From IMG/VR virus record IMGVR_UViG_3300033153_008305, positions 1 to 42,616 of that record: a DNA stretch of 42,616 bases; one strand, written 5' to 3'. The notes beneath the pieces are model-generated. The model searched no databases, was not told the origin of the DNA, and worked only from the letters and a program-made list of their open reading frames with translations. Shown here in pieces: positions 1-42,616 of this stretch. The DNA comes from a virus. Made by a program: the position numbers and the translations under genes. The number at the start of each line of letters is the position of its first letter. The stretch's first letter is position 1.

Positions 1-148
1 GAGAAGCGCAAGAGCCCACCACAGGCCCGTCCGCGAGGATCGTGTTGCAGGCCCCCGTGCCTGAGAGCCACACCCTGCCGCTTGAGTATGTGGTTAGAGC
101 GGACGTTACAGGAGAGACGTGGATCTTCAAGACGCGGGTGAAGGGGGC
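1..148. repeat. Left copy of imperfect terminal direct repeat
   Basis: These bases match the last 148 bases of the window without gaps and with 9 substitutions, by direct comparison. Both copies lie in the same reading frame of the DUF927 helicase gene. Seven of the nine differences are transversions and most change the residue (for example Q/P, V/M, V/L). An exact overlap would indicate a circular contig; the differences suggest strain variation at the join, read error, or a real diverged terminal redundancy. Confidence 0.9.
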
Positions 149-1793
149 CGATGTACTTGTTTGCCGGCGGCCTATTGTGGTGACTAGTTGGATCTCCCAC
201 GAGCGGACGGGCGTCAAAATGTTTGAGGTAGCCTGGCGGTCGGCGGGCAAGTGGCACACGGTTATAGCGCCACGGGACGTTGTTCTGGATCCTAGGAGAT
301 TGTTGAACTTAGGCCGATCCGGGCTACCGGTGTCGGGTGACAACGCGCGGGCGTTGGCTGCCTATCTCGCCGATTATAGCCTGACCAATATTGAGATCAA
401 GGGCGGGGTGCAGCGGGCCGTCAACGACGTCATGGGCTGGCAACAGCCACGGAAGTTCCCCGGCGGCGAACAGGCGTGCTTCCTAACGCCAGATCAAGCC
501 ATCTGTTGGGATAGGGATTCGGAGCCCCTGGACCCGATCGAACTTTGGGCCGAGACGGACGGTATAGCCGAGGTATACCGCGGCATCCAAGCCGCGGGCG
601 ACAGAACGGAATGGGCGCTCGCTATTCGCGATATGATGGAGTGCCCTATCGCCATGACGGTTTTCTACGCGTCTGCCGTGGCCCCGCTATTGTTGCCCTT
701 GGGGATATCCTCTTTTGCGGTTGAAATTGCGGGCCCGACGAGCGTTGGCAAGACGGTACTACTCGGCGCGTGCGCTTCGCTTTTCGGTGGCCCGTCAACG
801 CGGGACGGGTTCATTTTGGCCTGGGGCTCCACAAGGGCCAGCCTCTCAGGAATAGCCCATCACCGCTGCGACTACCCAACCCTACTGGACGACACGAAAT
901 TAGCCCGTTCCAGTAGGGGGAAATCGATCGTGCCTTCGATTATCTACTCCTTGACCGAGGGCCGGGATGATTCTCGCAGTAGTTCCAAGGGCCTTGTGGC
1001 CACCAAAACCTGGCGCACAATTGTAATCAGCACCGGCGAGCATAGGCTCGTTGACGACAATACCCACGCGGGGTGTGCCGCTCGGACGTTGTCGTTTTGG
1101 GGCAAACCGTTTGGCGACTGGAAGGGGGCCCAGGTCGAGGCGCTGGCCAACAAGCTCGCGGTGCACCACGGCCACGGCGGGACCCGATACATTCGGTATA
1201 TCGTCGAAAATGAAGCGCGGTGGTCAGAGTGGAGACAGCAATATGAGGAGTGCGTCAACCGCCATCAAATTACACTCGAGGACCGTGGCGCGGGGCCCGT
1301 GGCGCATCGATTCTGCGGACACACCGCGGCGATCGAAATGGCTGGCAGGTTGATGCACGAGTCTATGGGGGAGCTGGGAAATTTCATCTCGCCGATACCC
1401 GATATGCTTGACCAAATTCTCGAGGCGGACAGCGCTACGAAAAAAAACAGTGACGCCCTGGGCCTTGTGTGGGACTTCATAATGGGACACAAGACGAGCT
1501 TCATAGGTGGGATTGAAGAGGATAGGCGGCCACCCTGGGGTTCGTGCGTAGGCAAGAAAATGCAGGGGACGGGACGCAACGGATACGCGTTTTTCACGAC
1601 TGACCTGAATTTGTTATTAGAGAAAAACGGGTTTCAGGCGCGGGCTACGCGGCGTCAGTTTAAAGAATCTGGCGTTTTACTAACCGGCAAAGGGCGGACA
1701 ACCATGGCAGTGAGGACAGGAGAGGAAGTCAATAATATGGTGTATTTCTTAACCGATAAAGTGCAAGCCGCGCTTAACTTAAGGGATTTGTAA
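3..1793 (+). CDS. DUF927-family helicase/ATPase, 3' part (N-terminus at window end)
   Basis: This is a large P-loop ATPase of the phage DUF927 (superfamily II helicase-like) type, expected to unwind DNA during phage replication. A Walker A motif, AGPTSVGKT, lies at nt 729-755. An acidic LLDD Walker B-like motif lies near nt 882-893, followed by the STGE segment typical of the family. The reading frame is open from base 3, and its true start is almost certainly the ATG at 42393, which adds about 39 residues. A GTG at 42 could be mistaken for the start. The gene is followed by AT-rich non-coding DNA and the VRR-NUC gene, consistent with an early replication block. I am confident of the family and less so of the exact biochemical role. 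Confidence 0.8.
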   Translation, partial: EAQEPTTGPSARIVLQAPVPESHTLPLEYVVRADVTGETWIFKTRVKGADVLVCRRPIVVTSWISHERTGVKMFEVAWRSAGKWHTVIAPRDVVLDPRRLLNLGRSGLPVSGDNARALAAYLADYSLTNIEIKGGVQRAVNDVMGWQQPRKFPGGEQACFLTPDQAICWDRDSEPLDPIELWAETDGIAEVYRGIQAAGDRTEWALAIRDMMECPIAMTVFYASAVAPLLLPLGISSFAVEIAGPTSVGKTVLLGACASLFGGPSTRDGFILAWGSTRASLSGIAHHRCDYPTLLDDTKLARSSRGKSIVPSIIYSLTEGRDDSRSSSKGLVATKTWRTIVISTGEHRLVDDNTHAGCAARTLSFWGKPFGDWKGAQVEALANKLAVHHGHGGTRYIRYIVENEARWSEWRQQYEECVNRHQITLEDRGAGPVAHRFCGHTAAIEMAGRLMHESMGELGNFISPIPDMLDQILEADSATKKNSDALGLVWDFIMGHKTSFIGGIEEDRRPPWGSCVGKKMQGTGRNGYAFFTTDLNLLLEKNGFQARATRRQFKESGVLLTGKGRTTMAVRTGEEVNNMVYFLTDKVQAALNLRDL

Positions 1794-2091
1794 CCGACCT
1801 TATAGAATGTATACACCATGTGTCCACCAACGGAATCAAAGTGTTACAGCACAAGTCTGTGGAATCGGTGATGATTTCGTAGGCTCCGAGACTTTTGTCA
1901 TCTGTTATCACTTTCCCCCCGCGCACACCCCCCCTATTTATACTCTATTCTTGTTGACGCCTAAACAGGACACCGTGCATATCCTACCTTTGAATACACA
2001 GGACATAGGGCTTATTCACCTGAACAAGTTATCCGCGCTTCTTCCTATACTGAACAAAGAATATACTCAATATACCCCTATATTCTATATA

Positions 2092-2105
2092 TGTGTGTGT
2101 GTGTG
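2092..2105. repeat. (TG)7 dinucleotide run
   Basis: Seven TG repeats directly follow an alternating AT stretch (ATATAT). Purine/pyrimidine alternation of this kind melts or adopts Z-DNA readily. It lies 15 bases before a tetranucleotide run. Confidence 0.85.
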
Positions 2106-2119
2106 AAGTGGTTACAAAT

Positions 2120-2156
<37 letters not shown>

Positions 2157-2276
2157 TATCATTGAGAAAGAACAAATGTTCAGTGGTGCCTACATGGGTG
2201 GCTACTCGGCGCCACAAGCTACCCACAGTGGCAACACAACCACTATCCCAGAAACCCCAGCAAAGGAGGTCGCAAA

Positions 2277-2672
2277 ATGCCAACAAAGAAGCCCGCATTC
2301 CCTTGCAGAACAGAAAATCAAGAGCAGAAAATGCTGTGCGATTGGATGACCTGCCATGGCCTCTTATATGCTCATGTCCCTAACCAGAGCGGGGGCGTAG
2401 GGGAGGCCAGCCAGCGAGCCATTACCCAGGCCAAACTCAAGAGGATCGGGCTCAAACCCGGGTTCCCGGACTTGCTTGTTTTCGACGCACCCCCATCCTG
2501 CCCCCAATATGTAGGGGTGGCTATCGAGCTTAAGCGCCGCAAAGGCAGCAAGGCATCCCTACTCCAACTCTGCTGGCTCGAGGACCTCGAGCGCCGCGGC
2601 TGGGCAGCCCGCGTGTGCCACGGCGCCGACGATGCAATCGCCTGGCTCGAGTCCCTCGGTTGGGGCCTGTGA
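2277..2672 (+). CDS. VRR-NUC domain nuclease
   Basis: A 131-residue single-domain nuclease of the VRR-NUC branch of the PD-(D/E)XK superfamily. The core is visible as GFPDLLVF (metal-binding Asp) followed by an ELKRRKG strand (Glu-x-Lys). The family's C-terminal pattern Q..WL..L...GW...VCHG..DAI.WL comes next. Such stand-alone phage VRR-NUC proteins are structure-specific or nicking endonucleases linked to recombination or replication. The start is fixed by a very strong Shine-Dalgarno AAAGGAGGT at 2262-2270, six bases before the ATG. It follows the helicase gene after the AT-rich spacer. Confidence 0.88.
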   Translation: MPTKKPAFPCRTENQEQKMLCDWMTCHGLLYAHVPNQSGGVGEASQRAITQAKLKRIGLKPGFPDLLVFDAPPSCPQYVGVAIELKRRKGSKASLLQLCWLEDLERRGWAARVCHGADDAIAWLESLGWGL

Positions 2673-3057
2673 GCCCCTGGCAGCCCCGTCACGCGCCGTA
2701 GCGATTGCGGGCGGGGTCAAGTGCCGGGCGGGTCCGTGTGTGCGCCTAGATGTCTTGACGGCCTGCCGGCCGAGCAACCGCTCGCCGCCACCCCCGTGAC
2801 GCACCGCGTCGACGTGGCAGAATAATAACTCGGATACATTGCCCGCCGCATGTGCTTCAATGGAATACATTCGTGCCCATCTAACCCTCGTGTGCTACGC
2901 GCAATATACGCCGTGCAACCGTCCGTTGCAAAATGTGTACGACGGCGGCACATGCGTACCACCAACTAATACAATTGCCTACACTTCCCCACCTGAACGG
3001 GGCCGATACCAGTTATCCCTCGGTTGATATGAGTTTGGGTCAGAGTGCTACACAAAA
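2673..3057. other. Gene-free spacer upstream of the repeat array
   Basis: About 385 bases without a supportable gene; short frames here lack ribosome binding sites. A stem-loop with CGAGC/GCTCG arms and an AACC loop, extended by CGG/CCG across a bulge, lies at 2767-2787 downstream of the nuclease gene. It lacks a T-tract, so it is at best a weak terminator or RNA-processing site. Confidence 0.4.
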
Positions 3058-3497
3058 ACGGGACCGAAAACGTTCGTTTTATGATGGGCTTTGTGGGGCA
3101 CAAGGGGCCGAACTGAAATCGTTAGGAGCGGATCTTGAAACGAATCTTTCGTGATGGGCCTTGTACACTCAAGAGAGACATCTCAAAACGTTAAGAGAGA
3201 AACCGAAAACGAATCTTTGAGGATGGTCTCTTGTGTCCTTTAAGGGCCGGACCGAAATCATCAAGAGATAATCTTGAAACAAATCTTTGAGGATGACTTT
3301 TTGTGTGTCACGGGAGCCGGACCGAAATCGTTAGGAGAGAAACCTGAAACGAATCTTTGAGGATGGTCTCTTGTATGCTCAAGAGAGACATCTTCAATCA
3401 TCAAGAGCGAAACCGAAAACGTTCGTTTCATGATGCCCCCTGTGCGTCACAGGAGCCGGACCGAAATCGTTAGGAGAGAAACCTGAAACAGGTCTTT
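3058..3497. repeat. About 70-bp degenerate tandem repeat array, six units plus a partial
   Basis: A repeated anchor GAAACGAATCTTT, or its variant GAAAACGTTCGTTT, starts at about 3065, 3137, 3204, 3276, 3346, 3414 and 3485, giving periods of 67-72 bases. Units come in two flavours. Type A (units 1, 3, 4, 6) carries GGACCGAAATCGTTAGGAG or a close variant; type B (units 2, 5) carries CAAGAGAGACATC. In unit 5 the segment around 3363-3391 can fold into a hairpin (GATGGTCTCTTG against CAAGAGAGACATC). Spacing is too tight and units too divergent for CRISPR. Possible roles are iterons of an origin, a partition or packaging site, or a structured RNA. Confidence 0.8.
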
Positions 3498-3514
3498 TGC
3501 TGTTGGGCTAAAAC

Positions 3515-3546
3515 GGCTGCCCCTAACCACAACGTAAGGGGCAGCC
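3515..3546 (+). terminator. Perfect 10-bp stem-loop after the repeat array
   Basis: GGCTGCCCCT pairs with AGGGGCAGCC across a 12-base loop. No T-run follows, so it is not a canonical intrinsic terminator. A second hairpin, GCGGGCG/CGCCCGC, follows at 3596-3620. Together they separate the array from the promoter of the next gene and may insulate it from upstream transcription. Confidence 0.45.
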
Positions 3547-3628
3547 AACCCGCGGCACGATGTACTGTTTTTCGAGCCACAACAAAAAGTAAACCGCGGG
3601 CGCGCCAACCTACCGCCCGCGCCCCCGC

Positions 3629-3671
3629 TTGTCAACCCGCACTTGACGCCTGTAGCAAACGGCTATACAAC
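3629..3671 (+). promoter_or_regulatory. Promoter with TTGTCAACC box, first Cys/His microprotein
   Basis: A TTGTCAACC box (3629-3637) precedes -35 TTGACG (3643-3648), a 17-base spacer and -10 TACAAC (3666-3671), with the ATG only five bases further on. The same arrangement with identical spacings recurs before the paralogue at 4085. The predicted transcription start coincides with the start codon, suggesting a leaderless mRNA. Confidence 0.55.
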
Positions 3672-3676
3672 AGGCT

Positions 3677-3955
3677 ATGGCCAAGGGCGCAATGGCGAGT
3701 CGCGAAGATGAGTGGGCAGCCCATTGCCGTATGGTATCCGCCGAGTTGCGCAAAGCGGGCTACCACCTAGGCGATACGATTAGTCAACCTTGGGATAGGG
3801 TGACGGCTATGCAGTTGCGCGCCGCCCTGTTAGCTGGCCTCGCCGAGCGGCGGTGCCCATGGTGCAAACAGACTGACTGGCACAATGACGCATGCAGCGC
3901 GGCCGCGGTTGCTGCGGTAGATCTGGATTCGGCGCTGCGGATCACTAAGGTGTAG
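3677..3955 (+). CDS. Small CxxC/His-Cys zinc-binding-like protein, paralogue 1
   Basis: A 92-residue protein of unknown function. Near the C-terminus it has CPWCKQTDWHNDAC (C-x2-C-x5-H-x3-C), a likely zinc site, followed by AAVAAVDLDS. The next gene carries the same block (CPSC..WHSDEC then AVLAIDIES), so the two are diverged tandem paralogues with different N-terminal halves. Both have the same promoter layout. An internal ATG at 3692 is preceded by AAGGG and is an alternative start. Small early zinc proteins of phages often bind host proteins or nucleic acid, but nothing here specifies a partner. Confidence 0.7.
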   Translation: MAKGAMASREDEWAAHCRMVSAELRKAGYHLGDTISQPWDRVTAMQLRAALLAGLAERRCPWCKQTDWHNDACSAAAVAAVDLDSALRITKV

Positions 3956-4036
3956 CACCAACCCACCCCCGCTTGGGGAGGTATGCGAAACCACAGGGGC
4001 GAGCCGGCCCGCCCCTTGTAGCCCCCGCGGCAACAA

Positions 4037-4079
4037 TTGTCAACCGCCACTTGACGTCAGAGATCCCCCGCGGTAGAAC
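4037..4079 (+). promoter_or_regulatory. Promoter with TTGTCAACC box, second Cys/His microprotein
   Basis: TTGTCAACC (4037-4045) lies 14 bases before -35 TTGACG (4051-4056), followed by a 17-base spacer and -10 TAGAAC (4074-4079). The ATG lies five bases later. This copies the layout upstream of 3677 although the spacer bases differ, which indicates conserved function rather than recent copying. Confidence 0.55.
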
Positions 4080-4084
4080 GCGCC

Positions 4085-4378
4085 ATGACCCCAGGGGCGC
4101 GCACACGCATAAGCAAAACGTGGGAATGGGAAGTCCACAGTGAAGACCTCGCCCGTGAGTTGCGTGTGTTGAGTTGCGATAGGGAGTGGCTATGGGCCCT
4201 ACCCCATGGGCGCGAGCGAGCGCTATGGCAACGGCTCTTGTTAGCCGAGGCACTAGACGATGGGCTTTGCCCGTCGTGCCACCAAAGCGGCTGGCATAGT
4301 GATGAGTGCCGCGCGTCCGCGGTGCTCGCGATAGACATCGAATCGATTATCCAACAGCAAGGCCGCGCATGCATGTGA
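4085..4378 (+). CDS. Small CxxC/His-Cys zinc-binding-like protein, paralogue 2
   Basis: A 97-residue product sharing the C-terminal zinc-like block of its upstream neighbour: CPSCHQSGWHSDEC, then an AV.AID..S helix. The N-terminal half is Trp/Arg/Glu-rich and not alignable by eye to paralogue 1. No Shine-Dalgarno sequence is evident before the ATG, and the promoter -10 sits five bases upstream, so translation is probably leaderless. The function is unknown; the conserved part is the Cys/His knuckle. Confidence 0.7.
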   Translation: MTPGARTRISKTWEWEVHSEDLARELRVLSCDREWLWALPHGRERALWQRLLLAEALDDGLCPSCHQSGWHSDECRASAVLAIDIESIIQQQGRACM

Positions 4379-4425
4379 CTATGCCAGGGGTGTCATTGTA
4401 CTACGGGCCGGTGAAGGGGGCGAAG

Positions 4426-4749
4426 ATGGATCAACGAACACGCGACGAGATCAGACAGATGACGCGCGACGAGATGGCTCTATACGTCATAGCGCATATG
4501 CCCCCCGAGGGTCGTGAGACCATAGGGGCTCTTGGAGGGGAGGACGCCATAGCTGTTTCGTTGTGGATAATGAGCGTCTGGAGTCAGACCACAAACACAA
4601 AGCAGGGCCCCGGGGCAATGTCGCGGGCGCGGGTGGTTGGCCAGCGGTGGGCGGTAATGTCTGACGCTGCAAAAGAGGTGGCCACAACTCTGGCCGAGGC
4701 GATAGATGAGGATACGGCTTCGCGGGCGGGGGCCGGCGATGACCGATAA
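4426..4749 (+). CDS. Hypothetical protein
   Basis: A 107-residue acidic, helical protein, not recognised. The start chosen is the ATG at 4426, preceded by GGGGG-type purines at 4415-4420. An earlier in-frame ATG at 4381 lacks a ribosome binding site. It begins with a charged, repetitive segment (TRDEIRQMTRDEM). It overlaps the next gene by 11 bases, indicating translational coupling in an early operon. Confidence 0.65.
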   Translation: MDQRTRDEIRQMTRDEMALYVIAHMPPEGRETIGALGGEDAIAVSLWIMSVWSQTTNTKQGPGAMSRARVVGQRWAVMSDAAKEVATTLAEAIDEDTASRAGAGDDR

Positions 4750-5197
4750 ACCCAACGACTCGAATAGAGACACAGCGGTCTTGCCAGGCAACCTAGCGTC
4801 ACCGCGCATGGTGCGGTTGTTAGGGGAGCTTCGCACGGCAACGCCGGTGCAACAATTGGCGATAGCCTTAGAGGTGACCCGCGCATGGGACGCTTCTGTC
4901 GAGATGATGTGTCGCGAAGATGAGGCGCAGACGGCAATGGACGAATTCACGGCGAGCGGGCTACGGGCCATCCCGCCTGTCCCTCGCAAGATGGTCGAGG
5001 CCATGCCCCCGGCCGATGCGAAAAAGGTGATCGGGTGGATCACGCTTGCGCGACACATAGTAGACATGCGGCTCAATAATCTGCCCCTCCGTATCAAGTC
5101 ACTGCACGGTATCTGGGAAGCAATGACGCCGGCCTTGCGTGAGAGTTGCTTGCGTGTGGCCAATGCAATGGAGTGTGTCGGCGGGGGCACCGCATGA
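4739..5197 (+). CDS. Hypothetical protein
   Basis: A 152-residue, mostly helical protein of unknown function starting MTDKPNDSN. The gene two positions downstream starts MMTDKSNGS, so the two N-termini may be related or share a copied start region. The ATG at 4739 lies inside the end of the previous gene; the stop overlaps the next start (ATGA). No domain recognised. Confidence 0.65.
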   Translation: MTDKPNDSNRDTAVLPGNLASPRMVRLLGELRTATPVQQLAIALEVTRAWDASVEMMCREDEAQTAMDEFTASGLRAIPPVPRKMVEAMPPADAKKVIGWITLARHIVDMRLNNLPLRIKSLHGIWEAMTPALRESCLRVANAMECVGGGTA

Positions 5198-5292
5198 ACT
5201 TCGCAATGTTTTGCTTTGGGTTCGCCACCGCTGCGACGCTGGCTGCCTGGCTTTGGGCATACCGCGACCATGACGATAGCAGGATGGGGTAA
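5194..5292 (+). CDS. 32-residue single-pass membrane peptide
   Basis: A small ORF lies exactly between two genes: its ATG overlaps the upstream stop (ATGA at 5194-5197) and its TAA overlaps the downstream ATG (TAATG at 5290-5294). It encodes a hydrophobic helix from residue 2 to about 22 (NFAMFCFGFATAATLAAW) and a charged tail RDHDDSRM. This double coupling argues that it is real. Possible roles include membrane stress, superinfection exclusion or lysis timing; none is demonstrated. Confidence 0.6.
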   Translation: MNFAMFCFGFATAATLAAWLWAYRDHDDSRMG

Positions 5293-5774
5293 TGATGACT
5301 GATAAATCCAACGGCTCTATTCACGATATCGTGATCGCCGCGTTAGTCGCGGGCGGCTATGACGGGATATGCTCACAATATAGTGACGGCACCTATGAGT
5401 GCGCTTGCCTGGCCGAAAGGATCAAGGGGTGCTCCCTTCTCAGCGACCGTTGCTACCCGGGCTATCGCCGAGATGTTCCGGGGTCCGACCATGGGTGGAT
5501 CATAACGCGGACCAAACCCGGGCCCACGGCGGATCGTAGCGACTGGCCACAATGGTTGCTGGACGCCGAGACGCAAGATGCGGATGTCGAGATCATCAAT
5601 GGGTTTGTACATTGGTATAACGGGCGGTGGCTCTCTGGCCGGTGGGCGGATGGTGTCTGGTATCAAGGCAGTTTTGTGGCGGGCACGTGGGAGTCGGGAG
5701 AATGGCTTGACGGCAGATGGGCTGGCGGCGAGTGGGTTTCGGGAGAATGGTTCGCCAAGGGCAAACACCCATGA
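5292..5774 (+). CDS. Phage protein with C-terminal Trp/Gly pentapeptide-like repeats
   Basis: A 160-residue protein. Residues 20-70 contain the Cys-rich segment common in small phage hypotheticals (C.C...I.GC...C.PGY). From about residue 109 the chain is a run of five-residue units of the form G-x-W/F-x-x, for example GRWLSGRWADGVWYQG, repeated about eight times to the end. Such spacing suggests a beta-solenoid like pentapeptide-repeat or MORN-like folds, with aromatic stacks instead of Leu/Phe. Pentapeptide folds can mimic DNA, but here that is speculation. It could start at either the ATG at 5292 or the ATG at 5295. Confidence 0.7.
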   Translation: MMTDKSNGSIHDIVIAALVAGGYDGICSQYSDGTYECACLAERIKGCSLLSDRCYPGYRRDVPGSDHGWIITRTKPGPTADRSDWPQWLLDAETQDADVEIINGFVHWYNGRWLSGRWADGVWYQGSFVAGTWESGEWLDGRWAGGEWVSGEWFAKGKHP

Positions 5775-5992
5775 CCGACACCGCCCGCTATGACATGCGA
5801 CCCGAGCGCCCCAAGTGCTGCCCGCGGGCGACTGAGCAAACGTCCATTGTGCGACTCGCGAGCGGTTGGTATCTACGTGTGCCAACTCGACACATTGGAG
5901 ACGACGGCGTAGGATACACCCCCGCGGCCTATTGCCCATTCTGCGGCAAAACGCTACATCTCAAGAGCAAGACCAATGGTGGGCAACCGTAG
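5771..5992 (+). CDS. Small zinc-ribbon-like protein
   Basis: 73 residues, start codon overlapping the upstream stop (ATGA at 5771-5774). It has CC at residues 15-16 and CPFCGK near residue 55, a pattern compatible with a single zinc ribbon (a CxxC knuckle plus a split CC). The function is unknown; such proteins are common in phage early operons. The 3' end takes part in a long inverted repeat with the downstream intergenic region. Confidence 0.6.
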   Translation: MTDTARYDMRPERPKCCPRATEQTSIVRLASGWYLRVPTRHIGDDGVGYTPAAYCPFCGKTLHLKSKTNGGQP

Positions 5993-6044
5993 CCAGCGGA
6001 GATGCACCGCACCCTACTAACCAATAGGGCTCTCGGTTGCCCGC
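5979..6044 (+). promoter_or_regulatory. Long inverted repeat spanning gene end and Dam leader
   Basis: GTGGGCAACCG (5979-5989) pairs with CGGTTGCCCGC (6034-6044) across about 44 bases, which themselves hold a CCCTA/TAGGG hairpin. No T-run follows, so it is not a simple terminator. The right arm lies about ten bases upstream of the AAAGGAG ribosome binding site of the methyltransferase gene, so it may tune its translation or mRNA stability. Confidence 0.4.
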
Positions 6045-6060
6045 CACCCAAAGGAGCAAG

Positions 6061-6552
6061 ATGACGTCCGCAGAATGGTACACGCCCACCGGCATCATCG
6101 AGGCAGCCCGCGCCGCGCTCGGGTCTATCGACACCGACCCCGCGTCTTGCAAGGCAGCGCAGGCCGTAGTCCGCGCGGGCACTTATTACACAGAGCAAGA
6201 CGACGGGCTCTTGCACGAGTGGCGCGGCAACGTGTGGCTTAACCCGCCCTACGGCCGCGGGCTTGTGGATAAGTTTGTGGACAAATACTGTCGCGAGATA
6301 GCCGCCGAGCATTGCACGCAAGCCATCGTGCTAGTCAACGCGTCGACCGAGACCGCGTGGTTCCATCGTCTCCTGGGAGTCTCGAGTGCGCTTTGCATTC
6401 TCAAGGGCCGGCTCCGGAACTGGCGCACGACGGAGAGTCACGACCGCCCCCGCTTTGCGCAAATCCTGTGCTATCATGGAACAAACAAGCGCGGCTTCGC
6501 CCGTGCGTTTGAACGCTTCGGGTGTTGTGTGGAAGCGGTGAAAACGAAGTGA
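6061..6552 (+). CDS. Phage Dam-like DNA N6-adenine methyltransferase
   Basis: 163 residues, matching the compact phage N-6-adenine methyltransferase family. It has an opening EWYTP motif, the IDTDPAS strand and the catalytic NPPYGR motif near residue 62, within W.GNVWLNPPYG. It transfers methyl from S-adenosylmethionine to adenine in DNA. The start is fixed by AAAGGAG at 6050-6056 before the ATG. It precedes a duplicated terminase/methyltransferase cassette, so this region encodes three adenine methyltransferases. No partner endonuclease is adjacent, so it is an orphan methylase that may protect phage DNA from restriction. Confidence 0.85.
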   Translation: MTSAEWYTPTGIIEAARAALGSIDTDPASCKAAQAVVRAGTYYTEQDDGLLHEWRGNVWLNPPYGRGLVDKFVDKYCREIAAEHCTQAIVLVNASTETAWFHRLLGVSSALCILKGRLRNWRTTESHDRPRFAQILCYHGTNKRGFARAFERFGCCVEAVKTK

Positions 6553-6959
6553 ACGATAGGGCCCTTGCCAGGCTGCAGCCGCCGGCTGCGGGCGTCCTGA
6601 CTCGGGACGAAGAACTCGCTCTGTTCCATTATCAGACTTATGCGACGCCCCTCCACGTCTCACAGCAAATGGAGATAACCCCCTACCGCGCGCGACAGCT
6701 GGTTGACGCAGCCCTTGACAAGCTCATTGCATCGCACGACCGCCGGCGTCAGCAGATGCTCGACATCGTGCGCATCGACACGCTGATTGCGGCGCACTGG
6801 CCGGATGCGATGAAAGGCTACGCGGACAGTACGCGACAAGTGATCAACCTGATCAAGCAACGCGCCGACATGCTGGGGTTGGGGTATCCAGATCTACGGG
6901 AGTTGCCCAAGCAAATGCACCGCGTGGCCGCGCCCATGCTCCGTAAGCGTGGCAAGTAG
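6549..6959 (+). CDS. Terminase small subunit-like HTH protein, copy 1
   Basis: 136 residues from a GTG overlapping the upstream stop (GTGA). The N-terminal half carries a helix-turn-helix-like segment (HVSQQMEITPYRARQLVDAAL). The C-terminal half has the pattern RIDTLI...W..A..G....V..LI..RA.MLGL, typical of small-terminase-like phage proteins upstream of TerL. The second copy at 8029 shares this C-terminal half. Each copy is followed by a D12-class methyltransferase. Copy 2 is closer to terL and may be the packaging subunit, leaving copy 1 free to diverge. Confidence 0.6.
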   Translation: MNDRALARLQPPAAGVLTRDEELALFHYQTYATPLHVSQQMEITPYRARQLVDAALDKLIASHDRRRQQMLDIVRIDTLIAAHWPDAMKGYADSTRQVINLIKQRADMLGLGYPDLRELPKQMHRVAAPMLRKRGK

Positions 6960-6979
6960 ACTGTATCTTGACAATAGTC

Positions 6980-7972
6980 ATGAGTGACGACAAGCCCCCG
7001 CGCCCGGATATGGTCCGCGTTATGGATCACAAGGGGGAGTTTTTGTGGGCGCGTAAGGCGGGGCTTTCGAGGGCGCCCTTGCCGCGGCCGTTTCTCCAAT
7101 GGATGGGGGGCAAGGCGCGCAACTCGAAGCACATTCTTGCCGCGGTGCCCACGACGTTTCGAGACTACTATGAACCATTCCTAGGCGGCGGCGCTATTTA
7201 CTACGCACTCCACCGCGCGGGCCTGCTAGGCGGCTGCCACTGCAAAACGCGGCGCCAAAGGCGCACGTGTGAGTGTCGCAAGGTGCATTTGAACGACGCC
7301 AATGCGGACCTAATGACGGCGTGGGAAGCGGTTCGCGACGATGCTAGCGGCGTGGTGCAATGGCTATCCGAGCGCACGGGGTATCGTGATGAGTATCTTG
7401 GCGTCCGGGCGTGGGATAGGGACGCTGGCTTTAGGTCGCGGAGCGTGACCGAGCGCGGGGCTCGGATGATATACCTGACAAAGCTAGCGTTTGGTGGGAG
7501 CTACCGGGTAAATGGGGCGGGGCAGGCCCATCCTGCCTATGGGGGGATGTGTTTTCAATACAAGGGCAAAGAGTCCTATACCCGCACCTACTGCGACTCC
7601 CCAGCAATTCACGCGGCGTCAGCATCGCTGGCCGGCGTCAACTTGAGCTTTGGAGACTTCACCCGGGTCACATATACCGCGGGCGAAAACGACCTAGTGT
7701 TTCTTGATCCGCCCTACTGTGAGCCTACGGGCAACCATCATGGGCAAGAGTCGTATCGCTGCGGCGGTTTCACCGCCCACGCCCGGGTAGCCGATACATT
7801 CAGGCGCCTAGCCACCCGCGGCTGCCACGTCATCGCCTGCAATCATGACACACCCCAGGTGCGCGAGCTGTACCGTGGGTTTCGGATCGAGTCGTATGGG
7901 GTCCACAGGAAGATGACCAGCAACGCCGCGAAACGCCGCAAAGTATCCGAGGTCATCATCACCAACACCTAG
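6980..7972 (+). CDS. D12-class adenine-specific DNA methyltransferase, copy 1
   Basis: 330 residues. It shows the hallmarks of D12/Dam-type enzymes: PFLQWMGGKARNSKH, the AdoMet-binding EPFLGGGA near residue 66, LNDANADLM, and catalytic DPPY near residue 242. An unusual insert, CHCKTRRQRRTCECRK, near residues 86-101 has four cysteines as C-x-C...C-x-C and may bind zinc. It is conserved in the copy at 8414. The start is the ATG at 6980; a TTG at 6968 is possible and no strong ribosome binding site is seen. Copies 1 and 2 are roughly 70% identical by eye and have long near-identical DNA blocks at an offset of 1446 bases. Confidence 0.85.
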   Translation: MSDDKPPRPDMVRVMDHKGEFLWARKAGLSRAPLPRPFLQWMGGKARNSKHILAAVPTTFRDYYEPFLGGGAIYYALHRAGLLGGCHCKTRRQRRTCECRKVHLNDANADLMTAWEAVRDDASGVVQWLSERTGYRDEYLGVRAWDRDAGFRSRSVTERGARMIYLTKLAFGGSYRVNGAGQAHPAYGGMCFQYKGKESYTRTYCDSPAIHAASASLAGVNLSFGDFTRVTYTAGENDLVFLDPPYCEPTGNHHGQESYRCGGFTAHARVADTFRRLATRGCHVIACNHDTPQVRELYRGFRIESYGVHRKMTSNAAKRRKVSEVIITNT

Positions 7973-7993
7973 CCCGCGCCCCGCCACAGCTAG

Positions 7994-8020
7994 TGGACAA
8001 AGCGCTATATAGAGTATACT
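7994..8020 (+). promoter_or_regulatory. Possible promoter before second terminase-like gene
   Basis: TGGACA (7994-7999) and TATACT (8015-8020) are good hexamers, but the spacer is only 15 bases. The ATG at 8029 follows the -10 by eight bases, which would give a near-leaderless transcript like those proposed elsewhere in this genome. Moderate-to-low support. Confidence 0.35.
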
Positions 8021-8028
8021 TGTCAGCA

Positions 8029-8427
8029 ATGGCAGACGACCCGCAAGATGGCGACCTGACACACGACGAGTTCGCTGTCCTCGAGGGGCGCATGAACGGG
8101 CGCTCTCCCCAGGATATCGCCGCCGAAATGGAGGCGTCGCTCGATTATGTATCGTCTCTCTTGTCATCAGCCATAGACAAGGTCGGTAGCTACGACGACT
8201 GGCGTAGCGAGCGCATCATCGACTTGATGCGTATTGACACACTGATTGAGGCCTATATGCCCTATGCTCTCAACGGCGAGCACAAGGCGGCAGATCAGGT
8301 GCGCGCGCTTATCGAGCGGCGGGCGAAGATGTTAGGCCTCGACGCGCCGAAAGCGCTCGAGGTGAGTGGCCGCGATGGCGATTCGATAGCAGAGTCTTGG
8401 GCCGAGCTTATTCGTGCTAGCGAGTAA
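8029..8427 (+). CDS. Terminase small subunit-like protein, copy 2
   Basis: 132 residues; a GTG at 7993 would add 12. The N-terminal HTH-like part is FAVLEGRMNGRSPQDIAAEM. The C-terminal part is RIDTLIEAYMPYALNG..KAADQV..LIERRAKMLGLDAP, matching copy 1 and the conserved tail of small-terminase-like phage proteins. It overlaps the second methyltransferase by 14 bases and lies one gene upstream of TerL. Assignment as TerS rests on this position and the family-like tail rather than a diagnostic domain. Confidence 0.6.
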   Translation: MADDPQDGDLTHDEFAVLEGRMNGRSPQDIAAEMEASLDYVSSLLSSAIDKVGSYDDWRSERIIDLMRIDTLIEAYMPYALNGEHKAADQVRALIERRAKMLGLDAPKALEVSGRDGDSIAESWAELIRASE

Positions 8428-9427
8428 CGACCCCGGCGCGGCACCCCGCCCGGATATGGTCCGCGTTATGGATCACCGTGGGGACATGGTTTGGGTCCGG
8501 CGGCGTAAGCAGGAACTCAACTGGCCCTTGCCGCGGCCGTTTATCGGGTGGGCCGGGGGCAAGGCCCGCAATTCGAAACACATTATGGCCGCCATACCGC
8601 CCGCGTTCGGGGACTACTACGAACCATTCCTAGGCGGCGGGGCTATCTTCTTCGCGCTTTATCGCGCGGGCCTGCTAGGCGGCTGCCACTGCAAAACGCG
8701 GCGCCAGCGGCGGCAATGCTCGTGTCGCAAAGTGCACTTGAATGATGCCAACGCGGATTTGATGACGGCGTGGGAAGCGGTGCGCGATGATGCCGAGGGC
8801 GTGGTCCAATGGCTATCAGAGCGCACGGGGTATCGTGATGAGTATTTCGAGATCCGGAGTTGGGACCATGACGGCGGGCTTGCCCCGCGGAGTGTTACCG
8901 AGCGCGGGGCTCGGATGATCTATATCAGCAAGTTGGCGTTTAGCGGACAATACGCCGTTGATAGGGCGGGGTGCTGTAGCTCTGGTTACGCGGGGATGGA
9001 TGCCCATGGCGGCGGATATTATTTCGATAGGAACCTCTGCGACGCCCCCGCGATCCGCGCGGCGTCAACATCACTAGTTGGCGCTACCCTAACCTATGGC
9101 GACTTTTCACGCGTCTATACCGCGTCCGAGGGCGACCTAGTGTTTCTTGATCCGCCATATTGCGAGCCCGTGGGTAATGTCTCAAAGCAAGCCGACTATC
9201 GCAAGGGTGGGTTCACCTCCCGAGACCACGCCCGCGTGGCCGATACGTTCAGGCGCCTAGCCAACCGCGGCTGCCACGTCATCGCGTGCAATCATGACAC
9301 ACCCCAGGTGCGGGAACTATACGACGGGTTCCGGATCGAGTCGTATGGGGTCAACCGGCTACTAACTAAATCCGCCGCCAAGCGCCGCAAAGTATCCGAG
9401 GTCATAATCACAACATGCCCACGATAG
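8414..9427 (+). CDS. D12-class adenine-specific DNA methyltransferase, copy 2
   Basis: 337 residues from a GTG inside the end of the previous gene. It has the same motif order as copy 1: PFIGWAGGKARNSKH, EPFLGGGA, the cysteine insert CHCKTRRQRRQCSCRK, LNDANADL, DPPY near residue 247, and a shared C-terminus NHDTPQVRELY. Divergence is concentrated between LNDANADL and DPPY, around nt 8940-9050. That region usually contains the target-recognition elements, so the two enzymes may differ in sequence specificity. It overlaps terL by 13 bases. Confidence 0.85.
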   Translation: MLASNDPGAAPRPDMVRVMDHRGDMVWVRRRKQELNWPLPRPFIGWAGGKARNSKHIMAAIPPAFGDYYEPFLGGGAIFFALYRAGLLGGCHCKTRRQRRQCSCRKVHLNDANADLMTAWEAVRDDAEGVVQWLSERTGYRDEYFEIRSWDHDGGLAPRSVTERGARMIYISKLAFSGQYAVDRAGCCSSGYAGMDAHGGGYYFDRNLCDAPAIRAASTSLVGATLTYGDFSRVYTASEGDLVFLDPPYCEPVGNVSKQADYRKGGFTSRDHARVADTFRRLANRGCHVIACNHDTPQVRELYDGFRIESYGVNRLLTKSAAKRRKVSEVIITTCPR

Positions 9428-10824
9428 ATCCCAGCAACCTCCCCGCCCGCGCGCGACGTGACCCCGTCTGGTTTCTGCGCAACGTCCTCGGTTGCGAGCC
9501 GTGGGCTGCGCAACGCCGCATCATCGAAGCGGTTCGCGACCATCCCGAGGTGGCCGTCAAGAGCTGCCACGGCGCGGGCAAAGACTGGATTGCCGCGCGT
9601 GTAGCATTATGGTTTCTGTATAGTCACCCGCGCTCGCTTGTGATCACGACCGGCCCGACCGCGCGCCAGGTCCGCGGGATCCTGTGGAAGGAAATTGCTG
9701 TGGCCCACGCTGGCGCGCGCGTGCCCCTTGGCGGCAAGGCGCTAACCCAGCAACTCACCATCGACCGCGACTGGCTCGCGCTTGGATTCACCGCGTCCGA
9801 ACACGACCCGGACAAATTCCAGGGCTGGCACGCGGAGCATATGCTGGTGGTCATCGACGAGGCGAGCGGCGTGAGTTCGGATATCTACACCGCCGTTGAT
9901 AGCACGCTCTCCAGTGTTGGCAGCCGGCGCCTCGAGATAGGCAACCCAACCGACCCGGCGAGCGAGTTCGCCAAGAGCTTCAAAACGCCCGGCGTCTGCA
10001 AGCTCAGCATCACGGCCTTCGAGACGCCCAACCTAGCGGCGTTTGACATCACCGAGTCCGACATCGCAACCGGCGCGTGGGAGGACAAGCTCGGCGACGA
10101 GGAACTCCCAGTGCCTCAACTCGTGTCACCCCAATGGGTAGCGAAAAGATACCAACGTTGGGGGCGCGGCAGCGTGCTCTATAAGAGCCGCGTGCAAGCT
10201 GAGTTTCCGACCGAGGGCAAGGACACCTTGATCCCGCTCGCCCTGATCGAGGCGGCGCAACAGCGCACGATAGACCCCGTCAAGACCGACCCCATCGAAC
10301 TCGGCGTTGACGTTGCTCGCTACGGCGACGACCAAACCGTCATCGTGTTGCGAACCGGTCCGCGTGTGCGTGTCTTAGCGCGATACACTAAGACAAGCAC
10401 AATGGAGACAACTGGCCACGTCATCAGGGCGCTAGACGCTACCGGGGCGAGTGTCGCAAAGGTCGATGTGGTGGGCATTGGCGCAGGTGTCGTGGACCGC
10501 GGGCTAGAAACCGGCAAGGCGTTCGCCGCGGCTAATGCCGGATCCTCTTCAACAGACAAGGAACGCTTTGTCAACGCGCGGGCTCAGTGGTTTTGGTCCC
10601 TACGGGAGCGGTTCGAATCTGGAGACATAGACATTGAAAACGACGACGACCTCGCTGCCGAGCTTGCGGATATACGGTGGCGACCCGACTCCCGTGGTAG
10701 GATCCAGATCGAAGCCAAGGCCGATATGAAACGCCGCCTTGGTAAGAGTCCTGACCTAGCAGACGCCGTTGCCATCGCGTTTGCGGACCTCGGTGAAGGG
10801 GAAGTGGAGTGGGCTTTCGTTTGA
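9415..10824 (+). CDS. terL: Terminase large subunit
   Basis: 469 residues, the normal size for a packaging motor. The N-terminal ATPase has a Walker A-like SCHGAGKD near residue 50 and a Walker B VVIDEAS near residue 145. The C-terminal RNase H-like nuclease has GVDVARYGDD near residue 298 and the metal-binding DLADAVAIAF near residue 447. It translocates DNA into the prohead and cuts the concatemer. Its ATG lies within the end of the preceding methyltransferase gene, tying methylation and packaging genes into one transcript. Confidence 0.95.
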   Translation: MPTIDPSNLPARARRDPVWFLRNVLGCEPWAAQRRIIEAVRDHPEVAVKSCHGAGKDWIAARVALWFLYSHPRSLVITTGPTARQVRGILWKEIAVAHAGARVPLGGKALTQQLTIDRDWLALGFTASEHDPDKFQGWHAEHMLVVIDEASGVSSDIYTAVDSTLSSVGSRRLEIGNPTDPASEFAKSFKTPGVCKLSITAFETPNLAAFDITESDIATGAWEDKLGDEELPVPQLVSPQWVAKRYQRWGRGSVLYKSRVQAEFPTEGKDTLIPLALIEAAQQRTIDPVKTDPIELGVDVARYGDDQTVIVLRTGPRVRVLARYTKTSTMETTGHVIRALDATGASVAKVDVVGIGAGVVDRGLETGKAFAAANAGSSSTDKERFVNARAQWFWSLRERFESGDIDIENDDDLAAELADIRWRPDSRGRIQIEAKADMKRRLGKSPDLADAVAIAFADLGEGEVEWAFV

Positions 10825-11054
10825 TGTTGCCGCGGGTCATCGTCTGGAAGACGGGGCTCGTCGTGTGTCTCTATGTGCATCGCGACACTATCGCTACAGG
10901 CCGCTTCCCATGGGGCTCGCTTCGCAACGACGGCGCATTCAAACAAATCGATGCGACCATTGATGGCGAGGTCCACACGATATGGGTCGAGCGCGGCACC
11001 GAGCTGACGCCCGAGCTTTGGAAAACCATTCGGCAAAGGCTTCGCCACCGTTGA
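10824..11054 (+). CDS. Hypothetical protein after terminase
   Basis: 76 residues, start ATG overlapping the terL stop (TGATG). It is predicted to be beta-rich with a hydrophobic core (VIVWKTGLVVCLYVHR) and a charged C-terminus. No family recognised. The last few codons overlap a strong promoter for the next gene. An in-frame GTG at 10809 is a less likely start. Confidence 0.6.
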   Translation: MLPRVIVWKTGLVVCLYVHRDTIATGRFPWGSLRNDGAFKQIDATIDGEVHTIWVERGTELTPELWKTIRQRLRHR

Positions 11055-11080
11055 CTTGCGCGGTGACTTGGGCGTATACA
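11051..11080 (+). promoter_or_regulatory. Strong sigma70-like promoter for the 60-residue gene
   Basis: TTGACT (11051-11056), an 18-base spacer and TATACA (11075-11080) form one of the best promoters in the window. The predicted start at about 11087 coincides with the first base of a 15-bp stem-loop, consistent with the transcript beginning in a 5' hairpin. Confidence 0.6.
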
Positions 11081-11086
11081 ATCCCG

Positions 11087-11150
11087 CCGCGTAGGCAAAA
11101 GCTTTTTGCGTATTCCGACGTTCCCCGACGTTTCTCTTTTGCCTGCGCGG
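11087..11150 (+). promoter_or_regulatory. 5' leader hairpin (15-bp stem) before strong RBS
   Basis: CCGCGTAGGCAAAAG (11087-11101) pairs with CTTTTGCCTGCGCGG (11136-11150) with one G-U pair, enclosing 34 bases. A competing small hairpin GCAAAAG/CTTTTTGC lies at its 5' side. The Shine-Dalgarno AAAGGAG (11156-11162) begins six bases after the stem, leaving it exposed. This could stabilise an abundant mRNA or act as a switch. Confidence 0.55.
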
Positions 11151-11168
11151 CACCTAAAGGAGAATCAA

Positions 11169-11351
11169 ATGAAGCGCAAAGCAGGATTGCCAAAGGGCTA
11201 CGTGACGACCCGCGGACTTGAAGCTGCAATGAAGCGAATGAAGATGGCAACGGTCACCCTCGGCAAGGCCACATCGCTCTATGCTGTCGCCGCCGAAGAG
11301 GCAGCCGCCAAGCTGGCAACCTACCAAAAGCAGCAAACTGCCAAGGCTTGA
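11169..11351 (+). CDS. Small basic protein between terminase and portal
   Basis: 60 residues, rich in Lys/Arg and Ala (MKRKAGLPKGY start, AAEEAAAKLA helix near the end). The start is set by AAAGGAG six bases upstream; in-frame codons extend upstream but lie inside the leader hairpin. It has its own strong promoter and a structured leader, suggesting high-level late expression. The charge would suit a nucleic-acid-binding or head-internal protein, but no homology is recognised. Confidence 0.7.
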   Translation: MKRKAGLPKGYVTTRGLEAAMKRMKMATVTLGKATSLYAVAAEEAAAKLATYQKQQTAKA

Positions 11352-11393
11352 CCGCCGCTCTCAAGATGATACAACGTCATAAGGAGACTCCTT

Positions 11394-13106
11394 ATGGCCC
11401 CAAGCATTCTCGATCGAGCGCTGGGCTGGGCTACGTCTAAAGGCCTCTTTGAGGGGTCTGGCGGCGGGTCTAGCTACACGTTCACTGGCAGCGCCAACTC
11501 GCGACGCCGTGGCACGAGCGAGTTGCTTGCCAGCTACGCCAATTCGCCACAGCTTCGCCGCGTCACATCCAAGATTGCGTTCTCGGTCGCCGCCACCCCT
11601 TGGCGGCTTTGGCGCGTCAACGGCAACGGCGGTAAAGCGGTAAGTCACAAGGCGTTACAGCGCGCAACATCGGTCAACCGTCGCAAGCTTATGGATGGGC
11701 TGGCCGATAGCGGCGCCCTTCAAGAGGTCGTCGACCATCCGTTGCTTGACCTTATGGACAAACCCAACCCGATGATGTCGGGCTTGACCGCGCGCAAGTT
11801 GACACAGTTGTATCTCGACATCCCCGGCGAAGTCTTCTGGGTCATCGAACGCAACGCCCTCGGTGTCCCGTCGGGCTACTGGGTCATACCGCCACATTGG
11901 GTCAGCAAGATCCCCGCCGATGACGAGCCGATGTTCGAGCTGTCCATAAGTGGCCAGCGCAAAAACGTCCCGCGCGAAGACGTCGTATGGATGCGCGACA
12001 TCAACCTGGTCGACCCCATGGGCCGGGGAACAGGCACGGGGCAAGCGCTTGCGGATGAAATCGAAAGCGACGAATACGCCTCTAAGTTTATCAAGGGTTG
12101 GTTTACCAACCGGGCCAAACCCGAGCTACTGATAGGCGTCGAAGGGGCGAAGAAAGAACAGTTGCAAGAGGCGAAGGAACGATTCGAGCGCGACAACCGC
12201 GGCTTCTGGCAAGGTCACAAAACCTTCTGGCACGGGGGCAAGCTTGTCGTCAAAGAGCTGACTCAGTCGTTTGCCGATATGCAGCTAATGGAGTTTCGCA
12301 AGGCGCAACGCAACATCACCAATGAGACCTACGGCGTGCCACCCGAGGTCATGGGCATTGTCGAGAACTCAAATCGAGCCACGATAGATTCGGCCATGTT
12401 CGTTTTTGCGACAACCGTGTTGGTGCCCCGGCTCGAGTTCCTGCGCAATGAGCTGCAAAACCAAATGGTTCCGTTGTATGACGACCGTCTCGTTTTGACA
12501 TACGACTCGCCGGTGCCCGAAGACAGGGCCTTCGAGTTGCAAGCCATGACGGCCGCGCCCTATACTGTGACGCAAGCTGAGTGGCGCCGTGCCTCTGGTC
12601 TATCCGACCGGGGTGAGCAAGACGATATCCAGTATATTCCGTTCGGCCTAAGCGCCGAGCCGAGCCCCCGCAAGGCCGTCAAGAGCAAGACCGTAAAGGG
12701 GCAATTGACGCTGCCGTGCGTGGCGAAGAACTTCACCGAGGCGGACATCGACCCGCTATTGGAAAAGTTCCGACCGGACAAGCTAGTGGAAGCGGCCGAG
12801 CCCGTGCATGCTCATGAGTACGAGGCCTGGGCCCGGCGAACCTACGCGGAAGGCGGATACGAGGGCGCCTTCAATATCCTCAACCCGCGCATCAAAAAGC
12901 ACCTGGCCGAATTCGCGGGCGACAGGATGGTCGGGTTCGTTCACGAGTCGACGAAGAAGGACCTCCGGGTGTGTTCAAAGACAAAGAAAAATACGAGGCC
13001 CAACGTATCGCGCGGACCGAAGGCGTGCGCTCGGCGAACAACGCTACCCACGAGGTCTATACCCAAAGCGGTGTGGTCCAATTCAAACAGTGGGTCGCAA
13101 CATTAG
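11394..13106 (+). CDS. Portal protein (HK97 family) with disrupted C-terminal MuF fusion
   Basis: The first ~430 residues are an HK97-type portal: a ring-forming vertex protein through which DNA enters the head. Diagnostic parts include HPLLDLMDKPNP, the W.MRDINLVDP..G..TG segment, GKLVVKELTQSFADMQLMEFRK and the YGVPPEVMGIVENSN loop. After residue ~440 it becomes the start of a MuF-like minor head domain (EYEAWARRTY..GG). The frame then leaves the coding phase near nt 12970, and about 44 non-native residues follow before the stop at 13106. The remaining MuF domain continues in another frame from 12971. The start has AAGGAG seven bases upstream. Confidence 0.88.
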   Translation: MAPSILDRALGWATSKGLFEGSGGGSSYTFTGSANSRRRGTSELLASYANSPQLRRVTSKIAFSVAATPWRLWRVNGNGGKAVSHKALQRATSVNRRKLMDGLADSGALQEVVDHPLLDLMDKPNPMMSGLTARKLTQLYLDIPGEVFWVIERNALGVPSGYWVIPPHWVSKIPADDEPMFELSISGQRKNVPREDVVWMRDINLVDPMGRGTGTGQALADEIESDEYASKFIKGWFTNRAKPELLIGVEGAKKEQLQEAKERFERDNRGFWQGHKTFWHGGKLVVKELTQSFADMQLMEFRKAQRNITNETYGVPPEVMGIVENSNRATIDSAMFVFATTVLVPRLEFLRNELQNQMVPLYDDRLVLTYDSPVPEDRAFELQAMTAAPYTVTQAEWRRASGLSDRGEQDDIQYIPFGLSAEPSPRKAVKSKTVKGQLTLPCVAKNFTEADIDPLLEKFRPDKLVEAAEPVHAHEYEAWARRTYAEGGYEGAFNILNPRIKKHLAEFAGDRMVGFVHESTKKDLRVCSKTKKNTRPNVSRGPKACARRTTLPTRSIPKAVWSNSNSGSQH

Positions 13107-13417
13107 ACGACCGAGTCCGCGACACGCACCTCGACCTTGACGGCGAGATAGTCCCCTTGGGCGAACCATTCACCGCGGGCGGCTATTCAGCTCAGAACCC
13201 GGGTGAGTTTGGCATCGCGTCGCAAGACATCAATTGTCGGTGCACCATCGTCGCCGCCTTCCCAGAGGCTGCCGCCGCCGGCAAGGCCGCCGCCGCCGTC
13301 TGGAAGAAGTTCGACGCGGACCTCCGCGACTGGGAGAAGGCCTTGGAGAAGGGCTTGCAAAAGGGGTTCCGCGATCAGGGAAAAGAATTCCTCGAGGCGA
13401 TGAGTGAACGCACCTAA
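12971..13417 (+). CDS. MuF-like minor head protein domain, out of frame with portal
   Basis: 148 codons beginning at a GTG without a ribosome binding site. They encode the C-terminal part of a Mu gpF-like head-morphogenesis domain: ARTEG, a W...LD.RVRDTH..LDG block, and the terminal INCRC cysteine motif. In intact relatives this is joined to its N-terminal half, here located at the end of the portal frame (FVHESTKKDLR). About 25 family-typical residues between the halves are also missing. A small deletion plus frame change (real or an assembly error at the GTGTG run, 12969-12973) is more likely than independent initiation. Confidence 0.65.
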   Translation: MFKDKEKYEAQRIARTEGVRSANNATHEVYTQSGVVQFKQWVATLDDRVRDTHLDLDGEIVPLGEPFTAGGYSAQNPGEFGIASQDINCRCTIVAAFPEAAAAGKAAAAVWKKFDADLRDWEKALEKGLQKGFRDQGKEFLEAMSERT

Positions 13418-13610
13418 CGCGTGCCCCCAATGCAGCGGCGCGCTAACCCGCGCCCCCTCTGGCTCTCCGCATGAAAGCTATTGTGCCCGGTGCTCCCTTG
13501 ACCTAGCGCCCCGGTGCGCGGGTTGTTCAAAGCAATTCGCCATCTCGCTTAGCCGCCCCTGGGAGATCCGCTGCCCGCGGTGCAAAGAGCCCAACCGCAG
13601 ACTTCCTTGA
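13404..13610 (+). CDS. Com-like double zinc-ribbon protein
   Basis: 68 residues with four CxxC knuckles (CPQC, CARC, CAGC, CPRC), enough for two zinc ribbons. The C-terminal half, WEIRCPRCKEPNRRLP, closely resembles the Mu Com family (Mu Com contains IEIRCPRCK). In Mu, Com activates translation of the mom DNA-modification gene. Here it overlaps the minor head gene by 14 bases instead of a modification gene, although three adenine methyltransferases lie upstream. The start GTG has CGAGG at 13393-13397. Confidence 0.7.
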   Translation: MNAPNACPQCSGALTRAPSGSPHESYCARCSLDLAPRCAGCSKQFAISLSRPWEIRCPRCKEPNRRLP

Positions 13611-13682
13611 CCGGCCCCCGCCCGGTCGGGTAACGTTGATTCCCCCGATCAGTACTCTGTGCCGGTTGGGCATTTCTGCGTC

Positions 13683-13711
13683 TTGACCCGCCCTTAGATA
13701 GCTGGCACTAT
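13683..13711 (+). promoter_or_regulatory. Candidate promoter before prohead protease
   Basis: TTGACC (13683-13688), 17-base spacer, CACTAT (13706-13711). Immediately downstream, TCGGA/TCCGA arms around CACCTA form a small inverted repeat. The context TGGCACTAT resembles the accessory-cluster promoter at 36955 (TGGCACACTAT), hinting at a shared promoter type. Confidence 0.4.
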
Positions 13712-13807
13712 CTCTCATAGTCGGACACCTATCCGACCGTGGCCTTTAGGCAAGTGCCCCAAAGCCGTTACCGCGTGCCCTCGTGGCCTGATGATGCGAG
13801 GCCCATA

Positions 13808-15184
13808 ATGAGGCAGCGGTTAACGGTCCGCGAATTCAAATCCCTAGCCGAGAGCGCCGAAGCCCTCGAGCGCTGCCTCGTACCCAAAGCATTTTTCTGC
13901 GACGTCGTACCGGTGTCCAAGTCTGAGACAGGCGCGGCGCAAGAGCTTCAGTTCACACTCTCCACCGCCGACGTCGACCGAGACAACGACAGCATCGACC
14001 CGGCGGGTTGGGACCTACGGTCCTTCGAAAAAGCCGGGACGGTTCTCTGGGCACACGACTATAGTCTACCGCCCATCGCTCGCCCGACGCGCGCGTGGGT
14101 TGAGAACGACAAGCTCTTGGCCACCGCCGAGTTCACCAGCGCCGATATGCCGCACCCCCTCGGGCTAGGGTTTGGCGATACGGTTGCGCGGATGTATCGC
14201 GAGGGTATCCTCCGCGCTGTGTCTGTCGGCTTTCGCCCGATAGAGTTTGACGTCAACGCCGAGCGCGGCAACGGCGCCCTCGACTTCAAGCGCCAGGAGC
14301 TACTCGAGTTCTCCGCGGTGCCCGTGCCAGCTAACCCCCAAGCGCTTATGCACGCCAAGGGTTTTGACATGCGCCCGATCTACGATTGGTGTGAGCATAG
14401 TCTCGACACCGGCAACTATCATGTTTCACGTGAAACTTTGGAGATCGCCCATAAGGCGCTACGTCGGTATGCGGCGCCACCGCGGAAAAGGAAACCCATG
14501 ACCGTCATTGGCAAGCTCAGAACGATGCTCACTCCCAAGGCCGCCATTAGTTATGGCCAGGCCCACTCGGCTGGCACGCCTAAGGCGCCTGAGGATTTTG
14601 AGTGGGACCTCGCGGCCGAGGTCGACGCCGCGGACATTGAAGACCTCAAAGCAATGTCCGCATGGGTCGACGCGGAAAGCCCTGATGACAAGGGCTCTTA
14701 CAAGCTGCCCCATCACCAGGCCGATGAGAACTACCGCCTTGTATGGGGCGGGCTGGCCGAGGCAATGAAGGACCTACTAAGCGGCGGCGGCGGCGTCCCA
14801 GAAGACGACAGGCAAGGCGTGCACGAACACCTGGCTGCCCACTATGCTGAGTATGAAAAAGAGGCACCCGAGTTCAAGTCCTATTCTGACGAAGAACTTC
14901 AAAAGATTTTCGAAGAGGCCGAGGACGAAGACGAAGGCGAGGCCGTTGCGGGCCTCGACGTTGCCGACCTCGTGGCTCGACTTGAGGCGCTAGAGGTAGC
15001 CGTCGCAAGCCTGTTGGCTAGCGGCGACGAGGCGGCGGTTGAAGAGCAAGACGACAAAGCCGCGCTGGCCCCCGCTGCAAAGGGCTGGCTGTTGGACGAA
15101 GAAGCCGTATTGGGCGAGGTCAAGCAGTTGTTTGCGGACCTCGTAGATCAGAAACTGCGAGCCCTTACGGGTGAGCTTGATTAG
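13808..15184 (+). CDS. HK97-type prohead protease (peptidase S78) with C-terminal extension
   Basis: Cleaves scaffold and capsid precursor during head maturation. The peptidase S78 domain shows STADVDRDNDSIDPAGWD, the catalytic His in LWAHDY (about residue 83), the Ser in RAVSVGF (about 138) and LEFSAVPVPANP (about 167). From about residue 240 there is a second domain with SYKLPHH..D..Y.LVWGGL.EAM..LL..GGGV found in many phage head proteases. An acidic coiled tail that may act as scaffold follows. I chose the ATG at 13808 (GAGG six bases upstream); a GTG at 13739 would add 23 residues. The gene contains a parS-like palindrome at 14422. Confidence 0.88.
   Translation: MRQRLTVREFKSLAESAEALERCLVPKAFFCDVVPVSKSETGAAQELQFTLSTADVDRDNDSIDPAGWDLRSFEKAGTVLWAHDYSLPPIARPTRAWVENDKLLATAEFTSADMPHPLGLGFGDTVARMYREGILRAVSVGFRPIEFDVNAERGNGALDFKRQELLEFSAVPVPANPQALMHAKGFDMRPIYDWCEHSLDTGNYHVSRETLEIAHKALRRYAAPPRKRKPMTVIGKLRTMLTPKAAISYGQAHSAGTPKAPEDFEWDLAAEVDAADIEDLKAMSAWVDAESPDDKGSYKLPHHQADENYRLVWGGLAEAMKDLLSGGGGVPEDDRQGVHEHLAAHYAEYEKEAPEFKSYSDEELQKIFEEAEDEDEGEAVAGLDVADLVARLEALEVAVASLLASGDEAAVEEQDDKAALAPAAKGWLLDEEAVLGEVKQLFADLVDQKLRALTGELD
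14422..14437. promoter_or_regulatory. parS-like 16-bp centromere palindrome
   Basis: TGTTTCACGTGAAACT matches the bacterial chromosomal parS consensus TGTTTCACGTGAAACA at 15 of 16 positions, and its central 14 bases are a perfect palindrome. It sits inside the protease gene, in codons for H-V-S-R-E-T. I saw no other copy in the window. No ParA or ParB gene is present, so any function would depend on host ParB. Binding is inference. Confidence 0.6.
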
Positions 15185-15193
15185 GAGATCATC

Positions 15194-16426
15194 GTGAGTG
15201 ACAAAGGACTACCTGAGGAATATCAGGCGCAAGTCAAGGCACTTCGCGACGCGCTCACCCCGGCGCTTGCGGAGATGATTGAAGACAAACTGGCGAAAGC
15301 CGCGGAGAAGCCCAAGGGCTCGCCCGTTGCAGCGCCGAGCTACCCGGCGAAACCCAAGGCCGTCAAGGGCGCACGCGCGGCCCGCTGTCTGACCTATCTG
15401 TATCAAAGTGGAAACAACGTTGAGCGCGCAATTTCCATGGCGGAAGATTCCGGCGATTCTGAATTCGCCGCGACGTGGGGTGCCTCTGTTGAGATGCAGA
15501 GCCACCGCGCCAAGGCCATGTCGATGGAATCGTTGACGGCAGGCGGCGCTTTGCTGCCTCCCGAGTTCGCGATGGAAATCATCGAAGAGCTTGGGGCCAA
15601 AGCGGTCGTGATGTCTATGGGCGTAACTACGCTGCCCATGAACGGTTCACTTACATTGCCCTACATCGACACAGCTTCGTCTGCTGCTTATGTCGGCGAA
15701 GCGGCCAACGCGACCGAGAGTTCGCCCACGACTGGCCAGCTGCAGTTGCAGGACAAGACCCTCATCGCGCTCTCGGCCCTGTCAAACCAGTTGCTGCGCA
15801 ACGGTGGCCCGCGGGTTGAGAAGGCCATCACCGACCAACTCATCCGCGTGCTCAAGCGCAAGATGGATGTCACGCTGTTGCGCTCGGTCGGGTCTTCGAA
15901 CGAGCCAACCGGCATGCTATACCTGGTTGACAGCTCAAACAAGTTTGACGCCACCTCGTCGGTGACGGTCGCCGGGGTTACGACTAACCTCGGGCAATGC
16001 GTCTACAAACTTATGAATAACGATGTCGACCTTGATATCGCGCCAGGATGGATCTTCTCACCGCGCTCGTATCAGTATCTGACGACCGCGCGCGACGCCA
16101 ATAGCAACCTGGTATGGGGCGGCGAGATGGCGGCAGGAACCCTCTATGGGTTCCCGTTCAAGGTCACTTCGCAAATCCCTGAGAACCTCGGCGGTGGTAC
16201 TGAGTCCGAAGTCTACTTGGCCGCGTTCAACGAGCTGGTGCTCGGCGAGTCAGAGCAAATGGAAGTCGCCATTTTCCCCGACGGCTCGTACTACAATGGG
16301 TCCTCTGTAGTCTCGGGTATCAGTACCTACCAGACTCCCATACGTATCGTCGCCCGCCATGACTTCGCTTGCCAGCGAAGAGGCAAAGCCATCTCAGTCA
16401 TGGAAGCCGTGAAATGGGGCGCGTAA
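15194..16426 (+). CDS. Major capsid protein (HK97 fold)
   Basis: 410 residues. Residues 1-110 are charged and helical, like an HK97 delta/scaffold domain. From about residue 113 the mature coat begins (SLTAGGALLPPEFAMEII), with the family's TLPMNGSLTLPYIDT..AAYVGEA segment and the ALSALSNQLLR..GP and IAPGWIFSPRSYQYL motifs. The upstream protease probably cleaves around residue 105-112. The start GTG has AGGAG seven bases upstream. It forms the icosahedral shell. Confidence 0.93.
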   Translation: MSDKGLPEEYQAQVKALRDALTPALAEMIEDKLAKAAEKPKGSPVAAPSYPAKPKAVKGARAARCLTYLYQSGNNVERAISMAEDSGDSEFAATWGASVEMQSHRAKAMSMESLTAGGALLPPEFAMEIIEELGAKAVVMSMGVTTLPMNGSLTLPYIDTASSAAYVGEAANATESSPTTGQLQLQDKTLIALSALSNQLLRNGGPRVEKAITDQLIRVLKRKMDVTLLRSVGSSNEPTGMLYLVDSSNKFDATSSVTVAGVTTNLGQCVYKLMNNDVDLDIAPGWIFSPRSYQYLTTARDANSNLVWGGEMAAGTLYGFPFKVTSQIPENLGGGTESEVYLAAFNELVLGESEQMEVAIFPDGSYYNGSSVVSGISTYQTPIRIVARHDFACQRRGKAISVMEAVKWGA

Positions 16427-16455
16427 CAGCTTTGCTGCAAGGAAAGGTTTAAGTC

Positions 16456-16929
16456 ATGTTGCATCCAAAAACTGACCTAGTCAATCAAGTCAAGGTATCC
16501 GAAGCCGGGTCCCAGGCGGATTCGAGCGGCGACACTATCATCCTTACCGCCGGCGCCACGGAAGACGCTGTCGAGGTAACGGGTCTCACCATCGACCGTC
16601 TCGGTTATGAGTCTTGTGTTTTCGCGCTGGGGTCGATTGCGACGCTGGCCAATACCAAAACGATTAGCTTCGGCGTCAAGTATCAAACTAGCGCTGACGA
16701 TTCAACTTGGGACACGGCGGTCGTGTTGCAGGCTGCAACAGTGCTCGACACGGGCGATGGCGTGGCCACCACGTTCCACGGCGCGGTTGAGTTGGGTCTC
16801 AAGCTGTCTTCGTTGAAGCGATACATTCGTTTCAACATCACTCCTGACATGAGCGCCACGAGCGTTGATACGGCCATTTGGTCGGCAGTATGTATCCTTG
16901 CTGGCCCACGCGTTTTGCCGGCCGCCTAG
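16456..16929 (+). CDS. Putative head decoration or virion structural protein
   Basis: 157 residues following the capsid gene after an AAGGAAAGG leader. It is beta-rich and has no signal or membrane segment. The internal pattern SFGVKYQTSADDSTWD resembles small jelly-roll virion proteins. Its position right after the capsid gene is where decoration or stabilisation proteins usually lie. No family assigned with certainty. Confidence 0.6.
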   Translation: MLHPKTDLVNQVKVSEAGSQADSSGDTIILTAGATEDAVEVTGLTIDRLGYESCVFALGSIATLANTKTISFGVKYQTSADDSTWDTAVVLQAATVLDTGDGVATTFHGAVELGLKLSSLKRYIRFNITPDMSATSVDTAIWSAVCILAGPRVLPAA

Positions 16930-16937
16930 GGTAACCG

Positions 16938-17198
16938 ATGGCGGATGACAAACTAGTGCTCGTGCGATTCCGCAACGGGTGGTCAAAGTGGAACTCAGGC
17001 GAGGTGGCTGGTTTTGACACAGCCACCGCGCGCAAGATCACGAGCGGCGACGCACCGCCCGCGGTCTTGGTCAAGCAACCTGAGCCCATGAAAGCCCCCG
17101 TTGTAGAGCGCATGGTCACGAAAGCAGAACCCAAGAAAACCGTTCCCAAGTCTCGCTTCGGTGGGCTTGGGCGTGGAAGCAATCGTTCCCGTGACTAG
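16938..17198 (+). CDS. Small head-region protein
   Basis: 86 residues. The first ~45 match a pattern frequent in phage head operons (V.VRF...W..WN.GE.AGF....A..I..G.APP); the rest is a basic, Pro/Lys-rich tail that looks disordered. A related pattern (AGF....A.....M.PPAA) occurs in the small gene at 19073. Probably a minor structural or connector-associated protein. Confidence 0.6.
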   Translation: MADDKLVLVRFRNGWSKWNSGEVAGFDTATARKITSGDAPPAVLVKQPEPMKAPVVERMVTKAEPKKTVPKSRFGGLGRGSNRSRD

Positions 17199-17231
17199 GT
17201 CAATGCACACGTCCTAGTTTGGGAGCATGTT

Positions 17232-17261
17232 GCCGGGTCCCGTCTCACCCCGGGACTCGGC
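17232..17261 (+). terminator. 11-bp GC-rich stem-loop between head genes
   Basis: GCCGGGTCCCG pairs with CGGGACTCGGC (one G-U) around the loop TCTCACCC. No T-run follows and the next start codon is 13 bases downstream, so it may act as a partial terminator or attenuator separating capsid-level from connector-level expression. Confidence 0.5.
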
Positions 17262-17274
17262 AGCCTAAGGGCCT

Positions 17275-17934
17275 ATGATGGTTGCTCTTGCAGACAACGC
17301 GTTGACTACGCTTGCGGATCTCAAGACCCAACTAGGCATTAGTGGGGCGACTGAGGACAACGAACTCACCCGCATCATTAACGTTGCATCGCAAACCCTC
17401 GAGAACCAAATCGGTCGCAAGCTCTATTATGAAGCCAGTATATCGGAAGACCTCGGTGGTTACGGCACGCCCCAACTCGCGCTGAGTCGCACCCCATTGG
17501 TCTCCATCACCTCGGTCACATTCGACAGCACGACGGTGCCCGCGGCGGATTATGAGACATACAGTCTTGACGCGGGCCTGATCTACCGCCCCGGCGGATG
17601 GTCGTGGACTACGCCAACGCTGGGCAACATCACGAGCGACCCATTCCCCGGCTACGAGCGCAAGCTCTATACGGTCGTCTATGACGGCGGGTGGGTAACG
17701 CCACAGCAGGTCGGAGTCCCGACGCCCGTGCGAACCCTACCATACGACCTCGAAGAGGCGGCGTTGCGGATCGCTTCTGGTATCTATCGGATGCGGGGCC
17801 GAGACCCATCGATCAACTCCGAGCGGCTGATGTCTTGGAACGTGTCCTATAACGCTTCGGCCATCACCGGCGTTGCGTTTGATGCATACGTGCGCGGCGT
17901 TATCGCGAGTTACCAGCGGGTGTCCTTTGCCTAA
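17275..17934 (+). CDS. Head-tail connector (gp6-like adaptor)
   Basis: 219 residues, matching the longer form of the phage head-tail connector family (HK97 gp6/SPP1 gp15-like). It has an N-terminal helical TLADLKTQLGI..ATEDNELTRIINVAS..LE..IGR, a beta-rich middle (LSRTPLVSITSVTFD...YSLDAGLIYRP..W) and C-terminal helices (L..AALRIASGIYR.RG). It docks to the portal and forms the first connector ring. Start ATG 17275 or 17278. Confidence 0.8.
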   Translation: MMVALADNALTTLADLKTQLGISGATEDNELTRIINVASQTLENQIGRKLYYEASISEDLGGYGTPQLALSRTPLVSITSVTFDSTTVPAADYETYSLDAGLIYRPGGWSWTTPTLGNITSDPFPGYERKLYTVVYDGGWVTPQQVGVPTPVRTLPYDLEEAALRIASGIYRMRGRDPSINSERLMSWNVSYNASAITGVAFDAYVRGVIASYQRVSFA

Positions 17935-17935
17935 T

Positions 17936-18247
17936 ATGGACCACCTCCTAACGGACACGATCAGTTACTCCTTGGTCACAGGCGTGGGCACAGCGGGGGA
18001 CCCCACCTATGGGTCGATCCTGACCACTACGGCGCGGGTAGAGGAAGACACCAAGCTAACGCAAACGCCCGACGGCGCCGAGTGGGTGAGCTTCCACAAG
18101 CTCACCACCAAGACCTCGTTACCTGTTGGCTCACGCATATGGTTGCCCGGCCGAAGCACTAGCGACGCGGATGCCGCGGACGAAGTTGACGCGATCAAGA
18201 AAGCCTCATTGCCCGGCGGTGGCACACTCTACGAGGTCATCTGCTAG
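17936..18247 (+). CDS. Head closure/stopper-like protein
   Basis: 103 residues, a short beta-barrel-like protein at the position of head-closure (SPP1 gp16-like) genes. The C-terminal half shows the W.P....DAADEVD.IKKAS.PGGG..YEV arrangement seen in such proteins. The ATG is two bases after the connector stop, and its stop overlaps the next GTG. Call based on size, gene order and weak pattern. Confidence 0.6.
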   Translation: MDHLLTDTISYSLVTGVGTAGDPTYGSILTTTARVEEDTKLTQTPDGAEWVSFHKLTTKTSLPVGSRIWLPGRSTSDADAADEVDAIKKASLPGGGTLYEVIC

Positions 18248-18672
18248 TGGGCATCAAGGTCAAAGTCGAGGGCGGCGATAAGGTCGCGAAGAACCTCAGG
18301 AAGCAACACCTTGGGTACAACGGCGCGGTGGCTGCCGCGCTATATCAGCTAGGCCTCATGGTTGACAGCAAGGCGACGAAGCGTGTCCCGGTCGACACCA
18401 ACACGTTGAGACGTTCCCACTATGTGGCCCCGCCAACCGGTATGCCGCGGCCCGTCGTCGAGATAGGCTTTGGCACCGACTATGCGGTCCCGGTGCATGA
18501 GCGCGTCGAAGTGTTCCACAAGGTTGGCGGCCCGCTATATCTCAAGAGTTCCTTCGACGAGGTTCTTTCCGGATTCAAGCGCAAGTTTGCCAAGCTCGTT
18601 AAGAAGAACCTGCGGGCCAAGGTAGGCATGGGCATCATCGGCGGCGGCGCGCCAACAAAGCCGAACGCATGA
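18247..18672 (+). CDS. HK97 gp10-like neck/tail-completion protein
   Basis: 141 residues, typical of the HK97 gp10-like family. VKVEGGDKVAKNLRK at the start is followed by a helix, then the RVPVDTNTLRRSHYV motif and a GFGTDYAVPVHE strand near residue 78. It probably helps to attach or complete the tail. GTG start overlaps the previous TAG (TAGTG). Confidence 0.8.
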   Translation: MGIKVKVEGGDKVAKNLRKQHLGYNGAVAAALYQLGLMVDSKATKRVPVDTNTLRRSHYVAPPTGMPRPVVEIGFGTDYAVPVHERVEVFHKVGGPLYLKSSFDEVLSGFKRKFAKLVKKNLRAKVGMGIIGGGAPTKPNA

Positions 18673-19070
18673 GTACCCCCGCCGCAACTATCGCGAGCTA
18701 TATCGGAACGAACGTGGCCGCGCTCACCTATAACACGAACATTTTCGAGGGACCGGTACGCCCACCCTCCGCGTACATCCCGCATAATTGCGCGTTCGTT
18801 CTCACGACCGGCGGGCCCGCGCCAGAAGCGTTCCTCGGAGAGACCAACGCGTGGCGACAGTTCTCGATTCAGATCCGGGTGCGTCGAAACAAAAATGACT
18901 ATGACGGCGGGCTAACCCTGGCGCGGTCCATCCGCGACGCGATTCATTATGCGTCAATAGCGGGTTATTTCGATGTGTTGGTGACGACCTCAGATCCGAA
19001 CTACCTCGGGCAAGACGCCGAGGGGCATCACGAATGGTCACTGCCGGCGACCATGATCATAAAGGAGTGA
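18669..19070 (+). CDS. Tail terminator/minor capsid-like protein
   Basis: 133 residues in the tail-terminator position, just before the small genes and tube gene. Central motif FSIQIRVRRN..DYDGGLTLARSIRDAIH resembles phage minor-capsid/tail-terminator families. It probably caps the tail tube at the neck. Confidence 0.65.
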   Translation: MSTPAATIASYIGTNVAALTYNTNIFEGPVRPPSAYIPHNCAFVLTTGGPAPEAFLGETNAWRQFSIQIRVRRNKNDYDGGLTLARSIRDAIHYASIAGYFDVLVTTSDPNYLGQDAEGHHEWSLPATMIIKE

Positions 19071-19072
19071 CG

Positions 19073-19294
19073 ATGCTCGTGCATATGTACATCGGCCAGC
19101 GCGTTCCCAAAGGCAAATCTGGCGCGACCATCTACCACGCCGGGTTCGACTTCGAAGTCGCCGAAGATCTGGCGCGAGAATGGATGGCCATGGATCCGCC
19201 GGCGGCGGCCGCCGTAACCGTGGCCCCGCCAGAATCAGAATCAGAACCAAAAGAGGCGCCGCAGGTTGATCCCGACGCGCCCGAGGAGGACTAG
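19073..19294 (+). CDS. Small structural-region protein with acidic tail
   Basis: 73 residues, AAGGAG six bases before the ATG. The N-terminal part (HAGFDFEVAEDLAREWM) resembles the small protein at 16938, and the C-terminal third is Glu/Pro-rich. Its last ~50 bases recur downstream at 19645-19695 as part of a tandem duplication. Function unknown. Confidence 0.6.
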   Translation: MLVHMYIGQRVPKGKSGATIYHAGFDFEVAEDLAREWMAMDPPAAAAVTVAPPESESEPKEAPQVDPDAPEED

Positions 19295-19296
19295 TC

Positions 19297-19638
19297 ATGG
19301 CGGCCTTTACGGTGCAAGTTATTGATTCGCCCCACGGCGGTGAGCTTCAAAACGCTACATTTACCCAAGCCTCGGCCTCGGATACGTGGACCAATACCGG
19401 CAACGAACTCGTGATTATCGACAACGGCCATAGTGGCCCGCTTGACTCAGTATTCGTCAGTGTCGCTAATGAGTATGGTCGCACCGGAGATCTAACGGTG
19501 ACAACGACGAACGCAAGAATATCCGTCGCCGGCCCGTTCCCCCCCCATCTCTGGAACTCAGCCGCCGGCCTTTGCACCATAACTCACGCAGACTTTACTC
19601 TGATGACGGTGGCCGTTGTCAGGTTCTCGAAAGTCTAA
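19297..19638 (+). CDS. Small beta-rich virion protein, duplicate copy 1
   Basis: 113 residues, paralogous to the next gene: shared HGGELQ, FVSVANEYGRTGDLT and AGPFP..LWN..GL...TH. The composition suggests a small beta-sandwich, such as a tail-tube decoration or head-surface protein. GAGGAGG at 19283-19289 precedes the ATG. Exact role unknown. Confidence 0.7.
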   Translation: MAAFTVQVIDSPHGGELQNATFTQASASDTWTNTGNELVIIDNGHSGPLDSVFVSVANEYGRTGDLTVTTTNARISVAGPFPPHLWNSAAGLCTITHADFTLMTVAVVRFSKV

Positions 19639-19700
19639 GTGACGTCAGAACCCCAAGAGGCGCCGCAGGCTAATCCCGACGCGCCACAGGAGATTTACCC

Positions 19701-20039
19701 ATGGCAGCCTTGACGGTGGAAACCATTGGCCCGCACGGCGGGGAGCTTCAAGACATTTCGTTCACGGCCGTGTCCGCTTCTGATACGTTTGTCAATAGCG
19801 GTCGCGAGTTGATCATCATCAAAAACGGCGACGGCAGCCCTCGCGACTCCGTCGTTGTTAGCGTTGCAGATGAGTATGGCCGCACCGGAGATCTCACGAT
19901 CACTACGGCAAATGCCGAGCAATCAACGGCCGGGCCGTTCCCGACCCGCCTTTGGAATAACGGCGGCGGGCTTGTAACGGTAACCCACGCGTACACCACG
20001 AGCATCACCATTGCCGTTGTACAGTATCAAAGGAGCTAG
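19701..20039 (+). CDS. Small beta-rich virion protein, duplicate copy 2
   Basis: 112 residues, roughly 55-60% identical by eye to its upstream copy and in the same orientation. Conserved core: VSVADEYGRTGDLTITT and AGPFPTRLWN. ACAGGAG precedes the ATG. The upstream 60 bases are a decayed duplicate of the end of the 19073 gene, showing how the copy arose. It ends three bases before the tube gene. Confidence 0.7.
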   Translation: MAALTVETIGPHGGELQDISFTAVSASDTFVNSGRELIIIKNGDGSPRDSVVVSVADEYGRTGDLTITTANAEQSTAGPFPTRLWNNGGGLVTVTHAYTTSITIAVVQYQRS

Positions 20040-20041
20040 TC

Positions 20042-20461
20042 ATGACTGACGTGAAGGGTAGATCTGGCGTCTTGCAGGTATCGGTTGCGGGCTCGTCGTA
20101 TACGGCGGTCGGCGGGGTCAAAGACGTTTCTATGAGTTTCAGTGGCGCCACGATCGAGGTGACCGATTTTGACTCGGCCGGTTGGCAGCAATTTCTTTCC
20201 GGCAACCGCACGATGACGCTATCGGCAACAATGAATTATGATGAGGCGGATGCCGGTCAAGATATCATTTGGACGTCCAACCATGCGTCAACGACGATAT
20301 ACTACCGCTGGCGCCCGGGCGGTTCGACGTCGACCCTTATGCAATGGGTCTCCCAGGGCATCATCACGAGCCTAGAAGAAACCCAAGCCCAGGATGGGGC
20401 AGCTGAGCTGAGCATGGATATCCAGCTGACCGGCACGCCGACGATGTCGGCGCAATCCTAA
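20042..20461 (+). CDS. Major tail tube protein
   Basis: 139 residues of the TP901-1/phage-tail-2 type: GRSGVLQVSV......VGGVKDVSMSFSGATIEVTDFDSAGWQQFLSGNRTMTLSA is a textbook N-terminal half, followed by the strand-rich WRPGG segment and a hydrophobic end. It polymerises into the tail tube around the tape measure. It precedes the frameshifted chaperone pair, as in other siphoviruses. Confidence 0.88.
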   Translation: MTDVKGRSGVLQVSVAGSSYTAVGGVKDVSMSFSGATIEVTDFDSAGWQQFLSGNRTMTLSATMNYDEADAGQDIIWTSNHASTTIYYRWRPGGSTSTLMQWVSQGIITSLEETQAQDGAAELSMDIQLTGTPTMSAQS

Positions 20462-20474
20462 TAGGAGTTTACCA

Positions 20475-20792
20475 GTGGCCAGCGACATCAAGATCAAGCT
20501 AGGCGCGGAAGAATACAATCTGCGCTTCAGTTTTCGTGCCCTCAAAGAGATCCGCGAAGCGTTTGGGAAACCGGTGCAAACCTACCTCGCCGAGGTTGGA
20601 AGCGACATAACGGAAACGGACATCGCGACAGTTTTCGAGGCAGCGCTCCGCGCCGGTGGAAACGTGGTCCCCATAGATCAACTGCTAGACCTAATGGAGA
20701 TGCCTCTAATGCCCTACTATACCGAGCTGTTGACGCGCGGCCTAGGGGGCGAGACCGAGGGAAAAAAAGTGGCGAGCGAGACGACGGAGTAG
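20475..20792 (+). CDS. Tail assembly chaperone (G-type product)
   Basis: 105 residues from a GTG with AGGAG eight bases upstream. Sequence LRFSFRALKEIREAFGKPV... is typical of tail assembly chaperones that coat the tape measure. The C-terminal codons GGA AAA AAA GTG contain a slippery A-AAA-AAA heptamer at 20762-20768. A -1 shift there extends the protein into the overlapping frame (see the next entry). The 0-frame stop is at 20790. Confidence 0.85.
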   Translation: MASDIKIKLGAEEYNLRFSFRALKEIREAFGKPVQTYLAEVGSDITETDIATVFEAALRAGGNVVPIDQLLDLMEMPLMPYYTELLTRGLGGETEGKKVASETTE

Positions 20793-21067
20793 AACCGTTA
20801 CTCTTGCTCGCCTTAGAGGCAGGCCTTACCCTCGAACAGTTTTGGGGTCTGACTCAACAGGAGCTAGGTTGGTATCTGACGGCGTGGCGCAAGCGAGAGA
20901 ATAGGCGCCTAGAGGTACTAGCCTGGCACGCGGCAAACATTATGAGCTGTTGGACAAAGCGACCCGTCAAGCCCGCGAGCTTATTGAACAAGAGCACGAG
21001 CTTATTGGGTATGTCCAAGGCCGCGGCCAAGGGTCACCTCGGCGCGAGGGGTAAAGATGGCGACTAA
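20768..21067 (+). CDS. Tail assembly chaperone T-type extension via programmed -1 frameshift
   Basis: The -1 frame is open from the slippery site to 21067 and encodes LTLEQFWGLTQQELGWYLTAW and following helices, the usual second part of GT-type chaperones. It has no ribosome binding site of its own, so it should be made only as a G-T fusion of about 197 residues at a few percent of G. The fusion is known in this gene position to recruit tail tube and tape measure. The frame ends inside the tape measure start. Confidence 0.85.
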   Translation, partial: SGERDDGVEPLLLLALEAGLTLEQFWGLTQQELGWYLTAWRKRENRRLEVLAWHAANIMSCWTKRPVKPASLLNKSTSLLGMSKAAAKGHLGARGKDGD

Positions 21068-23483
21068 CGTTGGCGAGCTAAACGTAAAGCTAACAGCTGA
21101 CGCCAGGTCGCTTGAAAGCGCGCTCGGTTCGGCGCAATCGGCTATCAGCGGTTTCACCGTGGCAGCCACGACGGCGTTTGTCGCCGTCGGCGGCGCCATA
21201 GGTATCGCCACCGCCGCGGCCCAAAAGCAAGAGGAAGCCGAGATCCGATTGAAGGGCGCCCTCAAGGCGACCGGTCAGTCAACGGACATCTCGGGGTTGA
21301 AGGCTTACGCCTCCGCCCTTCAAGAGGTGACGACGTTCGGCGACGAAGTGACGCTTGAAAGCGCCGCCATGCTGGCGTCGTTCGCCATGACCGAAGATCA
21401 GATCAAAGGCCTGATACCTGCGGTGCAAAACCTTGCAGCCTTCACCGGCCGCGACCTAAAGGAAGCCGCTATCGGTGTTGGCAAGGTCGTCGCTATCGGC
21501 GCGGGCGCGTTTACCGATTGGGGCATAGCGTTATCCGAAGCGGAGAAAAAAGCATTTAACGCAGGTGACCAAGCCACGCGGGTCGCCATGGCGATGGACA
21601 TCTTGCACCGCAACACCGGCGACGCGGCCAAGGCCCTGGCCAACACTGCCGGCGGGGCAATGGAACAATTCAAGGGCGCCGCCGGGGATGTGCTCGAGGC
21701 CGTCGGGAGGCTAGTCAGAACGCCGGTGATGGATTTCTTCGGCGAACTAAAGCTAGCCGCGAAGGGCGCCGGCGCCGTTGTTGAGCACTTCGGAGAGATG
21801 TTCAAGCGCATTACTCCGGAGGCGAAGGCTTCGGCCGTAGAGCTAGGGAAGGTGGCCCTCAAGGCGACCGGTGTGGGCCTGGCCTTCCTGGCCGTCAATA
21901 AGGTGTTGCCGGTCTTCAAGGTTCTGGCCGCGGCGTCGTCTGTCGCGAGCGCGGGCCTGGGTGCATCGCTAAAGGGTCTACTCAAATCGACGACCTCCCT
22001 GGCCGGCGGGCTATTCCGCTTAGCCCTACCGTTCGCGGCGGTCGCCGCCGGGTTGGTAGGCACCGTCGTATTGGTCGGCGCTGTCAGCAAGGCTTGGGAC
22101 GCTGGCCTGTTCGGGATGAAGGACCAAGTGAAGGGCCTGGCGTCGTCGATCCGAGAGGCTATCCCCGAGGCGCTCGATTGGGTTCAAAAGCAAATCGGAG
22201 GCTTTGCCTCCAACGCGGTCGAGGCGCTCGCCGTTGTCATGGGAATGCTCAAGGGCGAAACCCCAGAGCAAATCTTCAAACGGGTAAAGGCGTTCGAAGC
22301 CGCCATCGGTCCGACGCTAGAAGACGCGGCAAACGACTTCAAAGAGGGTCTCGCCAGCATCGTGGAAGCGGGCGAAGAGGGCCAGCGGCTAATCACCGAC
22401 GCGGTCAAGAATTCGGGCATTGGTGAAGTGCTCGGCGATTTGCGAACCGCAGTAAGGCAAACGGTAAGGGCCTTTACCCGCGGGGCCAGGCCCGGCAAGG
22501 GGCCCACGGCCGCGGCCAAGGGCGGCGGGGCAGCGGCTGTGGGCGACATCGACTTCGCCCCGGTGTTGGCATCGCTTCGGAACAAGGCCGCCGAGAAATC
22601 GGAGCAACTCTCGACCGCCTTTGGAGACGCCGCGAACACGGTGTCGTCGGGCCTCGGAGAGTCAAGCGAGATCCTGAGCGCCGCCATGCAGGGGGCACAG
22701 GCCGGCCCAATCGGCATCGCCATCGCCGCCATCGTCGCGCTGCTTATGAAGACCGAGACATTCGGTGAAATCATCGCCGCCCTGAACACTTCAATCGGCT
22801 CGGCCGTTAGGACCATAGATGCCCTGTTGGTGGGTATCGGCCCGCTATTCACCTCGTTGATTAGCCTTAGCAACGTCGTGACGGGTATCGCCACGGCGTT
22901 CTTTTCCATGACGTCGATGCTGGTTCCATTCGGTGCCGTAGTGGAAGGCTTCACTTCGAGGATCACCGAGGTGACGACGCTTCTTACCAAGGGCTTCAAC
23001 AACATCGTTGTCGCCATCGCCCGCTTCGTCAAGAAAATCCCCGGCATCGGCAAGAGCCTCCATAAGCAAGTCATGAAACTAGCCATCATGACCGGCGAAG
23101 AGGTGACTCCGGACGTCTCAACCCTAAACGACAGTGCGGACAAGGCATCCGACCAACTGTCCGAGACCGGCGAGAAGCTACTGAACGTGCCCGCGGGCTT
23201 CAAGGTTGTCGCAGCGCGATACAATGCACAAAACGCGCAACTTGCCGCGGGTGGCCCCGATGTCCCAGGGACAGGCGGGGCGGGCGGGGCGGGCGGCGCG
23301 GGCGGGGGCCTGTCTGCCGAGGCAAGAGGTGGTGTGAATATCGGCCAAGTCAACATCAGCGGAGTCAACGACCCTGAGAAAATCTACAGTGAGTTCAAAC
23401 AAGCGATGAAGCGCGACATCTTCGCGAACTCCGGATCCAGCTTCGCGGGCCGTGGCGCTGGCGCCGCGGTGTCGGTGGCGTAA
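21057..23483 (+). CDS. Tape measure protein
   Basis: 808 residues, Ala/Gly/Lys-rich and largely helical, beginning NVGELNVKLTADARSLESAL, a classic tape measure N-terminus. Hydrophobic stretches encoded near nt 21880-22090 and 22830-22930 may insert into host membrane during DNA ejection. It sets tail length; 808 residues at about 1.5 angstrom per residue predicts a tail near 120 nm. The C-terminal Gly-rich linker (GGAGGAGGAGGG) precedes a terminal VNIGQVNISGVNDPEKIY segment. Confidence 0.93.
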   Translation: MATNVGELNVKLTADARSLESALGSAQSAISGFTVAATTAFVAVGGAIGIATAAAQKQEEAEIRLKGALKATGQSTDISGLKAYASALQEVTTFGDEVTLESAAMLASFAMTEDQIKGLIPAVQNLAAFTGRDLKEAAIGVGKVVAIGAGAFTDWGIALSEAEKKAFNAGDQATRVAMAMDILHRNTGDAAKALANTAGGAMEQFKGAAGDVLEAVGRLVRTPVMDFFGELKLAAKGAGAVVEHFGEMFKRITPEAKASAVELGKVALKATGVGLAFLAVNKVLPVFKVLAAASSVASAGLGASLKGLLKSTTSLAGGLFRLALPFAAVAAGLVGTVVLVGAVSKAWDAGLFGMKDQVKGLASSIREAIPEALDWVQKQIGGFASNAVEALAVVMGMLKGETPEQIFKRVKAFEAAIGPTLEDAANDFKEGLASIVEAGEEGQRLITDAVKNSGIGEVLGDLRTAVRQTVRAFTRGARPGKGPTAAAKGGGAAAVGDIDFAPVLASLRNKAAEKSEQLSTAFGDAANTVSSGLGESSEILSAAMQGAQAGPIGIAIAAIVALLMKTETFGEIIAALNTSIGSAVRTIDALLVGIGPLFTSLISLSNVVTGIATAFFSMTSMLVPFGAVVEGFTSRITEVTTLLTKGFNNIVVAIARFVKKIPGIGKSLHKQVMKLAIMTGEEVTPDVSTLNDSADKASDQLSETGEKLLNVPAGFKVVAARYNAQNAQLAAGGPDVPGTGGAGGAGGAGGGLSAEARGGVNIGQVNISGVNDPEKIYSEFKQAMKRDIFANSGSSFAGRGAGAAVSVA

Positions 23484-23842
23484 TGGCGGCGATGACTTTG
23501 GACGGGACAACGATACCCATCGATCAACTTGACGTCGAAGTGCAATCCCTCGGCGAGGGCGAGCGCGCGTTCGACGGCAGCCTGCGCCTATACCGCAAAG
23601 GATTCAAGCGACTCTGGCGGGTGCGCACAAAGACAATCCCCTCGGCCACTGCGGTGACTATCAGAGACCTCGTGCTAGATCTCACCAACGTCATCACACT
23701 TGCAGGCGACGTGGTCTCGGGAGAGTCAGACGACATCACCGTCATCGGCGAGACTATCTCCGAGGTCTACGCGCAAGCCTACTCCGGAGGCGCCTGGGAT
23801 AACGACATGCGCGTCCTAACGTTTTCGCTGAGGGAACTCTAG
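23483..23842 (+). CDS. Distal tail/tail-tip protein
   Basis: 119 residues; ATG overlaps the tape measure stop (TAATG). Beta-rich with GERAFDGSLRLYRKGFKRLWRVRT, typical of small proteins between the tape measure and the tail-tip hub. Probably a distal tail ring or hub-associated subunit. Confidence 0.65.
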   Translation: MAAMTLDGTTIPIDQLDVEVQSLGEGERAFDGSLRLYRKGFKRLWRVRTKTIPSATAVTIRDLVLDLTNVITLAGDVVSGESDDITVIGETISEVYAQAYSGGAWDNDMRVLTFSLREL

Positions 23843-25416
23843 TGGCGTTTTTGAGCCTCAACGGTTGGGCCATCCCCACGGTGGAGTTCAGTCGCAATAC
23901 GCTACGCGTAGGCGACCGGGGTCGCGTGCATGGCGGCGAATGGATGGCGTATGACCGGTATACCAAGCGCGAATGGACGGCTCGCACATCACCCATGCCC
24001 GCCGATGACGCCAACGCCCTGGCGCATATGCTCCGCGGGCTAGGTCACCATTGGAGTTTCGACGACGAGACTCTGACCTCGTCGAATAGCTACAACATAG
24101 ACGCGGGCGGCACCTACTCAGTCATGGTTGGCACGGCAGCCGACGGCGCCGAGGTAGTCAACGGCGCGGCAAACGGCAAAGGGATTCAAGTCGACCCCGC
24201 AAGCGTCAACGTGCTAAGCGCCAATCAAGCCAGCGTAGAGACCGACACAACGGGCTTTACCGCGATCGACGGCGCAGCCCTGACGCAAGATGCGACTCAC
24301 TATTGGACAGGCACCAAGTCCCTCAAAGTCGTGACAAGCGGCGCGGTCAACTCGATAGCCGGGGGCGTAGAAACTGACGGCATCACGACGGGCATCGCCT
24401 ACTATTGTCTCGCGAGCGCATACGTCAAGGCCACGGCGGCCATCTCGGTCACCATCGATATGTATGACGCCGACGCCGTCCAGGCCGCGGGCGGTAGCGT
24501 CTATTCTTTGGAGGCGGGGAAGTGGCATCGTATCCGCGTGGGCCCCTGGCTCCGAGCCGCGACGACCGATCTCCGAGTACGGGTAACGGAGTCGGTGGCC
24601 GATAGCAACGTGACGTTCTACGTTGACGGCTTGCAACTCGAGACACTTAGCACCGCCACGATTGATTGGCCGCATACCGCTTGGATGGCGGGCGGCACGT
24701 CGCGCGCTTCGCCGGATGTGATCGCGTTTGATGACGCAACGTTTTTCGATCAGTTTACACAAGACTTCACGATCAACCTGTTTGCGTCGGTGCCGTCAAC
24801 GACCTTTACGTCGCAAACGATGGACCTGCTTTTTGCGCAGGATAGTCCGGCATGGAACGAAACACTAAGAATGCGCGTCCAAACTGGGGTCCTCTACGCT
24901 GGATACCGAAGCGGTGGATCTGGTGTCTCGACCCTGCAACGCGCGCTAGGGACAGACTGGGACGATGGCGGTAGCGCGGTTACCGGCGGCACGATAAAAA
25001 TGTGTACCATCGTGAGAAGAACGAAGCCCCTCGCGGATGGGTATAAAATGGCGCTCTACTTCGATGGGGTGCTAGCCCAAGGGCGGTCGAATACCGGCCC
25101 TGACGCTACTCAATTCGATTCGTTCTGGCTCGGCAACAATGGTCAGATAGGGGGCGGCGGGCAACAACATGGGGGGATAATCGACGAGCTAACGATGTGC
25201 CCATACCCTTGGTCGGCAAACATGATTGCGGCGGTGGCAGCCAATTCCAAGTTCGGCCCGATCCCAAAGCTCACAGCAACGGGCGACTTTCTCGATACCG
25301 GCTCAAGTCTGGACGTGTTCGCCGCCGAGATATCAATCAACCATGAGCCCGCGGTGCAAAGCAACGCGTGGGATAACGCGTCACGTAGCGTTTCGTTCAA
25401 ACTGATCGAACCATGA
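23842..25416 (+). CDS. Tail-tip protein with CBM-like and LamG-like domains
   Basis: 524 residues. Residues 1-75 resemble a short tail-attachment domain (WTARTSPMP.DDANALAHMLRG.GHHWSFDD). Residues ~115-275 form a carbohydrate-binding-module-like beta-sandwich (HYWTGTKSLKV..., VTFYVDGLQLE). Residues ~280-450 resemble a LamG/concanavalin jelly roll ending GGIIDELTMCPYPWSANMIAA. The C-terminal ~70 residues (DVFAAEISINHEPAVQSNAWDNASR) echo the previous gene's end (YAQAYSGGAWDNDMR), suggesting a related tail domain. It likely binds host-surface glycan. GTG start overlaps the previous stop. Confidence 0.7.
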   Translation: MAFLSLNGWAIPTVEFSRNTLRVGDRGRVHGGEWMAYDRYTKREWTARTSPMPADDANALAHMLRGLGHHWSFDDETLTSSNSYNIDAGGTYSVMVGTAADGAEVVNGAANGKGIQVDPASVNVLSANQASVETDTTGFTAIDGAALTQDATHYWTGTKSLKVVTSGAVNSIAGGVETDGITTGIAYYCLASAYVKATAAISVTIDMYDADAVQAAGGSVYSLEAGKWHRIRVGPWLRAATTDLRVRVTESVADSNVTFYVDGLQLETLSTATIDWPHTAWMAGGTSRASPDVIAFDDATFFDQFTQDFTINLFASVPSTTFTSQTMDLLFAQDSPAWNETLRMRVQTGVLYAGYRSGGSGVSTLQRALGTDWDDGGSAVTGGTIKMCTIVRRTKPLADGYKMALYFDGVLAQGRSNTGPDATQFDSFWLGNNGQIGGGGQQHGGIIDELTMCPYPWSANMIAAVAANSKFGPIPKLTATGDFLDTGSSLDVFAAEISINHEPAVQSNAWDNASRSVSFKLIEP

Positions 25417-27947
25417 AAACCATAAGCGCCACAAGAGAAGCCTACCTGGCTGCCCCCGCGAGGACCGACCATCTCCGCGTCGAGCTATATAGCAGTGGCT
25501 ACATCGATATGGGTAGCTGGAATAGCCACGATTGGGTTATCAGCGCGACCATAAGCGAGACCATCGACGGGCCGACGGCCACGGCCACGGTTCAGTTTTG
25601 GCGCGAGCGCGGGTCCGATAGCCTGTCGCCGTTGGTAAGCGGCTCAGTGTTGGCCATCGCCACAAACATGCGCATCTTCACCGCGACGTTGCCCGAGGGG
25701 TTGGTACCTCAGTACCCATCCGACTATACGCTATCGTTCATCGGCACCATCGACGATGTGGACATCGGCTCGGGAAACAAATCCCGCATCACCGTTCGCG
25801 CGCGCGACCTCGGCGGCGGGCTGCAAGACGCGTTCATCCAAGACGTGACCAAGTATGGATCCGGCGGCGGCAAGGCGCTCGAAGATGTGATCGACGACAT
25901 CCTGGGAGATTGGGCAAGTAGCCACACACTCACCACCGTCGGCACGCCGAGTTGGAGCCTGCTCGAGTACAAGCAAGTCAAAGAGCCTATCATGTCTGCT
26001 ATCCGCAAACTCACGGGTCAGATAGGTTGGGATGTCCGCTATCGGTGGAGCAACATCTCATCTGATTACGAGTTGACTCTCTACGAGCCAGCTCGCGCAG
26101 GCGGCATCGTTCGCACGTTCGGGCTAGATGACTACTTCGCGATCACACAAGCCTCGGTGAGTCGTCGCGATGTCCGCAATAAGATCGACATCATTTATCG
26201 CACGTCGCCGTCGGGCCCGCCGCTAACCTATAGCGCGCCATCGGCGGGGTCATCGACGCAGACAAAGTATGGTGTCCGCTATTGCCAAATAACGGAATCG
26301 AGCACCTCGAATATTGATAGCCTCGCCGAGGCCACGGTGATGGGCGATTCTATCCTTTCGGACCTCGAAGAGCCGTTGATAAGCCACGGCGCGGAGATGC
26401 CGTTTTTCTTCGCGGCAATGCTCGGGGATTATTATCGGTTTGCGGCCAATCATCTCTACGATTCGAATCAAGACCTCGCGGTTGTCGGAATAGAACACCG
26501 CTTCGGAGATGGCAAAGCGCGCACGATACTGACGTGCCGCGGCGTCCCCTCGGGAGGAACCGACCGCTGGCTTGAAAGTGACGCCCGCCCCGGGCTTGCC
26601 ACGGCGTCCGACAACTATAGTGACGTGGCGCCCACCTCGGTTGCGACTGCGTCAAATATAGGCACGGTCATCGTGACCTATGCTGACCCGCGCTCCGCGA
26701 CGCCCCCGGTGCCCGACTGGCGATACACCGAGTGCTACTGCGACACGAACGTTGATCCGGTAGACCTGGTAGCGCGGGGTAAGCAGACCCGCTTTGAAAT
26801 CGGCGGCCTTATCCCCGGCGAGACGTACTACACAAAGCTGAAAATCATCGATGATTCTGGCAACGTTTCCACCGAAGCGATATCCTCGGCGCAGGAAGTC
26901 AGCAAGGTATCAACCGGCGACATCGACCTATCGTCCAATATGTCGACACCGATCCCGAATTCGGAATTCGGCCAGCAATCTTCGGCCGCCGTGCCGCCTG
27001 ACAACTGGACGGTTTCAGCTGGCAGTTGGTCGGCGACGGGGGTGGGGAACATATATCTCGACACGACCGACGCCATCACCGGCGCCAATAGCCTCAAGTT
27101 CGAAGGCGAGCCGACTGACCCAGGCGGCGACCACACGACGCACATCACGAGTGACAAGGTGCCGTTGCGCGAGGGGCGTGTCTATTTGCTACGCGCCATC
27201 GTGAAGCGTCCGAGCGGCGACGCGTCAGACGTGGATATGCGCTTCGCGGCCGTTTACTATGACAAAGACGAGGCGCTGATTTCTGCCTTCAACCATTGCA
27301 CCCTAAGCGGCAAGGCGAGCGGCACCGATTGGACCCTCACAGGGGGCCAGCGCCAGCAACTCATCGGCGCCGCGGGCTGGTATCTGGTAGAGAAAGCGTT
27401 CATCCCACCCACCACGACGGCGTTCATGGCCGCGCGCATAGGCAAGAAGCGGGTCGGCGGTGGCGGCGGATCCAACGATGGGCACGATATTCTCGTAGAT
27501 TCATGTGTCATCGTGCCACACGTCGAAGAGGTACAGACGTATCTCAGTGGAGATCAGACGATAGGCACAGGCGCATGGGACCAAGTCGAACTCGACACCG
27601 AGACGATTGACACCGCGGCCGCTTTCGCCGTGGGGACTTACACTTGGACGGCGCCGTATACGGCGCGTTACCGCATCATCGGCCGCGCGGTATGGGACAA
27701 TCAAGACGCGGCGGCCATGACGGCCGCGCGCCTTACCCTCGGCGGGAGCCCCTGGAAGTACGGCCCCCCCGCGCTCGGAACGAACGCTTGGACGGTTGAT
27801 ACGAACGAAGTAGACTCGGGCGAAGTTGAGCTAGCAATCGGCGACACGGTCACCCTCGAAGTGAAACACGCTTCGGCGGGTGCCCAAGATCTGACATCTG
27901 GAGTTGACGCAACATCACTGCACATCGTGCAACTAGGAGGATTCTGA
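25413..27947 (+). CDS. Tail hub/tip protein with FN3, CBM-like and C1q-like domains
   Basis: 844 residues. The first ~380 resemble the baseplate-hub/tail-tip fold (gp27-like): an early WVISATISETIDGPTATATV, GTIDDVDIGSGNKSRITVRARD, LTGQIGWDVRYRW and later AMLGDYYRF. Residues ~400-490 resemble a fibronectin type III unit. Residues ~500-700 resemble a carbohydrate-binding sandwich, and ~720-844 a C1q/TNF-like jelly roll (GTYTWTAPYTARYRIIGRAVW). It probably forms the tail tip and displays receptor-binding domains. It overlaps its neighbour by four bases (ATGA). Confidence 0.75.
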   Translation: MKTISATREAYLAAPARTDHLRVELYSSGYIDMGSWNSHDWVISATISETIDGPTATATVQFWRERGSDSLSPLVSGSVLAIATNMRIFTATLPEGLVPQYPSDYTLSFIGTIDDVDIGSGNKSRITVRARDLGGGLQDAFIQDVTKYGSGGGKALEDVIDDILGDWASSHTLTTVGTPSWSLLEYKQVKEPIMSAIRKLTGQIGWDVRYRWSNISSDYELTLYEPARAGGIVRTFGLDDYFAITQASVSRRDVRNKIDIIYRTSPSGPPLTYSAPSAGSSTQTKYGVRYCQITESSTSNIDSLAEATVMGDSILSDLEEPLISHGAEMPFFFAAMLGDYYRFAANHLYDSNQDLAVVGIEHRFGDGKARTILTCRGVPSGGTDRWLESDARPGLATASDNYSDVAPTSVATASNIGTVIVTYADPRSATPPVPDWRYTECYCDTNVDPVDLVARGKQTRFEIGGLIPGETYYTKLKIIDDSGNVSTEAISSAQEVSKVSTGDIDLSSNMSTPIPNSEFGQQSSAAVPPDNWTVSAGSWSATGVGNIYLDTTDAITGANSLKFEGEPTDPGGDHTTHITSDKVPLREGRVYLLRAIVKRPSGDASDVDMRFAAVYYDKDEALISAFNHCTLSGKASGTDWTLTGGQRQQLIGAAGWYLVEKAFIPPTTTAFMAARIGKKRVGGGGGSNDGHDILVDSCVIVPHVEEVQTYLSGDQTIGTGAWDQVELDTETIDTAAAFAVGTYTWTAPYTARYRIIGRAVWDNQDAAAMTAARLTLGGSPWKYGPPALGTNAWTVDTNEVDSGEVELAIGDTVTLEVKHASAGAQDLTSGVDATSLHIVQLGGF

Positions 27948-27948
27948 C

Positions 27949-28464
27949 ATGAGACCATTTGCATTCTTGGCAGCGATGCTTTGCGCTTCGCTCGCCCATG
28001 CCCAGACAGATCACAAGCAAGGCTCCTGGTCTGACTGGATCGAACTCGGCGCCATGACCAACTGCAGTGTCGCATCAATAAACAGTGCGGTGATTTGCGG
28101 CAGTACTAGAGGCATCAAAGTACAGGGGTACAACTTCCTGACTCTCGAGATCCTCTATACCCAAAGCGCCGGCACTGGGTACAGTTTCTACCTCGAGACT
28201 TGCTACGAGGGCCACGCGTCAACCGATTGCACCGGGGCAACGGACTGGTACCGCGTCGTGACGGAGTCGGTGGTAGCGGGCACCGGGATTTCCCTGACAG
28301 CGGATCCGTTCATCCATTTGACGGCCGCCTCGGATCGAATCACCTACACCATCCCGATCAACTATCTACGGCTCAGGCTCAACGCCATGACGGCCAGCGG
28401 GTCGCCCGACGCCAATGACAAGATCACTGTAAGCGCGCGCCTGAACTGGGTCCCGAGCCTTTAG
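27949..28464 (+). CDS. Secreted-type tail-region protein with Sec signal peptide
   Basis: 171 residues after a strong AGGAGG. The N-terminus MRPFAFLAAMLCASLAHA|Q is a textbook type I signal peptide (AHA cleavage after residue 18). The mature part is beta-rich with six cysteines (for example NCSVAS, ICGST, CYEGH, DCTG), consistent with disulfides in an oxidising compartment. It lies between the tail hub and a fibre-like gene, where virion proteins are expected to stay cytoplasmic. Function unknown. Confidence 0.7.
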   Translation: MRPFAFLAAMLCASLAHAQTDHKQGSWSDWIELGAMTNCSVASINSAVICGSTRGIKVQGYNFLTLEILYTQSAGTGYSFYLETCYEGHASTDCTGATDWYRVVTESVVAGTGISLTADPFIHLTAASDRITYTIPINYLRLRLNAMTASGSPDANDKITVSARLNWVPSL

Positions 28465-28474
28465 GAGTTTCACA

Positions 28475-31400
28475 ATGCGACTACTCAAGACGTGTACCGT
28501 TTTGCTTTGCGCGGCCCTAGTCATGGGTAGCGCGGGCGTATCCAGAGTTAACCCAAAGGACGCTGGTAGCTCGGTGCTTTCCGGGCTTTATTCTTGGACC
28601 GGCGCAGAAACCAATTGCATCATCCAACTCGCGGCGGACGATATTTCTCCAGAGGTCGCGGTGCCAAGCGGATGTAGCACTAACGATGGCGGCAATATCC
28701 TCCTAACAGCCACCAACAGTGGCGACATCGCCATCACGACTTTTGATGGGGCACTGCCCGGGCAAATTTTGTACCTCATTGGTCAAGACGCCCTCGGCGG
28801 ATCCAACCTCACCACCATCGCAGACGCCAGTAACTTCACCCTTTCCCGAGCATGGTCGTCTGAGGATCAAGGGGCAGGCAACCCGGTGCTAGTCCTCATC
28901 ACCACGGCCACGGATACGTTCGTCGAGATAGGCCGTATCAACGGGCTCCGCGACTTCGACGCCGAGATGATTCAAAGTGCCACACTCAACGCGGCCAGCG
29001 GAGACGAGGTCTCGCTCGATATTCAGTACACGGTGAACAAGGCGTCGTCGGGCGATGATTATGGCATCCGTGTTCGCCAGACAGACACGGCTTCCCCGGG
29101 CACAAGCTACTTGCTCGACCTCGGCGTGGGCGCTGGAAGCAAGTTCACGGTCACCAACGCGGGCACCGTCTCGGTTACAGCGGCCATCGTCGGAGAGAAT
29201 TCCGAGACGTTACAGAATACGCCCGACGGATCTTGGACGGTGGCCGGATCTGGTGGCAGCAACAATGAAGACCTCGCCATCGATTTGGAGACCGCCGACA
29301 GCGTGATGCTCTCGAGTTCGACCGGCGTGGCAGTCATAGACAGCGGCGCAATCAACATCGCCGCCGCGGCCGCAAGTCTCTCAGGCAACATCACCCTCGA
29401 GTCGGGCGGCGCCATAGTCACGACCTCAGACGGTGATTTGGACCTGACTCCAAATGGGACAGGCGTTGTCGACGTCACTGACAGCGAGGTCCACATAGGC
29501 GATGGCACCTATTCCTTCGGGCATAGCCCGGTGCTCGCCTGCGAAGGCGCGGTGGAAGTGGACGGCGTCCTATATGCCGACGGCGGAATCGAGCTAACGA
29601 GCGCCGAGACCATCACCAACGCTGGCGACGGAGTAGTCGTTCTGACCGGCGTGGGCGGATCCAATAATGAGAACGCAAGTTTCGATTTGGAAAGCTCCGC
29701 AAACACCGTGGGTATCGGGACTAGCACCGGCGTCACGCTTTGGGATTGGGGCGCTCTCGGTCTTGCAAGCGGCTCGATTGACCTCTCAAGCGGGAACGCC
29801 ACATCGGTCGGAGATGTGGAGCTTGACTCTCTGACTTCGGCCGGCACCTCGATCACCACCAATTCATCGACACTTGTTTTGCAACAGAGTCTTGACGCGG
29901 CAAGCGGCAACGTCATCACGATGGACTCGCATGCCGATGCCGAGCTAACCGCTTCCAGCACGGCGCAGGTCTATCTTTTCGTGAACCCAGAAATTGAGCA
30001 AACCGGCAGCGCTTCATATTCGGCCATCGAAGTTGACGTCACCGAGACGTCAACTGGGTCAGGTTCCAACTTGCTACTCGACTTGCAGGTGGCCGACTCA
30101 AGTAAGTACTCGGTGTCAAACGCAGGCGTGGTAACGCTTTCCGGAGCGATCACGGGAGCGAATGGCGAGCTATTCGCCAATAGCACCGATAATCAGTGGG
30201 TGATGACGGATGTCGGCAGCCAGGGCGAAGCCCTAGCTATTGACCTTGGTTCAGTCGCGGACACCATCGGCCTTTCGTCAACAACGGGCGTGACCCTTAT
30301 TGACGCAGGCGCCATCGGCCTAGCTTCGGGCGCAATCGATCTTTCCGAGGGCAATCTCACCAACGGCGGTGACCTGGCCGCGGACTCGGTGACCGCGGAT
30401 TCAACCCAACTGGCCCTAAACTACACCACTCTTGTTGCCCAGCAAGGCGCGGATGCATCTAGCGGCGACGTCGTCACAATCGACTCCCACGCAGACGCCG
30501 AGATGACGGCTTCTAGCGGCTCACAGTCGTTCCTCGCTGTCCGCGGCGAAGTTGCTCAGTCCGGCACGTCCGCTTACACCGGGCTTGAAGTCGACATGAC
30601 GGAAACGTCTACAGGCTCCGGCGCAACGTTGCTGCTGGACCTGCAGGTAGCCGACTCGACATTGATGTCGGTCGACAGTAGCGGCAACATTGCAACCGCC
30701 GGCGCCGACTTCGGCACGTCAGCAAGCCCGTTCCATAATGCATTCGCGAATGTGTTGCGAGTTGGCACAGACGGATTTACCGCCGACGCCAACTATCCCT
30801 TGCACGTGAGCACAACCACTGCCGGCGGGGGTATGCGCTTCACGTCAGTCCAGAACACGGCCAGCGGTGTCAATCTGACACTCCACCAGGATTCATCGAG
30901 CCCAACCGGCGGCGACGTCGTTGCCCAGCTCAACATGAACGGCGAAGACGACGGCAGCGGAGACACGACGTATGCGAATCTCGCAGCGGAAATCGCGTCA
31001 TCGGGCGAAGCCGCGGGCAGTGAGCGCGGCATCATGCGACTGAAGGTCGTGGAGAACGCGGCGTCAACGGAGTACCTCCGACTTGACGCAACGGCCGCGG
31101 TGGAAGAAATCATAGCCAGCAAAACGCTCGACATGGGCGGCGCGGATATCCACGAGGCGGTCAACGTGTATAGGGATGCACCGACAAGCGACTCCCTACC
31201 GCCGGACCTCACCATAAGGGCAGCCGACGCTTGGCCGTTCGCCACAGGTGGCAACGCATCGGGCGGCGACCTATGGTTAGACAGTGGTATCGGTCAACGG
31301 ATCTACACAGTTTTGGATTATTCTCAGTGCAGCACAGACACTGTAACCATCGTGGTGAATGGGTCTGCGACGTCGGTGTTAACGGAGGGCAGCCAATGGA

Positions 31401-32290
31401 CCGCGTCGCCGGACAACGATACCACCGCCACATCTCTTGCCAGCGCCATCAACGCGGTGTCCAACATCAGTGCCACGGCCGTTGGCCCCATTGTTGGCAT
31501 CGTGCCCGGGCTCGGCGCGCATGATATCGACCTGGCGCGGTCGGATGGCACATGCACGAGTTTCGTCCAAAGCGTGACTAGCTACGTTCGCCTGGCCCAG
31601 GAAGCCCCGTTGTGTTTTGACCAAGATTGCAACACGACCCTTCGAGCCTCGGGGGATAACGAGCTTCGCTTCCACGTGGGCGGCGTTGGGCTTATGGATA
31701 TCATTACAACATCGGTCAAGATCGGCGGTGACCGTGACCTCGCTATGCAGGGCACAGGGTACATTCTCAGCCTGGCAGAAGCCTTGACCCTCGGCACAGA
31801 CAGCTCCCCGGGCCACGGCGGTGGCGTGGGCGACGTCATCGTGGGCGCCGATCTAGAAGTGGACGGTGTCGCAAGTTTTGACGGCGCGGTTGATGTGTAC
31901 GGCTCTGCCAACGGTGATGCCAAGGGGGCGAGTAGCACGATAACCCATCGCGCCGAAGCGCTCACTTGCACCAATGATGCGAGCCTTACGACGAGCGGCC
32001 TGATACCTGACGGCGCATTCCTTTATGGTGTATCAACTCGAATCACCACGGCCCTCGGCGGCAGCACGAGCTTCACGGCGGGCGATGGGGTCGACGTGGA
32101 TATCTTTGGGGCACAAGCCACCGTGACCCAGGGAGAGACAACGAGTCCGGCGGACTTCACCGCCAACGTCGCAAACCCGCAACTGGCCGCGGCCGAAGTG
32201 GTGTTGACGTTTGCTGGCGGCAACTGCACTTCTGGCGTGATCACGGTGGTGGCCCACGTCATGACATTCGTCGCGCCCACGAGTAACTAA
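28475..32290 (+). CDS. Very large repetitive fibre-like protein with Sec signal peptide
   Basis: 1271 residues. The N-terminus MRLLKTCTVLLCAALVMGSA|G looks like a Sec signal, AGGAG upstream. The remainder is Ser/Thr/Gly/Ala/Asp-rich beta structure with repeated ..STTGVTLIDAGAIGLASGAIDL units. A long internal repeat of about 186 residues (period 558 nt) has anchors TLVLQQ at nt 29870 and TLVAQQ at nt 30428, sharing DSHADAE.TASS and DVTETSTGSG..LLLDLQVADS. This looks like a trimeric beta-helical fibre or adhesin. The last ~80 residues form a possible head domain. Receptor binding is inferred from location and fold type. Confidence 0.7.
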   Translation: MRLLKTCTVLLCAALVMGSAGVSRVNPKDAGSSVLSGLYSWTGAETNCIIQLAADDISPEVAVPSGCSTNDGGNILLTATNSGDIAITTFDGALPGQILYLIGQDALGGSNLTTIADASNFTLSRAWSSEDQGAGNPVLVLITTATDTFVEIGRINGLRDFDAEMIQSATLNAASGDEVSLDIQYTVNKASSGDDYGIRVRQTDTASPGTSYLLDLGVGAGSKFTVTNAGTVSVTAAIVGENSETLQNTPDGSWTVAGSGGSNNEDLAIDLETADSVMLSSSTGVAVIDSGAINIAAAAASLSGNITLESGGAIVTTSDGDLDLTPNGTGVVDVTDSEVHIGDGTYSFGHSPVLACEGAVEVDGVLYADGGIELTSAETITNAGDGVVVLTGVGGSNNENASFDLESSANTVGIGTSTGVTLWDWGALGLASGSIDLSSGNATSVGDVELDSLTSAGTSITTNSSTLVLQQSLDAASGNVITMDSHADAELTASSTAQVYLFVNPEIEQTGSASYSAIEVDVTETSTGSGSNLLLDLQVADSSKYSVSNAGVVTLSGAITGANGELFANSTDNQWVMTDVGSQGEALAIDLGSVADTIGLSSTTGVTLIDAGAIGLASGAIDLSEGNLTNGGDLAADSVTADSTQLALNYTTLVAQQGADASSGDVVTIDSHADAEMTASSGSQSFLAVRGEVAQSGTSAYTGLEVDMTETSTGSGATLLLDLQVADSTLMSVDSSGNIATAGADFGTSASPFHNAFANVLRVGTDGFTADANYPLHVSTTTAGGGMRFTSVQNTASGVNLTLHQDSSSPTGGDVVAQLNMNGEDDGSGDTTYANLAAEIASSGEAAGSERGIMRLKVVENAASTEYLRLDATAAVEEIIASKTLDMGGADIHEAVNVYRDAPTSDSLPPDLTIRAADAWPFATGGNASGGDLWLDSGIGQRIYTVLDYSQCSTDTVTIVVNGSATSVLTEGSQWTASPDNDTTATSLASAINAVSNISATAVGPIVGIVPGLGAHDIDLARSDGTCTSFVQSVTSYVRLAQEAPLCFDQDCNTTLRASGDNELRFHVGGVGLMDIITTSVKIGGDRDLAMQGTGYILSLAEALTLGTDSSPGHGGGVGDVIVGADLEVDGVASFDGAVDVYGSANGDAKGASSTITHRAEALTCTNDASLTTSGLIPDGAFLYGVSTRITTALGGSTSFTAGDGVDVDIFGAQATVTQGETTSPADFTANVANPQLAAAEVVLTFAGGNCTSGVITVVAHVMTFVAPTSN

Positions 32291-32303
32291 CCAGGAGATC
32301 ATT

Positions 32304-32936
32304 ATGCAACGGAACATCATTATTGCTTTCGGGCTCCTGGCCATCGCGGCCGCCCCATCGGAGTACACTGCGCACACGGTCACAGTAGGCGCGGGCAACA
32401 TGACGCTGCCAGCATATACCCGCTCGGTTACGGTGGCGGCCTCGGCGGCGGTCCTCGGACCCACGGCTCCGTCGTTCGGCGAGAACGCCAGCGCCGCTGG
32501 GTTACTGTTGGCCATCGATGCTGAGAGCGTGCATGTTGATATGGAGCTAGCCGATTGTTGGGCGGGCGGATCCGGCGACGACGTTACACTCAAGATATAT
32601 TGGACGAATGAAGAAGAAGACGCGTTGGCCGATGGCGAGACGGTCAAGTTTGACATCGCGTATCGCAGCATCGTGTGGGGAACGGAGGGCGTCGATAACG
32701 GTAGCGAGGCCAGCGCAACCGTAACCTATACGCAGTCGGGAGCTGGCGCAGACGGCGACACGCACGAATCAGAACTGACCATACCTGCCACAGGCGGCAA
32801 TCAGCCGCTTGCGATGAACGACACGATCATGGTGCATCTCGACCGCGATGTGTCGACGGACACCTATTCTGGCGCGGCGCTCGTGGAGCGGTTCGAATTC
32901 GACTACTCGGCGACGTCGGTTTGCGATCACGACTAG
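32304..32936 (+). CDS. Fibre-associated protein with hydrophobic signal-like N-terminus
   Basis: 210 residues, AGGAG seven bases upstream. The N-terminus MQRNIIIAFGLLAIAAA resembles a signal peptide or membrane anchor. The rest is a beta-sandwich-like domain (DVTLKIYWTNEEEDALADGETVKFDIAYRS..., IMVHLDRDVSTDTYSGAALVERFEFDY) resembling receptor-binding or fibre-associated domains of phage tails. Third in the run of four exported-looking products. Confidence 0.65.
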   Translation: MQRNIIIAFGLLAIAAAPSEYTAHTVTVGAGNMTLPAYTRSVTVAASAAVLGPTAPSFGENASAAGLLLAIDAESVHVDMELADCWAGGSGDDVTLKIYWTNEEEDALADGETVKFDIAYRSIVWGTEGVDNGSEASATVTYTQSGAGADGDTHESELTIPATGGNQPLAMNDTIMVHLDRDVSTDTYSGAALVERFEFDYSATSVCDHD

Positions 32937-32966
32937 TTCCGACTTGAGACACACAAGAGGTAAGCG

Positions 32967-33293
32967 ATGAAAGTTGTGCGTTGGTTTGTGGCCGCCTTCG
33001 GCCTGGCGTTTGGGAGCGCCGCGGCAATCGTCGCGAGTGCGGACACTGGGGATCTAATCTATCTCCACCAAGGTGCGTCAGTTAGCGTCACGGCAGAGCA
33101 AGCCTCTGGCGTCGCGCTGTGGGCTATAGAGCAAGGGCTATGGGACGGCGCCCCGGGCGGGCTTCGGTCCATCCGCGTTTACGCGTGCAAGTCTGATACA
33201 GGCTTTTGCTGCAACATCACCGGCGTGAAAACGGCGGCGCCCGCGGATCTGCCTGTCGGATCTGGCGTACGTGTAGTGGGCATTGTCGAGTAG
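32967..33293 (+). CDS. Small exported protein with Sec signal peptide
   Basis: 108 residues after AAGAGGT. N-terminus MKVVRWFVAAFGLAFGSAAAIVASA|D is a clear Sec signal (ASA cleavage at 25). The mature ~83 residues contain YACKSDTGFCCNITG, with three cysteines, and end GSGVRVVGIVE. No family recognised. It is last before the lysis genes; it could be a virion-associated, periplasmic, or lysis-accessory protein. Confidence 0.65.
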   Translation: MKVVRWFVAAFGLAFGSAAAIVASADTGDLIYLHQGASVSVTAEQASGVALWAIEQGLWDGAPGGLRSIRVYACKSDTGFCCNITGVKTAAPADLPVGSGVRVVGIVE

Positions 33294-33335
33294 CAATCAA
33301 CTGGACGCCGTCACGCGGTCGGGTAAGATCCATTC

Positions 33336-33650
33336 ATGGCCGAGACGTTGCTGTCGGATCTCATAAGTGCCGTGACGGTGGGAGCGGTGGCAGGGGCGGG
33401 TGTTTTGAAAACCGTCTCGGTGCTATGGGGCAAGCACAAAAACGGCTATGCTAAGATGCTCCCGTTTCAGATGTCGGAGAGGTTGAAGAACCTAGAACAT
33501 CTGGCGCGGGAACAACTCCTGGAACTCCGCAACCTCAGAGAGAATTCGCGAGTGCGTGACGCAGAACAGGGCGCGGCGCAAGATGCGATAGAGAAGAACC
33601 TCGACCGGCTAGAACAACGCTTCAACGAAAAGTGGCAAACCAGTGGCTGA
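33336..33650 (+). CDS. Membrane-anchored coiled-coil protein of lysis cassette
   Basis: 104 residues: a weak N-terminal membrane segment (LISAVTVGAVAGAGVLKTVSVL), then a long charged coiled coil (SERLKNLEHLAREQLLELRN...NLDRLEQRF). That architecture fits an i-spanin-like or XhlA-like protein. It directly precedes the holin and overlaps it by eight bases. No clear ribosome binding site before the ATG. Confidence 0.6.
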   Translation: MAETLLSDLISAVTVGAVAGAGVLKTVSVLWGKHKNGYAKMLPFQMSERLKNLEHLAREQLLELRNLRENSRVRDAEQGAAQDAIEKNLDRLEQRFNEKWQTSG

Positions 33651-33897
33651 GAAACCAGGAATCAAGACGTCAGAATTTTGGCTTACCGCGCTAGCCCAAA
33701 TCCTAGGTATGGCGATGCATATGCTCGCGATGTACCAGGATGCGGAGTGGGCGCAGGTCGCGGGCGTCTGCGTTGGTGGCGCCCTCCAGATCCTCTCCCT
33801 CCTGGGTTATCAATCCGCCCGAGCCAAAACGAAGTTCGCCGAGGCACAAGCCCGGGTCTTGAGTGCTAATCTGGAAAAGCCACCGGCGGCCAGCTAG
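33643..33897 (+). CDS. Holin
   Basis: 84 residues, GTG start. GIKTSEFWLTALAQILG is a characteristic opening of a phage holin family. Two hydrophobic segments follow (about residues 13-29 and 37-57), then a charged C-terminus. It permeabilises the inner membrane to trigger lysis. Downstream, the -1 frame stays open past its stop codon (see next entry). Confidence 0.8.
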   Translation: MAEKPGIKTSEFWLTALAQILGMAMHMLAMYQDAEWAQVAGVCVGGALQILSLLGYQSARAKTKFAEAQARVLSANLEKPPAAS

Positions 33898-34046
33898 CCG
33901 CCTTCGCCGCGGTAGACCAAAGGCTCGAACCATCGCTCGAGGCCCGCTTGACATATGGCCTCGGATGGCTTGATCTATTCGCAGACGCCAGCTTCAAATC
34001 CACAAGGGATTGGCGAGCGCTGGCCGGCGTGAGGTTACGCTTTTGA
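33870..34046 (+). CDS. Startless ORF after holin, possible frameshift extension or short lysis protein
   Basis: Frame open from 33870 to TGA at 34044-34046 with no ATG or GTG; the first possible start is TTG 33948, leaving 32 residues. The product ends YGLGWLDLFADASFKSTRDW and LAGVRLRF, which looks like real protein and resembles an outer-membrane beta-hairpin. Its stop overlaps a TTG that is the likely amidase start (TTGA). It could be reached by -1 frameshifting from the holin near GGAAAAG (33872-33878). Unproven. Confidence 0.35.
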   Translation, partial: SGKATGGQLAAFAAVDQRLEPSLEARLTYGLGWLDLFADASFKSTRDWRALAGVRLRF

Positions 34047-34588
34047 GGATTATCAATTCGGTCCGAGAGTGCGCCGACGGGCGCGTGCGAGAGCGCGGTG
34101 AAGAGCCGCGGCAGGTGGTAATACACCGGTTTGGAGTGGAACATATCGACACCCCGGTAGAGATTGCAATCTGGTATCGGGACAATCCCGAATGGACAGG
34201 CGGGCAAATGCCCTACCACTACGTTGTGACGCCTTTCGGTGATGTTCACCAGTGCCTACAGCTCTCGGAGACCGGCGCCCACGCTAGACGGTTTAACCAC
34301 TCGTCGCTCGGAGTCGCCTGCATAGGGGACTTCCGCAGCATGCTCCCAACGGAATTGCAGTGGGGCAGTCTGACACAACTCTGTGCCGCCCTTGGCCAGC
34401 GCATGATCGGCGTTGACCGCCCGATACAGGATGTCATCTGGGGACACGACGGGCTGCCAGGCGCGGACCCCGATAAGGAGTGCCCGGGCCGGCATCTATC
34501 CATCGATGAATTGCACGCGCGGGTTGTAGCCTATTGGTCTGCTATGGCGTCGGTTGATCTGCAGTCAACTCGACCCATGCACCTATAG
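34043..34588 (+). CDS. Endolysin: N-acetylmuramoyl-L-alanine amidase
   Basis: 181 residues from TTG 34043 (GAGG at 34031-34034); an in-frame TTG at 34010 adds 11. It is an amidase-2/PGRP-fold enzyme: VVIHRFG supplies the first zinc His; MPYHYVVTPFGDVHQ and NHSSLGVACIGDF follow; the second zinc-site region is WGHDGLPGADPDKECPGRHLS. It cleaves the MurNAc-L-Ala bond of peptidoglycan at lysis. No signal peptide or wall-binding domain. Its 3' end converges with the repressor gene and overlaps it by 47 bases. Confidence 0.9.
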   Translation: MRIINSVRECADGRVRERGEEPRQVVIHRFGVEHIDTPVEIAIWYRDNPEWTGGQMPYHYVVTPFGDVHQCLQLSETGAHARRFNHSSLGVACIGDFRSMLPTELQWGSLTQLCAALGQRMIGVDRPIQDVIWGHDGLPGADPDKECPGRHLSIDELHARVVAYWSAMASVDLQSTRPMHL

Positions 34589-34766
34589 GTATCCCCACCA
34601 TCGCCTCAAGCTCCGCTGCTATCTCGAGCGTCGGGCGCGTTCGTCCATGTACCCAATGGCACACCGTCTGGCGTTGTACGCCGAGACGGCGCCCTAGCTC
34701 GGCTAGCGTGATTCCTGTTTCTTTGACATATTCTCGTAGGCGGTCATGGCCATCGCTTGATCTCAT
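34542..34766 (-). CDS. XRE/Cro-type HTH repressor
   Basis: 74 residues on the opposite strand. Helix-turn-helix: GITLAELGRRLGVQRQTVCHW followed by GRTRP, a strong XRE-family signature. A C-terminal helix-strand (IAAELEAMVGIPIGAWVEL) completes the small one-domain form. No ribosome binding site; a promoter with TTGACA and a weak GACCTA -10 ends six bases before the start, implying leaderless translation as in lambda cI from PRM. It is the only gene on this strand and probably controls the + strand accessory or early promoters. No integrase accompanies it. Confidence 0.85.
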   Translation of the reverse strand: MRSSDGHDRLREYVKETGITLAELGRRLGVQRQTVCHWVHGRTRPTLEIAAELEAMVGIPIGAWVELTADQPTP

Positions 34767-34767
34767 A

Positions 34768-34802
34768 TTGACTAGGTCGCACGCGCCCGGTAGGTTGTCA
34801 AC
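34768..34802. promoter_or_regulatory. Overlapping divergent promoter/operator of repressor
   Basis: On the + strand TTGACT (34768-34773), 17-base spacer, TAGGTT (34791-34796). On the - strand TTGACA (34801-34796) drives the repressor. The two -35 boxes make an inverted pair TTGAC...GTCAA, a plausible operator. TTGTCAAC (34795-34802) is the same box found upstream of the Cys/His microprotein promoters at 3629 and 4037. Confidence 0.45.
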
Positions 34803-34815
34803 AGTGAGGCTACAA

Positions 34816-34965
34816 ATGTTGCATCATAGGAGACGTGTACAGCTGGCAGCATTCGCCCGCGCGGTAGAACAAGACCGCCGCCGCCGCCGCGCGTTGGCGC
34901 GCACGATGTGGCTTTGCGCGGCTATCTGTGTTGGCATCGCGGCGCTATGGATCCATATCAACTAG
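34816..34965 (+). CDS. 49-residue basic membrane protein
   Basis: Starts at ATG 34816 with GAGG eight bases upstream, just after the divergent promoter. A very basic N-terminal half (RRRVQL...EQDRRRRRALART) is followed by one membrane helix (WLCAAICVGIAALWIHI). It is transcribed divergently from the repressor, the position of cro or small early genes. Function unknown. Confidence 0.55.
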   Translation: MLHHRRRVQLAAFARAVEQDRRRRRALARTMWLCAAICVGIAALWIHIN

Positions 34966-34981
34966 CCACACGGGAGACCTC

Positions 34982-35245
34982 ATGATTGACCTCACCAAGC
35001 CCGCCGCCGAGGCGGTCGAGTTCGCCGCCAAGCGCGCGGCGTTAGAACTCCCAACCATTGCCACCCGTTGTTTGCGGCGCGAACTCGAGGCCTGCGTGCA
35101 AGAGATGACGGAGTCATATGTCGAGCAGGCCAAGGCCGAGATCCTGCGACAGGTCACCGAGACCCTCGAGGCTAATCGCGAGCAAATCCTCAGCGACCTA
35201 TTGGACGCCGCGGTCAGCAACGTAACCGTTGATTGGGCCGAGTGA
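34982..35245 (+). CDS. Hypothetical helical protein
   Basis: 87 residues, mostly amphipathic helix with Glu/Ala/Arg (YVEQAKAEILRQVTETLEANREQILSDLLDAA), likely coiled coil. CGGGAGA precedes the ATG. The stop overlaps the next GTG (GTGA). No family recognised. Confidence 0.6.
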   Translation: MIDLTKPAAEAVEFAAKRAALELPTIATRCLRRELEACVQEMTESYVEQAKAEILRQVTETLEANREQILSDLLDAAVSNVTVDWAE

Positions 35246-35526
35246 CGTTCGACGAGCTAGAACTACTCCACTCTGAGACACCGCCGCCGTGTCGCGAATT
35301 GTTGCGCGCCATCGTGCGTGTGCAAGATGTTTTCAAGGGGGTCCGCATTGTCGAGAGACGCCGAGCATTACCGCGACCCGAGCTGTCTACTCGAGAGTCA
35401 GCTAGCCCGGGACATCGACCGAGCCCAAATAGAGGCCCTGGGCCTGCGGCCCCCCACGAACGGCGAGGGCCGGCGCAACTGGACCTCTTTATCGGAGGCG
35501 GTAGCCGCGCGGCACAGCGCGCTTAG
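35242..35526 (+). CDS. Hypothetical protein ending in a clamp-binding-like QLDLF motif
   Basis: 94 residues from GTG 35242. The N-terminal half (TFDELELLHSETPPPCRELLRAIVRVQDVF) reads as folded protein. The C-terminal half is Pro/Arg/Gly-rich and ends GPAQLDLFIGG..., which matches the bacterial sliding-clamp binding consensus QL[SD]LF. Half of the gene overlaps another gene in a different frame, so the low-complexity C-terminus may be constrained by dual coding. Replication-clamp binding is inference. Confidence 0.5.
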   Translation: MTFDELELLHSETPPPCRELLRAIVRVQDVFKGVRIVERRRALPRPELSTRESASPGHRPSPNRGPGPAAPHERRGPAQLDLFIGGGSRAAQRA

Positions 35527-35626
35527 GCGGCGGGGACATCAGCAAAACTGCGCTTGCAGGGAATGCAGGGTTATCCGCAAAGCCTTATCTGACGCGGGTT
35601 TGTGGCGTCTGCTGTACGGCGAGTGA
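35348..35626 (+). CDS. Overlapping hypothetical protein with Cys motif
   Basis: 92 residues from TTG 35348, preceded by AAGGGGG at 35335-35341; an ATG at 35327 in frame is the alternative. It overlaps the previous gene by about 180 bases in another frame. The C-terminal part is convincing (SEAVAARHSALRRRGHQ, then NCACRECRVIRKALSDAGLW) and contains C-x-C-x2-C. Function unknown. Confidence 0.55.
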   Translation: MSRDAEHYRDPSCLLESQLARDIDRAQIEALGLRPPTNGEGRRNWTSLSEAVAARHSALRRRGHQQNCACRECRVIRKALSDAGLWRLLYGE

Positions 35627-35653
35627 CCGCGCGTCACACGACCGTCCTATAAT
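35623..35653 (+). promoter_or_regulatory. Promoter with perfect TATAAT before accessory cluster
   Basis: TATAAT at 35648-35653; the best upstream hexamer is GTGACC (35623-35628) at a long 19-base spacing. An AAGGA follows at 35654. A palindrome CGATAC-AATC-GTATCG at 35681-35696 could be a repressor site for this promoter. Confidence 0.4.
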
Positions 35654-35703
35654 AAGGATTGCAAGTTTCGTGCCGTCTAACGATACAATCGTATCGCGCC
35701 TAT

Positions 35704-35783
35704 TGTCGATTGTGCTATTCGCGGCGTGCCATATCTGGCATACTCAGATCATGATGACGGCACGCAGCAACAAGGGGCACGAC
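35704..35783 (+). promoter_or_regulatory. Accessory cassette regulatory block, copy a
   Basis: Contains TGTCGATTGTGCT (35704-35716), the palindrome TGCCATATCTGGCA (35727-35740), a CATACT -10-like element (35739-35744), and the leader 35751-35783 ending AGGGGCACGAC before ATG. The same ordered elements recur before the genes at 36509 and 37004. Confidence 0.6.
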
Positions 35784-36398
35784 ATGACGACCATCATACC
35801 CGCATCCTACTCTGACCTGTGGGACCTGATAGAGCGCCACATCGTGGCCGAGCCTAGCGACGAGACGCCAGCGGGCCCCGCGCGCGACGGCATGATCCGT
35901 CAGGCTGCCGACTATCTAGTGGATCTGGCCGAGAGAGCCGGCGTCACCTGGGGTGACGACTGGGCAGATCTGGCCGAGGCCCACAATGGCGATATACTCA
36001 CTATATTGTATCGTGCACAAGTTGCCTATAATCGCACACTTACGCAATGGACTCTGACCATACACGGCGCTGAGTACGGCACCGGTAGGCCCACGACGGC
36101 CACCCGCACCTGCGAATCGCGCGACGCCGCCGAGGCCCTCGCCTCCGAGGTTATGGACGGCGCCGAGTGCACTGAGATCGAGCGTATCATCCTGACCGCG
36201 GGCCCTAGCCCTTGCCTTGGCTGCCCTGGCTGCCACGCCGGCGACGTCTGCGACAACCGGCGCGTGGCGGGCGCGTGGGCCCAGGTGCAATGCATGTGCC
36301 CCATATGCACCCCGCGCCCCGAGCTGCCCACGTATGACCCGACTGACGGCTCCTGGGGTGAGGTCGATAGCGGGTGGCGCTGGATCGAGGGCGTATAG
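35784..36398 (+). CDS. Accessory-cluster protein with WG..W motif and Cys-rich tail
   Basis: 204 residues from the ATG after AAGGGGCACGAC; in-frame upstream codons (ATG 35751, GTG 35670) lie within the regulatory block. Residues 1-80 hold YLVDLAERAGVTWGDDWADL, a motif shared with the products at 36509 and 38057. A middle beta/alpha segment follows. The C-terminal 65 residues carry CLGCPGCHAGDVC and CMCPIC, likely zinc-binding. No known family. If translated from 35670, a hydrophobic LLSIVLFAAC would precede it. Confidence 0.65.
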   Translation: MTTIIPASYSDLWDLIERHIVAEPSDETPAGPARDGMIRQAADYLVDLAERAGVTWGDDWADLAEAHNGDILTILYRAQVAYNRTLTQWTLTIHGAEYGTGRPTTATRTCESRDAAEALASEVMDGAECTEIERIILTAGPSPCLGCPGCHAGDVCDNRRVAGAWAQVQCMCPICTPRPELPTYDPTDGSWGEVDSGWRWIEGV

Positions 36399-36404
36399 GG
36401 CGGC

Positions 36405-36508
36405 TGTCGATTTGTGCCGCGGCGATGTCGATTGTGCTTGTGTATGGTGTGTCAGTTATGGCATGCTCTATGTAGATGGTAGCAACAGACAACAACAGGG
36501 GACACAGC
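36405..36508 (+). promoter_or_regulatory. Accessory cassette regulatory block, copy b
   Basis: Carries TGTCGATTTGT (36405-36415), TGTCGATTGTGCT (36426-36438, identical to copy a), a half-site TATGGCA and CATGCT -10-like element (36462-36467), and the leader 36476-36508 (GGTAGCAACAG...AGGGGACACAGC) before ATG. Confidence 0.6.
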
Positions 36509-36877
36509 ATGACAGTCACAATCACTACTCTCCGCGCCGACACACTCGTAACTAGCCCCCGCAACGACCGCTTCGCCGCTAAGGCCGAGGCCCGCTACGC
36601 TCGATGGACCGGCGCCCATTGGATTTTCCCGCCGACCACATCGACCTCCGAGGTGCGAGCGATTTGCCGAGATTGCTACGGCACCGACGGCACCCCGGCT
36701 GGCGCCACGGTAATATACAACATATCCGAGCTTTGCGCGGCCATCCACCACACTGTCCCGACCGGGCCCGCGCGCGAAGCCCGCGAAGCCTCGATAGCAG
36801 TTTTTTTGTATCTCGCCGCGGCCGAGAGGGGCATCACCTTCGGCGCCGATTGGGCCTCGATCCTCGGCGCTTGGTAG
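36509..36877 (+). CDS. Accessory-cluster protein, WG/FG..W motif
   Basis: 122 residues; 133 if translation begins at the leader ATG 36476. The N-terminal half has ARWTGAHWIFPPTT and CRDCYGTDG. The C-terminus VFLYLAAAERGITFGADWASIL matches the motif shared with the 35784 and 38057 proteins. AGGGGACA nine bases before the ATG. Unknown function; paralogous module architecture suggests a rapidly diversifying family. Confidence 0.65.
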   Translation: MTVTITTLRADTLVTSPRNDRFAAKAEARYARWTGAHWIFPPTTSTSEVRAICRDCYGTDGTPAGATVIYNISELCAAIHHTVPTGPAREAREASIAVFLYLAAAERGITFGADWASILGAW

Positions 36878-36911
36878 GCGCCCGCCCCCGGGGCCGATAG
36901 GATAGCGATAC

Positions 36912-37003
36912 TGTCGATTTGTCAATTTACCGCTTGCATATCCCTGCCATATCTGGCACACTATATATAGATGGTAGCAACAGCAACACGAAGGGGACAC
37001 GAC
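36912..37003 (+). promoter_or_regulatory. Accessory cassette regulatory block, copy c
   Basis: TGTCGATTTGT (36912-36922), TTGCAT -35-like (36934-36939), the palindrome TGCCATATCTGGCA (36945-36958, identical to copy a), CACACTATATATAG, then leader 36971-37003 with AGGGGACACGAC before the ATG. It is preceded by GATAGGATAGCGATAC (36895-36910), related to the leader element of copies d and e. Confidence 0.6.
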
Positions 37004-37228
37004 ATGACAACCGACGCCAAGATTGCACATTGCTTTGTGCGAGACATCACAGTTGACGACCGCGAGGGCCGCGAAGTGGTTCTTTGGCTCATGACCGACG
37101 GCCGGTGGATGTACTGTGCCGCACCCTACAGTATGGCCGTCCCATACCGGTACCCGATCGGGGCCGAGACGGCGGGGAAATTCTTGGCTCGCTACGGTGT
37201 GACGACGACGGGCGCCGGCGTCAGCTAG
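37004..37228 (+). CDS. Accessory-cluster hypothetical protein
   Basis: 74 residues from ATG 37004 (85 from leader ATG 36971). Compact alpha/beta-looking protein with FVRDITVDDREGREVVLWLMTDGRWMY and YRYPIGAETAGKFLARYG. No family recognised. Regulated by block c; ends AGCTAG immediately before leader d. Confidence 0.6.
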   Translation: MTTDAKIAHCFVRDITVDDREGREVVLWLMTDGRWMYCAAPYSMAVPYRYPIGAETAGKFLARYGVTTTGAGVS

Positions 37229-37241
37229 GCCCCCGCCGCCA

Positions 37242-37281
37242 GGCAATAGGATAGCAACCCGAGAGCACGAGGGGACACGCC
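37242..37281 (+). promoter_or_regulatory. Repeated translation leader, copy d
   Basis: GGCAATAGGATAGCAACCCGAGAG..CGAGGGGACACGCC directly precedes ATG 37282. It is nearly the same as copy e at 37615 and shares TAGCAAC...GGGGACA with copies b and c. It acts as the Shine-Dalgarno region; no -10 is attached. Confidence 0.6.
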
Positions 37282-37605
37282 ATGACCGCACGTATCGAGG
37301 GCACACGATTTGACGCCGAGGCACCGCGCACCAAATGCATCGCCGAGAGCGAGACCGAGGACCTGTATGTGACCGATTTCGGCTACCGTCACGAGCGCCT
37401 CTATCGCACGGGCGGCGGTCGGTTGATCCTGGTAGGCGAGGGCGGCGCGGATACCTCTTGGGCTACATACGACGAGACCGGGGCCAGCATGGCGGGTCGC
37501 GGATACGTGCGCCTAACCGAGCGCGAGGCCGAGCTGTGGGCAGCGGGCGAGGACTATTGGGATGACCGCGACCCCCGGATCTGGCGAGAGTCCGCGGCCA
37601 GCTAG
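37282..37605 (+). CDS. Accessory-cluster hypothetical protein
   Basis: 107 acidic residues. Beta-rich centre (DLYVTDFGYRHERLYRTGGGRLILVGEGGADTSW) and a C-terminal charged helix (LTEREAELWAAGEDYWDD). No recognised domain. The strong AGGGGACA ribosome binding site comes from the repeated leader. Confidence 0.6.
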   Translation: MTARIEGTRFDAEAPRTKCIAESETEDLYVTDFGYRHERLYRTGGGRLILVGEGGADTSWATYDETGASMAGRGYVRLTEREAELWAAGEDYWDDRDPRIWRESAAS

Positions 37606-37614
37606 GGGCCACGG

Positions 37615-37653
37615 GGCAATAGGATAGCAACCCGAGAGTATGAGGGGACAGAT
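37615..37653 (+). promoter_or_regulatory. Repeated translation leader, copy e
   Basis: GGCAATAGGATAGCAACCCG then AGAGTATGAGGGGACAGAT before ATG 37654. 20 consecutive bases are identical to copy d. Shows that the leader has been copied or conserved across adjacent unrelated coding sequences. Confidence 0.6.
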
Positions 37654-38070
37654 ATGACCGAGCACGCCGAGGCACAGATCATCCTCGACAGCATGACCGG
37701 CGATGTCCGCGCCGAGCTGGCCACATGGGCGGCCGCGGATACCTACGCCCGCGCCATCGTTAGGGCCGAGGGCTATGGCGCCGACTCGATCGGGCCGTTG
37801 ACGGCGGCCAAGGCGCTATCCAACGGGCTCAGCGCCGAGGCGGTTAGCGCCCATTGGAGACTCGCCATCGCAGTCCAAGTCGACGCTATGCTGTACCGCC
37901 TACGGCTAGCTGGCGAGCTAGGCCTAGGGGCCGGGCAACTAGAGTATATTGAGGATATTTTCCCCGCGTCATGGGTGGGGTGGCAATATCTCTCAGGGCC
38001 CGACCGCGACGATATCAACGCGTACATAACGACCGCCGACCCACACGAGGCAGCTAATGCATCGACCTGA
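37654..38070 (+). CDS. Accessory-cluster helical protein
   Basis: 138 residues, Ala/Leu-rich and helical (VDAMLYRLRLAGELGLGAGQLEYIEDIF), acidic overall, with a DRDDINAYITTAD end. Overlaps the next gene by 14 bases. Unknown function. Confidence 0.6.
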   Translation: MTEHAEAQIILDSMTGDVRAELATWAAADTYARAIVRAEGYGADSIGPLTAAKALSNGLSAEAVSAHWRLAIAVQVDAMLYRLRLAGELGLGAGQLEYIEDIFPASWVGWQYLSGPDRDDINAYITTADPHEAANAST

Positions 38071-38299
38071 GGATATCGCCGAGCTGCAAGCCATTGTCGA
38101 CGAGCAATGGATAGGCGGGCTTGACGTGGGCCTTGACCGCGACGGTGTGTCGACTTGGGTCACCGTGTATCTATATGAAGCGGCCTATGATTTCGGGATC
38201 TGCTGGGGTCACAATTGGGACGATATACTCAGTGTAACGGAGGGTGAGAAGCTCCGACTGATAGCCCGGGCGCGCGAGGCCTGCGCACGATTGCAATAG
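38057..38299 (+). CDS. Accessory-cluster protein, WG..W motif
   Basis: 80 residues. Contains VYLYEAAYDFGICWGHNWDDILSVTEGEKLRLIARAREAC, shown here only to describe order: a helix, WGHNWDDIL, then a second helix. The 35784 product has the same order (WGDDWADL..., ILTILYRAQVAY). Short enough to be essentially the shared domain alone. Function unknown; a clue that the motif is a discrete module. Confidence 0.62.
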   Translation: MHRPEDIAELQAIVDEQWIGGLDVGLDRDGVSTWVTVYLYEAAYDFGICWGHNWDDILSVTEGEKLRLIARAREACARLQ

Positions 38300-38322
38300 C
38301 AACACCATGCAAGGGGGTCATC

Positions 38323-38730
38323 ATGAGAGCATTGGGAGTCATCGCGGCGCTGGCCATCGCTGGCTGCAACTCGATCAACATCTACGTGGGCAACGACACG
38401 CGGGCACCGGCCCATTATCGGATATCGTGGGAGGGGGTGCGGATACCCGAGGCCGAGTACGTGGGTACGGTGCAACCGGGCGAAGAGGATATCATCACAA
38501 TCGACGCGGACAAAGATGGCGAGCGCGTTGCCTGGCGCGCGGAGTTTGTCATCGGCGACTACAAGACTGACAACATTTTTGGACCTTGCACTCTCAAATT
38601 CCCGGACTCGATCCGGTTGACGGCGCGATACGACGATGTCTGGTTTGAAAATATGTACCTATTGCAGGTCAATACGGAGACGGCAGAATGTCATACACAC
38701 GGCAGGATAGTCATAAACGACACACTCTGA
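38323..38730 (+). CDS. Phage lipoprotein
   Basis: 135 residues with a type II signal: MRALGVIAALAIAGC, lipobox AIAGC with Cys at 15. AGGGGG precedes the ATG. The mature part is a beta-sandwich-like domain (INIYVGNDTRAPAHYRISWEGV..., IRLTARYDDVWFENMYLLQV) with two further cysteines. Lipidated phage proteins made early often block superinfection (T5 Llp is the known type); here that is inference. Overlaps the following HTH gene by 43 bases. Confidence 0.75.
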   Translation: MRALGVIAALAIAGCNSINIYVGNDTRAPAHYRISWEGVRIPEAEYVGTVQPGEEDIITIDADKDGERVAWRAEFVIGDYKTDNIFGPCTLKFPDSIRLTARYDDVWFENMYLLQVNTETAECHTHGRIVINDTL

Positions 38731-38993
38731 TCACCCTTGCATCCGCCGCGGTCCGACTCCGCTGGCGAATTGAGAGGCTCGCTATGTCCAGACAGGGGCG
38801 GTACGCCGACGAAATGGAGGACGCCGAAAGGCGGGTGATTCAACGCGCCCTCGCCGAATCGTGTGGCATTGTGCGCCACGCGGCGCGGGCGCTCAATCTA
38901 CCCGAGCGCACATTGTGGCGCCATATGCGGCGCTTGGAGATCACGCGCGAGGGGGTGGATGAAAATGAGACACTGCTTGACCGGTACACCTGA
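38688..38993 (+). CDS. Fis-type HTH DNA-binding protein
   Basis: 101 residues from ATG 38688 (GGAG upstream) or 69 from ATG 38784. The C-terminal 45 residues AERRVIQRALAESCGIVRHAARALNLPERTLWRHMRRLEI form a Fis/HTH_8-type helix-turn-helix, as found at the end of NtrC-family activators, written here as the span of the domain rather than a single motif. Likely a small transcription regulator of the recombination genes that follow or the accessory genes before. Confidence 0.72.
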   Translation: MSYTRQDSHKRHTLITLASAAVRLRWRIERLAMSRQGRYADEMEDAERRVIQRALAESCGIVRHAARALNLPERTLWRHMRRLEITREGVDENETLLDRYT

Positions 38994-39011
38994 GCCAGAT
39001 CGGAGGTCCTC

Positions 39012-40100
39012 GTGAAATACAATCCGCCCGAGGGGCGCTTGCGTTGCAGTAGTTTGCCGCGGTTGATTGAGTGCCCGGCTAGCGGCGCCGAGCTAGTGCG
39101 CCGGTATATGTCGGGCGGGCCCTATGCGTCGCTCGGCAATGCCTACCACGGGGCGCTTGGCTACCACGTCGTGGGTGCCGAGCCGGATCTTGACTCGATT
39201 GCATTGTACTACAAGGTCGAATTAGATCAGTTACGGGCGATGTACCTACAAGGCGTCAAGGCGTGGGCCAAGCTCAAAAAGTATTTTCCCGAAGCGTGGG
39301 CCGAGCAACCGCTCGAGTCCGACTCGCTTGTGGGCCACGCGGATGTGTTGAGTCTCACCGCTAGTGGTGTCTCAATATTGGATTGGAAAGGGGCGCGCGG
39401 GGGCCTATCGTGCCGGGCTCAATTGGGCGGCTATACCCATTGTGCCTCGCACATGTTTGGCCCGTTTAAAGGGCGGGCCATGACCGTGGCCGTTTACCTC
39501 CGGACCGGCGAGATCGACGTCACCTATTGGGGCGCGACCGAACTTGAGGAACTGGCGTCCGAGATTGCAACGGCCGGGAATCAAACTGACACATACGGCC
39601 CGGGCCCCGCTTGTGAGTATTGCCCGCGGCAGGTTGGGTGCGACGCGCGCGACGACTGGCTACGTAGCTCGGCGGTGGCGCTTAGGGATGGGCCCGGGGC
39701 TCTTGCCCCCGCGGATTTGGCGGCGTTGTATCCTAGGGCGGTGGCGCTCGAGAAGGCGCTCGGTGCCTACCGGGCGGCGTTGCGCGAGGCTGTTAGGGTG
39801 CATGGTGCTCAGCCTATCGGCGACGGGCGGGAACTGTGCATCACTGAGGAAGAGCATACAAGTATAGCAACGGCCCACGGCGTGGCGGCTTTGAGTGAGG
39901 AACTCGAGATCCCCATGGGGCAAATCGTGGGCGAGTTGACGCTGCCCAAATCCACCATCACCCGGCTTGTCAAAGAGGTCGTGAAAAAGGGCGCGGGCGC
40001 GGCTACTATCCGGCGGGTCTATCAGGAGATAGGCCGGCGCGGGGGATTGACGAAAAGGACTAGTGCGAAGATGGCGGCTAGAAAAATCCGAGATGCGTAG
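39012..40100 (+). CDS. RecB/Cas4-like PD-(D/E)XK exonuclease (DUF2800-like)
   Basis: 362 residues from GTG with GGAGG upstream. Nuclease motifs: early helix RCSSLPRLIECPAS, GHADVLSL (metal-binding His/Asp) near residue 107, ILDWKGARG (D-x-K) near 122, and QLGGYTHCA (QxxxY). Near residue 201 CEYCPRQVGC with an earlier Cys may form an Fe-S cluster as in Cas4/AddB. Paired with RecT downstream, it would generate 3' single strands for annealing. Confidence 0.78.
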   Translation: MKYNPPEGRLRCSSLPRLIECPASGAELVRRYMSGGPYASLGNAYHGALGYHVVGAEPDLDSIALYYKVELDQLRAMYLQGVKAWAKLKKYFPEAWAEQPLESDSLVGHADVLSLTASGVSILDWKGARGGLSCRAQLGGYTHCASHMFGPFKGRAMTVAVYLRTGEIDVTYWGATELEELASEIATAGNQTDTYGPGPACEYCPRQVGCDARDDWLRSSAVALRDGPGALAPADLAALYPRAVALEKALGAYRAALREAVRVHGAQPIGDGRELCITEEEHTSIATAHGVAALSEELEIPMGQIVGELTLPKSTITRLVKEVVKKGAGAATIRRVYQEIGRRGGLTKRTSAKMAARKIRDA

Positions 40101-40218
40101 GGCCTGGCGACTCTTTGCTCTCAAGGCCCTATACGTAGGGCTTATGCTGACCCGGCGGATCCATGGCGAGTTGCTGTCGGCAACAATAGAGTTGACTCGG
40201 CGCCTTCGCGGTGGCTAG
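40093..40218 (+). CDS. 41-residue basic small protein
   Basis: ATG 40093 overlaps the exonuclease stop by eight bases. Product begins MRRAWRLFALKALYVGLMLTR and continues amphipathic and Arg-rich to TRRLRGG. Position and overlap favour translation, but the ribosome binding site is weak. Unknown function, possibly membrane-associated. Confidence 0.4.
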   Translation: MRRAWRLFALKALYVGLMLTRRIHGELLSATIELTRRLRGG

Positions 40219-40230
40219 TGGGGAGATACA

Positions 40231-40320
40231 ATGAGCGATACTGAGACGTTATTGACGGCGGCTATCCTGGCCGCGTTGATGCTAGGCTTGCGGGTCTTTG
40301 GCCCGCGCAGCAAGGGGTGA
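40231..40320 (+). CDS. 29-residue membrane peptide
   Basis: GGGGAGA (40220-40226) precedes ATG 40231. Product MSDTETLLTAAILAALMLGL then RVFGPRSKG: a single membrane helix with a basic C-tail. Stop codon lies three bases before the next ATG. Well-formed ribosome binding site and tight packing support it. Confidence 0.5.
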   Translation: MSDTETLLTAAILAALMLGLRVFGPRSKG

Positions 40321-40323
40321 CAA

Positions 40324-40593
40324 ATGGATGGCCCGGTTCTCAACTCTGAGGGGCTCGAGCTTATGATGCGCTCGCAACCCGACTTTGGCGGCGTCGATGA
40401 GACGATGCATGGGGCCACGGCTACATGCACGGTGTGGCGCGATGGCGAGCCGTATACCGCGGACGCGGATATGGCGGACCATTGGCGGGATTCAATCCCG
40501 TGGCACACTAACGGCGAACGGTTGCTGCGACAGGCGGCGCTGAAGGCAGCGGTTGTTTTGGCCTATGGAGACTTGGAGCTACCTCATGACTGA
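40324..40593 (+). CDS. RecT-fragment-like protein
   Basis: 89 residues, AGGGG upstream. GGVDETMHGATATCTVWRDG and the later PW....ERLLRQAALKAA...YGD align by eye with part of the RecT protein encoded next (GGVHETIEG..ATCSIVRKG, PW...SQRMLAMRARGFAGRD). It appears to be a stand-alone piece of the annealase core. It overlaps recT by eight bases. It may modulate RecT ring assembly or be a decayed duplicate. Confidence 0.6.
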   Translation: MDGPVLNSEGLELMMRSQPDFGGVDETMHGATATCTVWRDGEPYTADADMADHWRDSIPWHTNGERLLRQAALKAAVVLAYGDLELPHD

Positions 40594-41488
40594 GCATGCT
40601 TTGACCATCGCGCGCAAAGAAGAGACCTCGGCGCAACTTTGGCAGCGGGCCTTTGTGCCACAGAACATCGCGGAGGCCACGGGGTTGGTTGAGCGGATCG
40701 TCAAGTCGGGCATGGTGCCGCAGCGGTATTTGGGCAAGCCTGAAATGGCCATTGCAGCCGTCATCGTTGGCACCGAGGCCGGCCTTGGAATGATGACCTC
40801 GCTTCGGTGGGTGGCGATGATCCGGGGCACGCCGTCGCTTTATGGCGATGGGTTCTTGGCGGTCATACTTGCGCACCCGCTTTGCGGCGGGGTGCATGAG
40901 ACTATTGAGGGCGAAGGCGACGATATGGTCGCGACGTGTAGCATTGTGCGCAAAGGATTTGACAAGCCCATCGTGCGTACGTTCAGCGTGGCCGATGCGA
41001 AGCGGGCGAAGCTTTGGGGTGGCCAGGGGCCTTGGTCCCAGTATAGCCAGCGCATGTTGGCGATGAGGGCTCGAGGTTTCGCGGGCCGCGATTCTTTTGC
41101 GGATTCGTTGTGCGGGCTAAAGATTGCCGAAGAAATTGCCGACACCGTGGGTGACTATACGGTGCTCGAAGCGATGCATGATGAGATAGAAGCGGAAAGC
41201 CGCGTGGAGACTGAACCTGAGATAGTCGCCACTGATGACCTCACATCGCGGGGGGTCAAGTGGAGTCTGCGTATTGCTGCCGCTCAAAGCGTTGTCGAGC
41301 TTGCCGAGGTGTCTGCCGATATGGCGGGGTCTGGAATCAAAAAAACGGACCCGCCCCTCCGCGCTCAACTAGCGAAAGAATACACTGCGCGGCTCGCCGA
41401 GCTGAATCGGTCAATCGACGAGGCCCCGGATCTACCCGATGAAAACGGCGAACTGCCAGCCGGTACTATTGACATCGGTCAATTGTAG
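40586..41488 (+). CDS. recT: RecT-family single-strand annealing protein
   Basis: 300 residues from ATG 40586 (TTGGAG upstream). The core shows the RecT-type G.PEMA..VI.GTE.GLGMM.SLRW..MI.GTPSLYGDG..A, and PWSQY..RML..RARGFAGRD. The C-terminal third is acidic and probably flexible. It anneals complementary single strands; with the upstream exonuclease it forms a phage recombination pair. It ends ahead of a non-coding block. Confidence 0.82.
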   Translation: MTEHALTIARKEETSAQLWQRAFVPQNIAEATGLVERIVKSGMVPQRYLGKPEMAIAAVIVGTEAGLGMMTSLRWVAMIRGTPSLYGDGFLAVILAHPLCGGVHETIEGEGDDMVATCSIVRKGFDKPIVRTFSVADAKRAKLWGGQGPWSQYSQRMLAMRARGFAGRDSFADSLCGLKIAEEIADTVGDYTVLEAMHDEIEAESRVETEPEIVATDDLTSRGVKWSLRIAAAQSVVELAEVSADMAGSGIKKTDPPLRAQLAKEYTARLAELNRSIDEAPDLPDENGELPAGTIDIGQL

Positions 41489-41564
41489 ATATACATAGAG
41501 ATTGCGGCGGGGCATACCGGTTGTCTATTTGCAGTGGGCGGCCGTCCTCGTCGCAACAATTCGC

Positions 41565-41594
41565 TTGCCGGTTTGGAGCACCCGAGAATATAAT
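41565..41594 (+). promoter_or_regulatory. Strong promoter of candidate small RNA 1
   Basis: TTGCCG (41565-41570), 18-base spacer and perfect TATAAT (41589-41594). Predicted start about 41601. Confidence 0.6.
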
Positions 41595-41600
41595 AGACGT

Positions 41601-41699
41601 CAACATGCTGTAACGCAGTTGTGTGGCGCGTGGGAGAGCTGACCCCGCGCGTGAGAGCGCCCTCCGTTGGTTGGACCTTGCGGGGGGCGCTTTTCTTTT
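41601..41699 (+). ncRNA. Candidate phage small RNA 1, about 100 nt
   Basis: Delimited by the promoter above and an intrinsic terminator. A first stem-loop lies at about 41627-41651 (GCGCGTGGG against CCCCGCGC with a bulged T, loop AGAGCTGA). The second is the terminator itself. No ribosome binding site plus start codon of meaningful length lies inside. A target or function cannot be read from sequence. Confidence 0.45.
41656..41699 (+). terminator. Intrinsic terminator with T-tract
   Basis: AGCGCCCTCC (41656-41665) pairs with GGGGGGCGCT (41682-41691) over a 16-base loop, followed by TTTTCTTTT. It is the clearest rho-independent terminator in the window and also ends recT transcription. Confidence 0.75.
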
Positions 41700-41714
41700 G
41701 GTGTATCTCTGCCC

Positions 41715-41859
41715 TTGACTCTCTTCTTTTGGATCTGTAGTTTCCGTTTTGCGCGTGGCGGTATTGGATAGTCTCCCATAGGGGCTGTCTGGTTACTCCC
41801 CCCCGAGGCTGCCGCGCGCCCCGCCCTGGCGTTGTGTCCCCCTCGCCGGGGCGGGTTTA
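41715..41859 (+). ncRNA. Candidate small RNA unit 2 (promoter to terminator)
   Basis: TTGACT (41715-41720), 17-base spacer, TAGTTT (41738-41743) could start RNA near 41750. It would end at a 12-bp stem CCCGCCCTGGCG/CGCCGGGGCGGG (41820-41855) with a 12-base loop followed by only TTTA. The promoter and T-tract are weaker than those of unit 1. Confidence 0.3.
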
Positions 41860-41985
41860 TACTCATAGGCTATTGCATAGACTAGGATTCGGTGATGTTC
41901 TCGGTGGGTTGCGCGCCCCGCGGCGACCTTCCTGGCGCTTGCAATTTCTAGGGCGGGGTGCGCGACATTGCACCCTGGGGTGTCT

Positions 41986-42396
41986 ATGACTACAATTGAA
42001 GCCTATTTCGCGCGACTCGGCGCAGCGTCTACCAATGCGTTTTGGGGGGCGTTACTCAACCCAGACCACCGACTATACGAACAGTTGCTCCGCGTACGCC
42101 CATATGATGCGGGCTTGCTGCGTTTGATGTGGGCGGCTAGACAAGGCAAGGGGGCGGTCGGCGAAGAGCTGGCTGTGATCGTGTTCACGGTGTTGTGGGC
42201 TTCGCTCAAACGGCGGGGCTATTCAAACGACGAGATTGCCGTCGCGTTGAAGGGCGCAAAAGAAAAGGATCAAACGATGATTGATACTACCGGAAAAGAA
42301 CCCGGCGCCGTTAGCCCGGCGTTACGGGTTGCGATAGATATCGCTGAGGAAGTTAGAAACCGGAAAAGCGCACCCAACCGACAGGAGGAAGTATGA
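41986..42396 (+). CDS. Hypothetical protein upstream of helicase
   Basis: 136 residues from ATG 41986 (GGGGTG upstream; a TTG at 41968 is possible). Helical protein with FWGALLNPDHRLYEQLLRVRPYDAGLLRLMW and SLKRRGYSNDEIAVALKGAK, not recognised. Its stop overlaps the helicase start (ATGA at 42393), so the two are translationally coupled and it may serve replication. Confidence 0.65.
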   Translation: MTTIEAYFARLGAASTNAFWGALLNPDHRLYEQLLRVRPYDAGLLRLMWAARQGKGAVGEELAVIVFTVLWASLKRRGYSNDEIAVALKGAKEKDQTMIDTTGKEPGAVSPALRVAIDIAEEVRNRKSAPNRQEEV

Positions 42397-42616
42397 GCAT
42401 GGTTGACCCGCCGCCACCGCCGACCGGGCGCAATTCCGTGTTACCACCATATATCCAAGTACACAAGGGAGAAGCGCAAGAGCCCACCACAGGCCCGTCC
42501 GCGAGGATCGTGTTGCCGGCTCCCGTGCCTGATTGCCACACCCTCCCGCTTGAGTATATGCTTAGAGCGGACGTTACAGGACAGTCGTGGATCTTCAAGA
42601 CGCGGGTGAAGGGGGC
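42393..42616 (+). CDS. DUF927-family helicase, N-terminal part (continues at window start)
   Basis: ATG 42393 has AGGAGG at 42383-42388 and overlaps the upstream stop. The frame stays open to the window end. Its codons from 42471 onward match those from base 3 with several substitutions. It therefore supplies the true N-terminus (MSMVDPPPPPTGRNSVL) of the helicase gene. A second ATG at 42399 has a more distant ribosome binding site. Confidence 0.8.
   Translation, partial: MSMVDPPPPPTGRNSVLPPYIQVHKGEAQEPTTGPSARIVLPAPVPDCHTLPLEYMLRADVTGQSWIFKTRVKG
42469..42616. repeat. Right copy of imperfect terminal direct repeat
   Basis: 148 bases matching positions 1-148 with nine substitutions and no gaps. 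The match runs exactly to the window end, showing that the molecule closes on itself or is terminally redundant. Confidence 0.9.

Follow-up and report, generated by a model that had tools for sequence, protein, structure and literature searches.

Phage tail fibres are generally assumed to be assembled and attached inside the cytoplasm, and a run of fibre-region genes whose products all begin with export signals raises the question of where such proteins act, on the phage particle or on the host. Such a run, named P1 to P4 here, was pointed out by the first-pass annotation at 27949-33293 of a 42.6-kb virus record of an uncultured tailed phage, and the whole stretch of 42,616 nt that we analyzed is called the window. 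The evidence on P1-P4 comes from this one contig and is sequence-based.

Gene block and export signals

The window has a siphophage-type layout, in which terminase, portal, protease, capsid protein, adaptor, neck and major tail protein are followed by tail genes, namely a long ORF at the tape-measure position, distal tail proteins and the hub. The hub and the genes downstream of it are arranged as follows:

25413..27947, + strand: hub/tip protein, 844 aa, directly upstream of P1
27949..28464, + strand: P1, 171 aa; ATG start, ribosome-binding site AGGAGG; predicted signal peptide 1-18 (AHA/QT cleavage)
28475..32290, + strand: P2, 1271 aa; ATG start; predicted signal peptide 1-20 (GSA/GV), beta/repeat-rich fibre body, C-terminal foot 1149-1270
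31919..32287, + strand: foot domain of P2, residues about 1149-1271 in the alignment with 20 IMG/VR relatives
32304..32936, + strand: P3, 210 aa; ATG start; predicted signal peptide about 1-15/17 (AIA/AA)
32967..33293, + strand: P4, 108 aa; ATG start; predicted signal peptide 1-25 (ASA/DT), mature part 83 aa
33336..33897, + strand: two small ORFs of 104 and 84 aa, each with a hydrophobic stretch at its N-terminus, putatively holin-like by their position before the amidase
34010..34588, + strand: Amidase_2 endolysin (Pfam PF01510, E 2.7e-16; PHROG 822 amidase), the downstream border of the module

P1 starts 1 nt past the hub stop, and the gaps along hub-P1-P2-P3-P4 are 1, 10, 13 and 30 nt. No clear promoter of its own was found for the block, its base composition is the same as that of the rest of the window, and no integrase was detected in a scan that covered part of the window genes. 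The position given in the first-pass annotation, between the tail hub and the lysis-type genes (holin-like ORFs and amidase), was upheld, and the two small ORFs had no family match in PHROGs, Pfam or NCBIfam. The core of the hub (residues ~1-390) is common to distant siphophages, its C-terminal ~420 aa have no known relatives, and the protein had no match in PHROGs, Pfam or PDB; this extension, with no family match behind it, could be the receptor-binding tip of the virion.

Elsewhere in the window, positions 1-148 and 42469-42616 form a near-identical end repeat of ~148 nt with about ten differences, a hint that the genome is closed or circularly permuted and that the assembly diverges at its end. 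The DNA methyltransferase genes at 6968-7972 and 8414-9427 are paralogues, identical at 235 of 339 aligned positions and with one small ORF between them, and represent a tandem duplication. A tRNA-Pyl predicted by ARAGORN had no support from Rfam and was treated as spurious.

The four N-termini are of the signal type: P1 MRPFAFLAAMLCASLAHA/QT, P2 MRLLKTCTVLLCAALVMGSA/GV, P3 MQRNIIIAFGLLAIA/AA and P4 MKVVRWFVAAFGLAFGSAAAIVASA/DT. In each, a positively charged n-region is followed by a hydrophobic core free of charges and then by a small-x-small site. Since a purine-rich ribosome-binding site with normal spacing precedes all four ATGs, the start codons, and hence the N-termini, are credible. We scored the N-termini by a simple, home-made and untrained rule that asks for a positive n-region, a core without charges and small residues at -3 and -1, and obtained 10.2 for P1, 10.3 for P2, 11.3 for P3 and 10.6 for P4. 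Of the 57 putative genes of the window, the rule picked out P1-P4 and a single further, weak candidate (5.8); random sequence of the same composition passed in 2.5% of cases, and a score of at least 9 was reached by 25 of the 1565 genes in related phage loci (1.6%), two of those 25 being window genes themselves. Four adjacent Sec-type signal genes, as claimed by the first-pass annotation, were thus borne out against a background of 1.6-2.5%, and the chance of four in a row, assuming independence, is about 1e-5 to 1e-6. The same four-gene pattern was sought in the related phages, and no comparable run was found, the longest other run being two. The mature proteins are free of long hydrophobic segments, apart from one in P2 that is moderately hydrophobic and lies within its C-terminal beta domain, and inspection of the cleavage regions of P1-P4 revealed no lipobox Cys. 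Judged from these N-termini, P1-P4 are probably exported through Sec.

The alternative that misassigned starts, or N-termini hydrophobic by coincidence, mimic export signals is very improbable: the simplicity of the untrained rule speaks for it, and the good ribosome-binding site at each ATG and the low chance of four in a row speak against it, so that it is already largely refuted by the counts.

The foot of P2 and the cysteines of the module

P2 had no family match in Pfam, PHROGs or NCBIfam. In a tblastn search of annotated phages, its last ~122 residues were 33-37% identical to proteins from phages of Dinoroseobacter and Roseobacter (best E 2e-7, with R5C), and a three-sequence foot profile matched PDB 8gtc chain S with E 5e-18, a fibre present there as nine chains, that is, as the tail fibre trimers of the roseophage R4C virion. 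Previous studies placed the foot of the R4C fibre trimers at residues 118-230 and proposed surface binding (PMC10276861), and the foot of RcGTA was argued to bind sugar (PMC7296036). The roseophage foot proteins carry DUF2793 (PF10983; R5C_68 E 2.5e-26, RDJL gp74 E 8.4e-25), which is the tail fibre family of RcGTA (PMC10883770), and their genes stand right behind a GTA-like tail-tip gene. These fibres are misnamed "ribonuclease III" in PP882867, KY606587, KT266805, HM151342 and PDB 8gtc chain S, and are actually of the DUF2793 type. Because its foot is homologous to those of the R4C (vBDshSR4C_017/8GTC), R5C (R5C_68) and RDJL (gp74) fibres, P2 ends in a genuine receptor-contacting domain of a tail fibre, and the first-pass description of a 1271-residue fibre-like protein with a signal sequence was upheld. 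RcGTA Rcc00171 belongs to the same DUF2793 fibre family as the roseophage proteins; the alignments with P2 covered R4C, R5C and RDJL.

P2 nevertheless differs from the DUF2793 fibres in several respects. It has no DUF2793/rod docking part (no Pfam match to PF10983), it is five times longer than the 230 aa of R4C, and it has a Sec signal peptide, two new Cys and three further exported neighbours; moreover, the DUF2793 fibre gene comes right after the tail-tip gene in roseophages, whereas P2 comes one gene later. All 20 IMG/VR loci with the foot have DUF2793-type N-termini without a signal peptide, and a weak rule match in one of them (L008) lay inside the DUF2793 N-terminus and was discarded as a false positive. 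The mature part of P2 is also highly acidic, with 151 Asp+Glu against 30 Lys+Arg, compared with 104 against 65 in the hub.

The first-pass annotation was wrong about a six-cysteine protein in the block, since none of P1-P4 has six Cys: P1 has 5 (4 after cleavage, at 39, 50, 85 and 94), P2 has 11 (9), P3 has 2 and P4 has 3, all in its mature part. Within the foot, the Cys of the FDCG motif, which is present in 17 of the 20 IMG/VR relatives, is lost in P2, and C1165 and C1251 are gained. None of the 20 relatives has Cys at these two positions, which hold Gly/Ser/Ala and an invariant Phe, respectively (T130 and F212 in 8gtc chain S); some have other Cys elsewhere. Cys makes up 1.07% of the mature module (18/1679) versus 0.44% of the head-tail genes (22/5047; Fisher p = 0.004). 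Both the Cys swap in the foot and the raised Cys content of the module fit folding in an oxidising compartment, and C1165 and C1251 are candidates for a disulfide gained with export.

Relatives and comparable exported proteins

No relatives of P1, P3 and P4 were found by protein search or in PHROGs or Pfam, and neither P1 nor P2 had relatives in an IMG/VR pattern search. The window DNA had no close relative among INPHARED phages. P2 had no relative in 25 terminase-related phages, none in 395 genomes of the phylum of a hub relative (a search made without a positive control), and its first 2.3 kb had no plasmid match. P1 had no detectable similarity to the head protein at 16456-16929. A single-sequence AlphaFold model of P1 was all-beta at low confidence (pLDDT 52), with only low TM-score matches in a fold search, and a model of P3 built with no alignment was beta-rich, again at low confidence (pLDDT 49). 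P1-P4 had no Pfam match at E <= 0.1, including the Ail/Lom beta-barrel domain. The absence of this domain led us to reject them as Lom-type outer membrane proteins, and they were likewise rejected as lysis proteins (SAR endolysin, spanins), having no lysis-family match in PHROGs or Pfam, with the amidase lying downstream at 34010-34588.

The hub had relatives in IMG/VR at 30-39% identity, in one Gemmatimonas MAG and in 6 of the 395 genomes of that phylum. These relatives carry unrelated genes where P1-P4 stand. Among 15 IMG/VR hub loci and prophages of the Gemmatimonas phylum, no run of signal genes was present behind the hub in those with readable downstream DNA; several of these loci end at the hub and so fall outside this comparison. 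With no such run behind their hubs, the four-signal pattern is therefore without counterpart in the visible distant kin.

Exported fibre-like proteins did occur in other uncultured phages. A terminase- and hub-related phage (G016) encodes a 285-aa protein (L109 8016-8873, - strand; group L109/L177) with the signal ADA/Q, AELNTMDG repeats and several mature Cys, upstream of a putative adaptor gene and with a phrog_1732 neighbour, and another phage (G010) encodes a 251-aa protein (L165 1754-2509) with the signal ASA/G and four Cys. Two diverged phages share AELNTMDG-repeat proteins with a common lipobox-type N-terminus (FTGC/AGLQG; L201 5812-7029 and L202 2160-3197), encoded downstream of a large ORF that occupies the portal position and upstream of one at the capsid position, the roles of these neighbours being assigned by size and order. 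From their motifs, the L201 and L202 proteins are putative fibre lipoproteins. Other AELNTMDG-repeat proteins, including those of marine phage isolates, have no signal. Like P1-P4, the proteins of L109/L177, L165, L201 and L202 combine a signal or lipobox with a repeat- or beta-rich protein inside a structural block, but they are single genes in the head block rather than four behind the hub, and no similarity between them and P1-P4 was demonstrated.

Possible roles of the probably exported products

From the signals, gene spacing and Cys content, we consider it probable that P1-P4 form a late, hub-coupled module that is exported through Sec, loses its signal peptides and folds with disulfides in an oxidising compartment; cleavage, disulfides and extracytoplasmic location are all inferred. 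An exported fibre module, as the first-pass annotation had it, agrees with the signals, the foot, the Cys shift and the similar proteins elsewhere, whereas the word "entire" is not borne out, as the hub extension could be the tip and relatives were detected for only one of the four proteins. The choice among surface display, post-lysis decoration, receptor masking and an anti-competitor system is not one that the sequence decides. We lean slightly towards a host-side role over attachment to the particle, and tentatively place P1-P4 outside the cytoplasm in receptor or envelope occupancy. In this view, P2 would descend from a tail fibre and have retained the receptor-contacting foot; it lacks the DUF2793 docking part and bears an export signal. 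Once set free, either at the surface or by lysis, it would occupy the host surface structure to which the phage itself binds, P1, P3 and P4 acting as its partners or as further binders, and an occupied receptor would prevent progeny from adhering to infected cells or debris and would exclude superinfection.

Several observations favour this host-side reading: four consecutive signals supported by ribosome-binding sites over a background of ~1.6-2.5%, gaps of 1-30 nt that couple the genes to the hub in the absence of a clear promoter of their own, a retained foot homologous to the R4C, R5C and RDJL tail fibres, a docking DUF2793/rod part that the foot-bearing relatives have and P2 lacks, a foot in which two new Cys appear and the usual one is gone, within a Cys-enriched module, and the analogues in L201 and L202, lipidated by motif. 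Moreover, exported proteins that block the phage's own receptor are known in T5 (Llp), T1 and phi80 (Cor) and as Rtp45 (PMC9586334, PMC12685063). Like these, P1-P4 are phage-encoded and, by the rule, exported, while action on the phage's own receptor is for P1-P4 only proposed here. Llp and Cor are, however, small lipoproteins of other sequence, whereas P2, a 1271-residue fibre with a foot, no lipobox and three companions, is linked to late tail genes, so that the module is unlike the best-studied exclusion proteins; these are said to be made early, and T5 Llp is periplasmic (PMC9586334). In a Gram-negative host, Sec alone would leave P2 in the periplasm until lysis. P1, P3 and P4 offer no relatives for comparing signal conservation, the missing DUF2793 part may merely reflect an unrelated hub, and the place of P2 behind the tail-tip gene, as for virion fibres in roseophages, favours a virion role.

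Such a virion role would require late assembly outside the cytoplasm, with P1-P4 as fibre or decoration proteins that are exported, form periplasmic disulfides and attach on release at lysis, which we regard as possible and somewhat unlikely. T4 tail fibres and P22 tailspikes are attached last, also in vitro, and the foot domain and gene position of P2 are as in virion fibres; the signal-bearing fibre-like proteins inside head-gene blocks (L109, L165, L201, L202) point the same way. Lysis, however, would rapidly dilute exported proteins, those of the L201/L202 type, lipidated by motif, should remain with membranes, and P2 is missing the known docking domain. The wider proposal, that some tailed phages of uncultured hosts export fibres or decoration proteins through Sec, form their disulfides in the periplasm and add them on release, the window and the head-block proteins representing one unrecognised route, is doubtful. 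It is improbable that the N-termini are uncleaved docking peptides held in hydrophobic pockets of the particle, with fibres assembled in the cytoplasm as usual. RcGTA head fibres do dock through a repeated-(iso)leucine peptide in hydrophobic pockets (PMC7296036), but the order of positive n-region, core and small-x-small site is correct in all four N-termini here, such a peptide would have to be present in four different proteins, the Cys change in the foot would be left unexplained, and the lipobox of the analogous L201/L202 proteins points to real export signals.

Still less probable is a moron cassette that alters the host surface or serves adhesion, unlinked to phage adsorption, with a borrowed fibre domain and placed by chance behind the tail-tip gene. 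The lambda lom gene is an exported accessory gene in that very location, and Lom-type proteins resemble P1-P4 in signal peptide and position, but Lom is an outer-membrane beta-barrel family and P1-P4 are without Pfam match. The unrelated genes that hub relatives carry at this place agree with a cassette, while the shared strand, the close spacing, the lack of an own promoter, the uniform base composition and the absence of an integrase among the genes scanned argue against one.

A search of titles and abstracts in the open literature found no description of an exported fibre block of this kind, although its absence there is unproven. Four exported fibre-region genes, including one with a true foot, would mean either secreted receptor blockers made from re-used domains or virions completed outside the cytoplasm. 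Both outcomes are directly testable, and either would alter the annotation of signal peptides encoded among phage structural genes.
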